From a virus: DNA of 40,694 bases. Position numbers and translations under genes: made by a program. Location of the stretch: the IMG/VR virus record IMGVR_UViG_3300033153_003406, positions 1-40,694 of that record; one strand, given 5' to 3'. The notes under the pieces were generated by a model, which saw only the letters and a program-made list of their open reading frames with translations, ran no database searches and had not been told where the DNA came from. How positions within the stretch are numbered: position 1 is the stretch's first letter; every line of letters begins with the position of its first letter. Shown here one piece after another: positions 1 through 40,694 of the stretch.

Positions 1-114
1 GGCATCACAACATATAGACATTGTTTTAATATCTGCTGTATTTTTAACATTGTTTATGTGTATTTCTTCTTTACTCATAATTAGTTATATTTAATACTTT
101 TATATACCCAATAA
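1..114. repeat. Left copy of 114-bp terminal direct repeat
   Basis: Bases 1-114 are identical to 40581-40694. The simplest reading is the redundant end of a circular assembly, so the true genome would be about 40,580 bp. A short physical terminal repeat is the alternative. The repeat holds the leader and first 26 codons of the small minus-strand gene seen whole at 40518-40658. Confidence 0.95.
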
Positions 115-200
115 AATGATTATTCTTGTATACTTATCTTTGATGTGTATAAGTGCTTGTATACTCTTTTATGTTGTTATCTTTTTAAATAGATTTATTA

Positions 201-449
201 TTAAAAATCAATCCCTTCAATTCCAATACTTTCATCTAACAACTCGGCTGATTGTTGACCCATTGAACAAAATTGACAAGGTCTATATTCATCTTCTTCA
301 AATCTTCCTTCTTCTTCGCATGTACATCTAAGATTATTTTCCCTTATACCTCTTAATAAAGAATCAGAATATTCACGCATTTCTCTTAAGTATTTATCTC
401 TTTTGTCAGGATTTTCTAATCTTTGTTTTTTTATTTCCTCTTTCTTCAT
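201..449 (-). CDS. Small Cys-motif protein, unknown function
   Basis: 82 residues, highly charged, with an N-terminal helical KE/R-rich half. Around residues 43-62 lie C-x-C and C-x-x-C pairs (CTC and CQFC) separated by an acidic stretch, which suggests a small zinc-binding fold. It is the last gene before the junction in the direction of transcription from the right end, and it lies 5 bp downstream of the MT-A70 gene start region boundary at 455. I do not recognise the family. A plus-strand frame over the same bases is only a shadow. Confidence 0.6.
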   Translation of the reverse strand: MKKEEIKKQRLENPDKRDKYLREMREYSDSLLRGIRENNLRCTCEEEGRFEEDEYRPCQFCSMGQQSAELLDESIGIEGIDF

Positions 450-454
450 ATCTT

Positions 455-1015
455 TTATAATTCTATATCACTTTCTACTTCGTTGCCCCAGACATCCCAA
501 CCTTTTGTTTTTTGTCTGGCGAATAATTCTATTCTTGGTAAATCTCCCATCAATTCCACAATTTTATTTCTAACTTCGTCTGGTTTTTTAGAATGCTCTT
601 CTCTCGGACTTTCTATTAAAGCTCTTACATTTTTCTTTTTAACTAACTTATGAATATCTTTTCCTTTTGTCGCCAATAGACACAATTCTATTCCACTTTT
701 CATTGTATATGCTCCCATAAAACAACACTTTTTATTCCAAGCAAATCCTATTGTTTTGTATTTAAACCCCCAGCTTTTAATTACTTTTAAACATCTTTCT
801 AAATGATAATCAGTAGTCCAAATAAATAATATACAATTATCATCTGTTATTTCTTTTACAGGCAAATCCATTATTTCCTTTGAACTCATCACTTTATAAG
901 GTGGTCTTCTCATTCCTTTTATTGTGGTACAATCTGGTTTTGCTGTACTATCGTTATAATAACTCCAAGGAGGGTCAGCGTATATTATCTGGTATTTTTT
1001 CATATTTTTTAACAA
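455..1015 (-). CDS. MT-A70 family adenine methyltransferase
   Basis: 186 residues. Motif IV DPPW sits at residues 14-17 and is followed by the family's conserved flow: a YKVMSSKEI-type segment, a Leu/Ile-rich ILFIWTTDYHLERCL strand-helix, and a GFKYKTIGFAWNK segment. These mark MT-A70-type SAM-dependent adenine methyltransferases, which phages use to modify N6-adenine in DNA. MKK at 1003 is an alternative start. The 5' end overlaps the preceding HTH gene by 41 bp, suggesting translational coupling. No restriction endonuclease is next to it, so a role in evading host restriction is more likely than a full R-M system; this is inference. Confidence 0.88.
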   Translation of the reverse strand: MLKNMKKYQIIYADPPWSYYNDSTAKPDCTTIKGMRRPPYKVMSSKEIMDLPVKEITDDNCILFIWTTDYHLERCLKVIKSWGFKYKTIGFAWNKKCCFMGAYTMKSGIELCLLATKGKDIHKLVKKKNVRALIESPREEHSKKPDEVRNKIVELMGDLPRIELFARQKTKGWDVWGNEVESDIEL

Positions 1016-1196
1016 GATTATATACTATTTGCGGATGAGTAAATCCAAGTTCTTTTTGTATTTCTCTATAAGTATATCCTTTTTTTCTCATTTCAAATGC
1101 TTTTTTTTGGATTTTAATTGACTGGTCGTTTTTTACTCGCCTACTAACATAACCAATTCCTTTACAATGTTTACATTCTATTTTTAGTATTTTCAT
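975..1196 (-). CDS. Small zinc-ribbon/helix-turn-helix protein
   Basis: 73 residues. The N-terminus has C-x-H-C-x-G-x-G (residues 8-15), like half of a DnaJ-type zinc motif. The C-terminal half has a plausible helix-turn-helix: a KKGYTYREIQKELG helix-turn, then a THPQIVYNLVKKYE recognition helix. A DNA-binding role, perhaps regulating the early operon, is inferred. The gene is preceded by the AACTAACTAA leader motif rather than a Shine-Dalgarno, and its 3' end overlaps the MT-A70 gene. Confidence 0.65.
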   Translation of the reverse strand: MKILKIECKHCKGIGYVSRRVKNDQSIKIQKKAFEMRKKGYTYREIQKELGFTHPQIVYNLVKKYEKIPDNIR

Positions 1197-1209
1197 ACAC
1201 CATACTTAG

Positions 1210-1431
1210 TTAGTTAAATATGTATTTTTTAAAAATATGTCCTGGCATTTTCATTTTCATAATATCTTTTGTTTGTAAAATATATTGACGATATTCTTCC
1301 CATGCCTTTCCAAACCACTTTTCTTTTCCATGTTCAGGAATAATTTTGTCATCTAATAATTCACAAACCATTGATGGTAGCTTATCGTAAAAATCTTTTT
1401 CAATTTCTTCTATTATATCTTCTTTCTTCAT
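1210..1431 (-). CDS. Small acidic/basic helical protein, unknown
   Basis: 73 residues beginning MKKEDIIEEIEKDF. Mostly charged helix with a Trp-rich middle (KWFGKAWEEYR) and a C-terminal MKMPGHIFKKYIF segment. A purine-rich GAGAT precedes the ATG. It is part of the tightly packed early minus-strand run. No family recognised. Confidence 0.55.
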   Translation of the reverse strand: MKKEDIIEEIEKDFYDKLPSMVCELLDDKIIPEHGKEKWFGKAWEEYRQYILQTKDIMKMKMPGHIFKKYIFN

Positions 1432-1440
1432 ATCTCTTTA

Positions 1441-1845
1441 TTACTTATATTTCTTTTTAATAGATGATTTTAGGTCCTGCTTTTCTAAAAAATCATCAAC
1501 ATCATATTCAGCTTCTATATATCCTCCAACAAATCTATCTAATTTTCCATGTTGTTTAATCCATTTCGTTTTTCTGATTTTAAATAAATGTTTCCCCATC
1601 TTTTCGTTCATTTTCCTTATCATCTCTATTATCTCATTTGCTGTTTCTTCCTTTGATTGCTGGATTTTTTCCTTTAATTCTTTCTTCCAAGTTTTATGGT
1701 TTATTGCTAATAGTTCATTACAAATGTTCTTTTCTTTTTTTATTGCTTGCTGGATTAACTCCTCTAAATCATCTATAACAAACTTAAACTCATTGATGTT
1801 AATATCTGGGTATTGTTTGAATATGTTTTCTATTTGTTTATTCAT
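1441..1845 (-). CDS. Hypothetical coiled-coil early protein
   Basis: 134 residues. Two long charged helices (roughly residues 25-95) contain heptad-like Leu/Ile spacing (DDLEELIQQAIKKEK and EIIEMIRKMNEKM). The C-terminal 40 residues are Lys- and Trp-containing. The ATG is 2 bp from the end of the preceding repeat-protein gene, so translation is probably coupled. Function unknown. Confidence 0.55.
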   Translation of the reverse strand: MNKQIENIFKQYPDININEFKFVIDDLEELIQQAIKKEKNICNELLAINHKTWKKELKEKIQQSKEETANEIIEMIRKMNEKMGKHLFKIRKTKWIKQHGKLDRFVGGYIEAEYDVDDFLEKQDLKSSIKKKYK

Positions 1846-1847
1846 TA

Positions 1848-2468
1848 TTACTCAATTATTTCACCTTCTACAATTTGATTATCGCTTAATCTTATTTTTA
1901 CTTTCTTGCCTGCTTTTGGTTCATCTGGTAATCCTGTTTCTTTAAGTATTCCATATTCTATATTTCCTTTTATTAATTTTCCACAAGTTATTGTTTTTTC
2001 TTCGTCTGTTGCTTTACCCCAAGTTTTTATTCCAGCATAAGCGTTTAATCCAAATGATAGAGTTGTTTTACAAATAATGTATAATCCTGCTGATATTCCA
2101 TCTCCAGCTTCAATAGAGTCTCCAGCTTTAATAGAGTCTCCAGCTTCAATAGAGTCTCCAGCTTTAATAGAGTTTCCAGCTTTAATAGAGTTTCCAGCTT
2201 TAATAGAGTTTCCAGCTTCAATAAAGTATCCAGCTTCAATAGAACCTCCAGCTTTAATAAAGTTTCCAGCTTTAATAGAACCTCCAGCTTCAATAAAGTA
2301 TCCAGCTTTAATAGAGTATCCAGCTTGACTCCAAATACATCCATCTACCTTTAATCTACCTTCAATATCTATATCACATTCTAATTCAAGATTACCTTCT
2401 ATGTGATAGCCGTAATCATCTTTAAACTTTTCTAAGTCTTTTTGTTTTTTGATTGTTATAGTTTTCAT
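1848..2468 (-). CDS. Hexapeptide-repeat (beta-helix-like) protein
   Basis: 206 residues. Residues about 44-121 consist of 13 six-residue repeats of the type SI(K/E)AG(D/N/Y), each encoded by an 18-bp unit. This strict period fits a left-handed beta-helix or bactofilin-like solenoid, with Ile pointing inward at a fixed position. The N-terminus (IEGNLELECDIDIEGRLKV) is a degenerate start of the solenoid. The C-terminal 70 residues form a non-repetitive cap ending in an OB/SH3-like segment (KKVKIRLSDNQIVEGEIIE). Similar repeat proteins occur in phages without a known role. The copy number could change by slippage without breaking the frame. Confidence 0.75.
   Translation of the reverse strand: MKTITIKKQKDLEKFKDDYGYHIEGNLELECDIDIEGRLKVDGCIWSQAGYSIKAGYFIEAGGSIKAGNFIKAGGSIEAGYFIEAGNSIKAGNSIKAGNSIKAGDSIEAGDSIKAGDSIEAGDGISAGLYIICKTTLSFGLNAYAGIKTWGKATDEEKTITCGKLIKGNIEYGILKETGLPDEPKAGKKVKIRLSDNQIVEGEIIE
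2103..2336 (-). repeat. 13 tandem 18-bp repeats inside a coding region
   Basis: The plus-strand word TCCAGCTT recurs every 18 bp at 2103, 2121, 2139 and so on to 2319. Variation falls mainly at three positions, which interchange Lys/Glu and Asp/Asn/Tyr/Gly codons. The unit is a multiple of three, so other frames also stay open and give spurious ORFs. Confidence 0.97.
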
Positions 2469-2480
2469 GATTAGTTATTA

Positions 2481-2876
2481 TTACTTATTAAGTAGTTCTT
2501 TTATTTTTGTTGCCATTTCTCTTGCTTCCTGTTTAGTTTTAAAATAATTACCAAACTCTATTATACTCATATCATCTGTACTTCTTTCATTGTAATTCCT
2601 CCAATATACATCTCCATCAAAAGAAACAATATAATACTCTTCTCCTTCTTCTGGCTTCCATTTCTTTGGTTTGTCGGCTGGTTCTATTAGTTCTTTTACT
2701 TTATTAACTTTTTCTTTCACATCTTTTGCTATACTAATTATTTCTTGTTCAAATTGTTTTCCTGATAAATCTATTTCTTCCTTGCTTTTAAGATAGTCTA
2801 TTAGTTTGTTTATAACCATAATTATTTCTGCTGACTCAATTTTTCCTTCTACTATTTTCTCTGGTAGTAATTTCAT
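2481..2876 (-). CDS. Hypothetical early phage protein with WxPxxGE domain
   Basis: 131 residues. The N-terminal 65 are helical and charged. The C-terminal 65 (KKWKPEEGEEYYIVSFDGDV, then a GNYFKTKQEAREMATKIKELL segment) form a small beta-then-helix domain commonly seen in phage early proteins, where a displayed-value-like beta sheet is followed by the GN.FKTKEEA helix. Biochemical role unknown. Its leader (2877-2976) contains a structured element. Confidence 0.6.
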   Translation of the reverse strand: MKLLPEKIVEGKIESAEIIMVINKLIDYLKSKEEIDLSGKQFEQEIISIAKDVKEKVNKVKELIEPADKPKKWKPEEGEEYYIVSFDGDVYWRNYNERSTDDMSIIEFGNYFKTKQEAREMATKIKELLNK

Positions 2877-2909
2877 ATTTATTTATTTTAGTGTGTTTTT
2901 TACAAACCC

Positions 2910-2967
2910 CCTCCGAGTCGCCCATAACTCACATGTATACATGTTCACGAGAAAGGAACGACTCAGA
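2910..2967 (-). other. Structured intergenic element with perfect 14-bp palindrome
   Basis: Bases 2931-2944 are the perfect palindrome ACATGTATACATGT. They are enclosed by CTC/GAG and then by an outer stem, GAGTCG (2915-2920) against CGACTC (2959-2964), with two internal loops. Read as minus-strand RNA this makes one long hairpin in the leader of 2481-2876. No U-tract follows, so it is not an ordinary terminator. An operator or an RNA processing/regulatory element is possible. Confidence 0.6.
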
Positions 2968-2976
2968 TAAAGGATT

Positions 2977-3339
2977 TTAGTATTGATCTGGAACAGGAAG
3001 TATTATACCCATCTTTCCAGCCTCTCTTTCTATTTTATCAAGATACAAACCAAACTGGATTTTATTTAATACTGTGGTTGATCTAACTACTGGTAATCTT
3101 TGAGAATGATCTGTTAAAAACATTGATCTGAAAGTTGTATGTAATTCATCAGGAGTGAATCCAGTATCATTTGATATTATACTTAACCACATCCAATAAA
3201 GAGCGTTTTGCTGTAAACTTCTAATGGCCCTAACTTTCTTTATCTCTATCTGAACTTTACCTTTCTTTAATGACTTGAGATATTCCTCTATTCTTTTTAA
3301 TACTTTAGTAGTATCTTCTAATTCAGAAAAAAACATCAT
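2977..3339 (-). CDS. NinB-like recombination accessory protein
   Basis: 120 residues. The central stretch VRAIRSLQQNALYWMWLSII, followed by a TGFTPDELHTTFRSMFL helix and a LDKIEREAGKMGIILP end, matches the layout of NinB-type (lambda orf-like) recombination mediators. It sits in one operon with an ERF annealing protein and a Cas4-like nuclease, which supports a role in phage recombination. The ATG follows the upstream stop by 1 bp. Family assignment by eye, moderate certainty. Confidence 0.6.
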   Translation of the reverse strand: MMFFSELEDTTKVLKRIEEYLKSLKKGKVQIEIKKVRAIRSLQQNALYWMWLSIISNDTGFTPDELHTTFRSMFLTDHSQRLPVVRSTTVLNKIQFGLYLDKIEREAGKMGIILPVPDQY

Positions 3340-3340
3340 A

Positions 3341-3610
3341 TTACATTGGTATATCTTCTACGCCAATATCTGTTTCTGAAGAATTAGTTGGTTCTTCAAC
3401 TACAGGTAGAGACGCTCCAGTATATTCATCTTTTTTCTCTTTTGACTCAGAAACATAGATAATAAAATGAGGATGTGTTTCCTTCTCTTTTTTCTTATTA
3501 GGAAATACTACAATCTGAAACTCTCCTCTCATATCTTCTAAAACTCCTGAAAAGTATTGTCCTACATTTTCTCCTTTTTTAAGCCATAAACAACCAATTT
3601 TTTTATTCAT
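3341..3610 (-). CDS. Small beta protein with SSB-like acidic tail
   Basis: 89 residues. The first 55 (IGCLWLKKGENVGQYFSGVL, then a FQIVVFPNKKK segment and HPHFIIYVSE) form a compact all-beta domain resembling DUF736-like or OB-type phage proteins. Residues 60-89 form a disordered acidic tail ending DIGVEDIPM, close to the DDIPF tail by which SSB recruits replication proteins. It lies between the NinB-like and Cas4-like genes of the recombination cassette. I infer a single-strand DNA accessory role. Confidence 0.55.
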   Translation of the reverse strand: MNKKIGCLWLKKGENVGQYFSGVLEDMRGEFQIVVFPNKKKEKETHPHFIIYVSESKEKKDEYTGASLPVVEEPTNSSETDIGVEDIPM

Positions 3611-3611
3611 A

Positions 3612-4193
3612 TTATTTTAATTTATTAATTTCTAATGCTACTTTTTTGACCTTTCCAGAAAATAAAATTATATCTGATAATCTTATTTTCCTTTTAAAGT
3701 TTTGAAACTTACCTGTTAAATATAATCTTTTATACTCATCTTTTTTTGTTTCAACCCAATGAACATTTATCTTTGGCACTATTCCATACTTTAGCCATAC
3801 CAATAAAGCATAAAATAATAATTGATCATGTTTGTCTACTTTTCTTTGATCCCACTTCAATCCTGTTTTATATTCTCCAATCGGTTTTGATTTTCCGTTC
3901 CAACCATCTAAATATCCTAATAATGGAATACCATGTAATTTAGTTTCAATTTTAAACTCTTTCTTTTTATAAGTAGGCAATATCTCTTTCATCATTCTAA
4001 TATCTTCTCTATCGCTTTTATCTTCTTCTAAAGCTTTAGCAAACTTTTTACCAAAACTTAGATATTCAGATTGTGGTCTTTCTTCCCCATCAATATATAT
4101 TCTTTTGTATTGCTTAGGGCTACCAACAAAAGTGCTATATTGAGTCCAAGAAATATATCCACGAGGCAGTTTAAGTTTTTGAAAGTTCATCAA
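3612..4193 (-). CDS. PD-(D/E)XK nuclease, Cas4/RecB-like
   Basis: 193 residues. The core reads LLGYLDGWN (catalytic Asp), about 10 residues later GEYKTG (the ExK), then DQLLFYALL (the RecB/Cas4 QxxxY motif position). The N-terminal S-x-x-Q-x-x-x-F region matches the usual start of Cas4-like exonucleases. No four-cysteine Fe-S cluster is seen. Adjacent to and overlapping the ERF recombinase gene by 23 bp, it probably supplies the exonuclease for single-strand annealing recombination. MNF at 4190 is an equally possible start. Confidence 0.8.
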   Translation of the reverse strand: MMNFQKLKLPRGYISWTQYSTFVGSPKQYKRIYIDGEERPQSEYLSFGKKFAKALEEDKSDREDIRMMKEILPTYKKKEFKIETKLHGIPLLGYLDGWNGKSKPIGEYKTGLKWDQRKVDKHDQLLFYALLVWLKYGIVPKINVHWVETKKDEYKRLYLTGKFQNFKRKIRLSDIILFSGKVKKVALEINKLK

Positions 4194-4746
4194 TCCTTTT
4201 GATAATTACTTCTAATATCTCTTTCTTTTCTTTGATACTATACTTTTTACTTTTTTCCATTTTTTCTTTTGCATCTTGTAAATTCATAATATCTTCTTCT
4301 TTGCTAAATGCTTTCTTTATCTTTTCAATCATATCCTGTTTGATTTCTTTTTTAGGAGTCTTATTATCAAGATCATCTTTGTTATCTGCGATATTAAAGG
4401 TGTTCATAAACATATATCTTTTACAATATGTTTGAGTAGCTCCAGCATTTTGACCACTCCCAGCCCCCTTGACTTCTGTCAAAGGAATATCAAATCTATA
4501 CAATACATGATCATCAGAATTACAATCCTCTAATTTTAATGTTCCTTTATAATTATAAGTTTCTCCAATAAACTCCATATTAAATATCGCTATAAGATTA
4601 TACTTCTCTAATAAAGGAGTGATAGCTCTCATGATATCATCTGGTTTAAAATAATCATACTTAGCCCATTCGTTTCTACCTTGTTTTTTTAATCTTAATT
4701 CGTTAGATATTTTTATGATCCTTAATTTTACTGATTGTTTTTCCAT
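4171..4746 (-). CDS. erf: ERF-family single-strand annealing recombinase
   Basis: 191 residues. The N-terminus has the ERF signature: KYDYFKPDDIMRAITPLLEKYNL (in part), then beta strands, then a GSGQNAGATQTYCKRY segment and NIADNKDDLD. ERF proteins anneal complementary single strands during phage recombination and genome circularisation. The C-terminal 55 residues are charged helix without the ERF core. It is the centre of the recombination cassette at 2977-5312 with nuclease, NinB-like protein and SSB-tail protein. Confidence 0.9.
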   Translation of the reverse strand: MEKQSVKLRIIKISNELRLKKQGRNEWAKYDYFKPDDIMRAITPLLEKYNLIAIFNMEFIGETYNYKGTLKLEDCNSDDHVLYRFDIPLTEVKGAGSGQNAGATQTYCKRYMFMNTFNIADNKDDLDNKTPKKEIKQDMIEKIKKAFSKEEDIMNLQDAKEKMEKSKKYSIKEKKEILEVIIKRIDELSKT

Positions 4747-4748
4747 GT

Positions 4749-5312
4749 TTAAGATACTATTATGGTTTTTTCTATAACCTTTATTCCTTCAATATCTTTT
4801 CCATCTAATGCGTCTTTCCTAATAAATACCATATCAGGAACAAGATATTTTCTTGGAATCTTATTTATATCTGTAATTTCTACTTCTTTAATCACTCTTT
4901 TTTTAATGTTATCTGTTTTGCTTTCAACTTTTTCAAGAGTTTTAGTAGCTTGATCAAGATTTATATCTCCTTCATTTATTTTCTTTTCAACTTCTTCCTT
5001 TTTCTTTTCTGCTTCTGCTTCTAAAACATTAAGATATTCAGATATTTTTCCTTTAACAACAATTTCAGCATTACTAATCTTATCCTCTACGGGCCTGAAT
5101 AAATCTCTGATATTCTTTAGTGCATCAGTCATAGGCTTAGTAATCCTTTCTTTTCTTACTTTTAATGATTTCTTGTAATCCTTAATTCCAGTTAAAAATA
5201 CTTTTGCTTGATCTAATTTTGGCTTTGATGTTATTTTAGTATAATCGGCATTAACTAAGATTTGTAATGCCTTTGATTCTTCTTCTTTTATTTGATCTTT
5301 TGAAATTTCCAT
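4749..5312 (-). CDS. Helical protein paired with ERF recombinase
   Basis: 187 residues. Residues 25-115 are long charged coiled-coil helices. The C-terminus (INKIPRKYLVPDMVFIRKDA, then a GKDIEGIKVIEKTIIV segment) is the small beta-containing domain typical of proteins encoded just upstream of phage ERF/RecT genes. Their exact role is unknown; a recombination accessory or nuclease-inhibitor (Gam-like) role has been suggested by position only. It ends 2 bp before the erf start. Confidence 0.65.
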   Translation of the reverse strand: MEISKDQIKEEESKALQILVNADYTKITSKPKLDQAKVFLTGIKDYKKSLKVRKERITKPMTDALKNIRDLFRPVEDKISNAEIVVKGKISEYLNVLEAEAEKKKEEVEKKINEGDINLDQATKTLEKVESKTDNIKKRVIKEVEITDINKIPRKYLVPDMVFIRKDALDGKDIEGIKVIEKTIIVS

Positions 5313-5317
5313 TTTTT

Positions 5318-5494
5318 TTAATTTACTAACTCTCCTTTTACTCCTTCCTCTAAAGAATCTATTTGAGCTTGATATCCTATTCTTCCGTAGTATTCTGCTT
5401 CTCTTATTGCCCTCTCGCTTTCTTCCTCTGTTAGTTTGCCCTCTCTAATCCATTTTCTGTGTATAGAGGGTTGTCTTTGTAATTTGTCTTTCAT
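5318..5494 (-). CDS. Small hypothetical early protein
   Basis: 58 residues from the ATG at 5494, which follows the upstream stop by 1 bp; the longer frame to 5527 would overlap that gene. Sequence begins MKDKLQRQPSIHRKWIREGK and continues with acidic helix (TEEESERAIREAEYYGR). Function not recognised. Confidence 0.5.
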   Translation of the reverse strand: MKDKLQRQPSIHRKWIREGKLTEEESERAIREAEYYGRIGYQAQIDSLEEGVKGELVN

Positions 5495-5495
5495 G

Positions 5496-5684
5496 TTATT
5501 TATCAAAGAAGATATCATATTTTTCACATTGATCTTTCTGCCAACTTTCCGTATAAAATCCTTCGTACATTCCTTGATATTCTAACCATTTTTTACATTC
5601 TGTTCTTTCCGATTCTACTACACTGATAAATATCATAAAAGCTATAAAACTTATCCCTAAAATTATCGCTAATATCTCTTTCAT
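5496..5684 (-). CDS. Single-pass membrane protein
   Basis: 62 residues. Residues 4-23 are one hydrophobic segment (ILAIILGISFIAFMIFISVV), followed by a charged tail with two Cys. It is probably an inner-membrane protein with an N-out/C-in or signal-anchor topology. It sits directly after the small HTH regulator in an early operon. Role unknown. Confidence 0.55.
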   Translation of the reverse strand: MKEILAIILGISFIAFMIFISVVESERTECKKWLEYQGMYEGFYTESWQKDQCEKYDIFFDK

Positions 5685-5697
5685 AGATTTATATTGA

Positions 5698-5889
5698 TTA
5701 AGATTTGTTATTTTCTACGACCTTTTTAATTCCTGGATTACTCTTTTCAATCCGTTCAAAATATCTCTTTTTAATTTTAGTAACCATAGCAGGGGAGATG
5801 TTAAACTCCCTTGCTATGTCAATCTGATATTCACCTTTATTTATCTTTTGAATTATTGTATTGTTTCTTTCCTTTTTTTCTCTTCTCAT
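5698..5889 (-). CDS. Small helix-turn-helix DNA-binding protein
   Basis: 63 residues. The segment QKINKGEYQIDIAREFNIS, followed by PAMVTKIKKRYFER, is a helix-turn-helix of Cro/transposase-N or sigma-region-4 type (Q-x-x-I-A-x-x-F-x-I-S-x-x-x-V). It is the first gene after the promoter at 5914-5942, with a short leader, so it is a good candidate for an early regulator. No dimerisation or effector domain is present. Confidence 0.7.
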   Translation of the reverse strand: MRREKKERNNTIIQKINKGEYQIDIAREFNISPAMVTKIKKRYFERIEKSNPGIKKVVENNKS

Positions 5890-5913
5890 AATAGTTTATT
5901 AACTTCTATTTTT

Positions 5914-5942
5914 AGATTAACAAATCATTAACCCCCTGTCAA
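5914..5942 (-). promoter_or_regulatory. Sigma-70 promoter for the HTH/recombination operon
   Basis: On the minus strand TTGACA (5937-5942) is followed after 17 bp by TAATCT (5914-5919). Predicted start near 5907, about 18 nt before the ATG at 5889. The 14-bp word TCCACTTGACAGGG surrounding the -35 is repeated exactly at the initiator promoter (9851-9864), so both may share a regulator. Confidence 0.75.
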
Positions 5943-5982
5943 GTGGAAAACTTTTTTGATCTGTTATCTTGTAGGGTTATCT

Positions 5983-7620
5983 TCATAATAATGGTTTAGG
6001 TGTCGCCTTTAATCTTGCTTCTGCTATTTTTACATACTCCTCTTCTTTTTCTATTCCTATAAAGGGTCTTCCTATTCTTTTTGCCGCAATTAAAGTTGTT
6101 CCACTTCCAGCAAATGGGTCAAGCACTATCCCTCCTGTTGGAGTTTTAGTTAGTAAGCATAGGTATTCCATTAGTTTTATGGGTTTTACCGTTGGGTGAT
6201 TGTTTTTATTATAGATATTTCTTTCATTTCCTGAACCTGTTTTAAAATTAGATTTTTCTCCACCTATTTTATCAAGTTCGGTCATCACCTTCTCCTCCAA
6301 CCCCTCACAACCCATATTCCTTTCTGCTTTACTTGCTTTTGCTACATAAAAGAAACGAGATGCTCCTCCCTTGTCGCCATAATTTAATTCAGGAGGATAA
6401 CGACTTTCTTTTAACCATTGATTTTTCATTTTAGGAAATTCGCTTCTATTTTTTCCACTACTCAACTCCCCACTCTGTTCATCTAACATTTTTGCTGCTT
6501 CTTCATCTAATATGATGTTTGCTGGGAAACGACCACCTGTTTTTACATTTTCAACCATTGTATTTTTCTTACCCAATTCACCCTGACAAAAAACTCTATC
6601 CCCAGTTTCTGTTTTACATCCTTTTTCAACTCTTAATTTAGGATTAGAAGCAACTGTTCCACCTTTTTCATACTCTATCCTCCCCCCATCTATATTCAAT
6701 CCTGATACTCCGTGTTTAAGGGCATTCTGGGCATAGCTTCCTTCGTTAGGTTTCATTGCTACTATTATTGGCTCATAAGCAGGTTTTAATCCGTGACTCT
6801 TATGTGAACCCCATTCTCGTACTTCTTGTGGAGTGTGTTGTTCGCAAAAAGCACAAGGTTTTCTATCTGATTGTTGCTTGGATTGTGGTCTATGTGATGA
6901 ACAACTTCTATCCTTTGGAGTATCCTGCCAAGTTTCTGTGCCATAACCAAACGGTGTTCCATTACATATCCATCTTTCCTTGCCATCTTCAACCACTTTT
7001 TCGGACATCTGACATACTTTACACCTTGATAATTCCCTTTTGGTCGTTTGTATATCAATCCTCCCTTCCAAGCTGGATTGTTCTTTCCCTTCGGAAATCT
7101 GTGTTTGTTTGGATAATCTCCTTTGAGTGGGTATGCTCTGTTCCGACAAGCTGTGCTGCAAAACTTCCCCTTGTTTATCTTTAGAGTTGATGGTCTGCGA
7201 TAAATTGGTTTCTGACACAAGTCGCAAGTTGTATTTGGTTTTCTGTTCGGCTTCTTCATACGCTTCCATATTACCACACTTACATTGTTTAATCAAGTTC
7301 TTTTTAATGTCTGTTGCTTTTGGAAATCCTGTGGAATACAACCACATAATACAATCTTTTAATATCCAACCTGCGTCTTCAATATTTACAGCCATTCTGT
7401 GTTGTGTTCTTGTTCCCGCAAAACAGAGTAATGTTGCTCCTGGTTTTGCTACTCTTAACATCTCTTTCCATGTTTCTACACTTGGGACATCATAATCCCA
7501 TTTCTTGCCCATAAACTCTAATCCATAAGGAGGATCGCAAAGAATAGTATCTATACAATTATCTGGAAATGTTCTCATAACTTCCACACAATCACCATTA
7601 TAAATCTTATTTACTTCCAT
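5983..7620 (-). CDS. DNA N6-adenine/N4-cytosine methyltransferase carrying an HNH insertion
   Basis: 545 residues. Motif IV DPPYG is at residues 29-33 and the SAM-binding FAGSGTT near 503-509, an order typical of beta-class phage methyltransferases. A conserved GLKPAYEPIIVAMKP segment follows about residue 280. Residues about 121-278 are unlike a methyltransferase: rich in Ser, Gln, Lys and Glu, with no domain. Exactly this stretch is covered in another frame by an HNH endonuclease gene (6786-7259). The host frame has no stop through the insert, so an enlarged but full-length enzyme can be made. A phage role in protecting DNA from restriction is inferred. Confidence 0.88.
   Translation of the reverse strand: MEVNKIYNGDCVEVMRTFPDNCIDTILCDPPYGLEFMGKKWDYDVPSVETWKEMLRVAKPGATLLCFAGTRTQHRMAVNIEDAGWILKDCIMWLYSTGFPKATDIKKNLIKQCKCGNMEAYEEAEQKTKYNLRLVSETNLSQTINSKDKQGEVLQHSLSEQSIPTQRRLSKQTQISEGKEQSSLEGRIDIQTTKRELSRCKVCQMSEKVVEDGKERWICNGTPFGYGTETWQDTPKDRSCSSHRPQSKQQSDRKPCAFCEQHTPQEVREWGSHKSHGLKPAYEPIIVAMKPNEGSYAQNALKHGVSGLNIDGGRIEYEKGGTVASNPKLRVEKGCKTETGDRVFCQGELGKKNTMVENVKTGGRFPANIILDEEAAKMLDEQSGELSSGKNRSEFPKMKNQWLKESRYPPELNYGDKGGASRFFYVAKASKAERNMGCEGLEEKVMTELDKIGGEKSNFKTGSGNERNIYNKNNHPTVKPIKLMEYLCLLTKTPTGGIVLDPFAGSGTTLIAAKRIGRPFIGIEKEEEYVKIAEARLKATPKPLL
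6786..7259 (-). CDS. HNH endonuclease nested inside the methyltransferase gene
   Basis: 157 residues from ATG 7259 (GTG at 7277 would add six). The N-terminus has a Cys4 zinc finger: C-x-x-C (CDLC) and C-x-x-x-C (CSTAC). The C-terminal domain reads YVMEHRLVMAQKLGR, then VVHHIDHNPSNNQIENLVLF, the signature of phage free-standing HNH nucleases. It lies wholly within 5983-7620 on the same strand in a different frame and stops just where methyltransferase homology resumes. Base composition is less AT-rich than its surroundings. It must be translated by internal initiation; no strong Shine-Dalgarno is seen. Probably a mobile homing-type endonuclease. Confidence 0.85.
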   Translation of the reverse strand: MKKPNRKPNTTCDLCQKPIYRRPSTLKINKGKFCSTACRNRAYPLKGDYPNKHRFPKGKNNPAWKGGLIYKRPKGNYQGVKYVRCPKKWLKMARKDGYVMEHRLVMAQKLGRILQRIEVVHHIDHNPSNNQIENLVLFANNTLHKKYENGVHIRVTD

Positions 7621-7772
7621 AAATTTTCAAAAGTTAGAGATTTTAATTTTTCTTCATTTAGGTGCATAGTGCTTCTTACTTGTTTATTTGATATATATCC
7701 AACAATTTTTTTATCAAGAGCAACTAATGCCATAAAATCAAAAAATGTTTCTAAACTTATTTCTTTTTCCAT
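7611..7772 (-). CDS. Small hypothetical protein coupled to the methyltransferase
   Basis: 53 residues beginning MEKEISLETFFDFMALVALD and ending in KSLTFENLWK. Its stop codon overlaps the methyltransferase ATG (the TAA lies at 7611-7613, the ATG at 7618-7620), so the two genes are translationally coupled. Mostly helical, unknown function. It follows the tRNA-like element and has a TAACTAATTA leader. Confidence 0.6.
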   Translation of the reverse strand: MEKEISLETFFDFMALVALDKKIVGYISNKQVRSTMHLNEEKLKSLTFENLWK

Positions 7773-7796
7773 AATATATATTTTAATTAGTTATTT

Positions 7797-7945
7797 ATGG
7801 GCAGGAGAGGATTTGCACCCCCCTTGTATTGCCTAAGCACTTACAACATTGGCTGAATTATCTATCCGTCATTCAATTCATTTAACTTGAGATAGCTAAA
7901 CAGACATGAGCCCTTGACGACATTCAAGCACCTTTGCCTGCCCAT
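7797..7945 (-). ncRNA. tRNA-like structured RNA with expanded anticodon arm
   Basis: Perfect 9-bp terminal stem (7797-7805 with 7937-7945). Read on the minus strand, the body GGGCAGG...CCTGCCC is 145 nt. The 3' side carries a T-arm-like hairpin: stem 7806-7810/7818-7822 with the 7-nt loop TGCAAAT. Going 5' there is a variable-arm-like stem (7824-7828/7842-7846), a GGCT/AGCC arm (7851-7854/7909-7912) with CTATC/GATAG inside, and a D-arm-like stem CTTGA/TCAAG (7913-7917/7924-7928). A normal tRNA is 73-95 nt; here the anticodon arm is about 62 nt. No CCA is encoded and no anticodon can be assigned. Confidence 0.6.
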
Positions 7946-7948
7946 GTA

Positions 7949-8206
7949 TTATTTTCCTTTAATGGCTATGTATAGTTTGATTGTTGCTTCCAAAGCTGAT
8001 TTGCCTTTAAACTCTTTTATATCACCACCCTCTCCACCAGTTGCTAACCAAATATCTGGATATTGATACCAAGATAAAGTTTCAAACTCCTTTCCTAATT
8101 CATCTAATACTTCTTCTAAAGAAGGTATTATTGTGGCATTTTTTAATTCTTGAGGATAGCCTGCTTCTTTAAGAGCCTTACATAATTTGTATGATGGTTT
8201 TTTCAT
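7949..8206 (-). CDS. Conserved phage hypothetical protein (KLCKxLKEAG type)
   Basis: 85 residues. Begins MKKPSYKLCKALKEAGYPQ and ends with GKSALEATIKLYIAIKGK, the layout of a widespread small phage protein of unknown role (an N-terminal L-C-K-x-L-K-x-A-G helix, a YIPxLxExL-like strand, and a C-terminal ALEAxxKLWLALK helix). An AACTAACTAA leader precedes the start. The tRNA-like element begins 3 bp after its stop. Confidence 0.65.
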   Translation of the reverse strand: MKKPSYKLCKALKEAGYPQELKNATIIPSLEEVLDELGKEFETLSWYQYPDIWLATGGEGGDIKEFKGKSALEATIKLYIAIKGK

Positions 8207-8251
8207 GTTCTTTTAGTTAGTTTATAATTCATAATTTTATTTGCCGACACC

Positions 8252-8464
8252 TTAACATAGGTTAAGTTTTTTAATTAATCTTTTAAGACATTTACTATAT
8301 TTTTTGGTGTCGCCATTAAAGTTATTCAAGTTAGTAAAACAGGGTTTAATTTTAATCTCTATATCAGTTGATAAATTAAAAGTATCTATTTCAGGATAAA
8401 TCAAACGATTATTCTCGGCAACTACGAAATTGTATAAAATCCTTTTTTCTAATTTAGTTAACAT
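8252..8464 (-). CDS. Small hypothetical early protein
   Basis: 70 residues, MLTKLEKRILYNFVVAENNR with a basic C-terminus (KCLKRLIKKLNLC). Its ATG overlaps the stop of the preceding 45-residue gene (ATGTTAA), indicating coupling. Both proteins end in the same four residues, NLC-type (INLC and LNLC), which may be chance. Function unknown. Confidence 0.5.
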   Translation of the reverse strand: MLTKLEKRILYNFVVAENNRLIYPEIDTFNLSTDIEIKIKPCFTNLNNFNGDTKKYSKCLKRLIKKLNLC

Positions 8465-8595
8465 AGGTTAATTAGATTCCCCAAATAATTAATATATGTT
8501 TTTAATTCTTTATTTGTTTTTTTATTAAAAACCCTTCCAGTATCAGTAATCTCGTATTTCTCAATAGCTTTTTTAAGTATATCTTCTTGTTTCAT
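8458..8595 (-). CDS. NUMOD/HNH N-terminal fragment
   Basis: 45 residues. The segment KYEITDTGRVFNKKTNKELK resembles the NUMOD4-like start of phage HNH endonucleases (YEISDxGRVxxxxTxKxLK), but the protein ends after YINYLGNLINLC with no HNH core. It is probably the remnant of a degraded homing endonuclease, or a domain kept for another use. It carries the AACTAACTAA leader and overlaps the next gene's start. Confidence 0.55.
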   Translation of the reverse strand: MKQEDILKKAIEKYEITDTGRVFNKKTNKELKTYINYLGNLINLC

Positions 8596-8605
8596 AGTTA
8601 TTTAG

Positions 8606-8950
8606 TTAGTTAATATCTTCAAAAGGAAATGGATATAGTCTTTTAGATCGCCTATAACTATCTATCTGACGCAAATCTTCATCTGAACAAAATTCACACC
8701 TTTGAGGAATATCATTTCCTGCTACTAAATAGCCGACCTTAATTTTGTTATCTTGCTTTCCTAAAAAACAATAATTACCATTGTAAGAATAATGTCTATT
8801 CCATGATAATTTATCAATATACTGAATAATCCATTGATAAGTCATTATTAAAGGTTTTACCTTACCTTCTTTAAAATCTCTAACTCCCTGTTGAAAGCGT
8901 TTTGATTTACTAAGTTTTTTATATGACTCTGTATTAATTTTTGTTAGCAT
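8606..8950 (-). CDS. Hypothetical protein downstream of the replication initiator
   Basis: 114 residues from ATG 8950, overlapping the initiator's 3' end by 17 bp; the longer frame to 8998 is less likely. The sequence has Tyr/Trp-rich beta-like strands in the middle (LSWNRHYSYNGNYCFLG) and one C-x-x-C (CEFC). No family recognised. Its position right after the initiator suggests a replication role, such as a helicase-loader-like factor; that is only inference. Confidence 0.55.
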   Translation of the reverse strand: MLTKINTESYKKLSKSKRFQQGVRDFKEGKVKPLIMTYQWIIQYIDKLSWNRHYSYNGNYCFLGKQDNKIKVGYLVAGNDIPQRCEFCSDEDLRQIDSYRRSKRLYPFPFEDIN

Positions 8951-9731
8951 AATCTTTGGCATAATCAGGTATTCGAACTTCCTCTTCATAATCTTCATCT
9001 ATATATTTGTGGACTGTTTCTAAAGTCCACTTTTTAAGATCAGATTCATTTTGGAGATAATCCATTACAGAAGAAATCTTATCATCTGAATAGCCAGTTA
9101 AGTTTTTAGATGGTCTAAGCTCTCGACGAAGCCCGGCCTGATACTGTTTTTTATTCACGAAACTAAATTCTTTATAAATCCAATAAAGAGCGATGATCTG
9201 AATATGGCGTTGTTTATCGCTCTTCATCGTTTCTAACTTCTTTTTAAAAGAAAATATCTCGTCGTCAGCTTTGCTGACAATAGTATTCTTTTCATTCTTT
9301 ACATTCTTTACATTCTTGTTTGTTTCAGTTTGTTTATAGTTTGTTTTCAGTTTGGTTTCAATATTGGTTTCAGTATTGGTTTCAGTTATTTTATCATTTC
9401 CTTGATATTTGTCCCAATTTAAGATAGAAATTATAGTATATTTGTTTTCAGTTTTGTATTCAATTTGGTTTTCAGCTTTTAGGACTTTTAAGAAAGTATT
9501 TACAGATCCTACTGCCCATCTCCATTTTTTAGAAAGTCCAAGTTGCGAAGTTAATAATTGTCCTTTTTTAATATCTATAACTTGTAGTTCAATCATTACT
9601 TTATTATCTTTATGATTAGCTAATAAAAGAATATCTAGCCACGCTTCTAACTTACTAAACCTTCTCTTTTTTTTCCAAAGAAAATTATCTTTTATCTTTC
9701 TATGAAGTTTTATGTATCCTTGATTTGACAT
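8934..9731 (-). CDS. DnaD/O-like replication initiator (replisome organiser)
   Basis: 265 residues. The N-terminal winged helix has the phage replisome-organiser pattern: GYIKLHRKIKDNFLWK, then LEAWLDILLLANHK, IKKGQLLTSQLGLSKKW and ISILNWDKYQ (residues 5-110). Residues about 115-150 form a Thr/Glu/Asn/Lys repeat linker encoded by short tandem DNA repeats. The C-terminal half is helical and DnaD-like. It is the first gene after the early promoter and a long structured leader. Such proteins melt the origin and load the host helicase; with no phage polymerase visible, host-dependent replication follows. Confidence 0.8.
   Translation of the reverse strand: MSNQGYIKLHRKIKDNFLWKKKRRFSKLEAWLDILLLANHKDNKVMIELQVIDIKKGQLLTSQLGLSKKWRWAVGSVNTFLKVLKAENQIEYKTENKYTIISILNWDKYQGNDKITETNTETNIETKLKTNYKQTETNKNVKNVKNEKNTIVSKADDEIFSFKKKLETMKSDKQRHIQIIALYWIYKEFSFVNKKQYQAGLRRELRPSKNLTGYSDDKISSVMDYLQNESDLKKWTLETVHKYIDEDYEEEVRIPDYAKDYANKN
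9293..9475. repeat. Iteron-like repeats inside the initiator gene, candidate origin
   Basis: Three tandem 12-bp units, TTGGTTTCA(A/G)T(A/T), occupy 9352-9387. Degenerate TTTGTTTTCAG words continue on both sides (9319-9350, 9440-9475), and CATTCTTTA recurs at 9293 and 9302 with a partial copy at 9311. A hairpin GTCAGC/GCTGAC sits nearby at 9263-9277. Repeats within an O-type initiator gene are where lambdoid origins lie. Confidence 0.5.
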
Positions 9732-9825
9732 TTTTTCATAGCAAATGAAACGCCCCCATTTCCGATGAAGGGCGTGGGGGCATAATTTAAGATCCTAAAT
9801 TATAAATTGAAATCCCTCCATCGGT
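9732..9825 (-). promoter_or_regulatory. Structured 5' leader of the replication initiator
   Basis: From the predicted start near 9825 the leader RNA contains CCGATGGAGGG (9814-9824), which can pair over 11 positions (one G-U) with CCCTTCATCGG (9762-9772). Between them is a 7-bp AU hairpin (9783-9789/9796-9802). A GC-rich stem, GCCCCCA/TGGGGGC (9775-9781/9752-9758), encloses the 3' partner in its loop. The two long helices either form a pseudoknot or exclude each other. The element ends about 20 nt before the ATG at 9731. Confidence 0.65.
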
Positions 9826-9831
9826 ATCTTC

Positions 9832-9860
9832 ATTCTATAACACCCGTCTAACCCTGTCAA
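9832..9860 (-). promoter_or_regulatory. Early promoter for the replication operon
   Basis: Minus-strand TTGACA (9855-9860), a 17-bp spacer, TAGAAT (9832-9837). The exact 14-bp word TCCACTTGACAGGG is shared with the promoter at 5914-5942. It lies just below the late-region terminator, marking the late/early boundary. Confidence 0.8.
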
Positions 9861-9864
9861 GTGG

Positions 9865-9903
9865 ATAAAAAAAGCCCCCAGGTTAATAAGGGCTTTCTTT
9901 TTT
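9865..9903 (-). terminator. Intrinsic terminator at the end of the lysis region
   Basis: Minus-strand stem AAAGCCC/GGGCTTT (9890-9896/9871-9877) with a 12-nt loop and a T-run complementary to 9866-9873. The plus strand also shows a T-rich tail, so it can work in both directions. It overlaps the stop of the 54-residue acidic gene. Confidence 0.85.
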
Positions 9904-10066
9904 ATTCTTCAGGAGTTTCCTCTCCTTTCTCTTCAGTTTCCTCGCTTTTGTCTGTCTCTTCTTGCGCTTCTTCTTCATTGGATTCTTCAGAAGATTCTTC
10001 TTCAGCTGGAGTTTCTAATCCACCAGCTTCAGGAGTTTCTTCTTCTTGGTTTACAATATTAAGCAT
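9902..10066 (-). CDS. Small, extremely acidic protein
   Basis: 54 residues, about half of them Glu, with interspersed Ser, Thr and Pro (MLNIVNQEEETPEAGG, then EEESSEES and EETPEE repeats). It is predicted disordered. It lies between the putative holin and the terminator at the end of the late operon, so it may belong to the lysis module or be a DNA mimic; neither can be shown. A plus-strand Ser-rich frame over the same bases is its shadow. Confidence 0.55.
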   Translation of the reverse strand: MLNIVNQEEETPEAGGLETPAEEESSEESNEEEAQEETDKSEETEEKGEETPEE

Positions 10067-10101
10067 AGTAATTATTATTTAATTTTTTGATAAACGACCA
10101 T

Positions 10102-10296
10102 TTATTCTCTTTTGTCTTTGAAATTTATCCTTTGGCTAACGCGAAACTGAATTGCCAAAAATGACAACAAAGCATCAAGGAAAAGAAGAACTTGTGGATG
10201 TAGATATTCTCTAATTCCTCCTACTCCATTGATAACAAAAAGAATTATAACCATCCATACAGTTCTACTTTTAAGAGCTTGTAATACCTTCTTCAT
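10102..10296 (-). CDS. Putative holin
   Basis: 64 residues. There are two hydrophobic stretches (about 10-30, VWMVIILFVINGVGGI, and 33-52, VLLFLDALLSFLAI) around a short turn, with a positively charged C-terminus. Size, topology and location next to the lytic transglycosylase fit a class II holin. A purine-rich GGAG precedes the ATG by 7 nt, one of the better ribosome sites in the window. Confidence 0.6.
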   Translation of the reverse strand: MKKVLQALKSRTVWMVIILFVINGVGGIREYLHPQVLLFLDALLSFLAIQFRVSQRINFKDKRE

Positions 10297-10394
10297 GTTT
10301 TTACTCCAAATCGTTTAGAAAGCAATTTAGAGCGACTAAAATTAATTATGTTTACTAACTTCGGCCTTTACTTATATTCTTTTTTAAAATACCA

Positions 10395-10826
10395 TTATTT
10401 TGACCAACAGGATTTTGATGGCGACCACCAATGTAATTTCCCATTCTTTACTGCTTCACAAAACTTCTTGGTAGCACACTCTGGATTAAAAGCACATTGA
10501 TCTGAAATCTCTGGATGCCAATAATCATTCCACATATAAAGTCCACGATCTACACTCCACGAAGGAGTATTGCCTTTCTTGTTAGTTGCTCTTGGATTAA
10601 ACCCACTTTCACATTGAGCGACTTGTAATGCTAACAATGGATCAACTCCATATTCTTCAGCAATCTTTGTTATAAGTTCTTGAATCTGTAATTTTTCTAT
10701 TTGAGTTTGTATTCCTAATATCTGACGAAGAAAATCTAAAGCTATTTGTAAAAGATTAATTTCTTTTTTTAATTCTTTTCTTCTTTCCTCTATTTTTAAT
10801 TGTTCTTCTGTTTTTTGTTTTTTCAT
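10395..10826 (-). CDS. Endolysin: SLT-like lytic transglycosylase
   Basis: 143 residues. After an N-terminal charged helix (1-50) comes a lysozyme-like SLT domain: EYGVDPLLALQVAQCESGFNP holds the catalytic Glu in ESGFNP (given in part), followed by DRGLYMWNDYWHPEISDQCAF, where WH and three Cys recur. The family cleaves the MurNAc-GlcNAc bond. No signal peptide, so a holin is expected to release it, and one is encoded just downstream. A virion-associated role in entry is possible, but the lysis position favours endolysin. Confidence 0.8.
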   Translation of the reverse strand: MKKQKTEEQLKIEERRKELKKEINLLQIALDFLRQILGIQTQIEKLQIQELITKIAEEYGVDPLLALQVAQCESGFNPRATNKKGNTPSWSVDRGLYMWNDYWHPEISDQCAFNPECATKKFCEAVKNGKLHWWSPSKSCWSK

Positions 10827-10844
10827 GGTTTTGTATTACCTAAT

Positions 10845-10980
10845 AAATAGATGAGAGGATAGGACAAATTGCTTTTATCCCGTAGGACAGCGTGTCTGGT
10901 TAAGACATGACTACCCTCTCATCTTTAAGGGACTTCTGTGTCCCACATGTGGAGCTTCTGCGACTCCTCATTTGTCCTTG
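10845..10980 (-). other. Dense cluster of inverted repeats between lysin and inserted genes
   Basis: A 74-nt element is closed by GATGAGAGG/CCTCTCATC (10850-10858/10915-10923) with internal hairpins. AGGACAAAT (10861-10869) can instead pair with ATTTGTCCT (10970-10978). GGGAC/GTCCC and the palindrome CCACATGTGG (10943-10952) follow. These alternative folds make a regulatory or mobile-element end plausible. It is not a canonical tRNA: I could find no anticodon or T arm. Confidence 0.5.
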
Positions 10981-11210
10981 AAAGAAACAGAAACAGACAC
11001 TTTCTTACCTAACACGAAGTCAGGTAAAAGTATAACCTTCAGTTGTCCGATTAGCTTAATCAAGCCGTCCAGACAAGTAATAGTAAAGTTTCTATGCTCT
11101 ACTATTATTTGAAGGTTCTTTCCTCTTTCTGTTGCTTTTTCCAAGAACTTCTTGAATTTCACTGCCTCCCATCGGAGGTCTTCAGAACTTCTCACTTCGG
11201 TCTTGTACAT
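10968..11210 (-). CDS. Hypothetical protein in a GC-richer insert
   Basis: 80 residues from ATG 11210, chosen because AGGAGG lies 6 nt upstream, the strongest Shine-Dalgarno in the window. The sequence starts MYKTEVRSSEDLRWEAVKFK and ends in beta-like LGKKVSVSVSFKDK. The same frame continues upstream without stop to 11318 and reads like natural protein there, so a longer product made by frameshifting from the 67-residue gene is possible. Composition is clearly less AT-rich than the neighbours, pointing to recent transfer. Function unknown. Confidence 0.6.
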   Translation of the reverse strand: MYKTEVRSSEDLRWEAVKFKKFLEKATERGKNLQIIVEHRNFTITCLDGLIKLIGQLKVILLPDFVLGKKVSVSVSFKDK

Positions 11211-11385
11211 GATTTCCTCCTGTCGGAACGGTAAATCGTTCCTTAATGTGTCTGTGTCTGTCTTTTCGTGGAAGCCGTCTATTAGAAAGCCGTAGGTATT
11301 CACATTTGCGTCTTGCAAAGCAATAGTGAATTACTTTGTTAGCAGGAAGAACTTTGTCCTTCCGAACACAAAACCCGACAATCAT
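11182..11385 (-). CDS. Hypothetical protein, possibly frameshifted N-terminal part
   Basis: 67 residues with a strong AAGGAG ribosome site 6 nt before the ATG. Residues 1-24 (MIVGFCVRKDKVLPANKVIH...) look normal, but the remainder is Arg/His-rich (RRLPRKDRHRHIKERF) and overlaps an alternative, more protein-like frame at 11318-11211. Either a real overlapping gene pair, a programmed +1 shift, or a one-base error splits one gene of about 140 residues. Confidence 0.45.
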   Translation of the reverse strand: MIVGFCVRKDKVLPANKVIHYCFARRKCEYLRLSNRRLPRKDRHRHIKERFTVPTGGNHVQDRSEKF

Positions 11386-11407
11386 CTGAAGCTCCTTTCT
11401 AAAAGAA

Positions 11408-11671
11408 CTAACGATTTATAAACTTTGAACCAAGTTTCTCGTATATGTCTGCGAAGACTTCATTAAGTTGTTGATTATTCTTAACAGTTTCTTCTTCGTG
11501 TTTTTGTGTCCATTTAATTAAAGTATCTAACTTTTGGTTTTGTAAAACTACTTCTTGTTTTACCTGACTCATTGGAATATAAATAGCTAAAACAGCACTT
11601 ATTACTATTCCTATAAGCCATATCTCTCTTTTAAGAAAAGTCCAGATTGTATTGTTGTTTTCTATTGACAT
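11408..11671 (-). CDS. Membrane-anchored coiled-coil protein (lysis-related?)
   Basis: 87 residues. After a short cytoplasmic start, residues 15-33 form one membrane segment (IWLIGIVISAVLAIYI), followed by a helical, heptad-containing external part (QVKQEVVLQNQKLDTLIKW). Layout resembles an i-spanin or haemolysin XhlA-type protein, and it sits in the lysis region. Its start codon overlaps the -35 box of the plus-strand promoter at 11665. Confidence 0.55.
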   Translation of the reverse strand: MSIENNNTIWTFLKREIWLIGIVISAVLAIYIPMSQVKQEVVLQNQKLDTLIKWTQKHEEETVKNNQQLNEVFADIYEKLGSKFINR

Positions 11672-11692
11672 TGATTTTTGATATTGTATAAT
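11665..11692 (+). promoter_or_regulatory. Plus-strand consensus promoter
   Basis: TTGACA (11665-11670), 16 bp, TATAAT (11687-11692): both hexamers match the sigma-70 consensus exactly. The start would fall at or just before ATG 11701, giving a nearly leaderless message. It points against all late transcription and would produce RNA antisense to the 598-residue virion gene. Confidence 0.7.
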
Positions 11693-11700
11693 TAAATAAT

Positions 11701-11778
11701 ATGATATTATCTATTATAATTACATTAATAGTTATTTGGATTATAGCTTGGTTTGTAAACAATGGTTGGCTCGTCTAA
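11701..11778 (+). CDS. 25-residue hydrophobic peptide, the only plus-strand gene
   Basis: Sequence begins MILSIIITLIVIWIIAWFVN and ends NGWLV: one membrane-spanning helix with an aromatic C-terminal edge. It follows a perfect consensus promoter with about 8 nt between the -10 box and ATG, and stops 3 bp before the convergent virion gene. Size and hydrophobicity resemble small toxic or superinfection-exclusion membrane peptides. No Shine-Dalgarno is present, so coding status is uncertain. Confidence 0.45.
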   Translation: MILSIIITLIVIWIIAWFVNNGWLV

Positions 11779-11780
11779 CA

Positions 11781-13577
11781 TTATCTTAATACCTCGTTTA
11801 TAACATCTTCTACGGCTTTCTTGATAACTGTCTTTGTTTTACCAGTTAAACCACCTATTGCTTCTGATATTGCTCCTTTAACACCAGTTGCCTTTTCAAC
11901 TCCTAAAGCAATTTGTCCTTGAAATGTAGTTTTTCCTGTAATATTATAATATCTATCAAGTACATTTAAGAAATCTTGTAGACCCTCAACACTTAATTTG
12001 GATTTACCAGCTACCCTTGTAGCTTGATCCATATTTCTTAATATCTGTCTTATTTTTGGATTTGAAGGTGCATTACTTGTTAATCTTCTGGCTAAATTAC
12101 CTGCTGTCATATTAAGTATATCTTCATCTGCGCCCGGTATTGCTCTCATAATCCTTCTCATATCATTTAATGGTTGAATAACTTTTCTAAAATCATTACT
12201 CAATGTTTTATATAGAGAATTTTTACCTTCTAACAAATTTGACAATCCTCTTCTTATGGCATTAAATGCTTGATCCTGAGTATCTGTTAAAGCAACTAAT
12301 CCTTTCTTTTTTCCTCCAAGTATTTCAAACAACTCTTGTCTTAAGAGATGTTTTTGTTTTCCAGTTCCAGCTTTAACAGCATCAGTAAACATTTTTTGTA
12401 TTATTCTTCTATCACTTGCTGTTCCAGCAGTTGTTAATACGGTATCTGTAAAGTCCAATATCCCTTTATTATTTACTTTTAATCCATTTAGTCCGGGAAC
12501 TTTATTTAATGATTCAAAAACTCCAGCAAATAATTCATTACTTTTAAAACTACCAAGATTATTAGCAACTTCACCTAATTTCTTTCCAATAGATAATCTT
12601 GCTGATTCTAATTCTTTTAATCTCTTTACTATTGGTTCTCCAACTACTTCAATAGGATTAGTTTTTGTGACACCTTTATCAAAATCTTTAACAGTTTTAA
12701 ATAATTTACTTAATACTCCTTTTTGATCTTTTGGAATTTGTTGTAAAAACTTAACATCATTTATATCTACTCCATTTTGTACAGCAATACGAGATGTTTT
12801 AGTTGGAAGTTCCTTTATTGCCTGTAATACAGCTTTATTCTCTGCAACATTAGTAGTAATTCTACCGGGTATTCTTTTTACACCTTCTAATGTTGTTTCA
12901 GCTATATCTTTAACGCCAGTAGCAATACCTTCTATCGGTTTTATTGCCCCTTTAGCCAATTCCTCTGTGGTTTTTAGAGCCTTAGTACCAGTCCTAACAG
13001 CCGTTCCTACGCCTTTTTTAATAGCTTTACCAGCTAAACCAGCTCCACCTAATTCTAATCCTAAAGAAGCTACTCCTAATGAAGCATCTATATCTCTTCT
13101 TGTTTTTTCATCTAAAGTATTATATTTAGATATTATATTTTTTACTATATCTGATTCAACAACAGGAGTAATAACAGATTCAATGCCACCTTTTATAGCA
13201 GTTTCTGCTTTTTGAGGTAAAACAGCTTTAACTACTCCTTTAAATACATTACCAATAATATCAGCAAATGCTCCTAATTCTTGTCCTGCTACTTGAGCAG
13301 TAGTTCTTAAAAAGCCTTGTTCACCCTTTCTTCTGGCTTCTAAAGATTCTACAATTTTATCAGATCTACTTTTTATTGTTTTTCCTATATCAGTACCGAT
13401 CTGAGCTATATCAGCACCAGTTTCTTTTAAAAAACCTTGATCTTCTTGAAGTGATTGATCTCTTCCAGCAAGAGTAATACCTGATCTAAGATTTATTATA
13501 GCTTGTCTAACTTCTTCTTTAGACTTGCCATTTTCTAATCCAAATTTAATTATTGCTTGTTCTTTTGTATTAAACAT
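11781..13577 (-). CDS. Internal virion-type helical protein
   Basis: 598 residues from ATG 13577, 1 bp after the preceding stop; the frame to 13631 would overlap. The N-terminus is NTKEQAIIKFGLENGKSKEE. Residues about 130-190 contain hydrophobic Ala/Gly-rich helices (LGVASLGLELGGAGLAGKAI). The rest is amphipathic helix. Size, composition and position after the tail genes resemble podovirus internal or ejection proteins that travel into the host envelope with the DNA. No enzymatic domain seen. Confidence 0.55.
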   Translation of the reverse strand: MFNTKEQAIIKFGLENGKSKEEVRQAIINLRSGITLAGRDQSLQEDQGFLKETGADIAQIGTDIGKTIKSRSDKIVESLEARRKGEQGFLRTTAQVAGQELGAFADIIGNVFKGVVKAVLPQKAETAIKGGIESVITPVVESDIVKNIISKYNTLDEKTRRDIDASLGVASLGLELGGAGLAGKAIKKGVGTAVRTGTKALKTTEELAKGAIKPIEGIATGVKDIAETTLEGVKRIPGRITTNVAENKAVLQAIKELPTKTSRIAVQNGVDINDVKFLQQIPKDQKGVLSKLFKTVKDFDKGVTKTNPIEVVGEPIVKRLKELESARLSIGKKLGEVANNLGSFKSNELFAGVFESLNKVPGLNGLKVNNKGILDFTDTVLTTAGTASDRRIIQKMFTDAVKAGTGKQKHLLRQELFEILGGKKKGLVALTDTQDQAFNAIRRGLSNLLEGKNSLYKTLSNDFRKVIQPLNDMRRIMRAIPGADEDILNMTAGNLARRLTSNAPSNPKIRQILRNMDQATRVAGKSKLSVEGLQDFLNVLDRYYNITGKTTFQGQIALGVEKATGVKGAISEAIGGLTGKTKTVIKKAVEDVINEVLR

Positions 13578-13578
13578 A

Positions 13579-15144
13579 TTATTGAAAAAATATTGATAAA
13601 TCTTCTGAATCTTGTCCAATAAAGATTTCATCCAGAACCGACTGTTCCTCTGGACTTATTAAAGTTCCTCGTGATAAAGCTAAAGCTCTACGAGTTTCTT
13701 GCTGTATAAATCTTAATTCATTTTTAAATGCTTCTTCATTTATATTCCATACACCAATACCTTCTCCTTTTCTATTTTTAATTTCCCAATCAGCTATTTG
13801 TGAAGCAGAAGCAGCTAATATTTCTAATTCAGAATCAGACAATGCGCCGAATGTTGCTCCTCTTGATTTAGCTTCAATAAGATTATCAAGAGTTAAACCT
13901 GATATTAATTTGTGTACTCCACCAGCAAAGTTTTGTGCTTCACCAGTAATTTCATCTTGACTTAAAGGACCATATAATCTTGAAAATATATTTGGACCGA
14001 CTCTTGAACTCAAAGCAGAAGATTCTAATATCTCATCAGCTAAATCTATTTTGTTTTCCATGATAGGAATACTTGCCTGTGCCTCTTTTATTCCAGCTGC
14101 TGTTTCTTTTTTTTCTTGAGCAGTTGGTTCACCCAACAAACTGATTTGTTTTCGTTTAAGTAAAATATCTAAATCCTTTGCTTCTAATTCTTTTTGTTTC
14201 AAAAGATTATTAAAACCAAGTTGCTGTTTGGCGACTTCCATACCTTGTTGTAATATAGTTGCTGGTATTCCAACTTGCTCTGCTAATGAAGTAAGTTTTA
14301 ATTGATCTTCAATAGACAAAGAATCAAAATCAATCCCAGCAAATTGAGTAAGAATAGTATTTAAAGATTCACGAGCTTCTGCTCTTAATTGACTTGCGTT
14401 ATTAATAAAGTCTTGTCTATCTTGTCTAATAAGAGCTTCAATTTTAAATAAGTTTTCTCCAGTTGTTAATCTTTCATTTTGAGCTAATCCTAATCTTGCC
14501 AATAAGTTAGCTTCTTTAGCAGCAAATCTTCTTTCTTCAAATCCTTGCTGTTTAAATCTAAATGCTTGTTCTCCACCAATAGCTCCAGCAGATATTGGTT
14601 CTCTGGCCACTTTAGTTAATCCTTCCTCAAAAGCAATCTGTCTTAATGTATTTCTTTCTCTTAAATCAGCGAGTTCTCCAGCGATACCCTTTTCTTCTTC
14701 AGTAGGTTTAAATGTTCCGAGTATCTGTCTTCTTAATTCTTGTTGAGTTCTTAATAAACTATCTAAATCTCCTTCTGTAACAGGAGATGTAAAAGCATTT
14801 GTTAAATCTTCAGTAGTGAATTCTCCAGTAACTTCTCCTAAGCTAAAAGGTTTTTCTTGAACACCAGCTTCCTCAACATTAGTTTTAACATCAGAAGTAG
14901 CAATAGTTGGTTGATCAGCAACAGGACCGAATGATTCAGGTTTTAAAACAGGTAATGTTGGTTGAGTTGGAACATCAGATACATTAGAAGAAAATTGCTC
15001 GGTAGGAGAAACATTTCTTTTTTCTAATAAACCTTTTGATCTATCTAATACTGACGCATTAGATTGTTGATTTGTTTGGTTTAATTTATTTTTAAACCTA
15101 TCAAATGATCCGAAGCTAAATTTTGTTTTGTTATCGTCTGCCAT
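13579..15144 (-). CDS. Internal virion or tail protein, coiled coil
   Basis: 521 residues. The first 115 are low-complexity Pro/Thr/Gln/Val-rich. Residues 120-330 are long helices rich in Arg, Glu, Gln and Leu. The final part is mixed. It overlaps no neighbour and is followed 1 bp later by the next virion gene. Its partner order (propeller protein, this, helical protein) is typical of podovirus-like ejection proteins. No recognised enzyme motif. Confidence 0.55.
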   Translation of the reverse strand: MADDNKTKFSFGSFDRFKNKLNQTNQQSNASVLDRSKGLLEKRNVSPTEQFSSNVSDVPTQPTLPVLKPESFGPVADQPTIATSDVKTNVEEAGVQEKPFSLGEVTGEFTTEDLTNAFTSPVTEGDLDSLLRTQQELRRQILGTFKPTEEEKGIAGELADLRERNTLRQIAFEEGLTKVAREPISAGAIGGEQAFRFKQQGFEERRFAAKEANLLARLGLAQNERLTTGENLFKIEALIRQDRQDFINNASQLRAEARESLNTILTQFAGIDFDSLSIEDQLKLTSLAEQVGIPATILQQGMEVAKQQLGFNNLLKQKELEAKDLDILLKRKQISLLGEPTAQEKKETAAGIKEAQASIPIMENKIDLADEILESSALSSRVGPNIFSRLYGPLSQDEITGEAQNFAGGVHKLISGLTLDNLIEAKSRGATFGALSDSELEILAASASQIADWEIKNRKGEGIGVWNINEEAFKNELRFIQQETRRALALSRGTLISPEEQSVLDEIFIGQDSEDLSIFFQ

Positions 15145-15146
15145 GA

Positions 15147-16901
15147 TTATAATGTATTATCTATATATGATTCAGACCTAATTTGAATTTCTTCAATTTC
15201 AGGACTTGAACCAGTTCCAAATAATACTATTTTAAATTGTATCCAAATTGATCTTGTATCTAAAAGAAAATCTTGAAAAGTTAAATTTTGATCATCAATA
15301 GTTCCAACTACTGTCCAATTAGATGCTCTTACAGATATAGTACCAGAAGCTCCTGCTATAGTTTCATTAATAACAATAGTATATGTTCCTCCGTCTTCAG
15401 TTATTGATGTTATATTAGCAGATAATCCTGATCCTTTTCCAGATATAATTTCAATTTCATCTCCTGCTGATACTTCAGACCAATCTTCTGTGCTTGTAAA
15501 AGTATCTGTATCAGTCCAAACACATTCAACAGGTTCATCTAAATCTCCCATACTTTTCTTTTCAGTTCGTTTTTTAATAATTATTTTATCTGTTGCGTTT
15601 GCTAACTTTTTAAACTTTAAATATATTTTTTGCCATGCTTCTTTAATTCCAGAATTAGGAATTTGAGGAGTAATAAAATATCCTATATTAGCTATATCAT
15701 CATCTACATTAATAATTTCAATCGCATGAAATAATGTTTCTGCTAATTTATTTTCATATAATATAGCTCCTATTAATAACTTTCCTTTTGATTTATTTAT
15801 AACCTTTAATGCGCCAACACTATCTATTCCCGGTGAACCATAATCTAATATTCCTGCTCCGTTATCTTTTGTTAATGAATACTTATGATATAATCCGTTT
15901 TCTTTTGAAAAAGCCCATACCCCTGACAATTGATTTTCTATCAGATTAGTTAAATTATCTGTATATTGAGCATTCAATAATATCAATATTTCACTATCAG
16001 ACACAACCATTCCATTTCTTTGCACAGCAGGAACTACTCCAAGCTCTTTATTTCTTTCTGAAAAAACTGGAAAAATACCAATAGGAGAAAATCCAGATCC
16101 ATCAAATACAAGCAATTCTCCAGCTTTATTAACTGTATATGGTATTCCATCTTTAATTACTCCAGCATAACACTCTTTTCCAATAATATCATAACCAGCA
16201 TTAAAGTTTTCAGAAAAACCATCCCAAAGGAAAACTTTTGCATTACCACTCCTTATATTTTTACAACCTATCCAAACATTATCGCCAGATTCTCTAATCC
16301 ATACTACTTGATAATCTTTAGTAAATGTGAGCCGACTATTACTAACATTATCACTTGAATCTACGGTATGAACCATATTAGCATCTCCTATCAAAAGCTT
16401 ATTTTGAAAAATACGCAAAGGATGATCAACATTATTAGTTAATGTTTCCTCTCCCAATGTTACAGTCCACCATGTTGAATCCCATCCACCAGATATATCT
16501 AATTTAGCTATATCTGTTCTTAAAGAAACCATCATATCATCATTATATGCAACTAAATCTGAATACAATCTATGTAAAGCCGTTGTAGGCGTTCCATCTA
16601 TAGCATCTTGTGCAAAACTTCCTACTCCCGATCCAGCAGTTTTAAAAAGTGCTTGATGACATAATGCCCACCATTTTTCACTTCCTCCATCTGCTTTTGT
16701 ATTTACAAATCCAACTGGATAAGTTAATTGAGCATCATCATCACTATCAGTCAATATCTCTGTTTGAGGTGAAAGCTGTAATTTACCTGGATTATCTAAT
16801 AGATTTATATTATAAGAAGCCCAAATATTACCAGAGAACTCTCCTTTATTTAACTGTATTAACTTCTTATCTTCTAATGATGGTATTCTTATTAAACTCA
16901 T
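15147..16901 (-). CDS. Beta-rich tail protein, possibly propeller-type nozzle
   Basis: 584 residues, mostly beta strands. Repeated blades of the kind LLIGDANMVHTVDSSDNV, VWIGCKNIRSGN and GIPYTVNKAGELLVFDG (about residues 60-330) suggest a beta propeller. The C-terminal third is a separate beta domain (CVWTDTDTFTSTEDWSEVSA region). Propeller-type tail nozzle or hub proteins are common in podoviruses with short tails. It starts with MSLIRIPSLEDKKLIQLNKG. Exact position in the virion is inferred. Confidence 0.55.
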   Translation of the reverse strand: MSLIRIPSLEDKKLIQLNKGEFSGNIWASYNINLLDNPGKLQLSPQTEILTDSDDDAQLTYPVGFVNTKADGGSEKWWALCHQALFKTAGSGVGSFAQDAIDGTPTTALHRLYSDLVAYNDDMMVSLRTDIAKLDISGGWDSTWWTVTLGEETLTNNVDHPLRIFQNKLLIGDANMVHTVDSSDNVSNSRLTFTKDYQVVWIRESGDNVWIGCKNIRSGNAKVFLWDGFSENFNAGYDIIGKECYAGVIKDGIPYTVNKAGELLVFDGSGFSPIGIFPVFSERNKELGVVPAVQRNGMVVSDSEILILLNAQYTDNLTNLIENQLSGVWAFSKENGLYHKYSLTKDNGAGILDYGSPGIDSVGALKVINKSKGKLLIGAILYENKLAETLFHAIEIINVDDDIANIGYFITPQIPNSGIKEAWQKIYLKFKKLANATDKIIIKKRTEKKSMGDLDEPVECVWTDTDTFTSTEDWSEVSAGDEIEIISGKGSGLSANITSITEDGGTYTIVINETIAGASGTISVRASNWTVVGTIDDQNLTFQDFLLDTRSIWIQFKIVLFGTGSSPEIEEIQIRSESYIDNTL

Positions 16902-17215
16902 GATCCTTGTTTAATTGTATTAGCATCATCTGTATCTACCCATAATTCTCCTTCTTGAGCTCCAGAAGCACCTTGATTAGCTCCTGATTTCAAATTTCTC
17001 ATAAAAATATTATTACTATTTAAAAATTCTTTTACTGAATTTTTAATCAAACTATTGGTAGCAGAATCAACAGGTAATCTTAATTTCCCTATATCCTCTG
17101 TTAATTTTAATATTTCAACCATTTTAGATTTCAAACTCTCTATTTCTTTTTCTAATTCAGACTTTAAATCATTTATTTTCTTTTCTAATTCTTTTGTTTT
17201 AGTATCATCTGACAT
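16898..17215 (-). CDS. Small coiled-coil structural protein
   Basis: 105 residues. Residues 5-45 are a strong coiled coil (KELEKKINDLKSELEKEIES). The C-terminus, GASGAQEGELWVDTDDANTI, is a short beta motif seen at the ends of phage tail fibre and collar proteins. It overlaps the propeller gene by 4 bp (ATGA) and the upstream gene by 1 bp. Probably a trimeric tail-spike or fibre connector. Confidence 0.55.
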   Translation of the reverse strand: MSDDTKTKELEKKINDLKSELEKEIESLKSKMVEILKLTEDIGKLRLPVDSATNSLIKNSVKEFLNSNNIFMRNLKSGANQGASGAQEGELWVDTDDANTIKQGS

Positions 17216-17865
17216 TATAATGATGGTTTAGTTCTTTTAGTATATGTTCCTATACTTGGCTTAGTTCGTTTAGTATAAGTACCCCTTGATGGCTTGGTTC
17301 TTTTTGTATAAGGATTTGTAGTGGAAGAACTAATGCTTTCTGATAGACTTATAGTATCTGAAACTGATATGAGAATTACCAATAAACCCCAAACTTCAAA
17401 CATAGCATCCTGATTAGCATTCATTGTCCATGTTGAACCACTATCTCCACTTGAACCACCTGTACCTCCAGTATAAGCCAATTCTGTACTATCAATCCTC
17501 CATTCTATCTGATTACCAGCACTTCCATCTGGAACACTTACAACGATTGCATATTTTGTATCTGCAGAAAGACCATATTTAGTAACGGTTATTTCAACTA
17601 ATGATCCAGGACTTCCTGCTGCAATTGTACTCGCAACGATAGAACCTGATGTTAAAGCAGCGCCTGTTGGCTTTCCTGCCCCATCTACTGCATGGATATC
17701 AACATTAAAATTTCCTGCAGGATTACCAGTTTTAAATAATTTTAATTTAACACTCGTAATATCTGCTCTTACTGAAGGAGTAAATGTTTGAACATTCCAA
17801 TTAACTCCCCAAACAGGATATGCAGTATTATCGTCATCCGTATAGCCATCAAACTTTTCTGCCAT
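17215..17865 (-). CDS. Beta-sandwich tail protein with basic C-terminal repeats
   Basis: 216 residues. Residues 1-160 form a lectin- or CBM-like sandwich (NVQTFTPSVRADITSVKLKL, ADTKYAIVVSVPDGSAGNQIEW). This type of domain occurs in many environmental phage tails and probably binds surface glycans. The last 33 residues are three near-identical 11-residue repeats YTKRTKPSxGT, very basic. The repeats may bind the acidic part of a partner or nucleic acid. Coupled to the next gene by TAATG. Confidence 0.6.
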   Translation of the reverse strand: MAEKFDGYTDDDNTAYPVWGVNWNVQTFTPSVRADITSVKLKLFKTGNPAGNFNVDIHAVDGAGKPTGAALTSGSIVASTIAAGSPGSLVEITVTKYGLSADTKYAIVVSVPDGSAGNQIEWRIDSTELAYTGGTGGSSGDSGSTWTMNANQDAMFEVWGLLVILISVSDTISLSESISSSTTNPYTKRTKPSRGTYTKRTKPSIGTYTKRTKPSL

Positions 17866-17866
17866 A

Positions 17867-18343
17867 TTAAGAAATTATAATTTGATAAGTCGCTGACAAA
17901 GTTTCTCCACTTCCCACTTCTTTTGTAGTTGTTAATTTTCTTCCCAACATAACACCAGAAGAAGCAGCATTAAAAATACCTATTTCTTCAATTGTTTTTG
18001 CACCAGACGCTGTCCATTCTTTTACTAATTGTAAAGTATCATTAGTTTCATTTGTAGTTTCCCTTGTAATAGTATCTGCAACTGATCTTGCTAATCCTGA
18101 GTCAGTAATCTCTGCCTGTAATTCGGTATGGGTTTCTGATTCAGCAGTATCATCTGTTCCAATTGCCAAATAAGTAAAAGCTGTTTGGGAATCTATATCA
18201 CCAAGTAATCCAGCCATAGCAGCTAATCCAACAGTCGTAATTGTATTTTTTAACCAACCAGTATCCCACTTAATCTTTCTATTCTTATCTTTACAAACTA
18301 ATCTTACTCTTCCTATAATAGTTATTTTTTCTTTTGTTTTCAT
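17867..18343 (-). CDS. Phage tail structural protein
   Basis: 158 residues from ATG 18343, which follows the previous stop directly; the frame to 18394 is rejected. The N-terminus is short, then a beta-rich domain typical of phage tail/fibre-base proteins: GWLKNTITTVGLAAMAGLLG, FTYLAIGTDDTAE, LGRKLTTTKEVGSGETLSATYQI. The motif of a 'GxG(T/S)' loop followed by a final strand recurs in this family. Function inferred from family and place. Confidence 0.6.
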   Translation of the reverse strand: MKTKEKITIIGRVRLVCKDKNRKIKWDTGWLKNTITTVGLAAMAGLLGDIDSQTAFTYLAIGTDDTAESETHTELQAEITDSGLARSVADTITRETTNETNDTLQLVKEWTASGAKTIEEIGIFNAASSGVMLGRKLTTTKEVGSGETLSATYQIIIS

Positions 18344-18344
18344 A

Positions 18345-19115
18345 TTAATTAATAAAGTTATTTCCAAAATCTTCTTCCCGATAAGAACTTCCAAATTTAT
18401 AATCTCTATCAGGAATACGATTTGTATAATATTGTCTTATCTGACCAATAAGACCTCCGATTCTTGTTGGATTAGATGGTCTTCCTACTCTATTCCCATA
18501 AAGTTTGAAATTCATTTCTCCTACCAAATCAGTCATTCTATTCTTTAGAGCAAAATCTAATACTGCTCCGAATACTAAAGCCATTTGAGCAAATTCTTTT
18601 AGATATGGAGAATCTGTATCTGCTGAAAATGAAGTAATATCATCTCCATCAGTATCTTTACCTACTATTTCTTTATTATACCAAATCTTAATCCCATCAG
18701 TTACTTCTATAATAGTTCCTGACCAAATAAAATAACTTTCATCAAAAAAAGAAACAAAAGGATTATTATTATTGAATATTTTTATTATATCTGCTTCAGA
18801 AGCAATTGAACGAGATCTTATATCAGTCTCATCAATCCAGTTAGTTGTTTTCCAATTACTTCCATCTAATTTTAAATCTATCTTTTTAATTTTTAATAAA
18901 TCACTTGGAAAAAGATATTCTCTTTGATTAGCAACTAAATCATGTAATGAATATTCTCCTTGAAAATCAGAATCGGCCATAGCTTCCATTACTTCTTCTA
19001 CAATATTATGAGCCCACCGAGTCATTGATCGGTGCTTTTTAGCATCTGTATAAGAAGTAGAATCACTTCCCAAGATGTCATCAATATAATCATCTAATGT
19101 TGATATAGCTGACAT
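18345..19115 (-). CDS. Head-tail adaptor-like protein
   Basis: 256 residues from ATG 19115 (MSAISTLDDYIDDILG). The upstream ATG at 19157 lies inside a transcription terminator stem and is rejected. The protein begins with a helix of the kind seen in podovirus connector/adaptor proteins that join the portal to the tail; middle strands SWKTTNWIDETDIRSRSIASE-like, then a helical DSPYLKEFAQMALVFGAVL. First gene of the tail module after a promoter at 19183-19210. Role inferred from position and size. Confidence 0.6.
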   Translation of the reverse strand: MSAISTLDDYIDDILGSDSTSYTDAKKHRSMTRWAHNIVEEVMEAMADSDFQGEYSLHDLVANQREYLFPSDLLKIKKIDLKLDGSNWKTTNWIDETDIRSRSIASEADIIKIFNNNNPFVSFFDESYFIWSGTIIEVTDGIKIWYNKEIVGKDTDGDDITSFSADTDSPYLKEFAQMALVFGAVLDFALKNRMTDLVGEMNFKLYGNRVGRPSNPTRIGGLIGQIRQYYTNRIPDRDYKFGSSYREEDFGNNFIN

Positions 19116-19121
19116 AATTTC

Positions 19122-19155
19122 AAAAAAATGGCGATTACTAATAAAAGTAACCGCC
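19122..19155 (-). terminator. Intrinsic terminator in the tail-operon leader
   Basis: Stem GGCGGTTAC/GTAATCGCC (19147-19155/19130-19138, one G-U), 8-nt loop, then seven T. It ends the glycan cassette but lies downstream of the promoter at 19183-19210, so it can also act as an attenuator of the tail operon. The inferred translation start at 19115 lies just beyond it. Confidence 0.8.
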
Positions 19156-19182
19156 ATAATTTATGGTAAGGTTTATTATTTT

Positions 19183-19210
19183 ATTTTATAATATCAAGAT
19201 ACTATGTCAA
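19183..19210 (-). promoter_or_regulatory. Sigma-70-like promoter before the tail module
   Basis: TTGACA (19205-19210), 16 bp, TAAAAT (19183-19188). The -35 overlaps the TGA stop of the methyltransferase gene. It is the only good promoter seen between the glycan cassette and the tail genes. Confidence 0.6.
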
Positions 19211-19806
19211 GTCAATTTACAATTAACTACCATATGTTTCTTATTTTCTATAATCAAACTTATTTCTGGTTCTCCATATTTTGAGAATAAATCTATCATA
19301 TCTTGTTTATCAAACTCCCATATATGTTCTTTGAGAGCTGATCTCCAAGTAGTTTCTTCAAACGGAGTTGATATTGATATCACTCCATTTTTTTTACATA
19401 TTCTTACCATTTCTTTAAGAAGACTATTTGGATCTTCAACATGTTCTATTAATTCTCCTGCCATTACCACATCAAAAATATTATCTGCATAAGGAGTCTT
19501 CAAAGCATTCCCGATATCATAAGTTATATCAGAAAAATGTTTATACATATTTTCAATAACTGCTTTTGAAAAATCAAGTCCGTAAACATCACAATTAGGA
19601 TATTTCTTTTTTATATTAGAAAGTAAATCACTATTTCCACATCCCAATTCTACAACTTTCATCCCATCTTTTATTTTAATAGAAAGTGTTTTTCTTTTTT
19701 CTTTTAACTCTTTTGAAATAGAATAATCAACTAACCTTTTATCTTCATCATAAATTTCATTATATCTTTCTGGTGTATTTATATTTTTAGTAGTTAATTT
19801 TTTCAT
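19207..19806 (-). CDS. Class I SAM-dependent methyltransferase (glycan cassette)
   Basis: 199 residues. Motif I is VVELGCGNSDLL (about residue 50), followed by DVYGLDFSKAVIE, DVVMAGELIEHVEDP and GVISISTPFEETTW, the Methyltransf_11/25 pattern. In this context it probably methylates a sugar being added by the neighbouring glycosyltransferases, capping or masking the glycan. It overlaps the preceding GT by 20 bp and is the last gene before the terminator at 19122. Confidence 0.85.
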   Translation of the reverse strand: MKKLTTKNINTPERYNEIYDEDKRLVDYSISKELKEKRKTLSIKIKDGMKVVELGCGNSDLLSNIKKKYPNCDVYGLDFSKAVIENMYKHFSDITYDIGNALKTPYADNIFDVVMAGELIEHVEDPNSLLKEMVRICKKNGVISISTPFEETTWRSALKEHIWEFDKQDMIDLFSKYGEPEISLIIENKKHMVVNCKLT

Positions 19807-20512
19807 CTACAATTTTTCCTTTAAAAGAATGATCCCATCTTGTACTTTTATTTTTACCATGAATAACATAAGAATAAGCTCTTTCAGTTATTTTAACACA
19901 ATTAAATATCTTAGGAACATCTTCATGAGTTGTGAAAGGTTTATCATATTTTAATTTTTCTTTTGCGTTCAAAAATATATCTTTAGGATATATAATGGTA
20001 TAAAATGGTGGATTTGTCAAAGGATTCCATTCAGCCCTTTCTCCAGTATCATGATTTAAAACATATCCATTTTCAAAAATAATAGCTTTTCGTTCTTTTG
20101 GTTCTTTACTCTGTATAATATCAATAACATCTTTTCTAAATATATCATCTGAATCAAATACAGTTAAATAAACCCAATCATCTTTACAATAGTTTTTAAT
20201 AACTTCTAAATCTTTTGACAATCGTTCTTCTAAAGTATCATTTGAAGCTCTATCATCCCAATATGGTTGACCATTGTAAGTAAATACAAAATTGTAATTT
20301 ATACTTTTAAGATACTTTTCTAATTCATCTGAAAGTTCGTTTTTATTCCTCCATGAAATCCAATGTAAAAAATTTCTATTAGTTTGTTTAAGCAAACTTT
20401 CAAGAGAATATTTTTTAAACAATTCTATTCTTTTTTTAATCCATTCATCACTTTCTTGATCTCCTTCAGGTGTTCCTCTTCCAGTAAATACTGTTTGAAT
20501 TATATGTGTCAT
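19787..20512 (-). CDS. Glycosyltransferase, rhamnosyl-transferase-like
   Basis: 241 residues, beginning MTHIIQTVFTGRGTPEGDQE. The segment VYLTVFDSDDIFRKDVIDII carries a DxDD metal/nucleotide-sugar motif of the GT-A fold. The N-terminal block (LFKKYSLESLLKQTNRNFLHW) is characteristic of putative rhamnosyltransferases. Coupled to the zinc-ribbon gene by ATGA. It acts within the glycan cassette; acceptor unknown. Confidence 0.75.
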   Translation of the reverse strand: MTHIIQTVFTGRGTPEGDQESDEWIKKRIELFKKYSLESLLKQTNRNFLHWISWRNKNELSDELEKYLKSINYNFVFTYNGQPYWDDRASNDTLEERLSKDLEVIKNYCKDDWVYLTVFDSDDIFRKDVIDIIQSKEPKERKAIIFENGYVLNHDTGERAEWNPLTNPPFYTIIYPKDIFLNAKEKLKYDKPFTTHEDVPKIFNCVKITERAYSYVIHGKNKSTRWDHSFKGKIVDEKINY

Positions 20513-20667
20513 ATTTTAATCATTTCACCACATTTTCCACATTGAGCATAAACTTTTCCACCAATAGCCAAAATATGAAAATGATGATTATTACAAGTCT
20601 TACATACCATTATCAAAATACCCTCTGTTTTTTTTGGATCATATTTTTTCCAATTTTGTTTATCCAT
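20509..20667 (-). CDS. Small zinc-ribbon protein in the glycan cassette
   Basis: 52 residues from ATG 20667, just after the upstream stop. It has CKTC and CGKC knuckles 20-odd residues apart (VCKTCNNHH, YAQCGKCGEM), a classic zinc ribbon. It overlaps both neighbours by a few bases. Role within glycan synthesis is unclear; a scaffold or regulatory subunit is possible. Confidence 0.6.
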   Translation of the reverse strand: MDKQNWKKYDPKKTEGILIMVCKTCNNHHFHILAIGGKVYAQCGKCGEMIKI

Positions 20668-20668
20668 A

Positions 20669-21712
20669 TCAGTCCCAAAAGATGTGTAATCCATGACCTA
20701 CTTGATTACCATCTGTTAGTTTTTTATTATGTTTAAATACTTTAAAAAATTCTTTATATTCTTTTCTACCACTATCGTGTAACACACAAATACCATTTTC
20801 ATTAAGTAAGTTTTTAGCTTTTTTCATATTATCTCCTCTATTACCACCATCAATAAAAATCAAATCATATTTATATTCTAATGGACATTCTGAAAATAAT
20901 TTAACTTTTGAACAAGCTCTTTTCTTAACAAAATTAAACCAATAATAATCATCTTCAACCACAAACCATTTTTCTATAAAATTATGTTTTTTAGGGAAGT
21001 AAACACTACTTCCACCTCCACCAAATTCTAAACAAGTTTTAGGTTTTTTCTTCTTAAGGATATTATTAAAAACATTTATATCATTATCACACATATAAGG
21101 CATACATTCTTTTATTTCTATTACTATTATATAACCATATTTAGTCCAATTCTTATCTGGCCAATTTTTAATCTTATATAATTTAACTTTATGATTTTTA
21201 AATAACTTAATATAATCTCTTTTCCAATGACCTGAATCTTTATTTCCTAATTCATCATCATCTTTATTTTGATATTCTACTAAAACAATATACTTTTTTG
21301 CCACTCTTAACAATTCATTCTTAACTTTTACAATATTATCTTTATTTATATAAATTAATAATCCATCACTTAAAATTAAATCAAATTCTTTATCATTATA
21401 AGAGATACTTTCTACTTCTTCCTTTTTAAAATAAATACTTGGCAACTTTTTTTTACTAAAATCAATTGCTTTACTATTTATATCAGTTCCTGCCAATTTT
21501 ATCTTTGGAAATTCTTTTTTAATAAGAGCTAAATTCGGTGCTGGGCCACAACCTACCTCTAATAAACTATTAAAATCTAACTTTTTTAATATATTAATAA
21601 GTTGTATTCTATGTGAATGATCTTGATCATCCCAACATGATTTAACCCATTCATTATTTCTATCTTCCCAATATTTACCACCATATTTTTCATTATAATT
21701 TATTTCATCCAT
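20669..21712 (-). CDS. Tandem methyltransferase fusion protein
   Basis: 347 residues, two domains. Residues 1-200: class I methyltransferase with LLEVGCGPAPNLALIKK (motif I), LAGTDINSKAIDF and DLILSDGLLIYI. Residues 205-347: a second Rossmann methyltransferase-like domain with CLEFGGGGSSVYFP and YDLIFIDGGNRGDN, related to Methyltransf_24/capsule-type. Two catalytic units in one chain could methylate consecutive positions on a glycan. The start overlaps the upstream GT gene by 13 bp. Confidence 0.75.
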   Translation of the reverse strand: MDEINYNEKYGGKYWEDRNNEWVKSCWDDQDHSHRIQLINILKKLDFNSLLEVGCGPAPNLALIKKEFPKIKLAGTDINSKAIDFSKKKLPSIYFKKEEVESISYNDKEFDLILSDGLLIYINKDNIVKVKNELLRVAKKYIVLVEYQNKDDDELGNKDSGHWKRDYIKLFKNHKVKLYKIKNWPDKNWTKYGYIIVIEIKECMPYMCDNDINVFNNILKKKKPKTCLEFGGGGSSVYFPKKHNFIEKWFVVEDDYYWFNFVKKRACSKVKLFSECPLEYKYDLIFIDGGNRGDNMKKAKNLLNENGICVLHDSGRKEYKEFFKVFKHNKKLTDGNQVGHGLHIFWD

Positions 21713-22506
21713 GGATAATTATTAACCTCTTTTCTCCAAAAATCTCTTGCTTCTAAATTAGGTTCTTTAATTTTCTTTAACTTATTGATTATTTCAATAA
21801 GTTGTTCTTCTGTTTCGTAATGATCAATCTGTGGATATTTAATTCTTGTAATAGGATATTGACCCATTAAAACAGATTTAGCTGTTATTTCTGAAAATCC
21901 ATCATGTTCATTTGGTCTTAATCCACAATGATAATTTTGTATCTCTTTATTAAATTGTTCAGGAGAAACTTTACCATGAAACTTAACTTTATTATTGCTA
22001 TCTCCATTAATTCCAAAAACATGAAATATAACTCCTTCTAATTTAAAAGCTATTCTATTAACAAAGTTAATCCCATATTCTTCTTCTCTTCCTTCATGAC
22101 AAGATATAAATATATGAAAATCTTTTTGTGGTTTAAATGAAACAGGAAAATCATCTATATCTTCTAAAAATGAAGGTCTAATTTCTGCTTTTATTCCTAA
22201 TCTTCTTAATTCTTCATGTTCTAATCCATTTTCTACATAATGAATTGCATCTGGAAACTCTCTTATTATTCCTTGTAATTCAGGAACTTTAACAAGATTC
22301 ATCAAATCAGATCCACACCAAAATATAATCTTATCTCCTTCGTGTTTTCTTAAAAACTCAAAATCTCCCATTTGATAAATACCAAAGAATAATACTGAAC
22401 ATTTCGTTAATTCATTTTCATTCCATTCTTCTAAACCCCATATTTTTTTAATCTTTGGTTTAAAGTTTTTAACTGAACCAGAACATCTTAATTGAGGTTT
22501 TACCAT
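21700..22506 (-). CDS. GT-B fold glycosyltransferase
   Basis: 268 residues. N-terminal half: CSVLFFGIYQMGDFEFLRK, IIFWCGSDLMNL. C-terminal half: KVKFHGKVSPEQFNKEIQNY, then GLRPNEHDGFSEITAKSVLMGQYPI (given in part), the nucleotide-sugar-binding E-x(7)-E region of GT4-type enzymes. Its 3' end overlaps the methyltransferase start. Sugar and acceptor unknown. Confidence 0.65.
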   Translation of the reverse strand: MVKPQLRCSGSVKNFKPKIKKIWGLEEWNENELTKCSVLFFGIYQMGDFEFLRKHEGDKIIFWCGSDLMNLVKVPELQGIIREFPDAIHYVENGLEHEELRRLGIKAEIRPSFLEDIDDFPVSFKPQKDFHIFISCHEGREEEYGINFVNRIAFKLEGVIFHVFGINGDSNNKVKFHGKVSPEQFNKEIQNYHCGLRPNEHDGFSEITAKSVLMGQYPITRIKYPQIDHYETEEQLIEIINKLKKIKEPNLEARDFWRKEVNNYPWMK

Positions 22507-23240
22507 AATTTTGAAGGTATTTTATTTTTTATCTCTTTAGGAAGTTCTACAACTTTACATTCAGTAAAATCATAAGGATTAGTAGGACTAAAACATTTCA
22601 TATCAGGTGTAAACTTCATAAACACTTTTTCAAACCAATCAGATCTCACTTGTTTAGCATGACTAAAACTTTTAATCTTTTCTTTCATTTTCTCTGGAGT
22701 TCTGACATAAGAAAAATGATAACAATATCCTAAATCTTCAACAGGTATATATATTTTATCTTTATCATTATTATCACAATAATGAGGATCATTGCGATCC
22801 ATTCTCTCAGTTGATTTTAAACATAATATACCTCCTTTATCATTCGGACATATTGCTTCATAACTTGCCCTTTTGAAAAAGAACCTCTTTTTAGCATAAT
22901 ATACTTCAACTGGATTTCTTTCAATAAACATTTTGTATTTATCAAGAACTTCTTTTTCAAAAAATACATCAGCATCAACTATAAACACATTATCAATTCC
23001 CATTCCTTCTAAAAGAGCCATACCGATATTTCTCATCTCCCATTGATCCGATGTTGTACATCTAATAACTATTGCTCCTTTTGAAAGTGCTATCTTTTCA
23101 CTTTTATCTTTTGGAAGTACTTCTCCTTGAAATGTTTTATCAGAAATAACAACTACTTTCACATCTACATCTAATAAATCAAGACAACCTCCGATAAAAT
23201 CTTCTTCATTAAAACATAATGTAATCGCTCCAAATTTCAT
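22500..23240 (-). CDS. Glycosyltransferase family 2-like
   Basis: 246 residues. Begins MKFGAITLCFNEEDFIGGCL, the usual GT2 start, and has a VFIVDADVFFEKEVLDKY segment where DAD is the metal-binding DxD. RNIGMALLEGMGIDNV precedes it, as in GT2. Coupled by 7-bp overlap with the next gene and 4-bp with the previous. Confidence 0.8.
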   Translation of the reverse strand: MKFGAITLCFNEEDFIGGCLDLLDVDVKVVVISDKTFQGEVLPKDKSEKIALSKGAIVIRCTTSDQWEMRNIGMALLEGMGIDNVFIVDADVFFEKEVLDKYKMFIERNPVEVYYAKKRFFFKRASYEAICPNDKGGILCLKSTERMDRNDPHYCDNNDKDKIYIPVEDLGYCYHFSYVRTPEKMKEKIKSFSHAKQVRSDWFEKVFMKFTPDMKCFSPTNPYDFTECKVVELPKEIKNKIPSKLW

Positions 23241-23890
23241 AAATAATTTAATTTAATTGGTTTAATTCCCATTTTCATATCTTGTAAATTAGCATCATGG
23301 AATTCAGGACTATAATTCTTTCTAAAAGGATGTTCAAAAACTTTATCATGATCATATTGAATAGCTTTGTTATCCGACTGAACCCAGAATGTATATCCTA
23401 ACTCATTCAAACGAAAAGCTAACTCTACATTATCAAACGACCAGAAATCATCATATTCTTCATTATATCCACCTACATCTTTAAATGCTTTCAATGGAGC
23501 AATAGCCCAATCTCCTTCCCATTTATAATATTCAATTGGTTTTCCTTTATGTTCTAAATCCCAATAATATCTCCAATCCCATTTTATATTTTTCCAATCA
23601 AGCGTTTTACCCATTGATCCACATACTAATTTCTTCTCTCCAGCTACCTCTAAAAGCCTTTGTAAGCCATTCTTAGGGATTCTAATGTAATCTTGGAGCA
23701 TAACCACCCATTTGCCTTTTGCTCGTCTTAAAGCCCTATTAAGCGCCCTTGATAAGTCGTTTCCTCGTTGAGGTATGCCCAATTCTGTAATCCATTCAAA
23801 TGATTGCTCTGTTTGCTCTGCTAAACATTTTTGAGTTATTGTTAATCCTTTTGGTCTTATAGAAACACTTATCACGCTAATTTTTGGCAT
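23237..23890 (-). CDS. Glycosyltransferase family 2
   Basis: 217 residues. MPKISVISVSIRPKGLTITQ, QRGNDLSRALNRALRRAKGK, then VVMLQDYIRIP where the usual DxD is QDY, and CGSMGK, a YNEEYDDFWSFDNVELAFRL acceptor segment (ED/DN-type). The substitution at DxD may reduce or change metal dependence. ATG overlaps nothing upstream, but a 17-codon ATGA-coupled frame (23930-23877) covers its start and could mediate reinitiation. Confidence 0.75.
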   Translation of the reverse strand: MPKISVISVSIRPKGLTITQKCLAEQTEQSFEWITELGIPQRGNDLSRALNRALRRAKGKWVVMLQDYIRIPKNGLQRLLEVAGEKKLVCGSMGKTLDWKNIKWDWRYYWDLEHKGKPIEYYKWEGDWAIAPLKAFKDVGGYNEEYDDFWSFDNVELAFRLNELGYTFWVQSDNKAIQYDHDKVFEHPFRKNYSPEFHDANLQDMKMGIKPIKLNYL

Positions 23891-23926
23891 AAATCCTCAT
23901 TACATTTTTAGCTTCTTCAAATTTAT

Positions 23927-24880
23927 TCATAATGATAATAAACCTTCTTTAAGTTGTTTGGCATAAACATACTCCGAATAGTTCTCAAGAATCCAATCTC
24001 TTGTATTTATCTCTTTATCTTTCCACTTTTCCACAGCTTCCTTAATGTGAGTTGGATTTGGTTCTACTATTTCTCCTAATCCACAAGCTCTAATATACTC
24101 TGATGTTTTATCACTATCATTCATCACTATCGTTGGTATATTACAAGCCATTGCTTCTAATACTGTTCGTTGACTTCCTCCCGTACTATCTGATGTTATT
24201 ACACAAGTTTTTGAAGTATTGTAAAGATGAACTAAAACATCTGCTGGAACATGTGGTAATAATGTAATTCCATTATCTTGACATATCTTCCAACATTCAG
24301 TTTCGTGATCAAAATACATCCAACCACAACATAAAGCATTTTTAACTGATTCAGCAAATAGTTTATGTCTTTTCCAAGTAGCAAAAGTAGCTGGAAATAT
24401 AACATCCCAAACTTTCTTTTGTTTTATTGGTTTAAAAAGTTCTGTATTAGTTCCAAAAGCTCTTCTAACATTTCTACCCTCTTTTTCCATCTGCTTTTTA
24501 TAAACTTCTGATTCTACAAATACGAGATCGAATAAATCAGCATATTCTCTGAAAGGACCACCAGCTAAACATAAAGCCATTGGTATTCCTTTATGTGCTA
24601 ATAAAGGGATGGTAGGTCTTGTAAAATCTCCCCAAACAAGAATAACATCTGGTTTATCTTTTAATATCTTATTAGCTAATTCCTCTGATGTTGGTTTTAA
24701 AATAATAGGAAAATAATCGTGTTGGAATATAGTATCTTTTCCAATAGAATAAACTTTGACATCAAACTCTTCAGAAAGAAGTTGAATAGCTCTTGCTAAT
24801 CCATCTTTCCATGTCATCATTTGAATCCACTTGTTTTCCCAATCCCAACAAAATGAAATTTTAAGTTTTCTTTCGTTCAT
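23927..24880 (-). CDS. Glycosyltransferase family 4 (GT-B)
   Basis: 317 residues. N-terminal Rossmann half with KISFCWDWENKW and KPDVILVWGDF; C-terminal half with VIFPATFATWKRHKLFAES, LYNTSKTCVITSDSTGGSQ and TVLEAMACNIPTIVM, the GT4 E-x(7)-E site. It ends in ATGA overlap with a short downstream frame. Part of the operon 25550-19207. Confidence 0.85.
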   Translation of the reverse strand: MNERKLKISFCWDWENKWIQMMTWKDGLARAIQLLSEEFDVKVYSIGKDTIFQHDYFPIILKPTSEELANKILKDKPDVILVWGDFTRPTIPLLAHKGIPMALCLAGGPFREYADLFDLVFVESEVYKKQMEKEGRNVRRAFGTNTELFKPIKQKKVWDVIFPATFATWKRHKLFAESVKNALCCGWMYFDHETECWKICQDNGITLLPHVPADVLVHLYNTSKTCVITSDSTGGSQRTVLEAMACNIPTIVMNDSDKTSEYIRACGLGEIVEPNPTHIKEAVEKWKDKEINTRDWILENYSEYVYAKQLKEGLLSL

Positions 24881-25550
24881 GATTATGCAAAGATAATAGT
24901 TTTTTACCTTTTGGCATAAGTTTCTTTTTTAGGTTTTTTTCTTTTGGTTTTTCTGGTCTTGATTCTCCAAGATATTCTAAATCCTCATTCTCTACACGAA
25001 TTTTAGCAGCATGTGTATCCATTTCAATAATTTCACCAGCTTTCCAACCTTCTCCAAATACTTCATTTCTTAATACTTTATAATAAGGCATATTTTTATT
25101 TTGAATTAACAATTTTGATGAGCTTTGTATTTTTTTTCCAAGCCCATCTACGACCTTGATGCCTAACTTCTTGCATATCTTAGCTTCTGGTATTTCTCCT
25201 ATTAATCTATCGCCACCTTTGGCGAAAATAAGGCAAAATTCATTTTCATTATTTGTTTTTTCTTTATGACAATTTTTACAATTGGATTTTTTATATTTAT
25301 TTATTATCGCTTCTAAACTTTTACAAACAGATTGATCTGTGTCTATACTAACAAATACCTCATCAACATCTCTCAGTTCGCTTATAATTGCCTTTCTATC
25401 TTCTACTGGATATTTAACACCTCTTTTATCAAATAACTGCTTATCATTATTCAATATTACTATTAAATAACCTAATCTTTTAGCTTTTTTAAAGTATTCA
25501 ATATGTCCTCTATGAAGTGGAGCAAAGTACCCTGATACTACTATTTTCAT
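24861..25550 (-). CDS. Cytidylyltransferase-like nucleotidyltransferase
   Basis: 229 residues. Residues 7-16 hold the G-x-F-x-P-x-H-x-G-H signature with HRGH at 13-16; RFxE/RfaE-type C-terminal sequence FAKGGDRLIGEIPEAKICKK and QSSSKLLIQ (ISSTxI-like) follow. The enzyme would couple NTP to a phosphosugar or alditol, supplying an activated donor for the neighbouring transferases. The C-terminal 60 residues are a basic extension (EKPKEKNLKKKLMPKGKK). Overlaps the GT4 gene by 20 bp. Confidence 0.85.
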   Translation of the reverse strand: MKIVVSGYFAPLHRGHIEYFKKAKRLGYLIVILNNDKQLFDKRGVKYPVEDRKAIISELRDVDEVFVSIDTDQSVCKSLEAIINKYKKSNCKNCHKEKTNNENEFCLIFAKGGDRLIGEIPEAKICKKLGIKVVDGLGKKIQSSSKLLIQNKNMPYYKVLRNEVFGEGWKAGEIIEMDTHAAKIRVENEDLEYLGESRPEKPKEKNLKKKLMPKGKKLLSLHNHERKKT

Positions 25551-25552
25551 AT

Positions 25553-25780
25553 TTATTCAAAAGTATCATCTCCGATTACTTCCATTTGCTCTTCCCAAAG
25601 TTCTTTTGCACCAGCTTTAGCCATTCTTATAGCATATTTCATAAGACATTCTTTAACCCATGCTCCTTCTCCCATAGTTGGATTTCCTTGTTCGTCTACT
25701 GGAATCGGTCTTTTTTTAAAAAACCCAGGTTTAAAAGCATTCCATTTTTCTTCTGTTGCTGTTAATGTTATTTGTGGCAT
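25553..25780 (-). CDS. Small hypothetical phage protein
   Basis: 75 residues beginning MPQITLTATEEKWNAFKPGF and ending with helical AGAKELWEEQMEVIGDDTFE. Such small beta-then-helix proteins are often found beside phage structural genes. Two bp separate it from the cytidylyltransferase start. Unknown role. Confidence 0.5.
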   Translation of the reverse strand: MPQITLTATEEKWNAFKPGFFKKRPIPVDEQGNPTMGEGAWVKECLMKYAIRMAKAGAKELWEEQMEVIGDDTFE

Positions 25781-25814
25781 ATTTTTTTATGTTAATTTAT
25801 TATTTATTATTTAT

Positions 25815-28241
25815 TTATAATGCTTGTCCTAATTTATCTGATAAATACTGAAGATGATATATTCCAACCCATACATCATTATTAGCAGCCGTCGCTTCGT
25901 TATCGTAAGTGTCATTTGCATTTGTAGCATCTCTGTAAAATCTAAATAGTATTATATCTCCTGCTGCCCAGCCTGTGGTTGTGCATATTCCCGATGTTGT
26001 TTCATGCCATTTGTAAGCAGCTTCTCCATCTGCGATAGTAGTTGTTATTATTCCTGATGTAGTCCCAGAACTAAAATCAAAAGTATCATTAGGACTAATC
26101 TTTTTATACTCAAATCCCAATACTACTGCTTCATCTGTTCCCGATGGTGGATTTTCTACAAAAAAACCAAAATGTCCATGAACAGAAGTATCTCCTGTCG
26201 CAAAATCATCTGGAACATGCCATAAGTAATAAACCTGTTCTTCTGTTCCTCTATCAAATCTATCAAATTGAAAACCTTGGTATTCTCCTGAATCGGGTGG
26301 ATTAGCAGATGGTTTGCCTACATTAGCAGGTGTTAATTCCATGTTTTTATACACTCTTGCTGTTCCAGCTAAAGTAAGTTCTCCATCAGGGGCGAATTGA
26401 ATATAATTAGTAGGAGCGCCTGCTGAACTATCTCCTATCCTTACTCCGCCATCAGCAAATAAATCCATAAAAGTATCAGCTTGGGAATAAATGCCTATTG
26501 CTGTATCTCTAAAGTTAATCTTCTCAGCGGTCAACATTAAGATATCATCACTAAATTGAAAGTAATCCTCAGCTTTCATCCAAGTAATAAGTCCATCATT
26601 GGTAGATGTGTTAAAACCTAAAGTATAATTAGCACCACCACCTCCTCCTATTTCAAAGTTTGTATGAGATACATTTTTAGTTCCTTGAGATGAATTAGCA
26701 CCATGAACACTAAACAAGAAAGCACTACCAGCTTCATTCAATACTTCAAATCTATCTCCATTTGGAAGATAAAGCATTCTATCACTTCCTTCTGGAGAAG
26801 CTCTTTGTTCAAATAATTTAGACCCTCCTATCCATTCAATAGCTCCAGCCCAACCACCAGCAGAAGGCTTTGTAGTAAAGAACATTAAATCATTAGCACT
26901 ACTATCCTGCATTGTAAAGATAGGATTAGTAAAAGTTTGAGAAGCATTAGCTTTTACTGTGAATTGTATGGTGTCAGTTGCTCCTCCAAATGTTCCTGTT
27001 CCCGTTACAGTTACATTTCCAGATGCATCTAATACAAACATTTCATTGCCGTCGTTTCTTAAATTAAGTATATTTCCAGTAGTTCCACCTCCAGTAGCAT
27101 CAATAAATATACCTTGTGCTGCTGTACCAGTTCCAGCTAAATCAATAGATAATGCTGATGCATTTCCATCTGTACCAGTTCCAGTATGTTCAATTTTAAC
27201 AGTTCCTTGAGTAGTAGCAGCTCCTGATACACTAAAAGCAGTTACTGATGTTGAATCTGATTCAACAAAAAGTGCTTCTTTGTCAAACGCTACATTATCT
27301 GCTGTAATATGTACTAATCTACCCGTTGCACTTCCTGCATGATTTGAATAAACAACCATACCATTGCCAGAATTTGAAGTATTAGTAATTAACAATGCAC
27401 CACCAACTGACCTTGAAGCACTAATATTACCTGTTTGTGTTATATGAAAAGCATTTGAAGTTCCAGCATTCGCAAGAGTAATTCCTTTCGGATTATTGGT
27501 TACATCATTTTGAGCTATTGTTAAAGGAACTTTGTTTGCTTCATCAGCAATAGTTGAACTAATCGCTCCTGTAGTAGTAATATTCCCTGCCTGAAAATTA
27601 AAATTACCAGAACTATCCATAGTAAGACGGGTATTAGAACCTATACTTGCTCCATCACATATTTCTAATTGGTCGCCTGTATTGTTGTAGCCAATAATGT
27701 AATCTTGTCCATTTCCAAATATGATACCTGTTCCGTCATTATCTATAACAATATCAGAGCTAGTTGTTGTAAAAGAACCTGAAGTAGTTATATTGCCTGC
27801 TAAAAAATCATGTTCTCCTGATGAATAGTATTCTAAATTAGCTCCGCCAAATTGAATATAGCTATCAGTTGTTCCTGCTTCTCCCAGTCCTAATTTAATG
27901 TCATCACCTTGTAATAAAATATTTCCAGCAGTAGCAATTATTGCATTACCTGTATTATCGCAAATCTGGACTCCACTTGTTCCATCTGTGAAAACACCTG
28001 ATGTAGCAAGAGCAGTAGAACCTAATACTGCCTGAAAAGTAGTACCGAATGTACCTGTTCCTGTGGTAATAAAATCACCACTTCCTAAATCAATTCCCCA
28101 AGTGCTATCAACTGGTTTCATATCAGTTCCATCTACAAACCATAAAGAACCCCATCCCCATTGAGCACCAACGAAAATAGGTATCAGTAAAAACAAAATT
28201 ATTAATACAATTGATATTTTTTTATTAAAAAACTTTTTCAT
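25815..28241 (-). CDS. Large tail fibre/surface protein with Sec signal peptide
   Basis: 808 residues. Residues 1-27 are a typical signal peptide: NKK charge, a VLIILFLLIPIFVGA hydrophobic core, and a likely cleavage before QWGWGS. Then come repeated GTGTFGG and TTSGSFTTTS-like motifs and many short beta segments of a trimeric beta-fibre (DSTWGIDLGSGDFITTGTGT and the like). The final 130 residues form a separate jelly-roll-like domain (YYLWHVPDDFATGD to HLQYLSDKLGQAL). No chaperone domain. A secretion signal on a fibre is unusual. Overlaps the preceding gene by ATGA. Confidence 0.7.
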   Translation of the reverse strand: MKKFFNKKISIVLIILFLLIPIFVGAQWGWGSLWFVDGTDMKPVDSTWGIDLGSGDFITTGTGTFGTTFQAVLGSTALATSGVFTDGTSGVQICDNTGNAIIATAGNILLQGDDIKLGLGEAGTTDSYIQFGGANLEYYSSGEHDFLAGNITTSGSFTTTSSDIVIDNDGTGIIFGNGQDYIIGYNNTGDQLEICDGASIGSNTRLTMDSSGNFNFQAGNITTTGAISSTIADEANKVPLTIAQNDVTNNPKGITLANAGTSNAFHITQTGNISASRSVGGALLITNTSNSGNGMVVYSNHAGSATGRLVHITADNVAFDKEALFVESDSTSVTAFSVSGAATTQGTVKIEHTGTGTDGNASALSIDLAGTGTAAQGIFIDATGGGTTGNILNLRNDGNEMFVLDASGNVTVTGTGTFGGATDTIQFTVKANASQTFTNPIFTMQDSSANDLMFFTTKPSAGGWAGAIEWIGGSKLFEQRASPEGSDRMLYLPNGDRFEVLNEAGSAFLFSVHGANSSQGTKNVSHTNFEIGGGGGANYTLGFNTSTNDGLITWMKAEDYFQFSDDILMLTAEKINFRDTAIGIYSQADTFMDLFADGGVRIGDSSAGAPTNYIQFAPDGELTLAGTARVYKNMELTPANVGKPSANPPDSGEYQGFQFDRFDRGTEEQVYYLWHVPDDFATGDTSVHGHFGFFVENPPSGTDEAVVLGFEYKKISPNDTFDFSSGTTSGIITTTIADGEAAYKWHETTSGICTTTGWAAGDIILFRFYRDATNANDTYDNEATAANNDVWVGIYHLQYLSDKLGQAL

Positions 28242-28585
28242 ATTTGATATGATACAATCTCCATAACTTGTGAAGCTATATCAGATTGAAAATAAATTAA
28301 TTTTCCTCCGACTGATAAATCATCCTCTTTGTAAGGAGAATTTTGAGGAATTGTTTGATATGTTGTCCCAGACTCACCTACTGTCCAAGAATACTTAAAT
28401 TTGGCATTTTGAGCCCTTAATTTTAATAAAAACTTAACTGTATTAACAGGAAAAGTATAATTATATTCCTGATCGGCATTCGTCATAGCAACATTAGCTA
28501 CTGTCCTTTTAGTGGGATTAATTTTATCTATTTGATATGGCCCTTTTGGAGGCCTACCTGGTAATACTAAAAATTCTTTTGCCAT
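28238..28585 (-). CDS. Small beta-barrel structural protein
   Basis: 115 residues. MTNADQEYNYTFPVNTVKFL and KYSWTVGESGTTYQTIPQNS are the conserved halves of a small beta-sandwich protein common beside phage fibre genes. It may be a head decoration or fibre-base protein. Its stop overlaps the fibre start (ATGA), implying stoichiometric coupling. Confidence 0.6.
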   Translation of the reverse strand: MAKEFLVLPGRPPKGPYQIDKINPTKRTVANVAMTNADQEYNYTFPVNTVKFLLKLRAQNAKFKYSWTVGESGTTYQTIPQNSPYKEDDLSVGGKLIYFQSDIASQVMEIVSYQI

Positions 28586-28586
28586 A

Positions 28587-29126
28587 TTATTGATTGATTA
28601 CATTATTTATTGATTCTATTTCATCAATGGTTCTTTTAATATCTTGTAATTTAGAAACATTGAACGACTCTTCTATAACATCTTTTTCTAATTTATCTAT
28701 TTTTATTCCTTCTTTTTCTTTTCGTATTCTTTCTTTAGCTAAACTTTGTTTTTCTGTCTCACTTTTAATTCTACTACTTATCTGTTCTTTTAACAAAGAT
28801 ATATTTTCTTTTGTTATATATTCATTTTCTATTTCCTTTTGTATATTTTCATTAAAATCTTCTTTATTAAGACTTTTAATTTTGTTTGATCTTTCTTTTG
28901 TCAATTGAACCCACATCCATACAACCTCTAAAGCATTTGATGGATTTTTTGAAATTATTTTTAAGATTTTACTTCTTTTATCATCTCTTCCTGAAAAATA
29001 ATCTATTATATCTTCCAACTTTCCACTTCTTTTTGGATCATCTAAATCAATATAAGAAGCTCCCAATAAATCCATTATCTCTGTTGCTTCTAATGGATCA
29101 GATTTTAATTGTCTAAAATCAGACAT
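28587..29126 (-). CDS. Helical protein between giant GT and structural genes
   Basis: 179 residues, almost all helix. Residues 1-60 (EIMDLLGASYIDLDDPKRSGKLE region) include a DRDE-like charged segment; residues 90-179 are a long Lys/Glu coiled coil (IKIDKLEKDVIEESFNVSKL). It overlaps the giant glycosyltransferase by 8 bp. No family recognised. Confidence 0.5.
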   Translation of the reverse strand: MSDFRQLKSDPLEATEIMDLLGASYIDLDDPKRSGKLEDIIDYFSGRDDKRSKILKIISKNPSNALEVVWMWVQLTKERSNKIKSLNKEDFNENIQKEIENEYITKENISLLKEQISSRIKSETEKQSLAKERIRKEKEGIKIDKLEKDVIEESFNVSKLQDIKRTIDEIESINNVINQ

Positions 29127-31500
29127 GAACTAATTTTAAAATTGGTTTTAATAATTCCTTATCCCATATATCTGCTATTCTTTCTTTATTAAATTCATTC
29201 TTTGCCCAATCTGACATTTTCTTTCTTTCTTCATTCCATTTATCAGGATTTTTAAGATAACCTACTAAAGCATCAATAAACATTCCTTTCTTAATTTTAT
29301 CTCTAATCCCAAAATTACAAGATACTCCATCTGTCCAATTATCTTTAGTTTTATCGGAATGAATCTTAATTCCAAATTTAATCTTATCTTTAAGCGCGGC
29401 AAAATCAGTAGTAATAGGCAAACAACCAGCCAACTGACATTTAGAACCTCCAACATAATCAATTTCATAAAACTCTGTTGGATAAATCAAAGCACCTGCC
29501 ACTAAACTATGTTTAGCAATTTCTTGATGTGATATTCTATATCCTCCTATTGCTATTCCTTGCTTTTTAAGCTCTTCAAATCTTTTAACAATACTTTGTT
29601 TCCATTCTTGCTCTTGTTCGCTTGTATTGGAAGAATTAAACACTCCCCATCCATAAAACCAACCAAATTTAACCTTTTTAGCTATATTTTTAGGCAATCT
29701 TCTAATAACTTCAGGAAGTATATCAAGAATTGTTTCTAATGATCTATCTGGAGAAGAAAAATTAACTAAATAATAAGGATTTCTTTTTGCCTCTTGATCA
29801 AATAAATAAGTATCAATTCCATTAGGAACTATAATAAACTTATCATCTGGTAAATTAGGATATAAATCTCTATGAGCTTTTGACTTAACAAATATCTTAT
29901 GTATATATTTCATTCTTTTTTCATTAAACTCCCCACAACCAACCACATCATGTAAATCAATATATACCTTTTCAGCATTTATTTCATATTCTACTGGCTT
30001 TGGATGTCTCCAAATAACTACTATATCTTGTTTATCCCTATAATTCCAAGCCCAAAATGGCTTATAAGTAACACCATTAAACTTTTTTTCTTGAGATCCA
30101 CAATTATTATACACACTTACATTCCAACCTCTTTTTGCTAACAACTCACTCAAATTTATGATAGCTTCTTCTGATCCACCAATTCCTTTTGTTTTTAATG
30201 TCTCTGGAGTCCATTCTTCTGTTGTAAATCCACAATAAAATACTAAATCTTTTCCAGAAGATGTTTTTTTAATAAAATTAATGTTCCTCAAATTACAAAT
30301 TGCTGGATGACTTTTAACTTCATTTGGTAAATTATCTATTGCTTCTTTTAATCTATTTTTGTTTTTAATCTTATCTAATTTTTTAAGATTCTTAATAACA
30401 GAATTAAACTTATTAACTTCACTATCCATTAATTTAATTGTTTTTTTAATGCTTTCGTCTTCTGGCATTATTTCAGAACAGGCTTTTAAACATTCCACAG
30501 CTAAAGTAGGCAATTGTAAATTCAAATATGTTTTAGCTAAAGCCATCAATGGCACATAATCATAATCTCTTGGATTATATACAAGAATTGAATAAACTGG
30601 TGCTTTTCTTGTTAAACTTGCTGAATAAAAAAACTTAGCTTCTTCAAAATTACCCATTTCAAAATATATATGACCACACATAATATAAGCATCTGGATAC
30701 TCTGGTTTCGTACCTATGGCATAACGAATGCTATCTAACGCTTTAATATAGTTTTTTTGAATTAGATACACTTCAGATATTCTTAAAAATGATAGATATT
30801 TTTCTTCTTCCGATCTGGACATTTTAATAAACTTTTCAAAAGTTTTAATAGATTCATCATAATGTCTTCCAGTTGCTCTTTGAGCATTGGCAAGATTCCA
30901 CCAATTACGAGGATCTTTTGAATTATTTTTTAATGCTCTTTCAGAGATATTAAGATTTCTTAACTTATTATCTTCAAGTCTTTTATCATCAGAAAGATGT
31001 AATCTTTCAATTCCTTTTAAAAACTTAATGACAAGTTCACGATTTTCTTTAAAATCTTCATGTATTTCTCCTCTCCATTCAACACAATTATCATTTTTAA
31101 TTACTTGACTTTTAATATGAACTACTGTTGGATTATTATTTTTATCAAACCAATAAAGATAATTCATTGTAAATATATCTACATCAGGATTTCTTTCAAT
31201 AGTTTTTCTCAAATTTTTTAATCCTCTAAATAAATCATCAGAATCCATCCACAAAATATGAGTATATTCTTTTGGAATCTGTTTAAAATTAAAGTTTCTT
31301 GCATTAGCAAAATTATAATCCCACTTATAATAAGAAACATTAGCATTATATTTATTAGCTATCTCTTTTATATTCTTATTCGGTTGAGTTATGGTAACAA
31401 AAATCCCATCTACAAATGGGGCTGTATAATTTAAAGCTCTCTGAAGACATTCAGCTTCTTTGTTATCTCCTTTTACTATTAATGCTAAAGCTAATTTCAT
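29119..31500 (-). CDS. GT2-TPR-GT4 trimodular glycosyltransferase
   Basis: 793 residues. Residues 1-190: GT2 domain (MKLALALIVKGDNKEAECLQ; ILWMDSDDLF with the DxDD). Residues 195-350: at least four TPR repeats (PRNWWNLANAQRATGRHYDE; KYLSFLRISEVYLIQKNYIK; PDAYIMCGHIYFEMGNFEEA; MALAKTYLNLQLPTLAVECL). Residues 420-790: GT-B/GT4 domain (GIGGSEEAIINLSELLAKRG; HKIFVKSKAHRDLYP; FIIVPNGIDTYLF). Such architecture suits processive modification of a protein or polymer held by the TPR. It opens the glycan cassette between capsid and fibre genes. Confidence 0.85.
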   Translation of the reverse strand: MKLALALIVKGDNKEAECLQRALNYTAPFVDGIFVTITQPNKNIKEIANKYNANVSYYKWDYNFANARNFNFKQIPKEYTHILWMDSDDLFRGLKNLRKTIERNPDVDIFTMNYLYWFDKNNNPTVVHIKSQVIKNDNCVEWRGEIHEDFKENRELVIKFLKGIERLHLSDDKRLEDNKLRNLNISERALKNNSKDPRNWWNLANAQRATGRHYDESIKTFEKFIKMSRSEEEKYLSFLRISEVYLIQKNYIKALDSIRYAIGTKPEYPDAYIMCGHIYFEMGNFEEAKFFYSASLTRKAPVYSILVYNPRDYDYVPLMALAKTYLNLQLPTLAVECLKACSEIMPEDESIKKTIKLMDSEVNKFNSVIKNLKKLDKIKNKNRLKEAIDNLPNEVKSHPAICNLRNINFIKKTSSGKDLVFYCGFTTEEWTPETLKTKGIGGSEEAIINLSELLAKRGWNVSVYNNCGSQEKKFNGVTYKPFWAWNYRDKQDIVVIWRHPKPVEYEINAEKVYIDLHDVVGCGEFNEKRMKYIHKIFVKSKAHRDLYPNLPDDKFIIVPNGIDTYLFDQEAKRNPYYLVNFSSPDRSLETILDILPEVIRRLPKNIAKKVKFGWFYGWGVFNSSNTSEQEQEWKQSIVKRFEELKKQGIAIGGYRISHQEIAKHSLVAGALIYPTEFYEIDYVGGSKCQLAGCLPITTDFAALKDKIKFGIKIHSDKTKDNWTDGVSCNFGIRDKIKKGMFIDALVGYLKNPDKWNEERKKMSDWAKNEFNKERIADIWDKELLKPILKLVHV

Positions 31501-31796
31501 ACTCTTTTTCCTAATCTAAACTCTGGAAACCTTTTAGCAAACCATCTTGCCATAGGTTTAGTTTTATAATGTTTTCTTTCTTCTAAAGTTAAATTATTAT
31601 TTAATAATCCATCAAGAGTTTCTGGTATTTCGTATAATCCTCTTTCAATTGCATGATCTCCTTTTGTTTCAGCAAACTTACCTTGTTGTTGTGATCTTTT
31701 AGATGATACTAATTTTATAACAGCTATATATTCCTTTGGAAAAATTGTCTTGTAATCAGATACAATATTTTCTATTTTCTTTTTTAAATCATTCAT
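31497..31796 (-). CDS. Small hypothetical protein before the giant GT
   Basis: 99 residues. Charged helix at the start, then KGDHAIERGLYEIPETLDGL and NLTLEERKHYKTKPMARWFAKRFPEFRLGKRV. Overlaps the glycosyltransferase start by 4 bp (ATGA). The basic C-terminus suggests binding to DNA or phospholipid. Unrecognised. Confidence 0.5.
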   Translation of the reverse strand: MNDLKKKIENIVSDYKTIFPKEYIAVIKLVSSKRSQQQGKFAETKGDHAIERGLYEIPETLDGLLNNNLTLEERKHYKTKPMARWFAKRFPEFRLGKRV

Positions 31797-31904
31797 TTTT
31801 TATTATTGATATAATCTATATATAAATCTGGAAAATTAGTAATACTTCTTAATTGTAAATCTCATATTTTCCAAAACCATTTACAGAATCTTTTTAAGAT
31901 TATT

Positions 31905-31936
31905 CCCACATTGCGACTCCTCTTCTTCAATGTGGG
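31905..31936 (-). other. Perfect 9-bp stem-loop after the major capsid gene
   Basis: CCCACATTG (31905-31913) pairs with CAATGTGGG (31928-31936), loop 14. It lies about 50 bp after the capsid stop and is followed on the minus strand by AATCTT/AAGATT, another small hairpin, but no U-run. Part of it repeats 10942-10969. It may stabilise the capsid message 3' end or be a processing site. Confidence 0.7.
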
Positions 31937-31988
31937 CAAAGAAGACGAGCCAACAATCTAATAATTATCGGTATTAGATACCTCTATT

Positions 31989-32915
31989 CTAACCAATATT
32001 GAAACCATCTGCAAAGAAGTTAGAATCTTGATTCCTTACTTCAAGAGTCAATTTACCCTTGATTGCTCGGAAATCATAATCACCACTTCTTGCTAATGTA
32101 GGATCAATAACTGGTTTTTCAAGAAAAGCAATTGCTAATTTTTCTGGTCTGATTGCGAGAACTCTACCAGTAGCATCACCAGATTGCTGAACATATCTGT
32201 GTTTATGCACAGTAAGTGTTCCAAATGATGTCTCATAAGTAGTAACAGTCCTAACAATTTTTGTCTGACCACCTGGGTTATTAACAACAATATTGCTCTT
32301 TTGTGTAAATGTATCCATAATCTTTTTAAGATATGAACCCATAAACAAATCAGTAGCAACATCACCATTAGAATTATCCCAATTGTCCTTCATCAATCCA
32401 TCAAGAATGGTTGCTGAAAAAGCAACACCTGAAGTATGAGAAGTATGATTGGTAGACTTAGAAGTCGCCTCAATTATACCTGACATCTTAGGAGTTGTAC
32501 CAGAAACACCAGAAGTAAGAGTTGAACGAACGAGGTCAAATTCAGCAGAATTACCCCAATTCTTTAACTCTTTTTTGGTCTGTCTAACTTTCTCATCTTC
32601 TCCATGATAGTGTTGAATCAATTGCTGAGTTCTTGAGACCTTAAATGGTCTGGCAACATGCTCAATTAAATTGGTTAAACGACTTGGAGTGGAAAGTTCT
32701 CCAGCAGTATAGTCTCCTGTTTCTGCAACAGCGCTTGAAGCAGCAGTAGCAAGTGTATCTGTCAAATAATTATGAACGGTTGCTATTGCTTTACTTCTGC
32801 CAATCATGTTAAAGATCATTGTTTCGGTAGCTGTTAAAATCTCAATAGCATTCAAAACAACATCTTCTTTAACGGAATTATCTCCGTAAGAACGAAGAAT
32901 TGCATCACTAGCCAA
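31989..32915 (-). CDS. Major capsid protein, SU10 type
   Basis: 308 residues, with the pattern of SU10/DUF5309 podovirus capsids: NAIEILTATETMIFNMIGRS, KAIATVHNYLTDTL, HVARPFKVSRTQQLIQHYHG, LTVHKHRYVQQSG and RNQDSNFFADGFNIG. It forms the HK97-fold shell. The start codon must be TTG at 32913-32915: a TGA stop lies in frame 18 bp upstream, the first in-frame ATG comes only at residue 34, and the MASD- start agrees with family N-termini. The gene is flanked by hairpins at both ends. Confidence 0.9.
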   Translation of the reverse strand: MASDAILRSYGDNSVKEDVVLNAIEILTATETMIFNMIGRSKAIATVHNYLTDTLATAASSAVAETGDYTAGELSTPSRLTNLIEHVARPFKVSRTQQLIQHYHGEDEKVRQTKKELKNWGNSAEFDLVRSTLTSGVSGTTPKMSGIIEATSKSTNHTSHTSGVAFSATILDGLMKDNWDNSNGDVATDLFMGSYLKKIMDTFTQKSNIVVNNPGGQTKIVRTVTTYETSFGTLTVHKHRYVQQSGDATGRVLAIRPEKLAIAFLEKPVIDPTLARSGDYDFRAIKGKLTLEVRNQDSNFFADGFNIG

Positions 32916-32948
32916 TGTATTGTCTTGAAAATATCAATGAACAAAATG

Positions 32949-33683
32949 TTAAATATCGAAAGCTTCAATCACTCCTTCAGCAGCTTTAGTTTCTGCTGAT
33001 TCTTGATCACCTTTTGATTGCGACTCACGAGCTTCTGTCATTTTGTCTTTGACAGTTCCAAGTTTAGGATTACTCATGAGCACAGATTTCTGCTTTTTTG
33101 TCTTATCGTGAGACTCTACCTTAGTAAAATTCTCTTTGAAATCTTCAAGTTGGACAATTTCTTCCCTTGATTTATCGGGATTAGCCTTTTTAAAAGTTTC
33201 AACGAGTTTCTTATAAGGTTTATAATCAGGATTATCATTATAGAAATTTTTTTCTTCAAATTCCTCACGAGGAACGAATTTAGAAGTATCTATTTCTGGT
33301 TTTTCCTGATCACTCTCTTTTTTAGATCCAGATGTAGAATTCTTAATGAAATCAACGGCTTGATCTTCAGTAAGTCCTTCTGATTCCATGACAGCTTTCA
33401 AGGCTGCATTAGCCTTTCCAGCTTTACCAACGAAATCAAAAGTATCTTTTACTGATTTCAAAGCAGTTTCATCATCTTTGAATTCCTTACCTAAAATCTT
33501 TCCAAGAGAATCTTTAAGTCCCTCTTTAGAATCAGTTCCTGAGCCGGGAGAATCTTCAGTAGGTTTGTTTTCTTGATTTAAAACCTTATCTACTGCATCA
33601 TCTTCTATGGCACCTCCTTCAAGAGTTCCCTCTTTGGGAATATTCTCTGCTGGAGTTTCTTCAGGAGTATTGTTTTCTACCAT
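32949..33683 (-). CDS. Capsid scaffolding protein
   Basis: 244 residues, acidic and disordered at the N-terminus (TPEETPAENIPKEGTLEGGA), with a helical middle and basic-acidic C-terminal helix (SKGDQESAETKAAEGVIEAF). Position immediately before the major capsid gene and composition are diagnostic of phage scaffolds that template head assembly. It is separated from the 111-residue gene by a 118-bp leader containing hairpins. Confidence 0.8.
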   Translation of the reverse strand: MVENNTPEETPAENIPKEGTLEGGAIEDDAVDKVLNQENKPTEDSPGSGTDSKEGLKDSLGKILGKEFKDDETALKSVKDTFDFVGKAGKANAALKAVMESEGLTEDQAVDFIKNSTSGSKKESDQEKPEIDTSKFVPREEFEEKNFYNDNPDYKPYKKLVETFKKANPDKSREEIVQLEDFKENFTKVESHDKTKKQKSVLMSNPKLGTVKDKMTEARESQSKGDQESAETKAAEGVIEAFDI

Positions 33684-33717
33684 TTGACTATTAAAGTAAA
33701 GAATTAAGTGCTATTTT

Positions 33718-33796
33718 AGTTTCTCAACGACCACTCATACCCAATGAGTAAGAAACTTAGTGTAACGTTTTAAACCACGAAAAAACGCTACACTAA
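33718..33796 (-). promoter_or_regulatory. Multiple hairpins in the scaffold/capsid leader
   Basis: Stem 1: TTAGTGTA plus CGTTTT against AAAACG plus TACACTAA (33757-33771/33782-33796), 14 bp with one A-C mismatch. Stem 2: AGTTTCT/AGAAACT (33718-33724/33751-33757) enclosing ACTCAT/ATGAGT (33733-33738/33744-33749). No U-tract follows, so RNA processing or operator function is more likely than termination. Confidence 0.65.
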
Positions 33797-33801
33797 ACTT
33801 C

Positions 33802-34137
33802 CTAATCTTCTTCATTTGGAAATCTTCTAATAATTTCCGATTCTGAAGTTTCTTTTACAAACTTAGCATTTTGTGTTTTATGTGCTTGTGATGTTCCTTC
33901 TATTTCATTAATCCAACCAACAACAATATCTACTACTGATGCTCTCTCTCTTACTGTTTTAGCAAGTTCTTCACTATTCAATTTTTCTAAAGGAATGGAA
34001 TCTATCGCATTAAGCAATGCTATCTTTTGGAATAATTTGCCTTTGATCAATTTCCAATCATCTGAATCAACGAATCGTGATATCTTTTCTCCCTCAGTTA
34101 TTACTTTCTGAGTATCTTTGTCTAATTCCTTTTCCAT
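33802..34137 (-). CDS. Small helical head-associated protein
   Basis: 111 residues, helical, with VDIVVGWINEIEGTSQAHKT near the end and a KELDKDTQKVITEGEKISRF start. Such proteins commonly sit between portal and scaffold in podovirus-like genomes and may be a portal- or scaffold-associated factor. Its start overlaps the portal stop by 1 bp. Confidence 0.55.
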   Translation of the reverse strand: MEKELDKDTQKVITEGEKISRFVDSDDWKLIKGKLFQKIALLNAIDSIPLEKLNSEELAKTVRERASVVDIVVGWINEIEGTSQAHKTQNAKFVKETSESEIIRRFPNEED

Positions 34138-36002
34138 TAAACTGGTAAATTAGCTTCAGTTGTTATTTGCTGTTCAGTTGGAGGATTAGTTGGAATCTGT
34201 GAAGATCCTGCTGGTTGTGGCAACGAAGCTGATGACCCAACTTTTCTTGTTCTTTCTTCTAATTGAAATGTATCTAACCCCATTAAATCAAATACTTTTT
34301 CAACTAAAATGTCCTGAAATTGTGGAGCTATTTCCATTGCTTTAATAAGATTGTTGGCTAAAAGACTTTTATCTATATTTTCATTAGTAATAGATATTTC
34401 AACATCATAATCAGTAACATCTATACTATTAATTATCTCAATATATCTATCCTTACCAAGTTTCCTTAATTTATCTAATGCTTTTATTCTTTCATTTTCA
34501 ACTTCTTCAAGGTTAACAGCAAATCCAGCTTTAGTCATTTTATCTAACTCTTTATAAACAAAGTAATCAACAATTCTTTCATCTAATTCTCTTATCTCTT
34601 CTGGCGATCCAGTTATTCTAACAATTTCTCCCGGTGTAAGATTTCTCATAAGAATTGGGAGAGCATGTCTTTTAATCCATCTTCTAAGAAAATATCCTAT
34701 TGCGTTTTTAAACATAGAAAAAGAAGTAGCTATTGATCGTGATTGTAATACTATTGCCGTTGCTGATGTTGAAGCAGGCACAGGTTCTCCTGTGGCAGGT
34801 TCTAAGGCATTTGTAACCCTCTCTGCCCAATTTACTGCCTGTTCCTCGTCTTTATACGAACTTTCAGAAGCTTCTTTCATTATTAATTGCTCCACATCAT
34901 CCATGCTATTAACTATCAAAGCGCCATTAGCAGCTAATTTTCCTATCATTTGAGGAGTAACTCCTGCTCCTTTTTTAATCTTAAATATACCTAATTGAGA
35001 TATTTGAGCTCTTAACTTACGGATATTAACAATCATATTAACCCAACTCTGAAGCATCATTACCGATTCAGCAGGACCACGAGCCAACCATCTTCCTTTT
35101 ATTTTCTTAGTATGAGCTTCTTCATAAGGTTTTAAACCTGATGGATTTGTTTCAATCAAATGAACTTGCTCTTTGCCTGGATTTTCTAAACCAGATACAA
35201 CTATATGTCCATCTACTTCTTCTTCATTGTCTTTTTTGTTTCCAGTAATAAGAGATTTAGGTATCTTTCCCCACAATTCCCATACATCAACGAACTTTGA
35301 TCCTTGTCTTCCAAATGTAGAAGTATTAGCTTGAGCTAAATCAAAATCTGTTGGATGAAGTCCTTCTACACCCATAATATCTTCTGTATTAATCCATCCA
35401 TCCATATCCTTAACTTCTGATTCTTTTAATAATGCTCTCTCTGTAAATCTATAAGCTGACTGAATTGATTCTGATGTCCAATCAAAAAAAATATTAAGTA
35501 AATTAGTATATGTCCTAATAACAGTTGTCTTACCATCTTCATTAACACCTTCAAATGTCTTCCAAACTATTGATCCATCAATAGACATTTGTCTTTCTGA
35601 TTCATCAAGTTCCTCTCCAAATATATCTTTATCAAGCCAATTGTGTAAAACATTTCTAACTAAAGTCGTTAATCCAATTGCTTTTCTTTTTTTAGATGTA
35701 ATTTTAACATCTTCTGTATCAATATCAGCATTCTTCACATGAGCATCACAAACTATTTCAGTTAAAGGAATCCAAGTTAATTTCTTTCCACTAACTGGAT
35801 CTTTAGGATGATCAAATATCCCCCAATAGTTTTTTCTAACTGTTTTAAGAAGATTACGAATATCAAAAGCAAGACGATCTGTTACGAACACAACAGCATC
35901 TTTCCAAGCATCTCTTTCTCCTTTCACAAGATTTATGGCCTCATGAGATATATCAAGATCAATTTTTTTAGCTTTTTCTTTTTTTGGTTGTTTTTTAGAC
36001 AT
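34137..36002 (-). CDS. Portal protein
   Basis: 621 residues from ATG 36002 (MSKKQPKKEKAKKIDLD); the frame to 36059 overlaps terL and is rejected. Features of a podovirus portal: helical wing with DIFGEELDESERQMSIDGSI, IRTYTNLLNIFFDWTSESIQ, AESVMMLQSWVNMIVNIRKL, KKGAGVTPQMIGKLAANGAL and a C-terminal disordered Pro/Gln-rich tail. Length is typical for SU10/P22-size portals. TAATATG couples it to terL. Confidence 0.8.
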   Translation of the reverse strand: MSKKQPKKEKAKKIDLDISHEAINLVKGERDAWKDAVVFVTDRLAFDIRNLLKTVRKNYWGIFDHPKDPVSGKKLTWIPLTEIVCDAHVKNADIDTEDVKITSKKRKAIGLTTLVRNVLHNWLDKDIFGEELDESERQMSIDGSIVWKTFEGVNEDGKTTVIRTYTNLLNIFFDWTSESIQSAYRFTERALLKESEVKDMDGWINTEDIMGVEGLHPTDFDLAQANTSTFGRQGSKFVDVWELWGKIPKSLITGNKKDNEEEVDGHIVVSGLENPGKEQVHLIETNPSGLKPYEEAHTKKIKGRWLARGPAESVMMLQSWVNMIVNIRKLRAQISQLGIFKIKKGAGVTPQMIGKLAANGALIVNSMDDVEQLIMKEASESSYKDEEQAVNWAERVTNALEPATGEPVPASTSATAIVLQSRSIATSFSMFKNAIGYFLRRWIKRHALPILMRNLTPGEIVRITGSPEEIRELDERIVDYFVYKELDKMTKAGFAVNLEEVENERIKALDKLRKLGKDRYIEIINSIDVTDYDVEISITNENIDKSLLANNLIKAMEIAPQFQDILVEKVFDLMGLDTFQLEERTRKVGSSASLPQPAGSSQIPTNPPTEQQITTEANLPV

Positions 36003-36003
36003 A

Positions 36004-37461
36004 TTATGTATAATCCTGATTACCATAAATGTTAAACTCTTCACTTTGAGAAGTATCATCTGGTTTTTGGACTATTTCTGATTGATATTGTAATGCATCT
36101 CCTAAATCATCAAACTTTGATTTAGGAAATCTAACTAATTCATCTATTAAATCATTTGTATTATCTTCTGGATTCTTTTTTAAAAATATACTTTTAGATT
36201 CAAATCTTCCTTGTAATCTTCCTCTAATTCTATCTTCTTTACGAACTCCTTTGTCTTTAAGCTCTTCTATTGTAAAAAAGATATTCCTTTTTCTCATTTC
36301 TTGATCTAAATATGGTTTAATCAAATCTTCAAATGCTTTTTGCTCTACTCCAATCTTTAAAGGTTTCCAATAATTACGGAGATCAAATATCTTATCAATA
36401 AGCTGTGGAGTATTTCCTTTGAATCTTTCTACATGTCTTAAATACCACTTATTATTTATATCCACCGAGCAAACTATTATTCCAATATAATCTGTTCCTT
36501 CTTTAGTTGACGGAGCATTATCTAATGTTATAAAAGTATTCAATGTTTTTCCTTTCAAATCTTCATCAGTATATTTATTTTCAAACCAACTTCTTTTAAA
36601 GTCGGCATTTTCATCGTCAATTGGATTATTTAAATACAAACAAGAAAAATCATAACTTCCTATTTCCTTTTTTATATTCTCTAAACTTTCTTTTGTAAAC
36701 TTCTCTGGAAATATTGGTAATCCATTCTCATCAAAACATCCTCTAATAAATACTGGCAATTCAGGATACTCTTCTAAAAGCCATCCATGTAAATCATCAA
36801 AATGCCAACGAGTCCCTATATCTATCTGAATTCCATTTTCTTCTAACAAAGAAACAGAATCTCTCCAATACTGCTTCACTTTATCCATTTGCTCTTTAGT
36901 TCCTATATTATTTCTGCTAACTAAATCATCTGCTATTATTATATCATAATGCTGACTAACAAGGGAAGTGTCAACTGATCCAGTTTGTATTGTAGGTTCT
37001 TTTCTGTTTACTGTTCGTGGTTTTATTATAATTTGAGTTTCTGTCCATTTTTCTCTTTCATTAACCCACTCCCCATACAATTCTTTAAATTTTTCACTTC
37101 TTTCAAAATGTGTTTTGATTTCTCTTAAAAAAGATTTAGAGTTTTCTAATCTTTCATTTGTAATAAGTATTCTTAAATTAGGATTCTTGATTAGTTGTTG
37201 GATCGTCCAACTTATCGTTACCTCCGTTGTCTTCAGATGAGTTCTCGGTATTAGGATTATTGCTTTGCTTTCTATCGTCTTCAGAAACTCTGCTATCTCT
37301 CGATGTATCTTTCCGAACTTTGGATATCCCAGAATCTCTTCCATTAGAAATAACAGATCCGTCTTTCCCTTTTCCATTTCCATTCTTTTCAATTTTTCTG
37401 TTTTCAATATCAGCAATTCTCTTTTCAATACCTTTAACTCTGATGTTGATTTCTTTGTCAT
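36004..37461 (-). CDS. terL: Terminase large subunit
   Basis: 485 residues. Deviant Walker A PRTHLKTTE at 72-80, Walker B DIIIADDL at 173-180, and DIGTRWHFDDL. The nuclease part has FITLDNAPSTKEGTDYIGI and FDDLGDALQY, the RNase H-like metal sites. The ATPase-nuclease packages DNA into the head. Its first 94 codons overlap terS in another frame; a shorter start at 37383 (MEMEKGKTDLL) would still overlap by about 206 bp. Confidence 0.92.
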   Translation of the reverse strand: MTKKSTSELKVLKRELLILKTEKLKRMEMEKGKTDLLFLMEEILGYPKFGKIHREIAEFLKTIESKAIILIPRTHLKTTEVTISWTIQQLIKNPNLRILITNERLENSKSFLREIKTHFERSEKFKELYGEWVNEREKWTETQIIIKPRTVNRKEPTIQTGSVDTSLVSQHYDIIIADDLVSRNNIGTKEQMDKVKQYWRDSVSLLEENGIQIDIGTRWHFDDLHGWLLEEYPELPVFIRGCFDENGLPIFPEKFTKESLENIKKEIGSYDFSCLYLNNPIDDENADFKRSWFENKYTDEDLKGKTLNTFITLDNAPSTKEGTDYIGIIVCSVDINNKWYLRHVERFKGNTPQLIDKIFDLRNYWKPLKIGVEQKAFEDLIKPYLDQEMRKRNIFFTIEELKDKGVRKEDRIRGRLQGRFESKSIFLKKNPEDNTNDLIDELVRFPKSKFDDLGDALQYQSEIVQKPDDTSQSEEFNIYGNQDYT

Positions 37462-37747
37462 TTATATTTGTTAACGCTAATGGATTATTTTCATCACCTG
37501 AAACTTCTAATGATTGTTTTGGCATTCCATCAAGATAATTCCAAATTAACTTTTGAGTAGCACTATCTCCATCTATTATTGCTTTTTTTAATATACTTTT
37601 AACAAGTGCTTCTTCAATAGTATATTTCTTCCCTTCTGCTATCTTTTCAAGGGCTTCTTTTACCTTTGTGGTAAAACTCTTTGCTCCTACTGGTCTTCCT
37701 GCTGGATTTGGAGATGGATCTCCTTTTTTCCATAATTTAGTTGGCAT
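37178..37747 (-). CDS. Terminase small subunit-like protein with overprinted tail
   Basis: 189 residues. Residues 1-95 are the folded part: LWKKGDPSPNPAGRPVGAKS, a helical EEALVKSILKKAI, and DGMPKQSLEVSGDENNPLAL, matching phage small terminase/DUF5681-like proteins that recognise the genome. Residues 96-189 are disordered, rich in Asn, Ser, Asp, Arg and Lys, and lie entirely over terL in another frame. The overlap of 284 bp is exceptional. Confidence 0.75.
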   Translation of the reverse strand: MPTKLWKKGDPSPNPAGRPVGAKSFTTKVKEALEKIAEGKKYTIEEALVKSILKKAIIDGDSATQKLIWNYLDGMPKQSLEVSGDENNPLALTNINDKEINIRVKGIEKRIADIENRKIEKNGNGKGKDGSVISNGRDSGISKVRKDTSRDSRVSEDDRKQSNNPNTENSSEDNGGNDKLDDPTTNQES

Positions 37748-37766
37748 GTGTTATTTTTGTGTTATA

Positions 37767-38960
37767 TCACACCTTTTTAGCTTTATTTCCAGTATAATCC
37801 TCCCACCTTTTTATTATTACATCTACATATTTTGGATCTATTTCCATACCATAGCATATTCTGTTTGTTTTTTCACAAGCGATTAATGTTGATCCTGAGC
37901 CTATAAAAGGATCTAATACAATATCATTATCTTTTGTCATTAATATTATTCCTTTAACCGGTAATGCTACTGGAAAACAAGCTTTATTTATCTCATTTTG
38001 ACTTTTGAATGTATCTATATACCAATAATTACTTAATTTCTTTAATGTTCTTTTGTTAAACACCACTCCCCTTTCATTAGTCCCTAAATAATTATAATCT
38101 ATTTCATGATTTAAAATATCTTCATCTATTCCAGCCAAAACCATTTCATATCTTCTTGTTAATCCATCTCTTTGAGTTATTGGCATTCCATGCCCTTTGT
38201 CCCAAACTATATTTTCTAAAAATCTAAACTTTGTTTCTTTTAAAATATTATTAAAAATTATTATCCAATCATCTTTACTATTTTTATTATAACTTATATT
38301 CCAAAAAAGAAATCCTTTAATAAAATCTTGAACATTCTTTATAACTTTAATATTAAAATCTATGTATTTCTGACTTTCTAAATTATCTTTATATTCATTA
38401 TAATAACTTTTATTTGCCATATTATATGGCGGACTCGTAAAACACAACTTAGCTTCTTTATCCATCAATTTCTCTACATCTTCCTTCTTTGTAGCATCGC
38501 CACACATCACTCTGTGTCGTCCTAATTCCCACACATCTCCTTTCTGTGCGACTGTTGGAGCATTATCTGGTATTATATCGTCTTTATCATCCGGCTCTAT
38601 TAAAAGGTCTTTATCAAATCCAGTTAGATCAAACATTTCTGGACTTAATTCTTTCAGATCTTCAATAGCCAATCCCATATCCCAATCACTTTCATTCAAT
38701 TTATTATCTGCTAATCTGTATGCTTTGGCCTGTTCTTCTGATAAATCTACTTTTAAAAAAGGAACTTCATCAAATCCTAATTCTTTTGCAGCCAACCATC
38801 TTCCATGTCCTACTATGATTATATTATTTTTATCAATCACTATTGGCTGATTAAAACCAAATTCTTTTATACTTTCTGCGATCTGTTTTATTTGTTTAGT
38901 AGGATGTTTTTTAGCATTCTTTTCATATGGTTTTATTAAATCAATATTAATTTTGTCCAT
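37767..38960 (-). CDS. ParB-nuclease-domain fused DNA methyltransferase
   Basis: 397 residues. Residues 1-110 are a ParB/Srx-like domain: PYEKNAKKHPTKQIKQIAES, FNQPIVIDKNNIIIVGHGRW, YRLADNKLNESDWD. Residues 140-397 form a beta-class methyltransferase with CFTSPPYNMANKSYYNEYKD (SPPY motif), and VLDPFIGSGSTLIACEKTNR (SAM motif I). Such fusions occur in many phages next to terminase. It probably modifies the phage DNA to resist host nucleases. No partner restriction enzyme. Confidence 0.9.
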   Translation of the reverse strand: MDKINIDLIKPYEKNAKKHPTKQIKQIAESIKEFGFNQPIVIDKNNIIIVGHGRWLAAKELGFDEVPFLKVDLSEEQAKAYRLADNKLNESDWDMGLAIEDLKELSPEMFDLTGFDKDLLIEPDDKDDIIPDNAPTVAQKGDVWELGRHRVMCGDATKKEDVEKLMDKEAKLCFTSPPYNMANKSYYNEYKDNLESQKYIDFNIKVIKNVQDFIKGFLFWNISYNKNSKDDWIIIFNNILKETKFRFLENIVWDKGHGMPITQRDGLTRRYEMVLAGIDEDILNHEIDYNYLGTNERGVVFNKRTLKKLSNYWYIDTFKSQNEINKACFPVALPVKGIILMTKDNDIVLDPFIGSGSTLIACEKTNRICYGMEIDPKYVDVIIKRWEDYTGNKAKKV

Positions 38961-39129
38961 TAATCTTATACTTATCTCTTATTTTTTTAAGTTTTTCCTT
39001 TCTATCTTTATCAAAATCATCTCTTTCTTTAATATATTTATCATTACAAACACTACAAATGCCAAGTTCTTGAATATATTTATGTTGCTCAACTTCTTTT
39101 TCACAATTATTACAAATATACTTAATCAT
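38947..39129 (-). CDS. Small double-CxxC zinc protein
   Basis: 60 residues from ATG 39129 (MIKYICNNCEKEVEQHKYIQ); a TTG at 39135 would add two residues. CNNC and CSVC (ELGICSVCNDKYI) form a zinc ribbon, followed by a basic helix. A terminator stem and purine-rich GAGGGG precede it. Overlaps the ParB-MTase start by 14 bp. Possibly a cofactor of the methyltransferase or a transcription factor. Confidence 0.6.
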   Translation of the reverse strand: MIKYICNNCEKEVEQHKYIQELGICSVCNDKYIKERDDFDKDRKEKLKKIRDKYKINGQN

Positions 39130-39133
39130 AATC

Positions 39134-39167
39134 AAAAAAAACCCCTCAAATCAGAAATCAAAAGGGT
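39134..39167 (-). terminator. Intrinsic terminator/attenuator before the zinc-protein operon
   Basis: Stem ACCCTT/AGGGGT (39162-39167/39141-39146, one G-U) with a 15-nt loop and an eight-T run at 39134-39141. It lies just downstream of the promoter at 39208-39237, and the gene's ATG follows at 39129, so it can attenuate that promoter as well as end upstream transcripts. Confidence 0.7.
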
Positions 39168-39207
39168 CTATAATTAAATTGTTATTAATTATCTTAACCA
39201 TTATTAT

Positions 39208-39237
39208 ATTTTACCTTTTTTTAAAAGTGCTTGTCAA
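39208..39237 (-). promoter_or_regulatory. Sigma-70-like promoter for the methyltransferase/terminase side
   Basis: TTGACA (39232-39237), 18 bp, TAAAAT (39208-39213). It lies in the last codons of the 48-residue gene. A possible start for transcription into the ParB-MTase and packaging genes, subject to the terminator at 39134-39167. Confidence 0.55.
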
Positions 39238-39367
39238 GTATAATTATTTCTGTCTTACCTTTACTCCACAATACCTTGACTTTTCCATTTTTTAGTATTG
39301 TAAAATTTTGCTGTGGATCGCGACCAGTTTTCTTTTTGATAGCTTCTCTAATTTCTTTTCTATTCAT
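39221..39367 (-). CDS. Small protein downstream of HNH endonuclease
   Basis: 48 residues, MNRKEIREAIKKKTGRDPQQ, then NFTILKNGKVKVLWSKGKTE. ATG overlaps the HNH stop by ATGA, so the two are coupled. The N-terminal helix and beta hairpin suggest a small DNA-binding domain. Unknown function. Confidence 0.6.
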   Translation of the reverse strand: MNRKEIREAIKKKTGRDPQQNFTILKNGKVKVLWSKGKTEIIILDKHF

Positions 39368-39636
39368 CGTAATTTTTTAAAATAATAATCATGTTTTTCT
39401 TTATCTCTTTCCAATTTTCCATGACATTCAATACAACATTGAATCGTCTGTTCAAACTTTCCTAATAACTTTAGGTTATCATAATACCATGATCTTTTAT
39501 GTTTATGATGAAAACTTAATCCGTTATCTCTCCAACAATTTTCCAATCCAATTTCACAATAAATAATCCCTTTTTCAAAATATAATTTCTTGAGTTTTTC
39601 TCTATATCTATTCCATTGATTAACTCTCTTTGACAT
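39364..39636 (-). CDS. HNH endonuclease
   Basis: 90 residues from ATG 39636 (MSKRVNQWNRYREKLKKLYF). CEIGLENCW, LSFHHKHKRSWYYDN, then CCIECHGKLERDK make an HNH-type nuclease with a Cys4 zinc. Short HNH proteins close to terminase are typical in phages that use cos-type packaging, where they help cut concatemers. It overlaps the preceding gene by 17 bp. Confidence 0.75.
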   Translation of the reverse strand: MSKRVNQWNRYREKLKKLYFEKGIIYCEIGLENCWRDNGLSFHHKHKRSWYYDNLKLLGKFEQTIQCCIECHGKLERDKEKHDYYFKKLR

Positions 39637-39844
39637 CTTCAATATCTGTGTTCTCGTTTAAAATATTAGTTTCTTCTTTTTTAACCGACTTCTCACGCAT
39701 GATCACTAACTTATCTCTTCCCTCACTTACTACTTTAACATCAAAACGATCTGTATTAAATAGATATTTCTTATCTACATTGTAGGGCCTGATGATCGTA
39801 TATTTATCTTCTTCTAATAGATTGTTTCCATTGTTTGCTTTCAT
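39620..39844 (-). CDS. Small hypothetical protein
   Basis: 74 residues. EEDKYTIIRPYNVDKKYLFN and RFDVKVVSEGRDKLVIMREK form a beta-rich core, then an acidic disordered tail ending NTDIEDVKES. Overlaps the HNH gene. Unknown. Confidence 0.5.
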   Translation of the reverse strand: MKANNGNNLLEEDKYTIIRPYNVDKKYLFNTDRFDVKVVSEGRDKLVIMREKSVKKEETNILNENTDIEDVKES

Positions 39845-39859
39845 TATAGTTGGATAATG

Positions 39860-40243
39860 TTAGTTAGATGCTCCTTTAATAAACTCAAATATATCTTTGA
39901 TTGCTTGATATTCTGGATTAATAAAATGGTTTATTGCTTCTACAAATCCAGCTATAATAAATCCTCCTGCTATCAATACACAAAACATGTCTAACATCAT
40001 AATTATTACAATAACTAGTTCATCTTCATTATCACAAGATAATTTCCAAAACTTTTTTGAAATCCAAATAACAAATGAAATTAAAATAACTCCTAACATT
40101 ATTCCCCCCAATCCCATGAACCCATCTACTAACTGCTGTTTCAAAAACACTTGCCATAAAAACTCTGCTCCTACTCCTAATTGTTCAGCCATTTTTTCCA
40201 TAGCTGGTTTTATTTGCTCTATAATTTGATTTATGTTTTCCAT
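39860..40243 (-). CDS. Two-helix membrane protein
   Basis: 127 residues. LGVGAEFLWQVFLKQQLVDG is an amphipathic N-terminal helix; two membrane segments follow (GLGGIMLGVILISFVIWI, about 42-60, and VIVIIMMLDMFCVLIAGGFI, about 77-102). The MENINQIIEQ start lies within a 47-bp sequence duplicated at 40483-40529. Similar proteins occur as putative phage holins or exclusion proteins. Confidence 0.6.
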   Translation of the reverse strand: MENINQIIEQIKPAMEKMAEQLGVGAEFLWQVFLKQQLVDGFMGLGGIMLGVILISFVIWISKKFWKLSCDNEDELVIVIIMMLDMFCVLIAGGFIIAGFVEAINHFINPEYQAIKDIFEFIKGASN

Positions 40244-40267
40244 AGTTATATTAGTTTAGTTAGTTAT
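40221..40267. repeat. 47-bp direct repeat, copy A (repeats at 40483-40529)
   Basis: Exact copy of 40483-40529. It covers the leader and first nine or so codons of the membrane-protein gene. Copy B has been separated from the rest of the gene and yields only a 20-codon fragment beginning MENINQIIGYIKV, whose stop overlaps the MSKEE start. Confidence 0.95.
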
Positions 40268-40450
40268 TTTTTGTCCATTTATTTTTATCCATTCTAAATG
40301 TCCATATTCAAACTCACTAACATGCTTTTTTACAAGATTTTTAAGCCATTCATCATCAAGATAATCATTTACTTCACATATTTCAAATCTCCTTTTTCCT
40401 TCGTTATCATCAAATGTAAATTTGAATTCTATTTTTTCTTCTTTACTCAT
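40256..40450 (-). CDS. Small hypothetical protein MSKEE-1
   Basis: 64 residues, MSKEEKIEFKFTFDDNEGKR followed by EICEVNDYLDDEWLKNLVKK and EYGHLEWIKINGQ. A small mixed alpha/beta protein. Its 5' leader plus the first five codons are identical to those of the gene at 40518-40658 over 52 bp. Unknown. Confidence 0.55.
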   Translation of the reverse strand: MSKEEKIEFKFTFDDNEGKRRFEICEVNDYLDDEWLKNLVKKHVSEFEYGHLEWIKINGQKITN

Positions 40451-40486
40451 AATTAGTTATATTTAATACTTTTATATACCCAATAA
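40435..40486. repeat. 52-bp repeat of leader and MSKEE codons (also at 63-114)
   Basis: Identical to 63-114 and to 40643-40694. It contains the leader TTAAATATAACTAATT and first codons ATGAGTAAAGAAGAA. The same leader thus feeds two unlike downstream genes. Confidence 0.95.
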
Positions 40487-40529
40487 TTTGATTTATGTTT
40501 TCCATAGTTATATTAGTTTAGTTAGTTAT
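40483..40529. repeat. 47-bp direct repeat, copy B (repeats 40221-40267)
   Basis: Exact copy of the leader and first codons of the membrane-protein gene. It directly abuts the 52-bp MSKEE repeat with a 4-bp overlap, giving a mosaic junction. Confidence 0.95.
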
Positions 40530-40658
40530 AAAAAAGGAATTTTTACGCCCATCATATCCACCACCACTAATATCTACTTCGGCATCACAACATATAGACA
40601 TTGTTTTAATATCTGCTGTATTTTTAACATTGTTTATGTGTATTTCTTCTTTACTCAT
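40518..40658 (-). CDS. Small protein MSKEE-2, possibly truncated zinc finger
   Basis: 46 residues, MSKEEIHINNVKNTADIKTM, then SICCDAEVDISGGGYDGRKN. The CCDAEV(x)n pattern resembles the first half of small phage zinc-finger proteins (CCxAxV...C..C), but the second Cys pair is missing because the frame ends inside the 47-bp repeat. Truncation by recombination at that repeat, or by misassembly, is likely. It starts within the terminal repeat. Confidence 0.5.
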   Translation of the reverse strand: MSKEEIHINNVKNTADIKTMSICCDAEVDISGGGYDGRKNSFFITN

Positions 40659-40694
40659 AATTAGTTATATTTAATACTTTTATATACCCAATAA
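40581..40694. repeat. Right copy of 114-bp terminal direct repeat
   Basis: Identical to 1-114. See the left copy. Confidence 0.95.

Follow-up and report, generated by a model that had tools for sequence, protein, structure and literature searches.

An HNH endonuclease gene in a shifted frame inside a phage DNA methyltransferase gene whose own frame stays open

We show here that the codons of a phage HNH endonuclease gene are chosen so that the frame of the DNA methyltransferase (MTase) gene around it stays readable straight through. The two genes share one strand of the window, by which we mean the whole stretch of 40,694 nucleotides of viral DNA that was analysed. Taking all the data together, it is very probable that a mobile homing-endonuclease gene sits in a variable linker of the MTase, that it is tolerated there without splicing because its codons avoid host-frame stops; the HNH protein would be made by internal initiation.

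Results and Discussion

The first-pass annotation had proposed a complete HNH ORF lying wholly in the MTase gene, on the same strand but in another frame. ORF analysis, Pfam and PHROGs agree with this, and the coordinates proved to be exact (Table 1). The host ORF matches N6_N4_Mtase (PF01555, E 3e-33) and the nested ORF HNH_3 (PF13392, E 7e-10, over the gathering score), with concordant PHROGs results for both. In the MTase the motifs are intact, with motif IV DPPY near the start and motif I DPFAGSGT near the end, and its sequence relatives in the PDB are CcrM and other N6/N4 MTases. The HNH ORF starts with ATG at 7257-7259, has an in-frame GTG upstream at 7275-7277, and ends in a TAA (6786-6788) that is supplied by host sequence, namely the codons GGA TTA AAA for the conserved MTase residues G-L-K. 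The zinc finger cysteines C12, C15 and C38 are invariant in 19 relatives and C34 is nearly so, while H121, H122, N130, N134 and H144 of the core are invariant among relatives. AlphaFold gave the HNH frame a mean pLDDT of 80.8, with 92-95 in the core. With this model the top PDB match in Foldseek was the homing endonuclease I-HmuI, a weak hit (E 0.3); the HNH profile gave no match to the PDB by sequence.

Table 1. Positions of the MTase gene, the nested HNH gene and their parts in the window.
Feature	Position	Strand	Basis or remark
MTase host ORF, N6/N4 DNA methyltransferase, 545 aa	5983..7620	(-)	open end to end; Pfam, PHROGs
MTase N-terminal part, residues 1-109	7294..7620	(-)	motif IV DPPY at 7525-7536; AlphaFold pLDDT mostly ~90
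MTase C-terminal part, residues 275-545, starting SHGLKPAYEP	5983..6798	(-)	motif I DPFAGSGT near 6097-6120
Nested HNH endonuclease ORF, 157 aa + TAA	6786..7259	(-)	host frame = HNH +2; Pfam, PHROGs, AlphaFold
Zinc finger of HNH protein, C12, C15 ... C34, C38	7146..7226	(-)	conservation in 19 relatives
HNH catalytic core EVVHHIDHNPSNN...LHK	6825..6908	(-)	PF13392 and invariant residues
Same DNA in MTase frame: predicted disordered loop, ~residues 125-260	6841..7247	(-)	AlphaFold pLDDT <50
MTase-frame CKC (C113, C115), proposed first half of clamp	7276..7284	(-)	putative role
MTase-frame CAFC (C256, C259), proposed second half of clamp, from HNH codons	6844..6855	(-)	putative role

The element had been described as an insertion into the MTase. 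Relatives free of the insert do exist and carry a native linker, mostly 20-90 residues long, between the motifs GFPK and GTALKP. Compared with these relatives, however, the element in the window substitutes for the native linker and is not simply added to it. The linker takes other cassettes as well, because three insert-free loci (L002 2683-3072, L003 2792-3256 and L004 2370-2780) contain a helix-turn-helix-like module in a linker of 130-155 residues. Elsewhere in the window we saw a second methyltransferase gene (37767-38960, minus strand), a fusion of a ParB-like domain with a DNA methyltransferase (phrog_498, E 2e-100) that adjoins the terminase large subunit gene (36004-37461), and a 45-aa ORF (8458-8595, minus strand) with a weak match to the beginning of HNH endonuclease families (phrog_959, E 6e-4), which is perhaps the remnant of another HNH gene.

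The host frame is HNH +2, so that each MTase codon begins on the third base of an HNH codon. Because of this, a host-frame stop needs an HNH codon ending in T before AA, AG or GA. Across the HNH gene the host frame contains not a single stop, in agreement with the first-pass annotation, and the remaining frame contains 10 in the aligned core or 11 over the whole ORF. When synonymous codons were shuffled within the HNH gene, 9.5 host-frame stops were expected (p ~0.001); drawing codons as ten other genes of the window use them raised the expectation to 24.5, with an exact P(0) of 1.9e-21. In none of those ten genes does an alternative frame on the same strand stay free of stops for more than 73 codons. 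The open frame is not a product of high GC content, since the window has only 31% GC. Third positions of the HNH gene have 45% GC, compared to 23-26% in the MTase flanks.

We then collected the HNH family from viral contigs and prokaryote genomes by searches with the HNH protein or the HNH alignment, counting as members all matches with an HMM score >150. Among the best 80 of 512 viral matches and the prokaryote genomes, at least 81 distinct members were found, at least 76 of them nested in an MTase; a few of these 76 are cut by contig ends, yet are consistent with nesting. In 76 of 76 nested copies among the matches listed, the host frame is HNH +2 and free of stops. The searches cannot have selected for this openness, because the host frame played no part in them. 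Five members that are not nested serve as natural controls. Host-frame stops abound in them, with 23 in L026 (after a truncated MTase), 35 in L037 (between MTase fragments) and 19 in L091 (beside MTase fragments). At codon positions where a T would create a stop, none of 4,504 codons ends in T in the 76 nested copies, compared to 95 of 286 in the five non-nested ones, while at other positions T-ending codons are about as frequent in the nested (2,650/10,398, 26%) as in the non-nested members (173/609, 28%), again among the matches listed. Selection keeps the host frame open, and this frame is thus probably translated through the HNH segment, not spliced out as RNA. The idea of a nuclease gene that persists in a host gene by leaving its frame open is in this respect supported. 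A plasmid search with a peptide of L099, from one of its two frames, gave no match.

If so, ribosomes would continue in the MTase frame across the segment and produce an MTase with a disordered loop of about 150 residues, while the HNH protein would be made separately from the same mRNA. Our preferred guess is internal initiation at the ATG or the upstream GTG described above. The HNH protein could instead arise as an MTase-HNH fusion through a programmed +1 frameshift, which would be in line with the observation that Shine-Dalgarno sequences are not enriched over background before the HNH starts; to this we give only a slight chance, given that most copies inspected have an ATG where HNH homology starts or close by. 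Promoters and terminators were likewise found at background level only.

In the MTase frame the loop falls below a pLDDT of 50 at model residues 124-259 (Met1 was omitted from the model), with values of ~34 between MTase segments near 90. In MTases of this class, target-recognition regions occur between the MTase motifs. The linker lies at just such a place and holds other modules in relatives, so that the host-frame peptide might serve the MTase as a functional domain, in target recognition for instance, with the HNH frame being secondary. We consider this scarcely probable. The likeness between the host-frame peptides of nested copies is what the paired HNH proteins impose plus a small excess, and this excess is equally present in the third, non-coding frame. 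The loop is moreover predicted to be disordered and tolerates deletions (L323, L324; see below). Since conservation is no greater than the HNH frame imposes, we rejected the functional domain; a search of the host-frame peptide against the phage collection gave no match. Synonymous sites between distant nested copies are saturated, and openness is still kept. The host frame is constrained for openness only; the information sits in the HNH frame.

Could the element have already inactivated the MTase, with only the HNH gene being maintained? An unspliced loop of 150 residues could damage the enzyme, and phage Thibault has a broken host MTase frame near a different nested HNH. Such a loss is nevertheless very improbable here: the MTase motifs are intact, and the 76 nested copies have no host-frame stop while the relatives beside or between MTase fragments are rich in them. 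Least probable of all is a self-splicing intron that carries the HNH gene and has an open host frame only incidentally; HNH genes are frequent in group I introns and the annotators of the Omegavirus Schatzie suspected an intron at a different nested HNH, but the HNH ORF occupies nearly the whole segment, Rfam found no intron family in the window or in eight related loci, and an open frame is not required of an intron, whereas all 76 nested copies among the matches listed are open. A group I or II intron-borne endonuclease was rejected for the window, as no intron RNA core was seen by Rfam. The spliced intron, which the first-pass annotation had named as the outcome that would speak against its reading, was not found.

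Around the HNH gene of the window there are no intein ends and no splicing blocks A, B, F or G, and we call such copies bare. About 35 relatives among the matches listed (32 recognized by pattern and three by eye) instead have an intein in which the HNH lies out of frame. These inteins sit in the MTase at YG|SGFPKS and have Cys1, a sequence resembling block B (TDQIVSRNHR), a terminal ARRNGKIFITGN and Ser at +1. A profile of them hits the structure of the AceL NrdHF intein (E 3.7e-7); a profile was required for this, since intein models gave nothing over the cut-off on single sequences (best intein_Nterm, E 0.066). HNH homology runs from about codon 53 to about codon 306 of 340. Because it begins at about codon 53, its start overlaps block B, so that two conserved sequences share one DNA stretch. 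The literature we searched contained no account of an out-of-frame HNH in an intein with block B overlap; a preprint on actinobacteriophage inteins (bioRxiv 2025.01.02.630785, cited in PMC11855218) may already describe out-of-frame nucleases in inteins. An intein-borne out-of-frame HNH of the window family was also met in a huge phage (L022, LR756508.1, a 484-kb uncultured phage). The site YG|SGFPKS accepts conventional inteins too, because the MTase of a 59-kb phage contig (L012, ~2776-3770) has an in-frame intein-like insert there (CLTADTEVLT...ITGN).

On the HNH tree the bare and the intein copies are grouped, with 5 and 4 changes of label. On the MTase tree the labels must change 25 and 24 times, and 14 and 13 of these changes are forced by well-supported branches of this FastTree tree, many branches of which are weak. 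Insert-free genes are interspersed among the carriers, and the element appears scattered over the MTase tree, as expected of a homing element. Additionally, the filled loci L093 and L096 and the empty loci L202 and L189 have nearly the same flank proteins, with the element in place of the native linker; for the window MTase itself no nearly identical gene lacking the element was found. Two loci contain decay products of the bare element in which the host frame is kept, L323 (9889-10120) with most of the HNH deleted and L324 (1730-1966) with the N-terminal part of the HNH deleted. The tree conflict, the filled and empty sets and the deletion derivatives fit homing followed by decay. From the scatter and the filled and empty pairs we infer that the HNH protein would cut MTase genes without the element, and that repair templated by the carrier copy would bring in the element together with its flanks, displacing the native linker.

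In the host frame, 26 of the 38 bare copies among the matches listed combine a CxC at the insert's front with a CxxC at its end; seven of the others have neither, five have CxxC only and none has CxC only. The distances of these motifs to GFPK and GTALKP take few values. In 141 linkers, the insert-free ones never have CxC...CxxC in that order, and four have CxxC...CxC. The association of CxC with CxxC has a Fisher p of 0.006, uncorrected for kinship, for which there are too few independent pairs, and based on a coarser first classification. Both motifs recur in the same GFPK-to-GTALKP linker in the SG4-type element, which has an unrelated HNH, and at another site in L087. The CxxC comes from HNH codons in the window and its close kin and elsewhere from codons past the HNH core, as if it had been reached twice. 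The two motifs, close to the ends of the loop, perhaps form a clamp that would hold the loop shut around zinc. Bare and intein copies swap places within the HNH tree, and we tentatively raise the possibility that one HNH module moves between an intein and bare tolerance in the same MTase, with the clamp of the bare form substituting for splicing by pinning the loop shut.

Comparison with known systems

The window element shares its HNH core with the free-standing homing endonucleases of the I-HmuI type, but it is neither intron-borne nor intergenic. With inteins that contain homing endonucleases there is a closer link, as part of the window HNH family lies between blocks B and F at YG|SGFPKS of the same MTase; the nuclease is however out of frame, not fused in frame, and the window copy has no splicing domain. 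In split inteins ("fractured genes") a free-standing endonuclease gene lies between the intein halves. There, too, the nuclease gene is distinct from the splicing frame, but the host gene of the window is unsplit and the two frames overlap.

We also met another nested HNH type in an Omegavirus C5-methylase, where the C-terminal part of the MTase may be a separate ORF. In Mycobacterium phage Constella (L018 1647-3074 / 2147-2764, gp104/gp105), a C5 cytosine methylase (PF00145) has a nested HNH_3 in +1 relation, with no host-frame stop where 3.1 would be expected (p 0.009). Since the next ORF, gp106, also carries a methyltransferase annotation, this host gene is possibly split. In Mycobacterium phage Thibault (L024, from 1643) the HNH reads as in Constella and the MTase frame is broken by stops upstream of it. 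In the annotation of Schatzie (L019) the MTase was left undetermined, as intron boundaries could not be located.

The SG4/Applejack-type elements of mycobacteriophages, of which Applejack gp54/55 is reported as a further out-of-frame HNH case (PMC12613952), use the same linker and the same +2 relation and have CDC...CSWC at the loop ends, but their nuclease belongs to an unrelated subfamily (PF01844 HNH). Their host frame has no stop where 6.2 are expected, and the host-frame peptide is 95-100% identical over 21 mycobacteriophage records.

The closest precedent was reported in 2025 (PMC11855218). There the ShiLan domain of a mycobacteriophage was recognized as an out-of-frame HNH in a methylase, with an open host frame and no sign of an intron or intein; leaderless initiation was proposed for it, and a second case was given in Pacc40. 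The window element is of this kind, with a nested HNH ORF, an open host frame, no intron or intein domain and a disjunct distribution (on trees that are partly weak). Like the ShiLan element it is a patchily distributed HNH_3 with zinc fingers, and the phage methylases in which the two lie out of frame are related. It is not a ShiLan domain proper, however. The host frame is HNH +1 in ShiLan and +2 in the window family, the site follows LKPSYEP in ShiLan and is the GFPK-to-GTALKP linker in the window, the HNH HMM scores are only 33-49, a distant similarity, compared to at least 190 within the window family, and CxC...CxxC is not seen in the ShiLan-type insert. Because frame relation, site and HNH sequence all differ, the window family is a separate lineage.

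Counts over many copies, and not one example, now show that a selfish nuclease gene can live unspliced inside another gene by nothing more than codon choice. This makes the translation mode of the HNH, the tolerance of the host enzyme for the loop and the conversion between the bare and the intein-borne form testable. It also calls for caution with "extra domains" in methyltransferase annotations, which may be shadow translations of a nuclease. The first-pass annotation had taken the strategy to be undescribed, which the two reports above (PMC11855218, PMC12613952) contradict. The strategy was already published in 2025; the window contributes a separate and much larger lineage, part of which is hidden in inteins.
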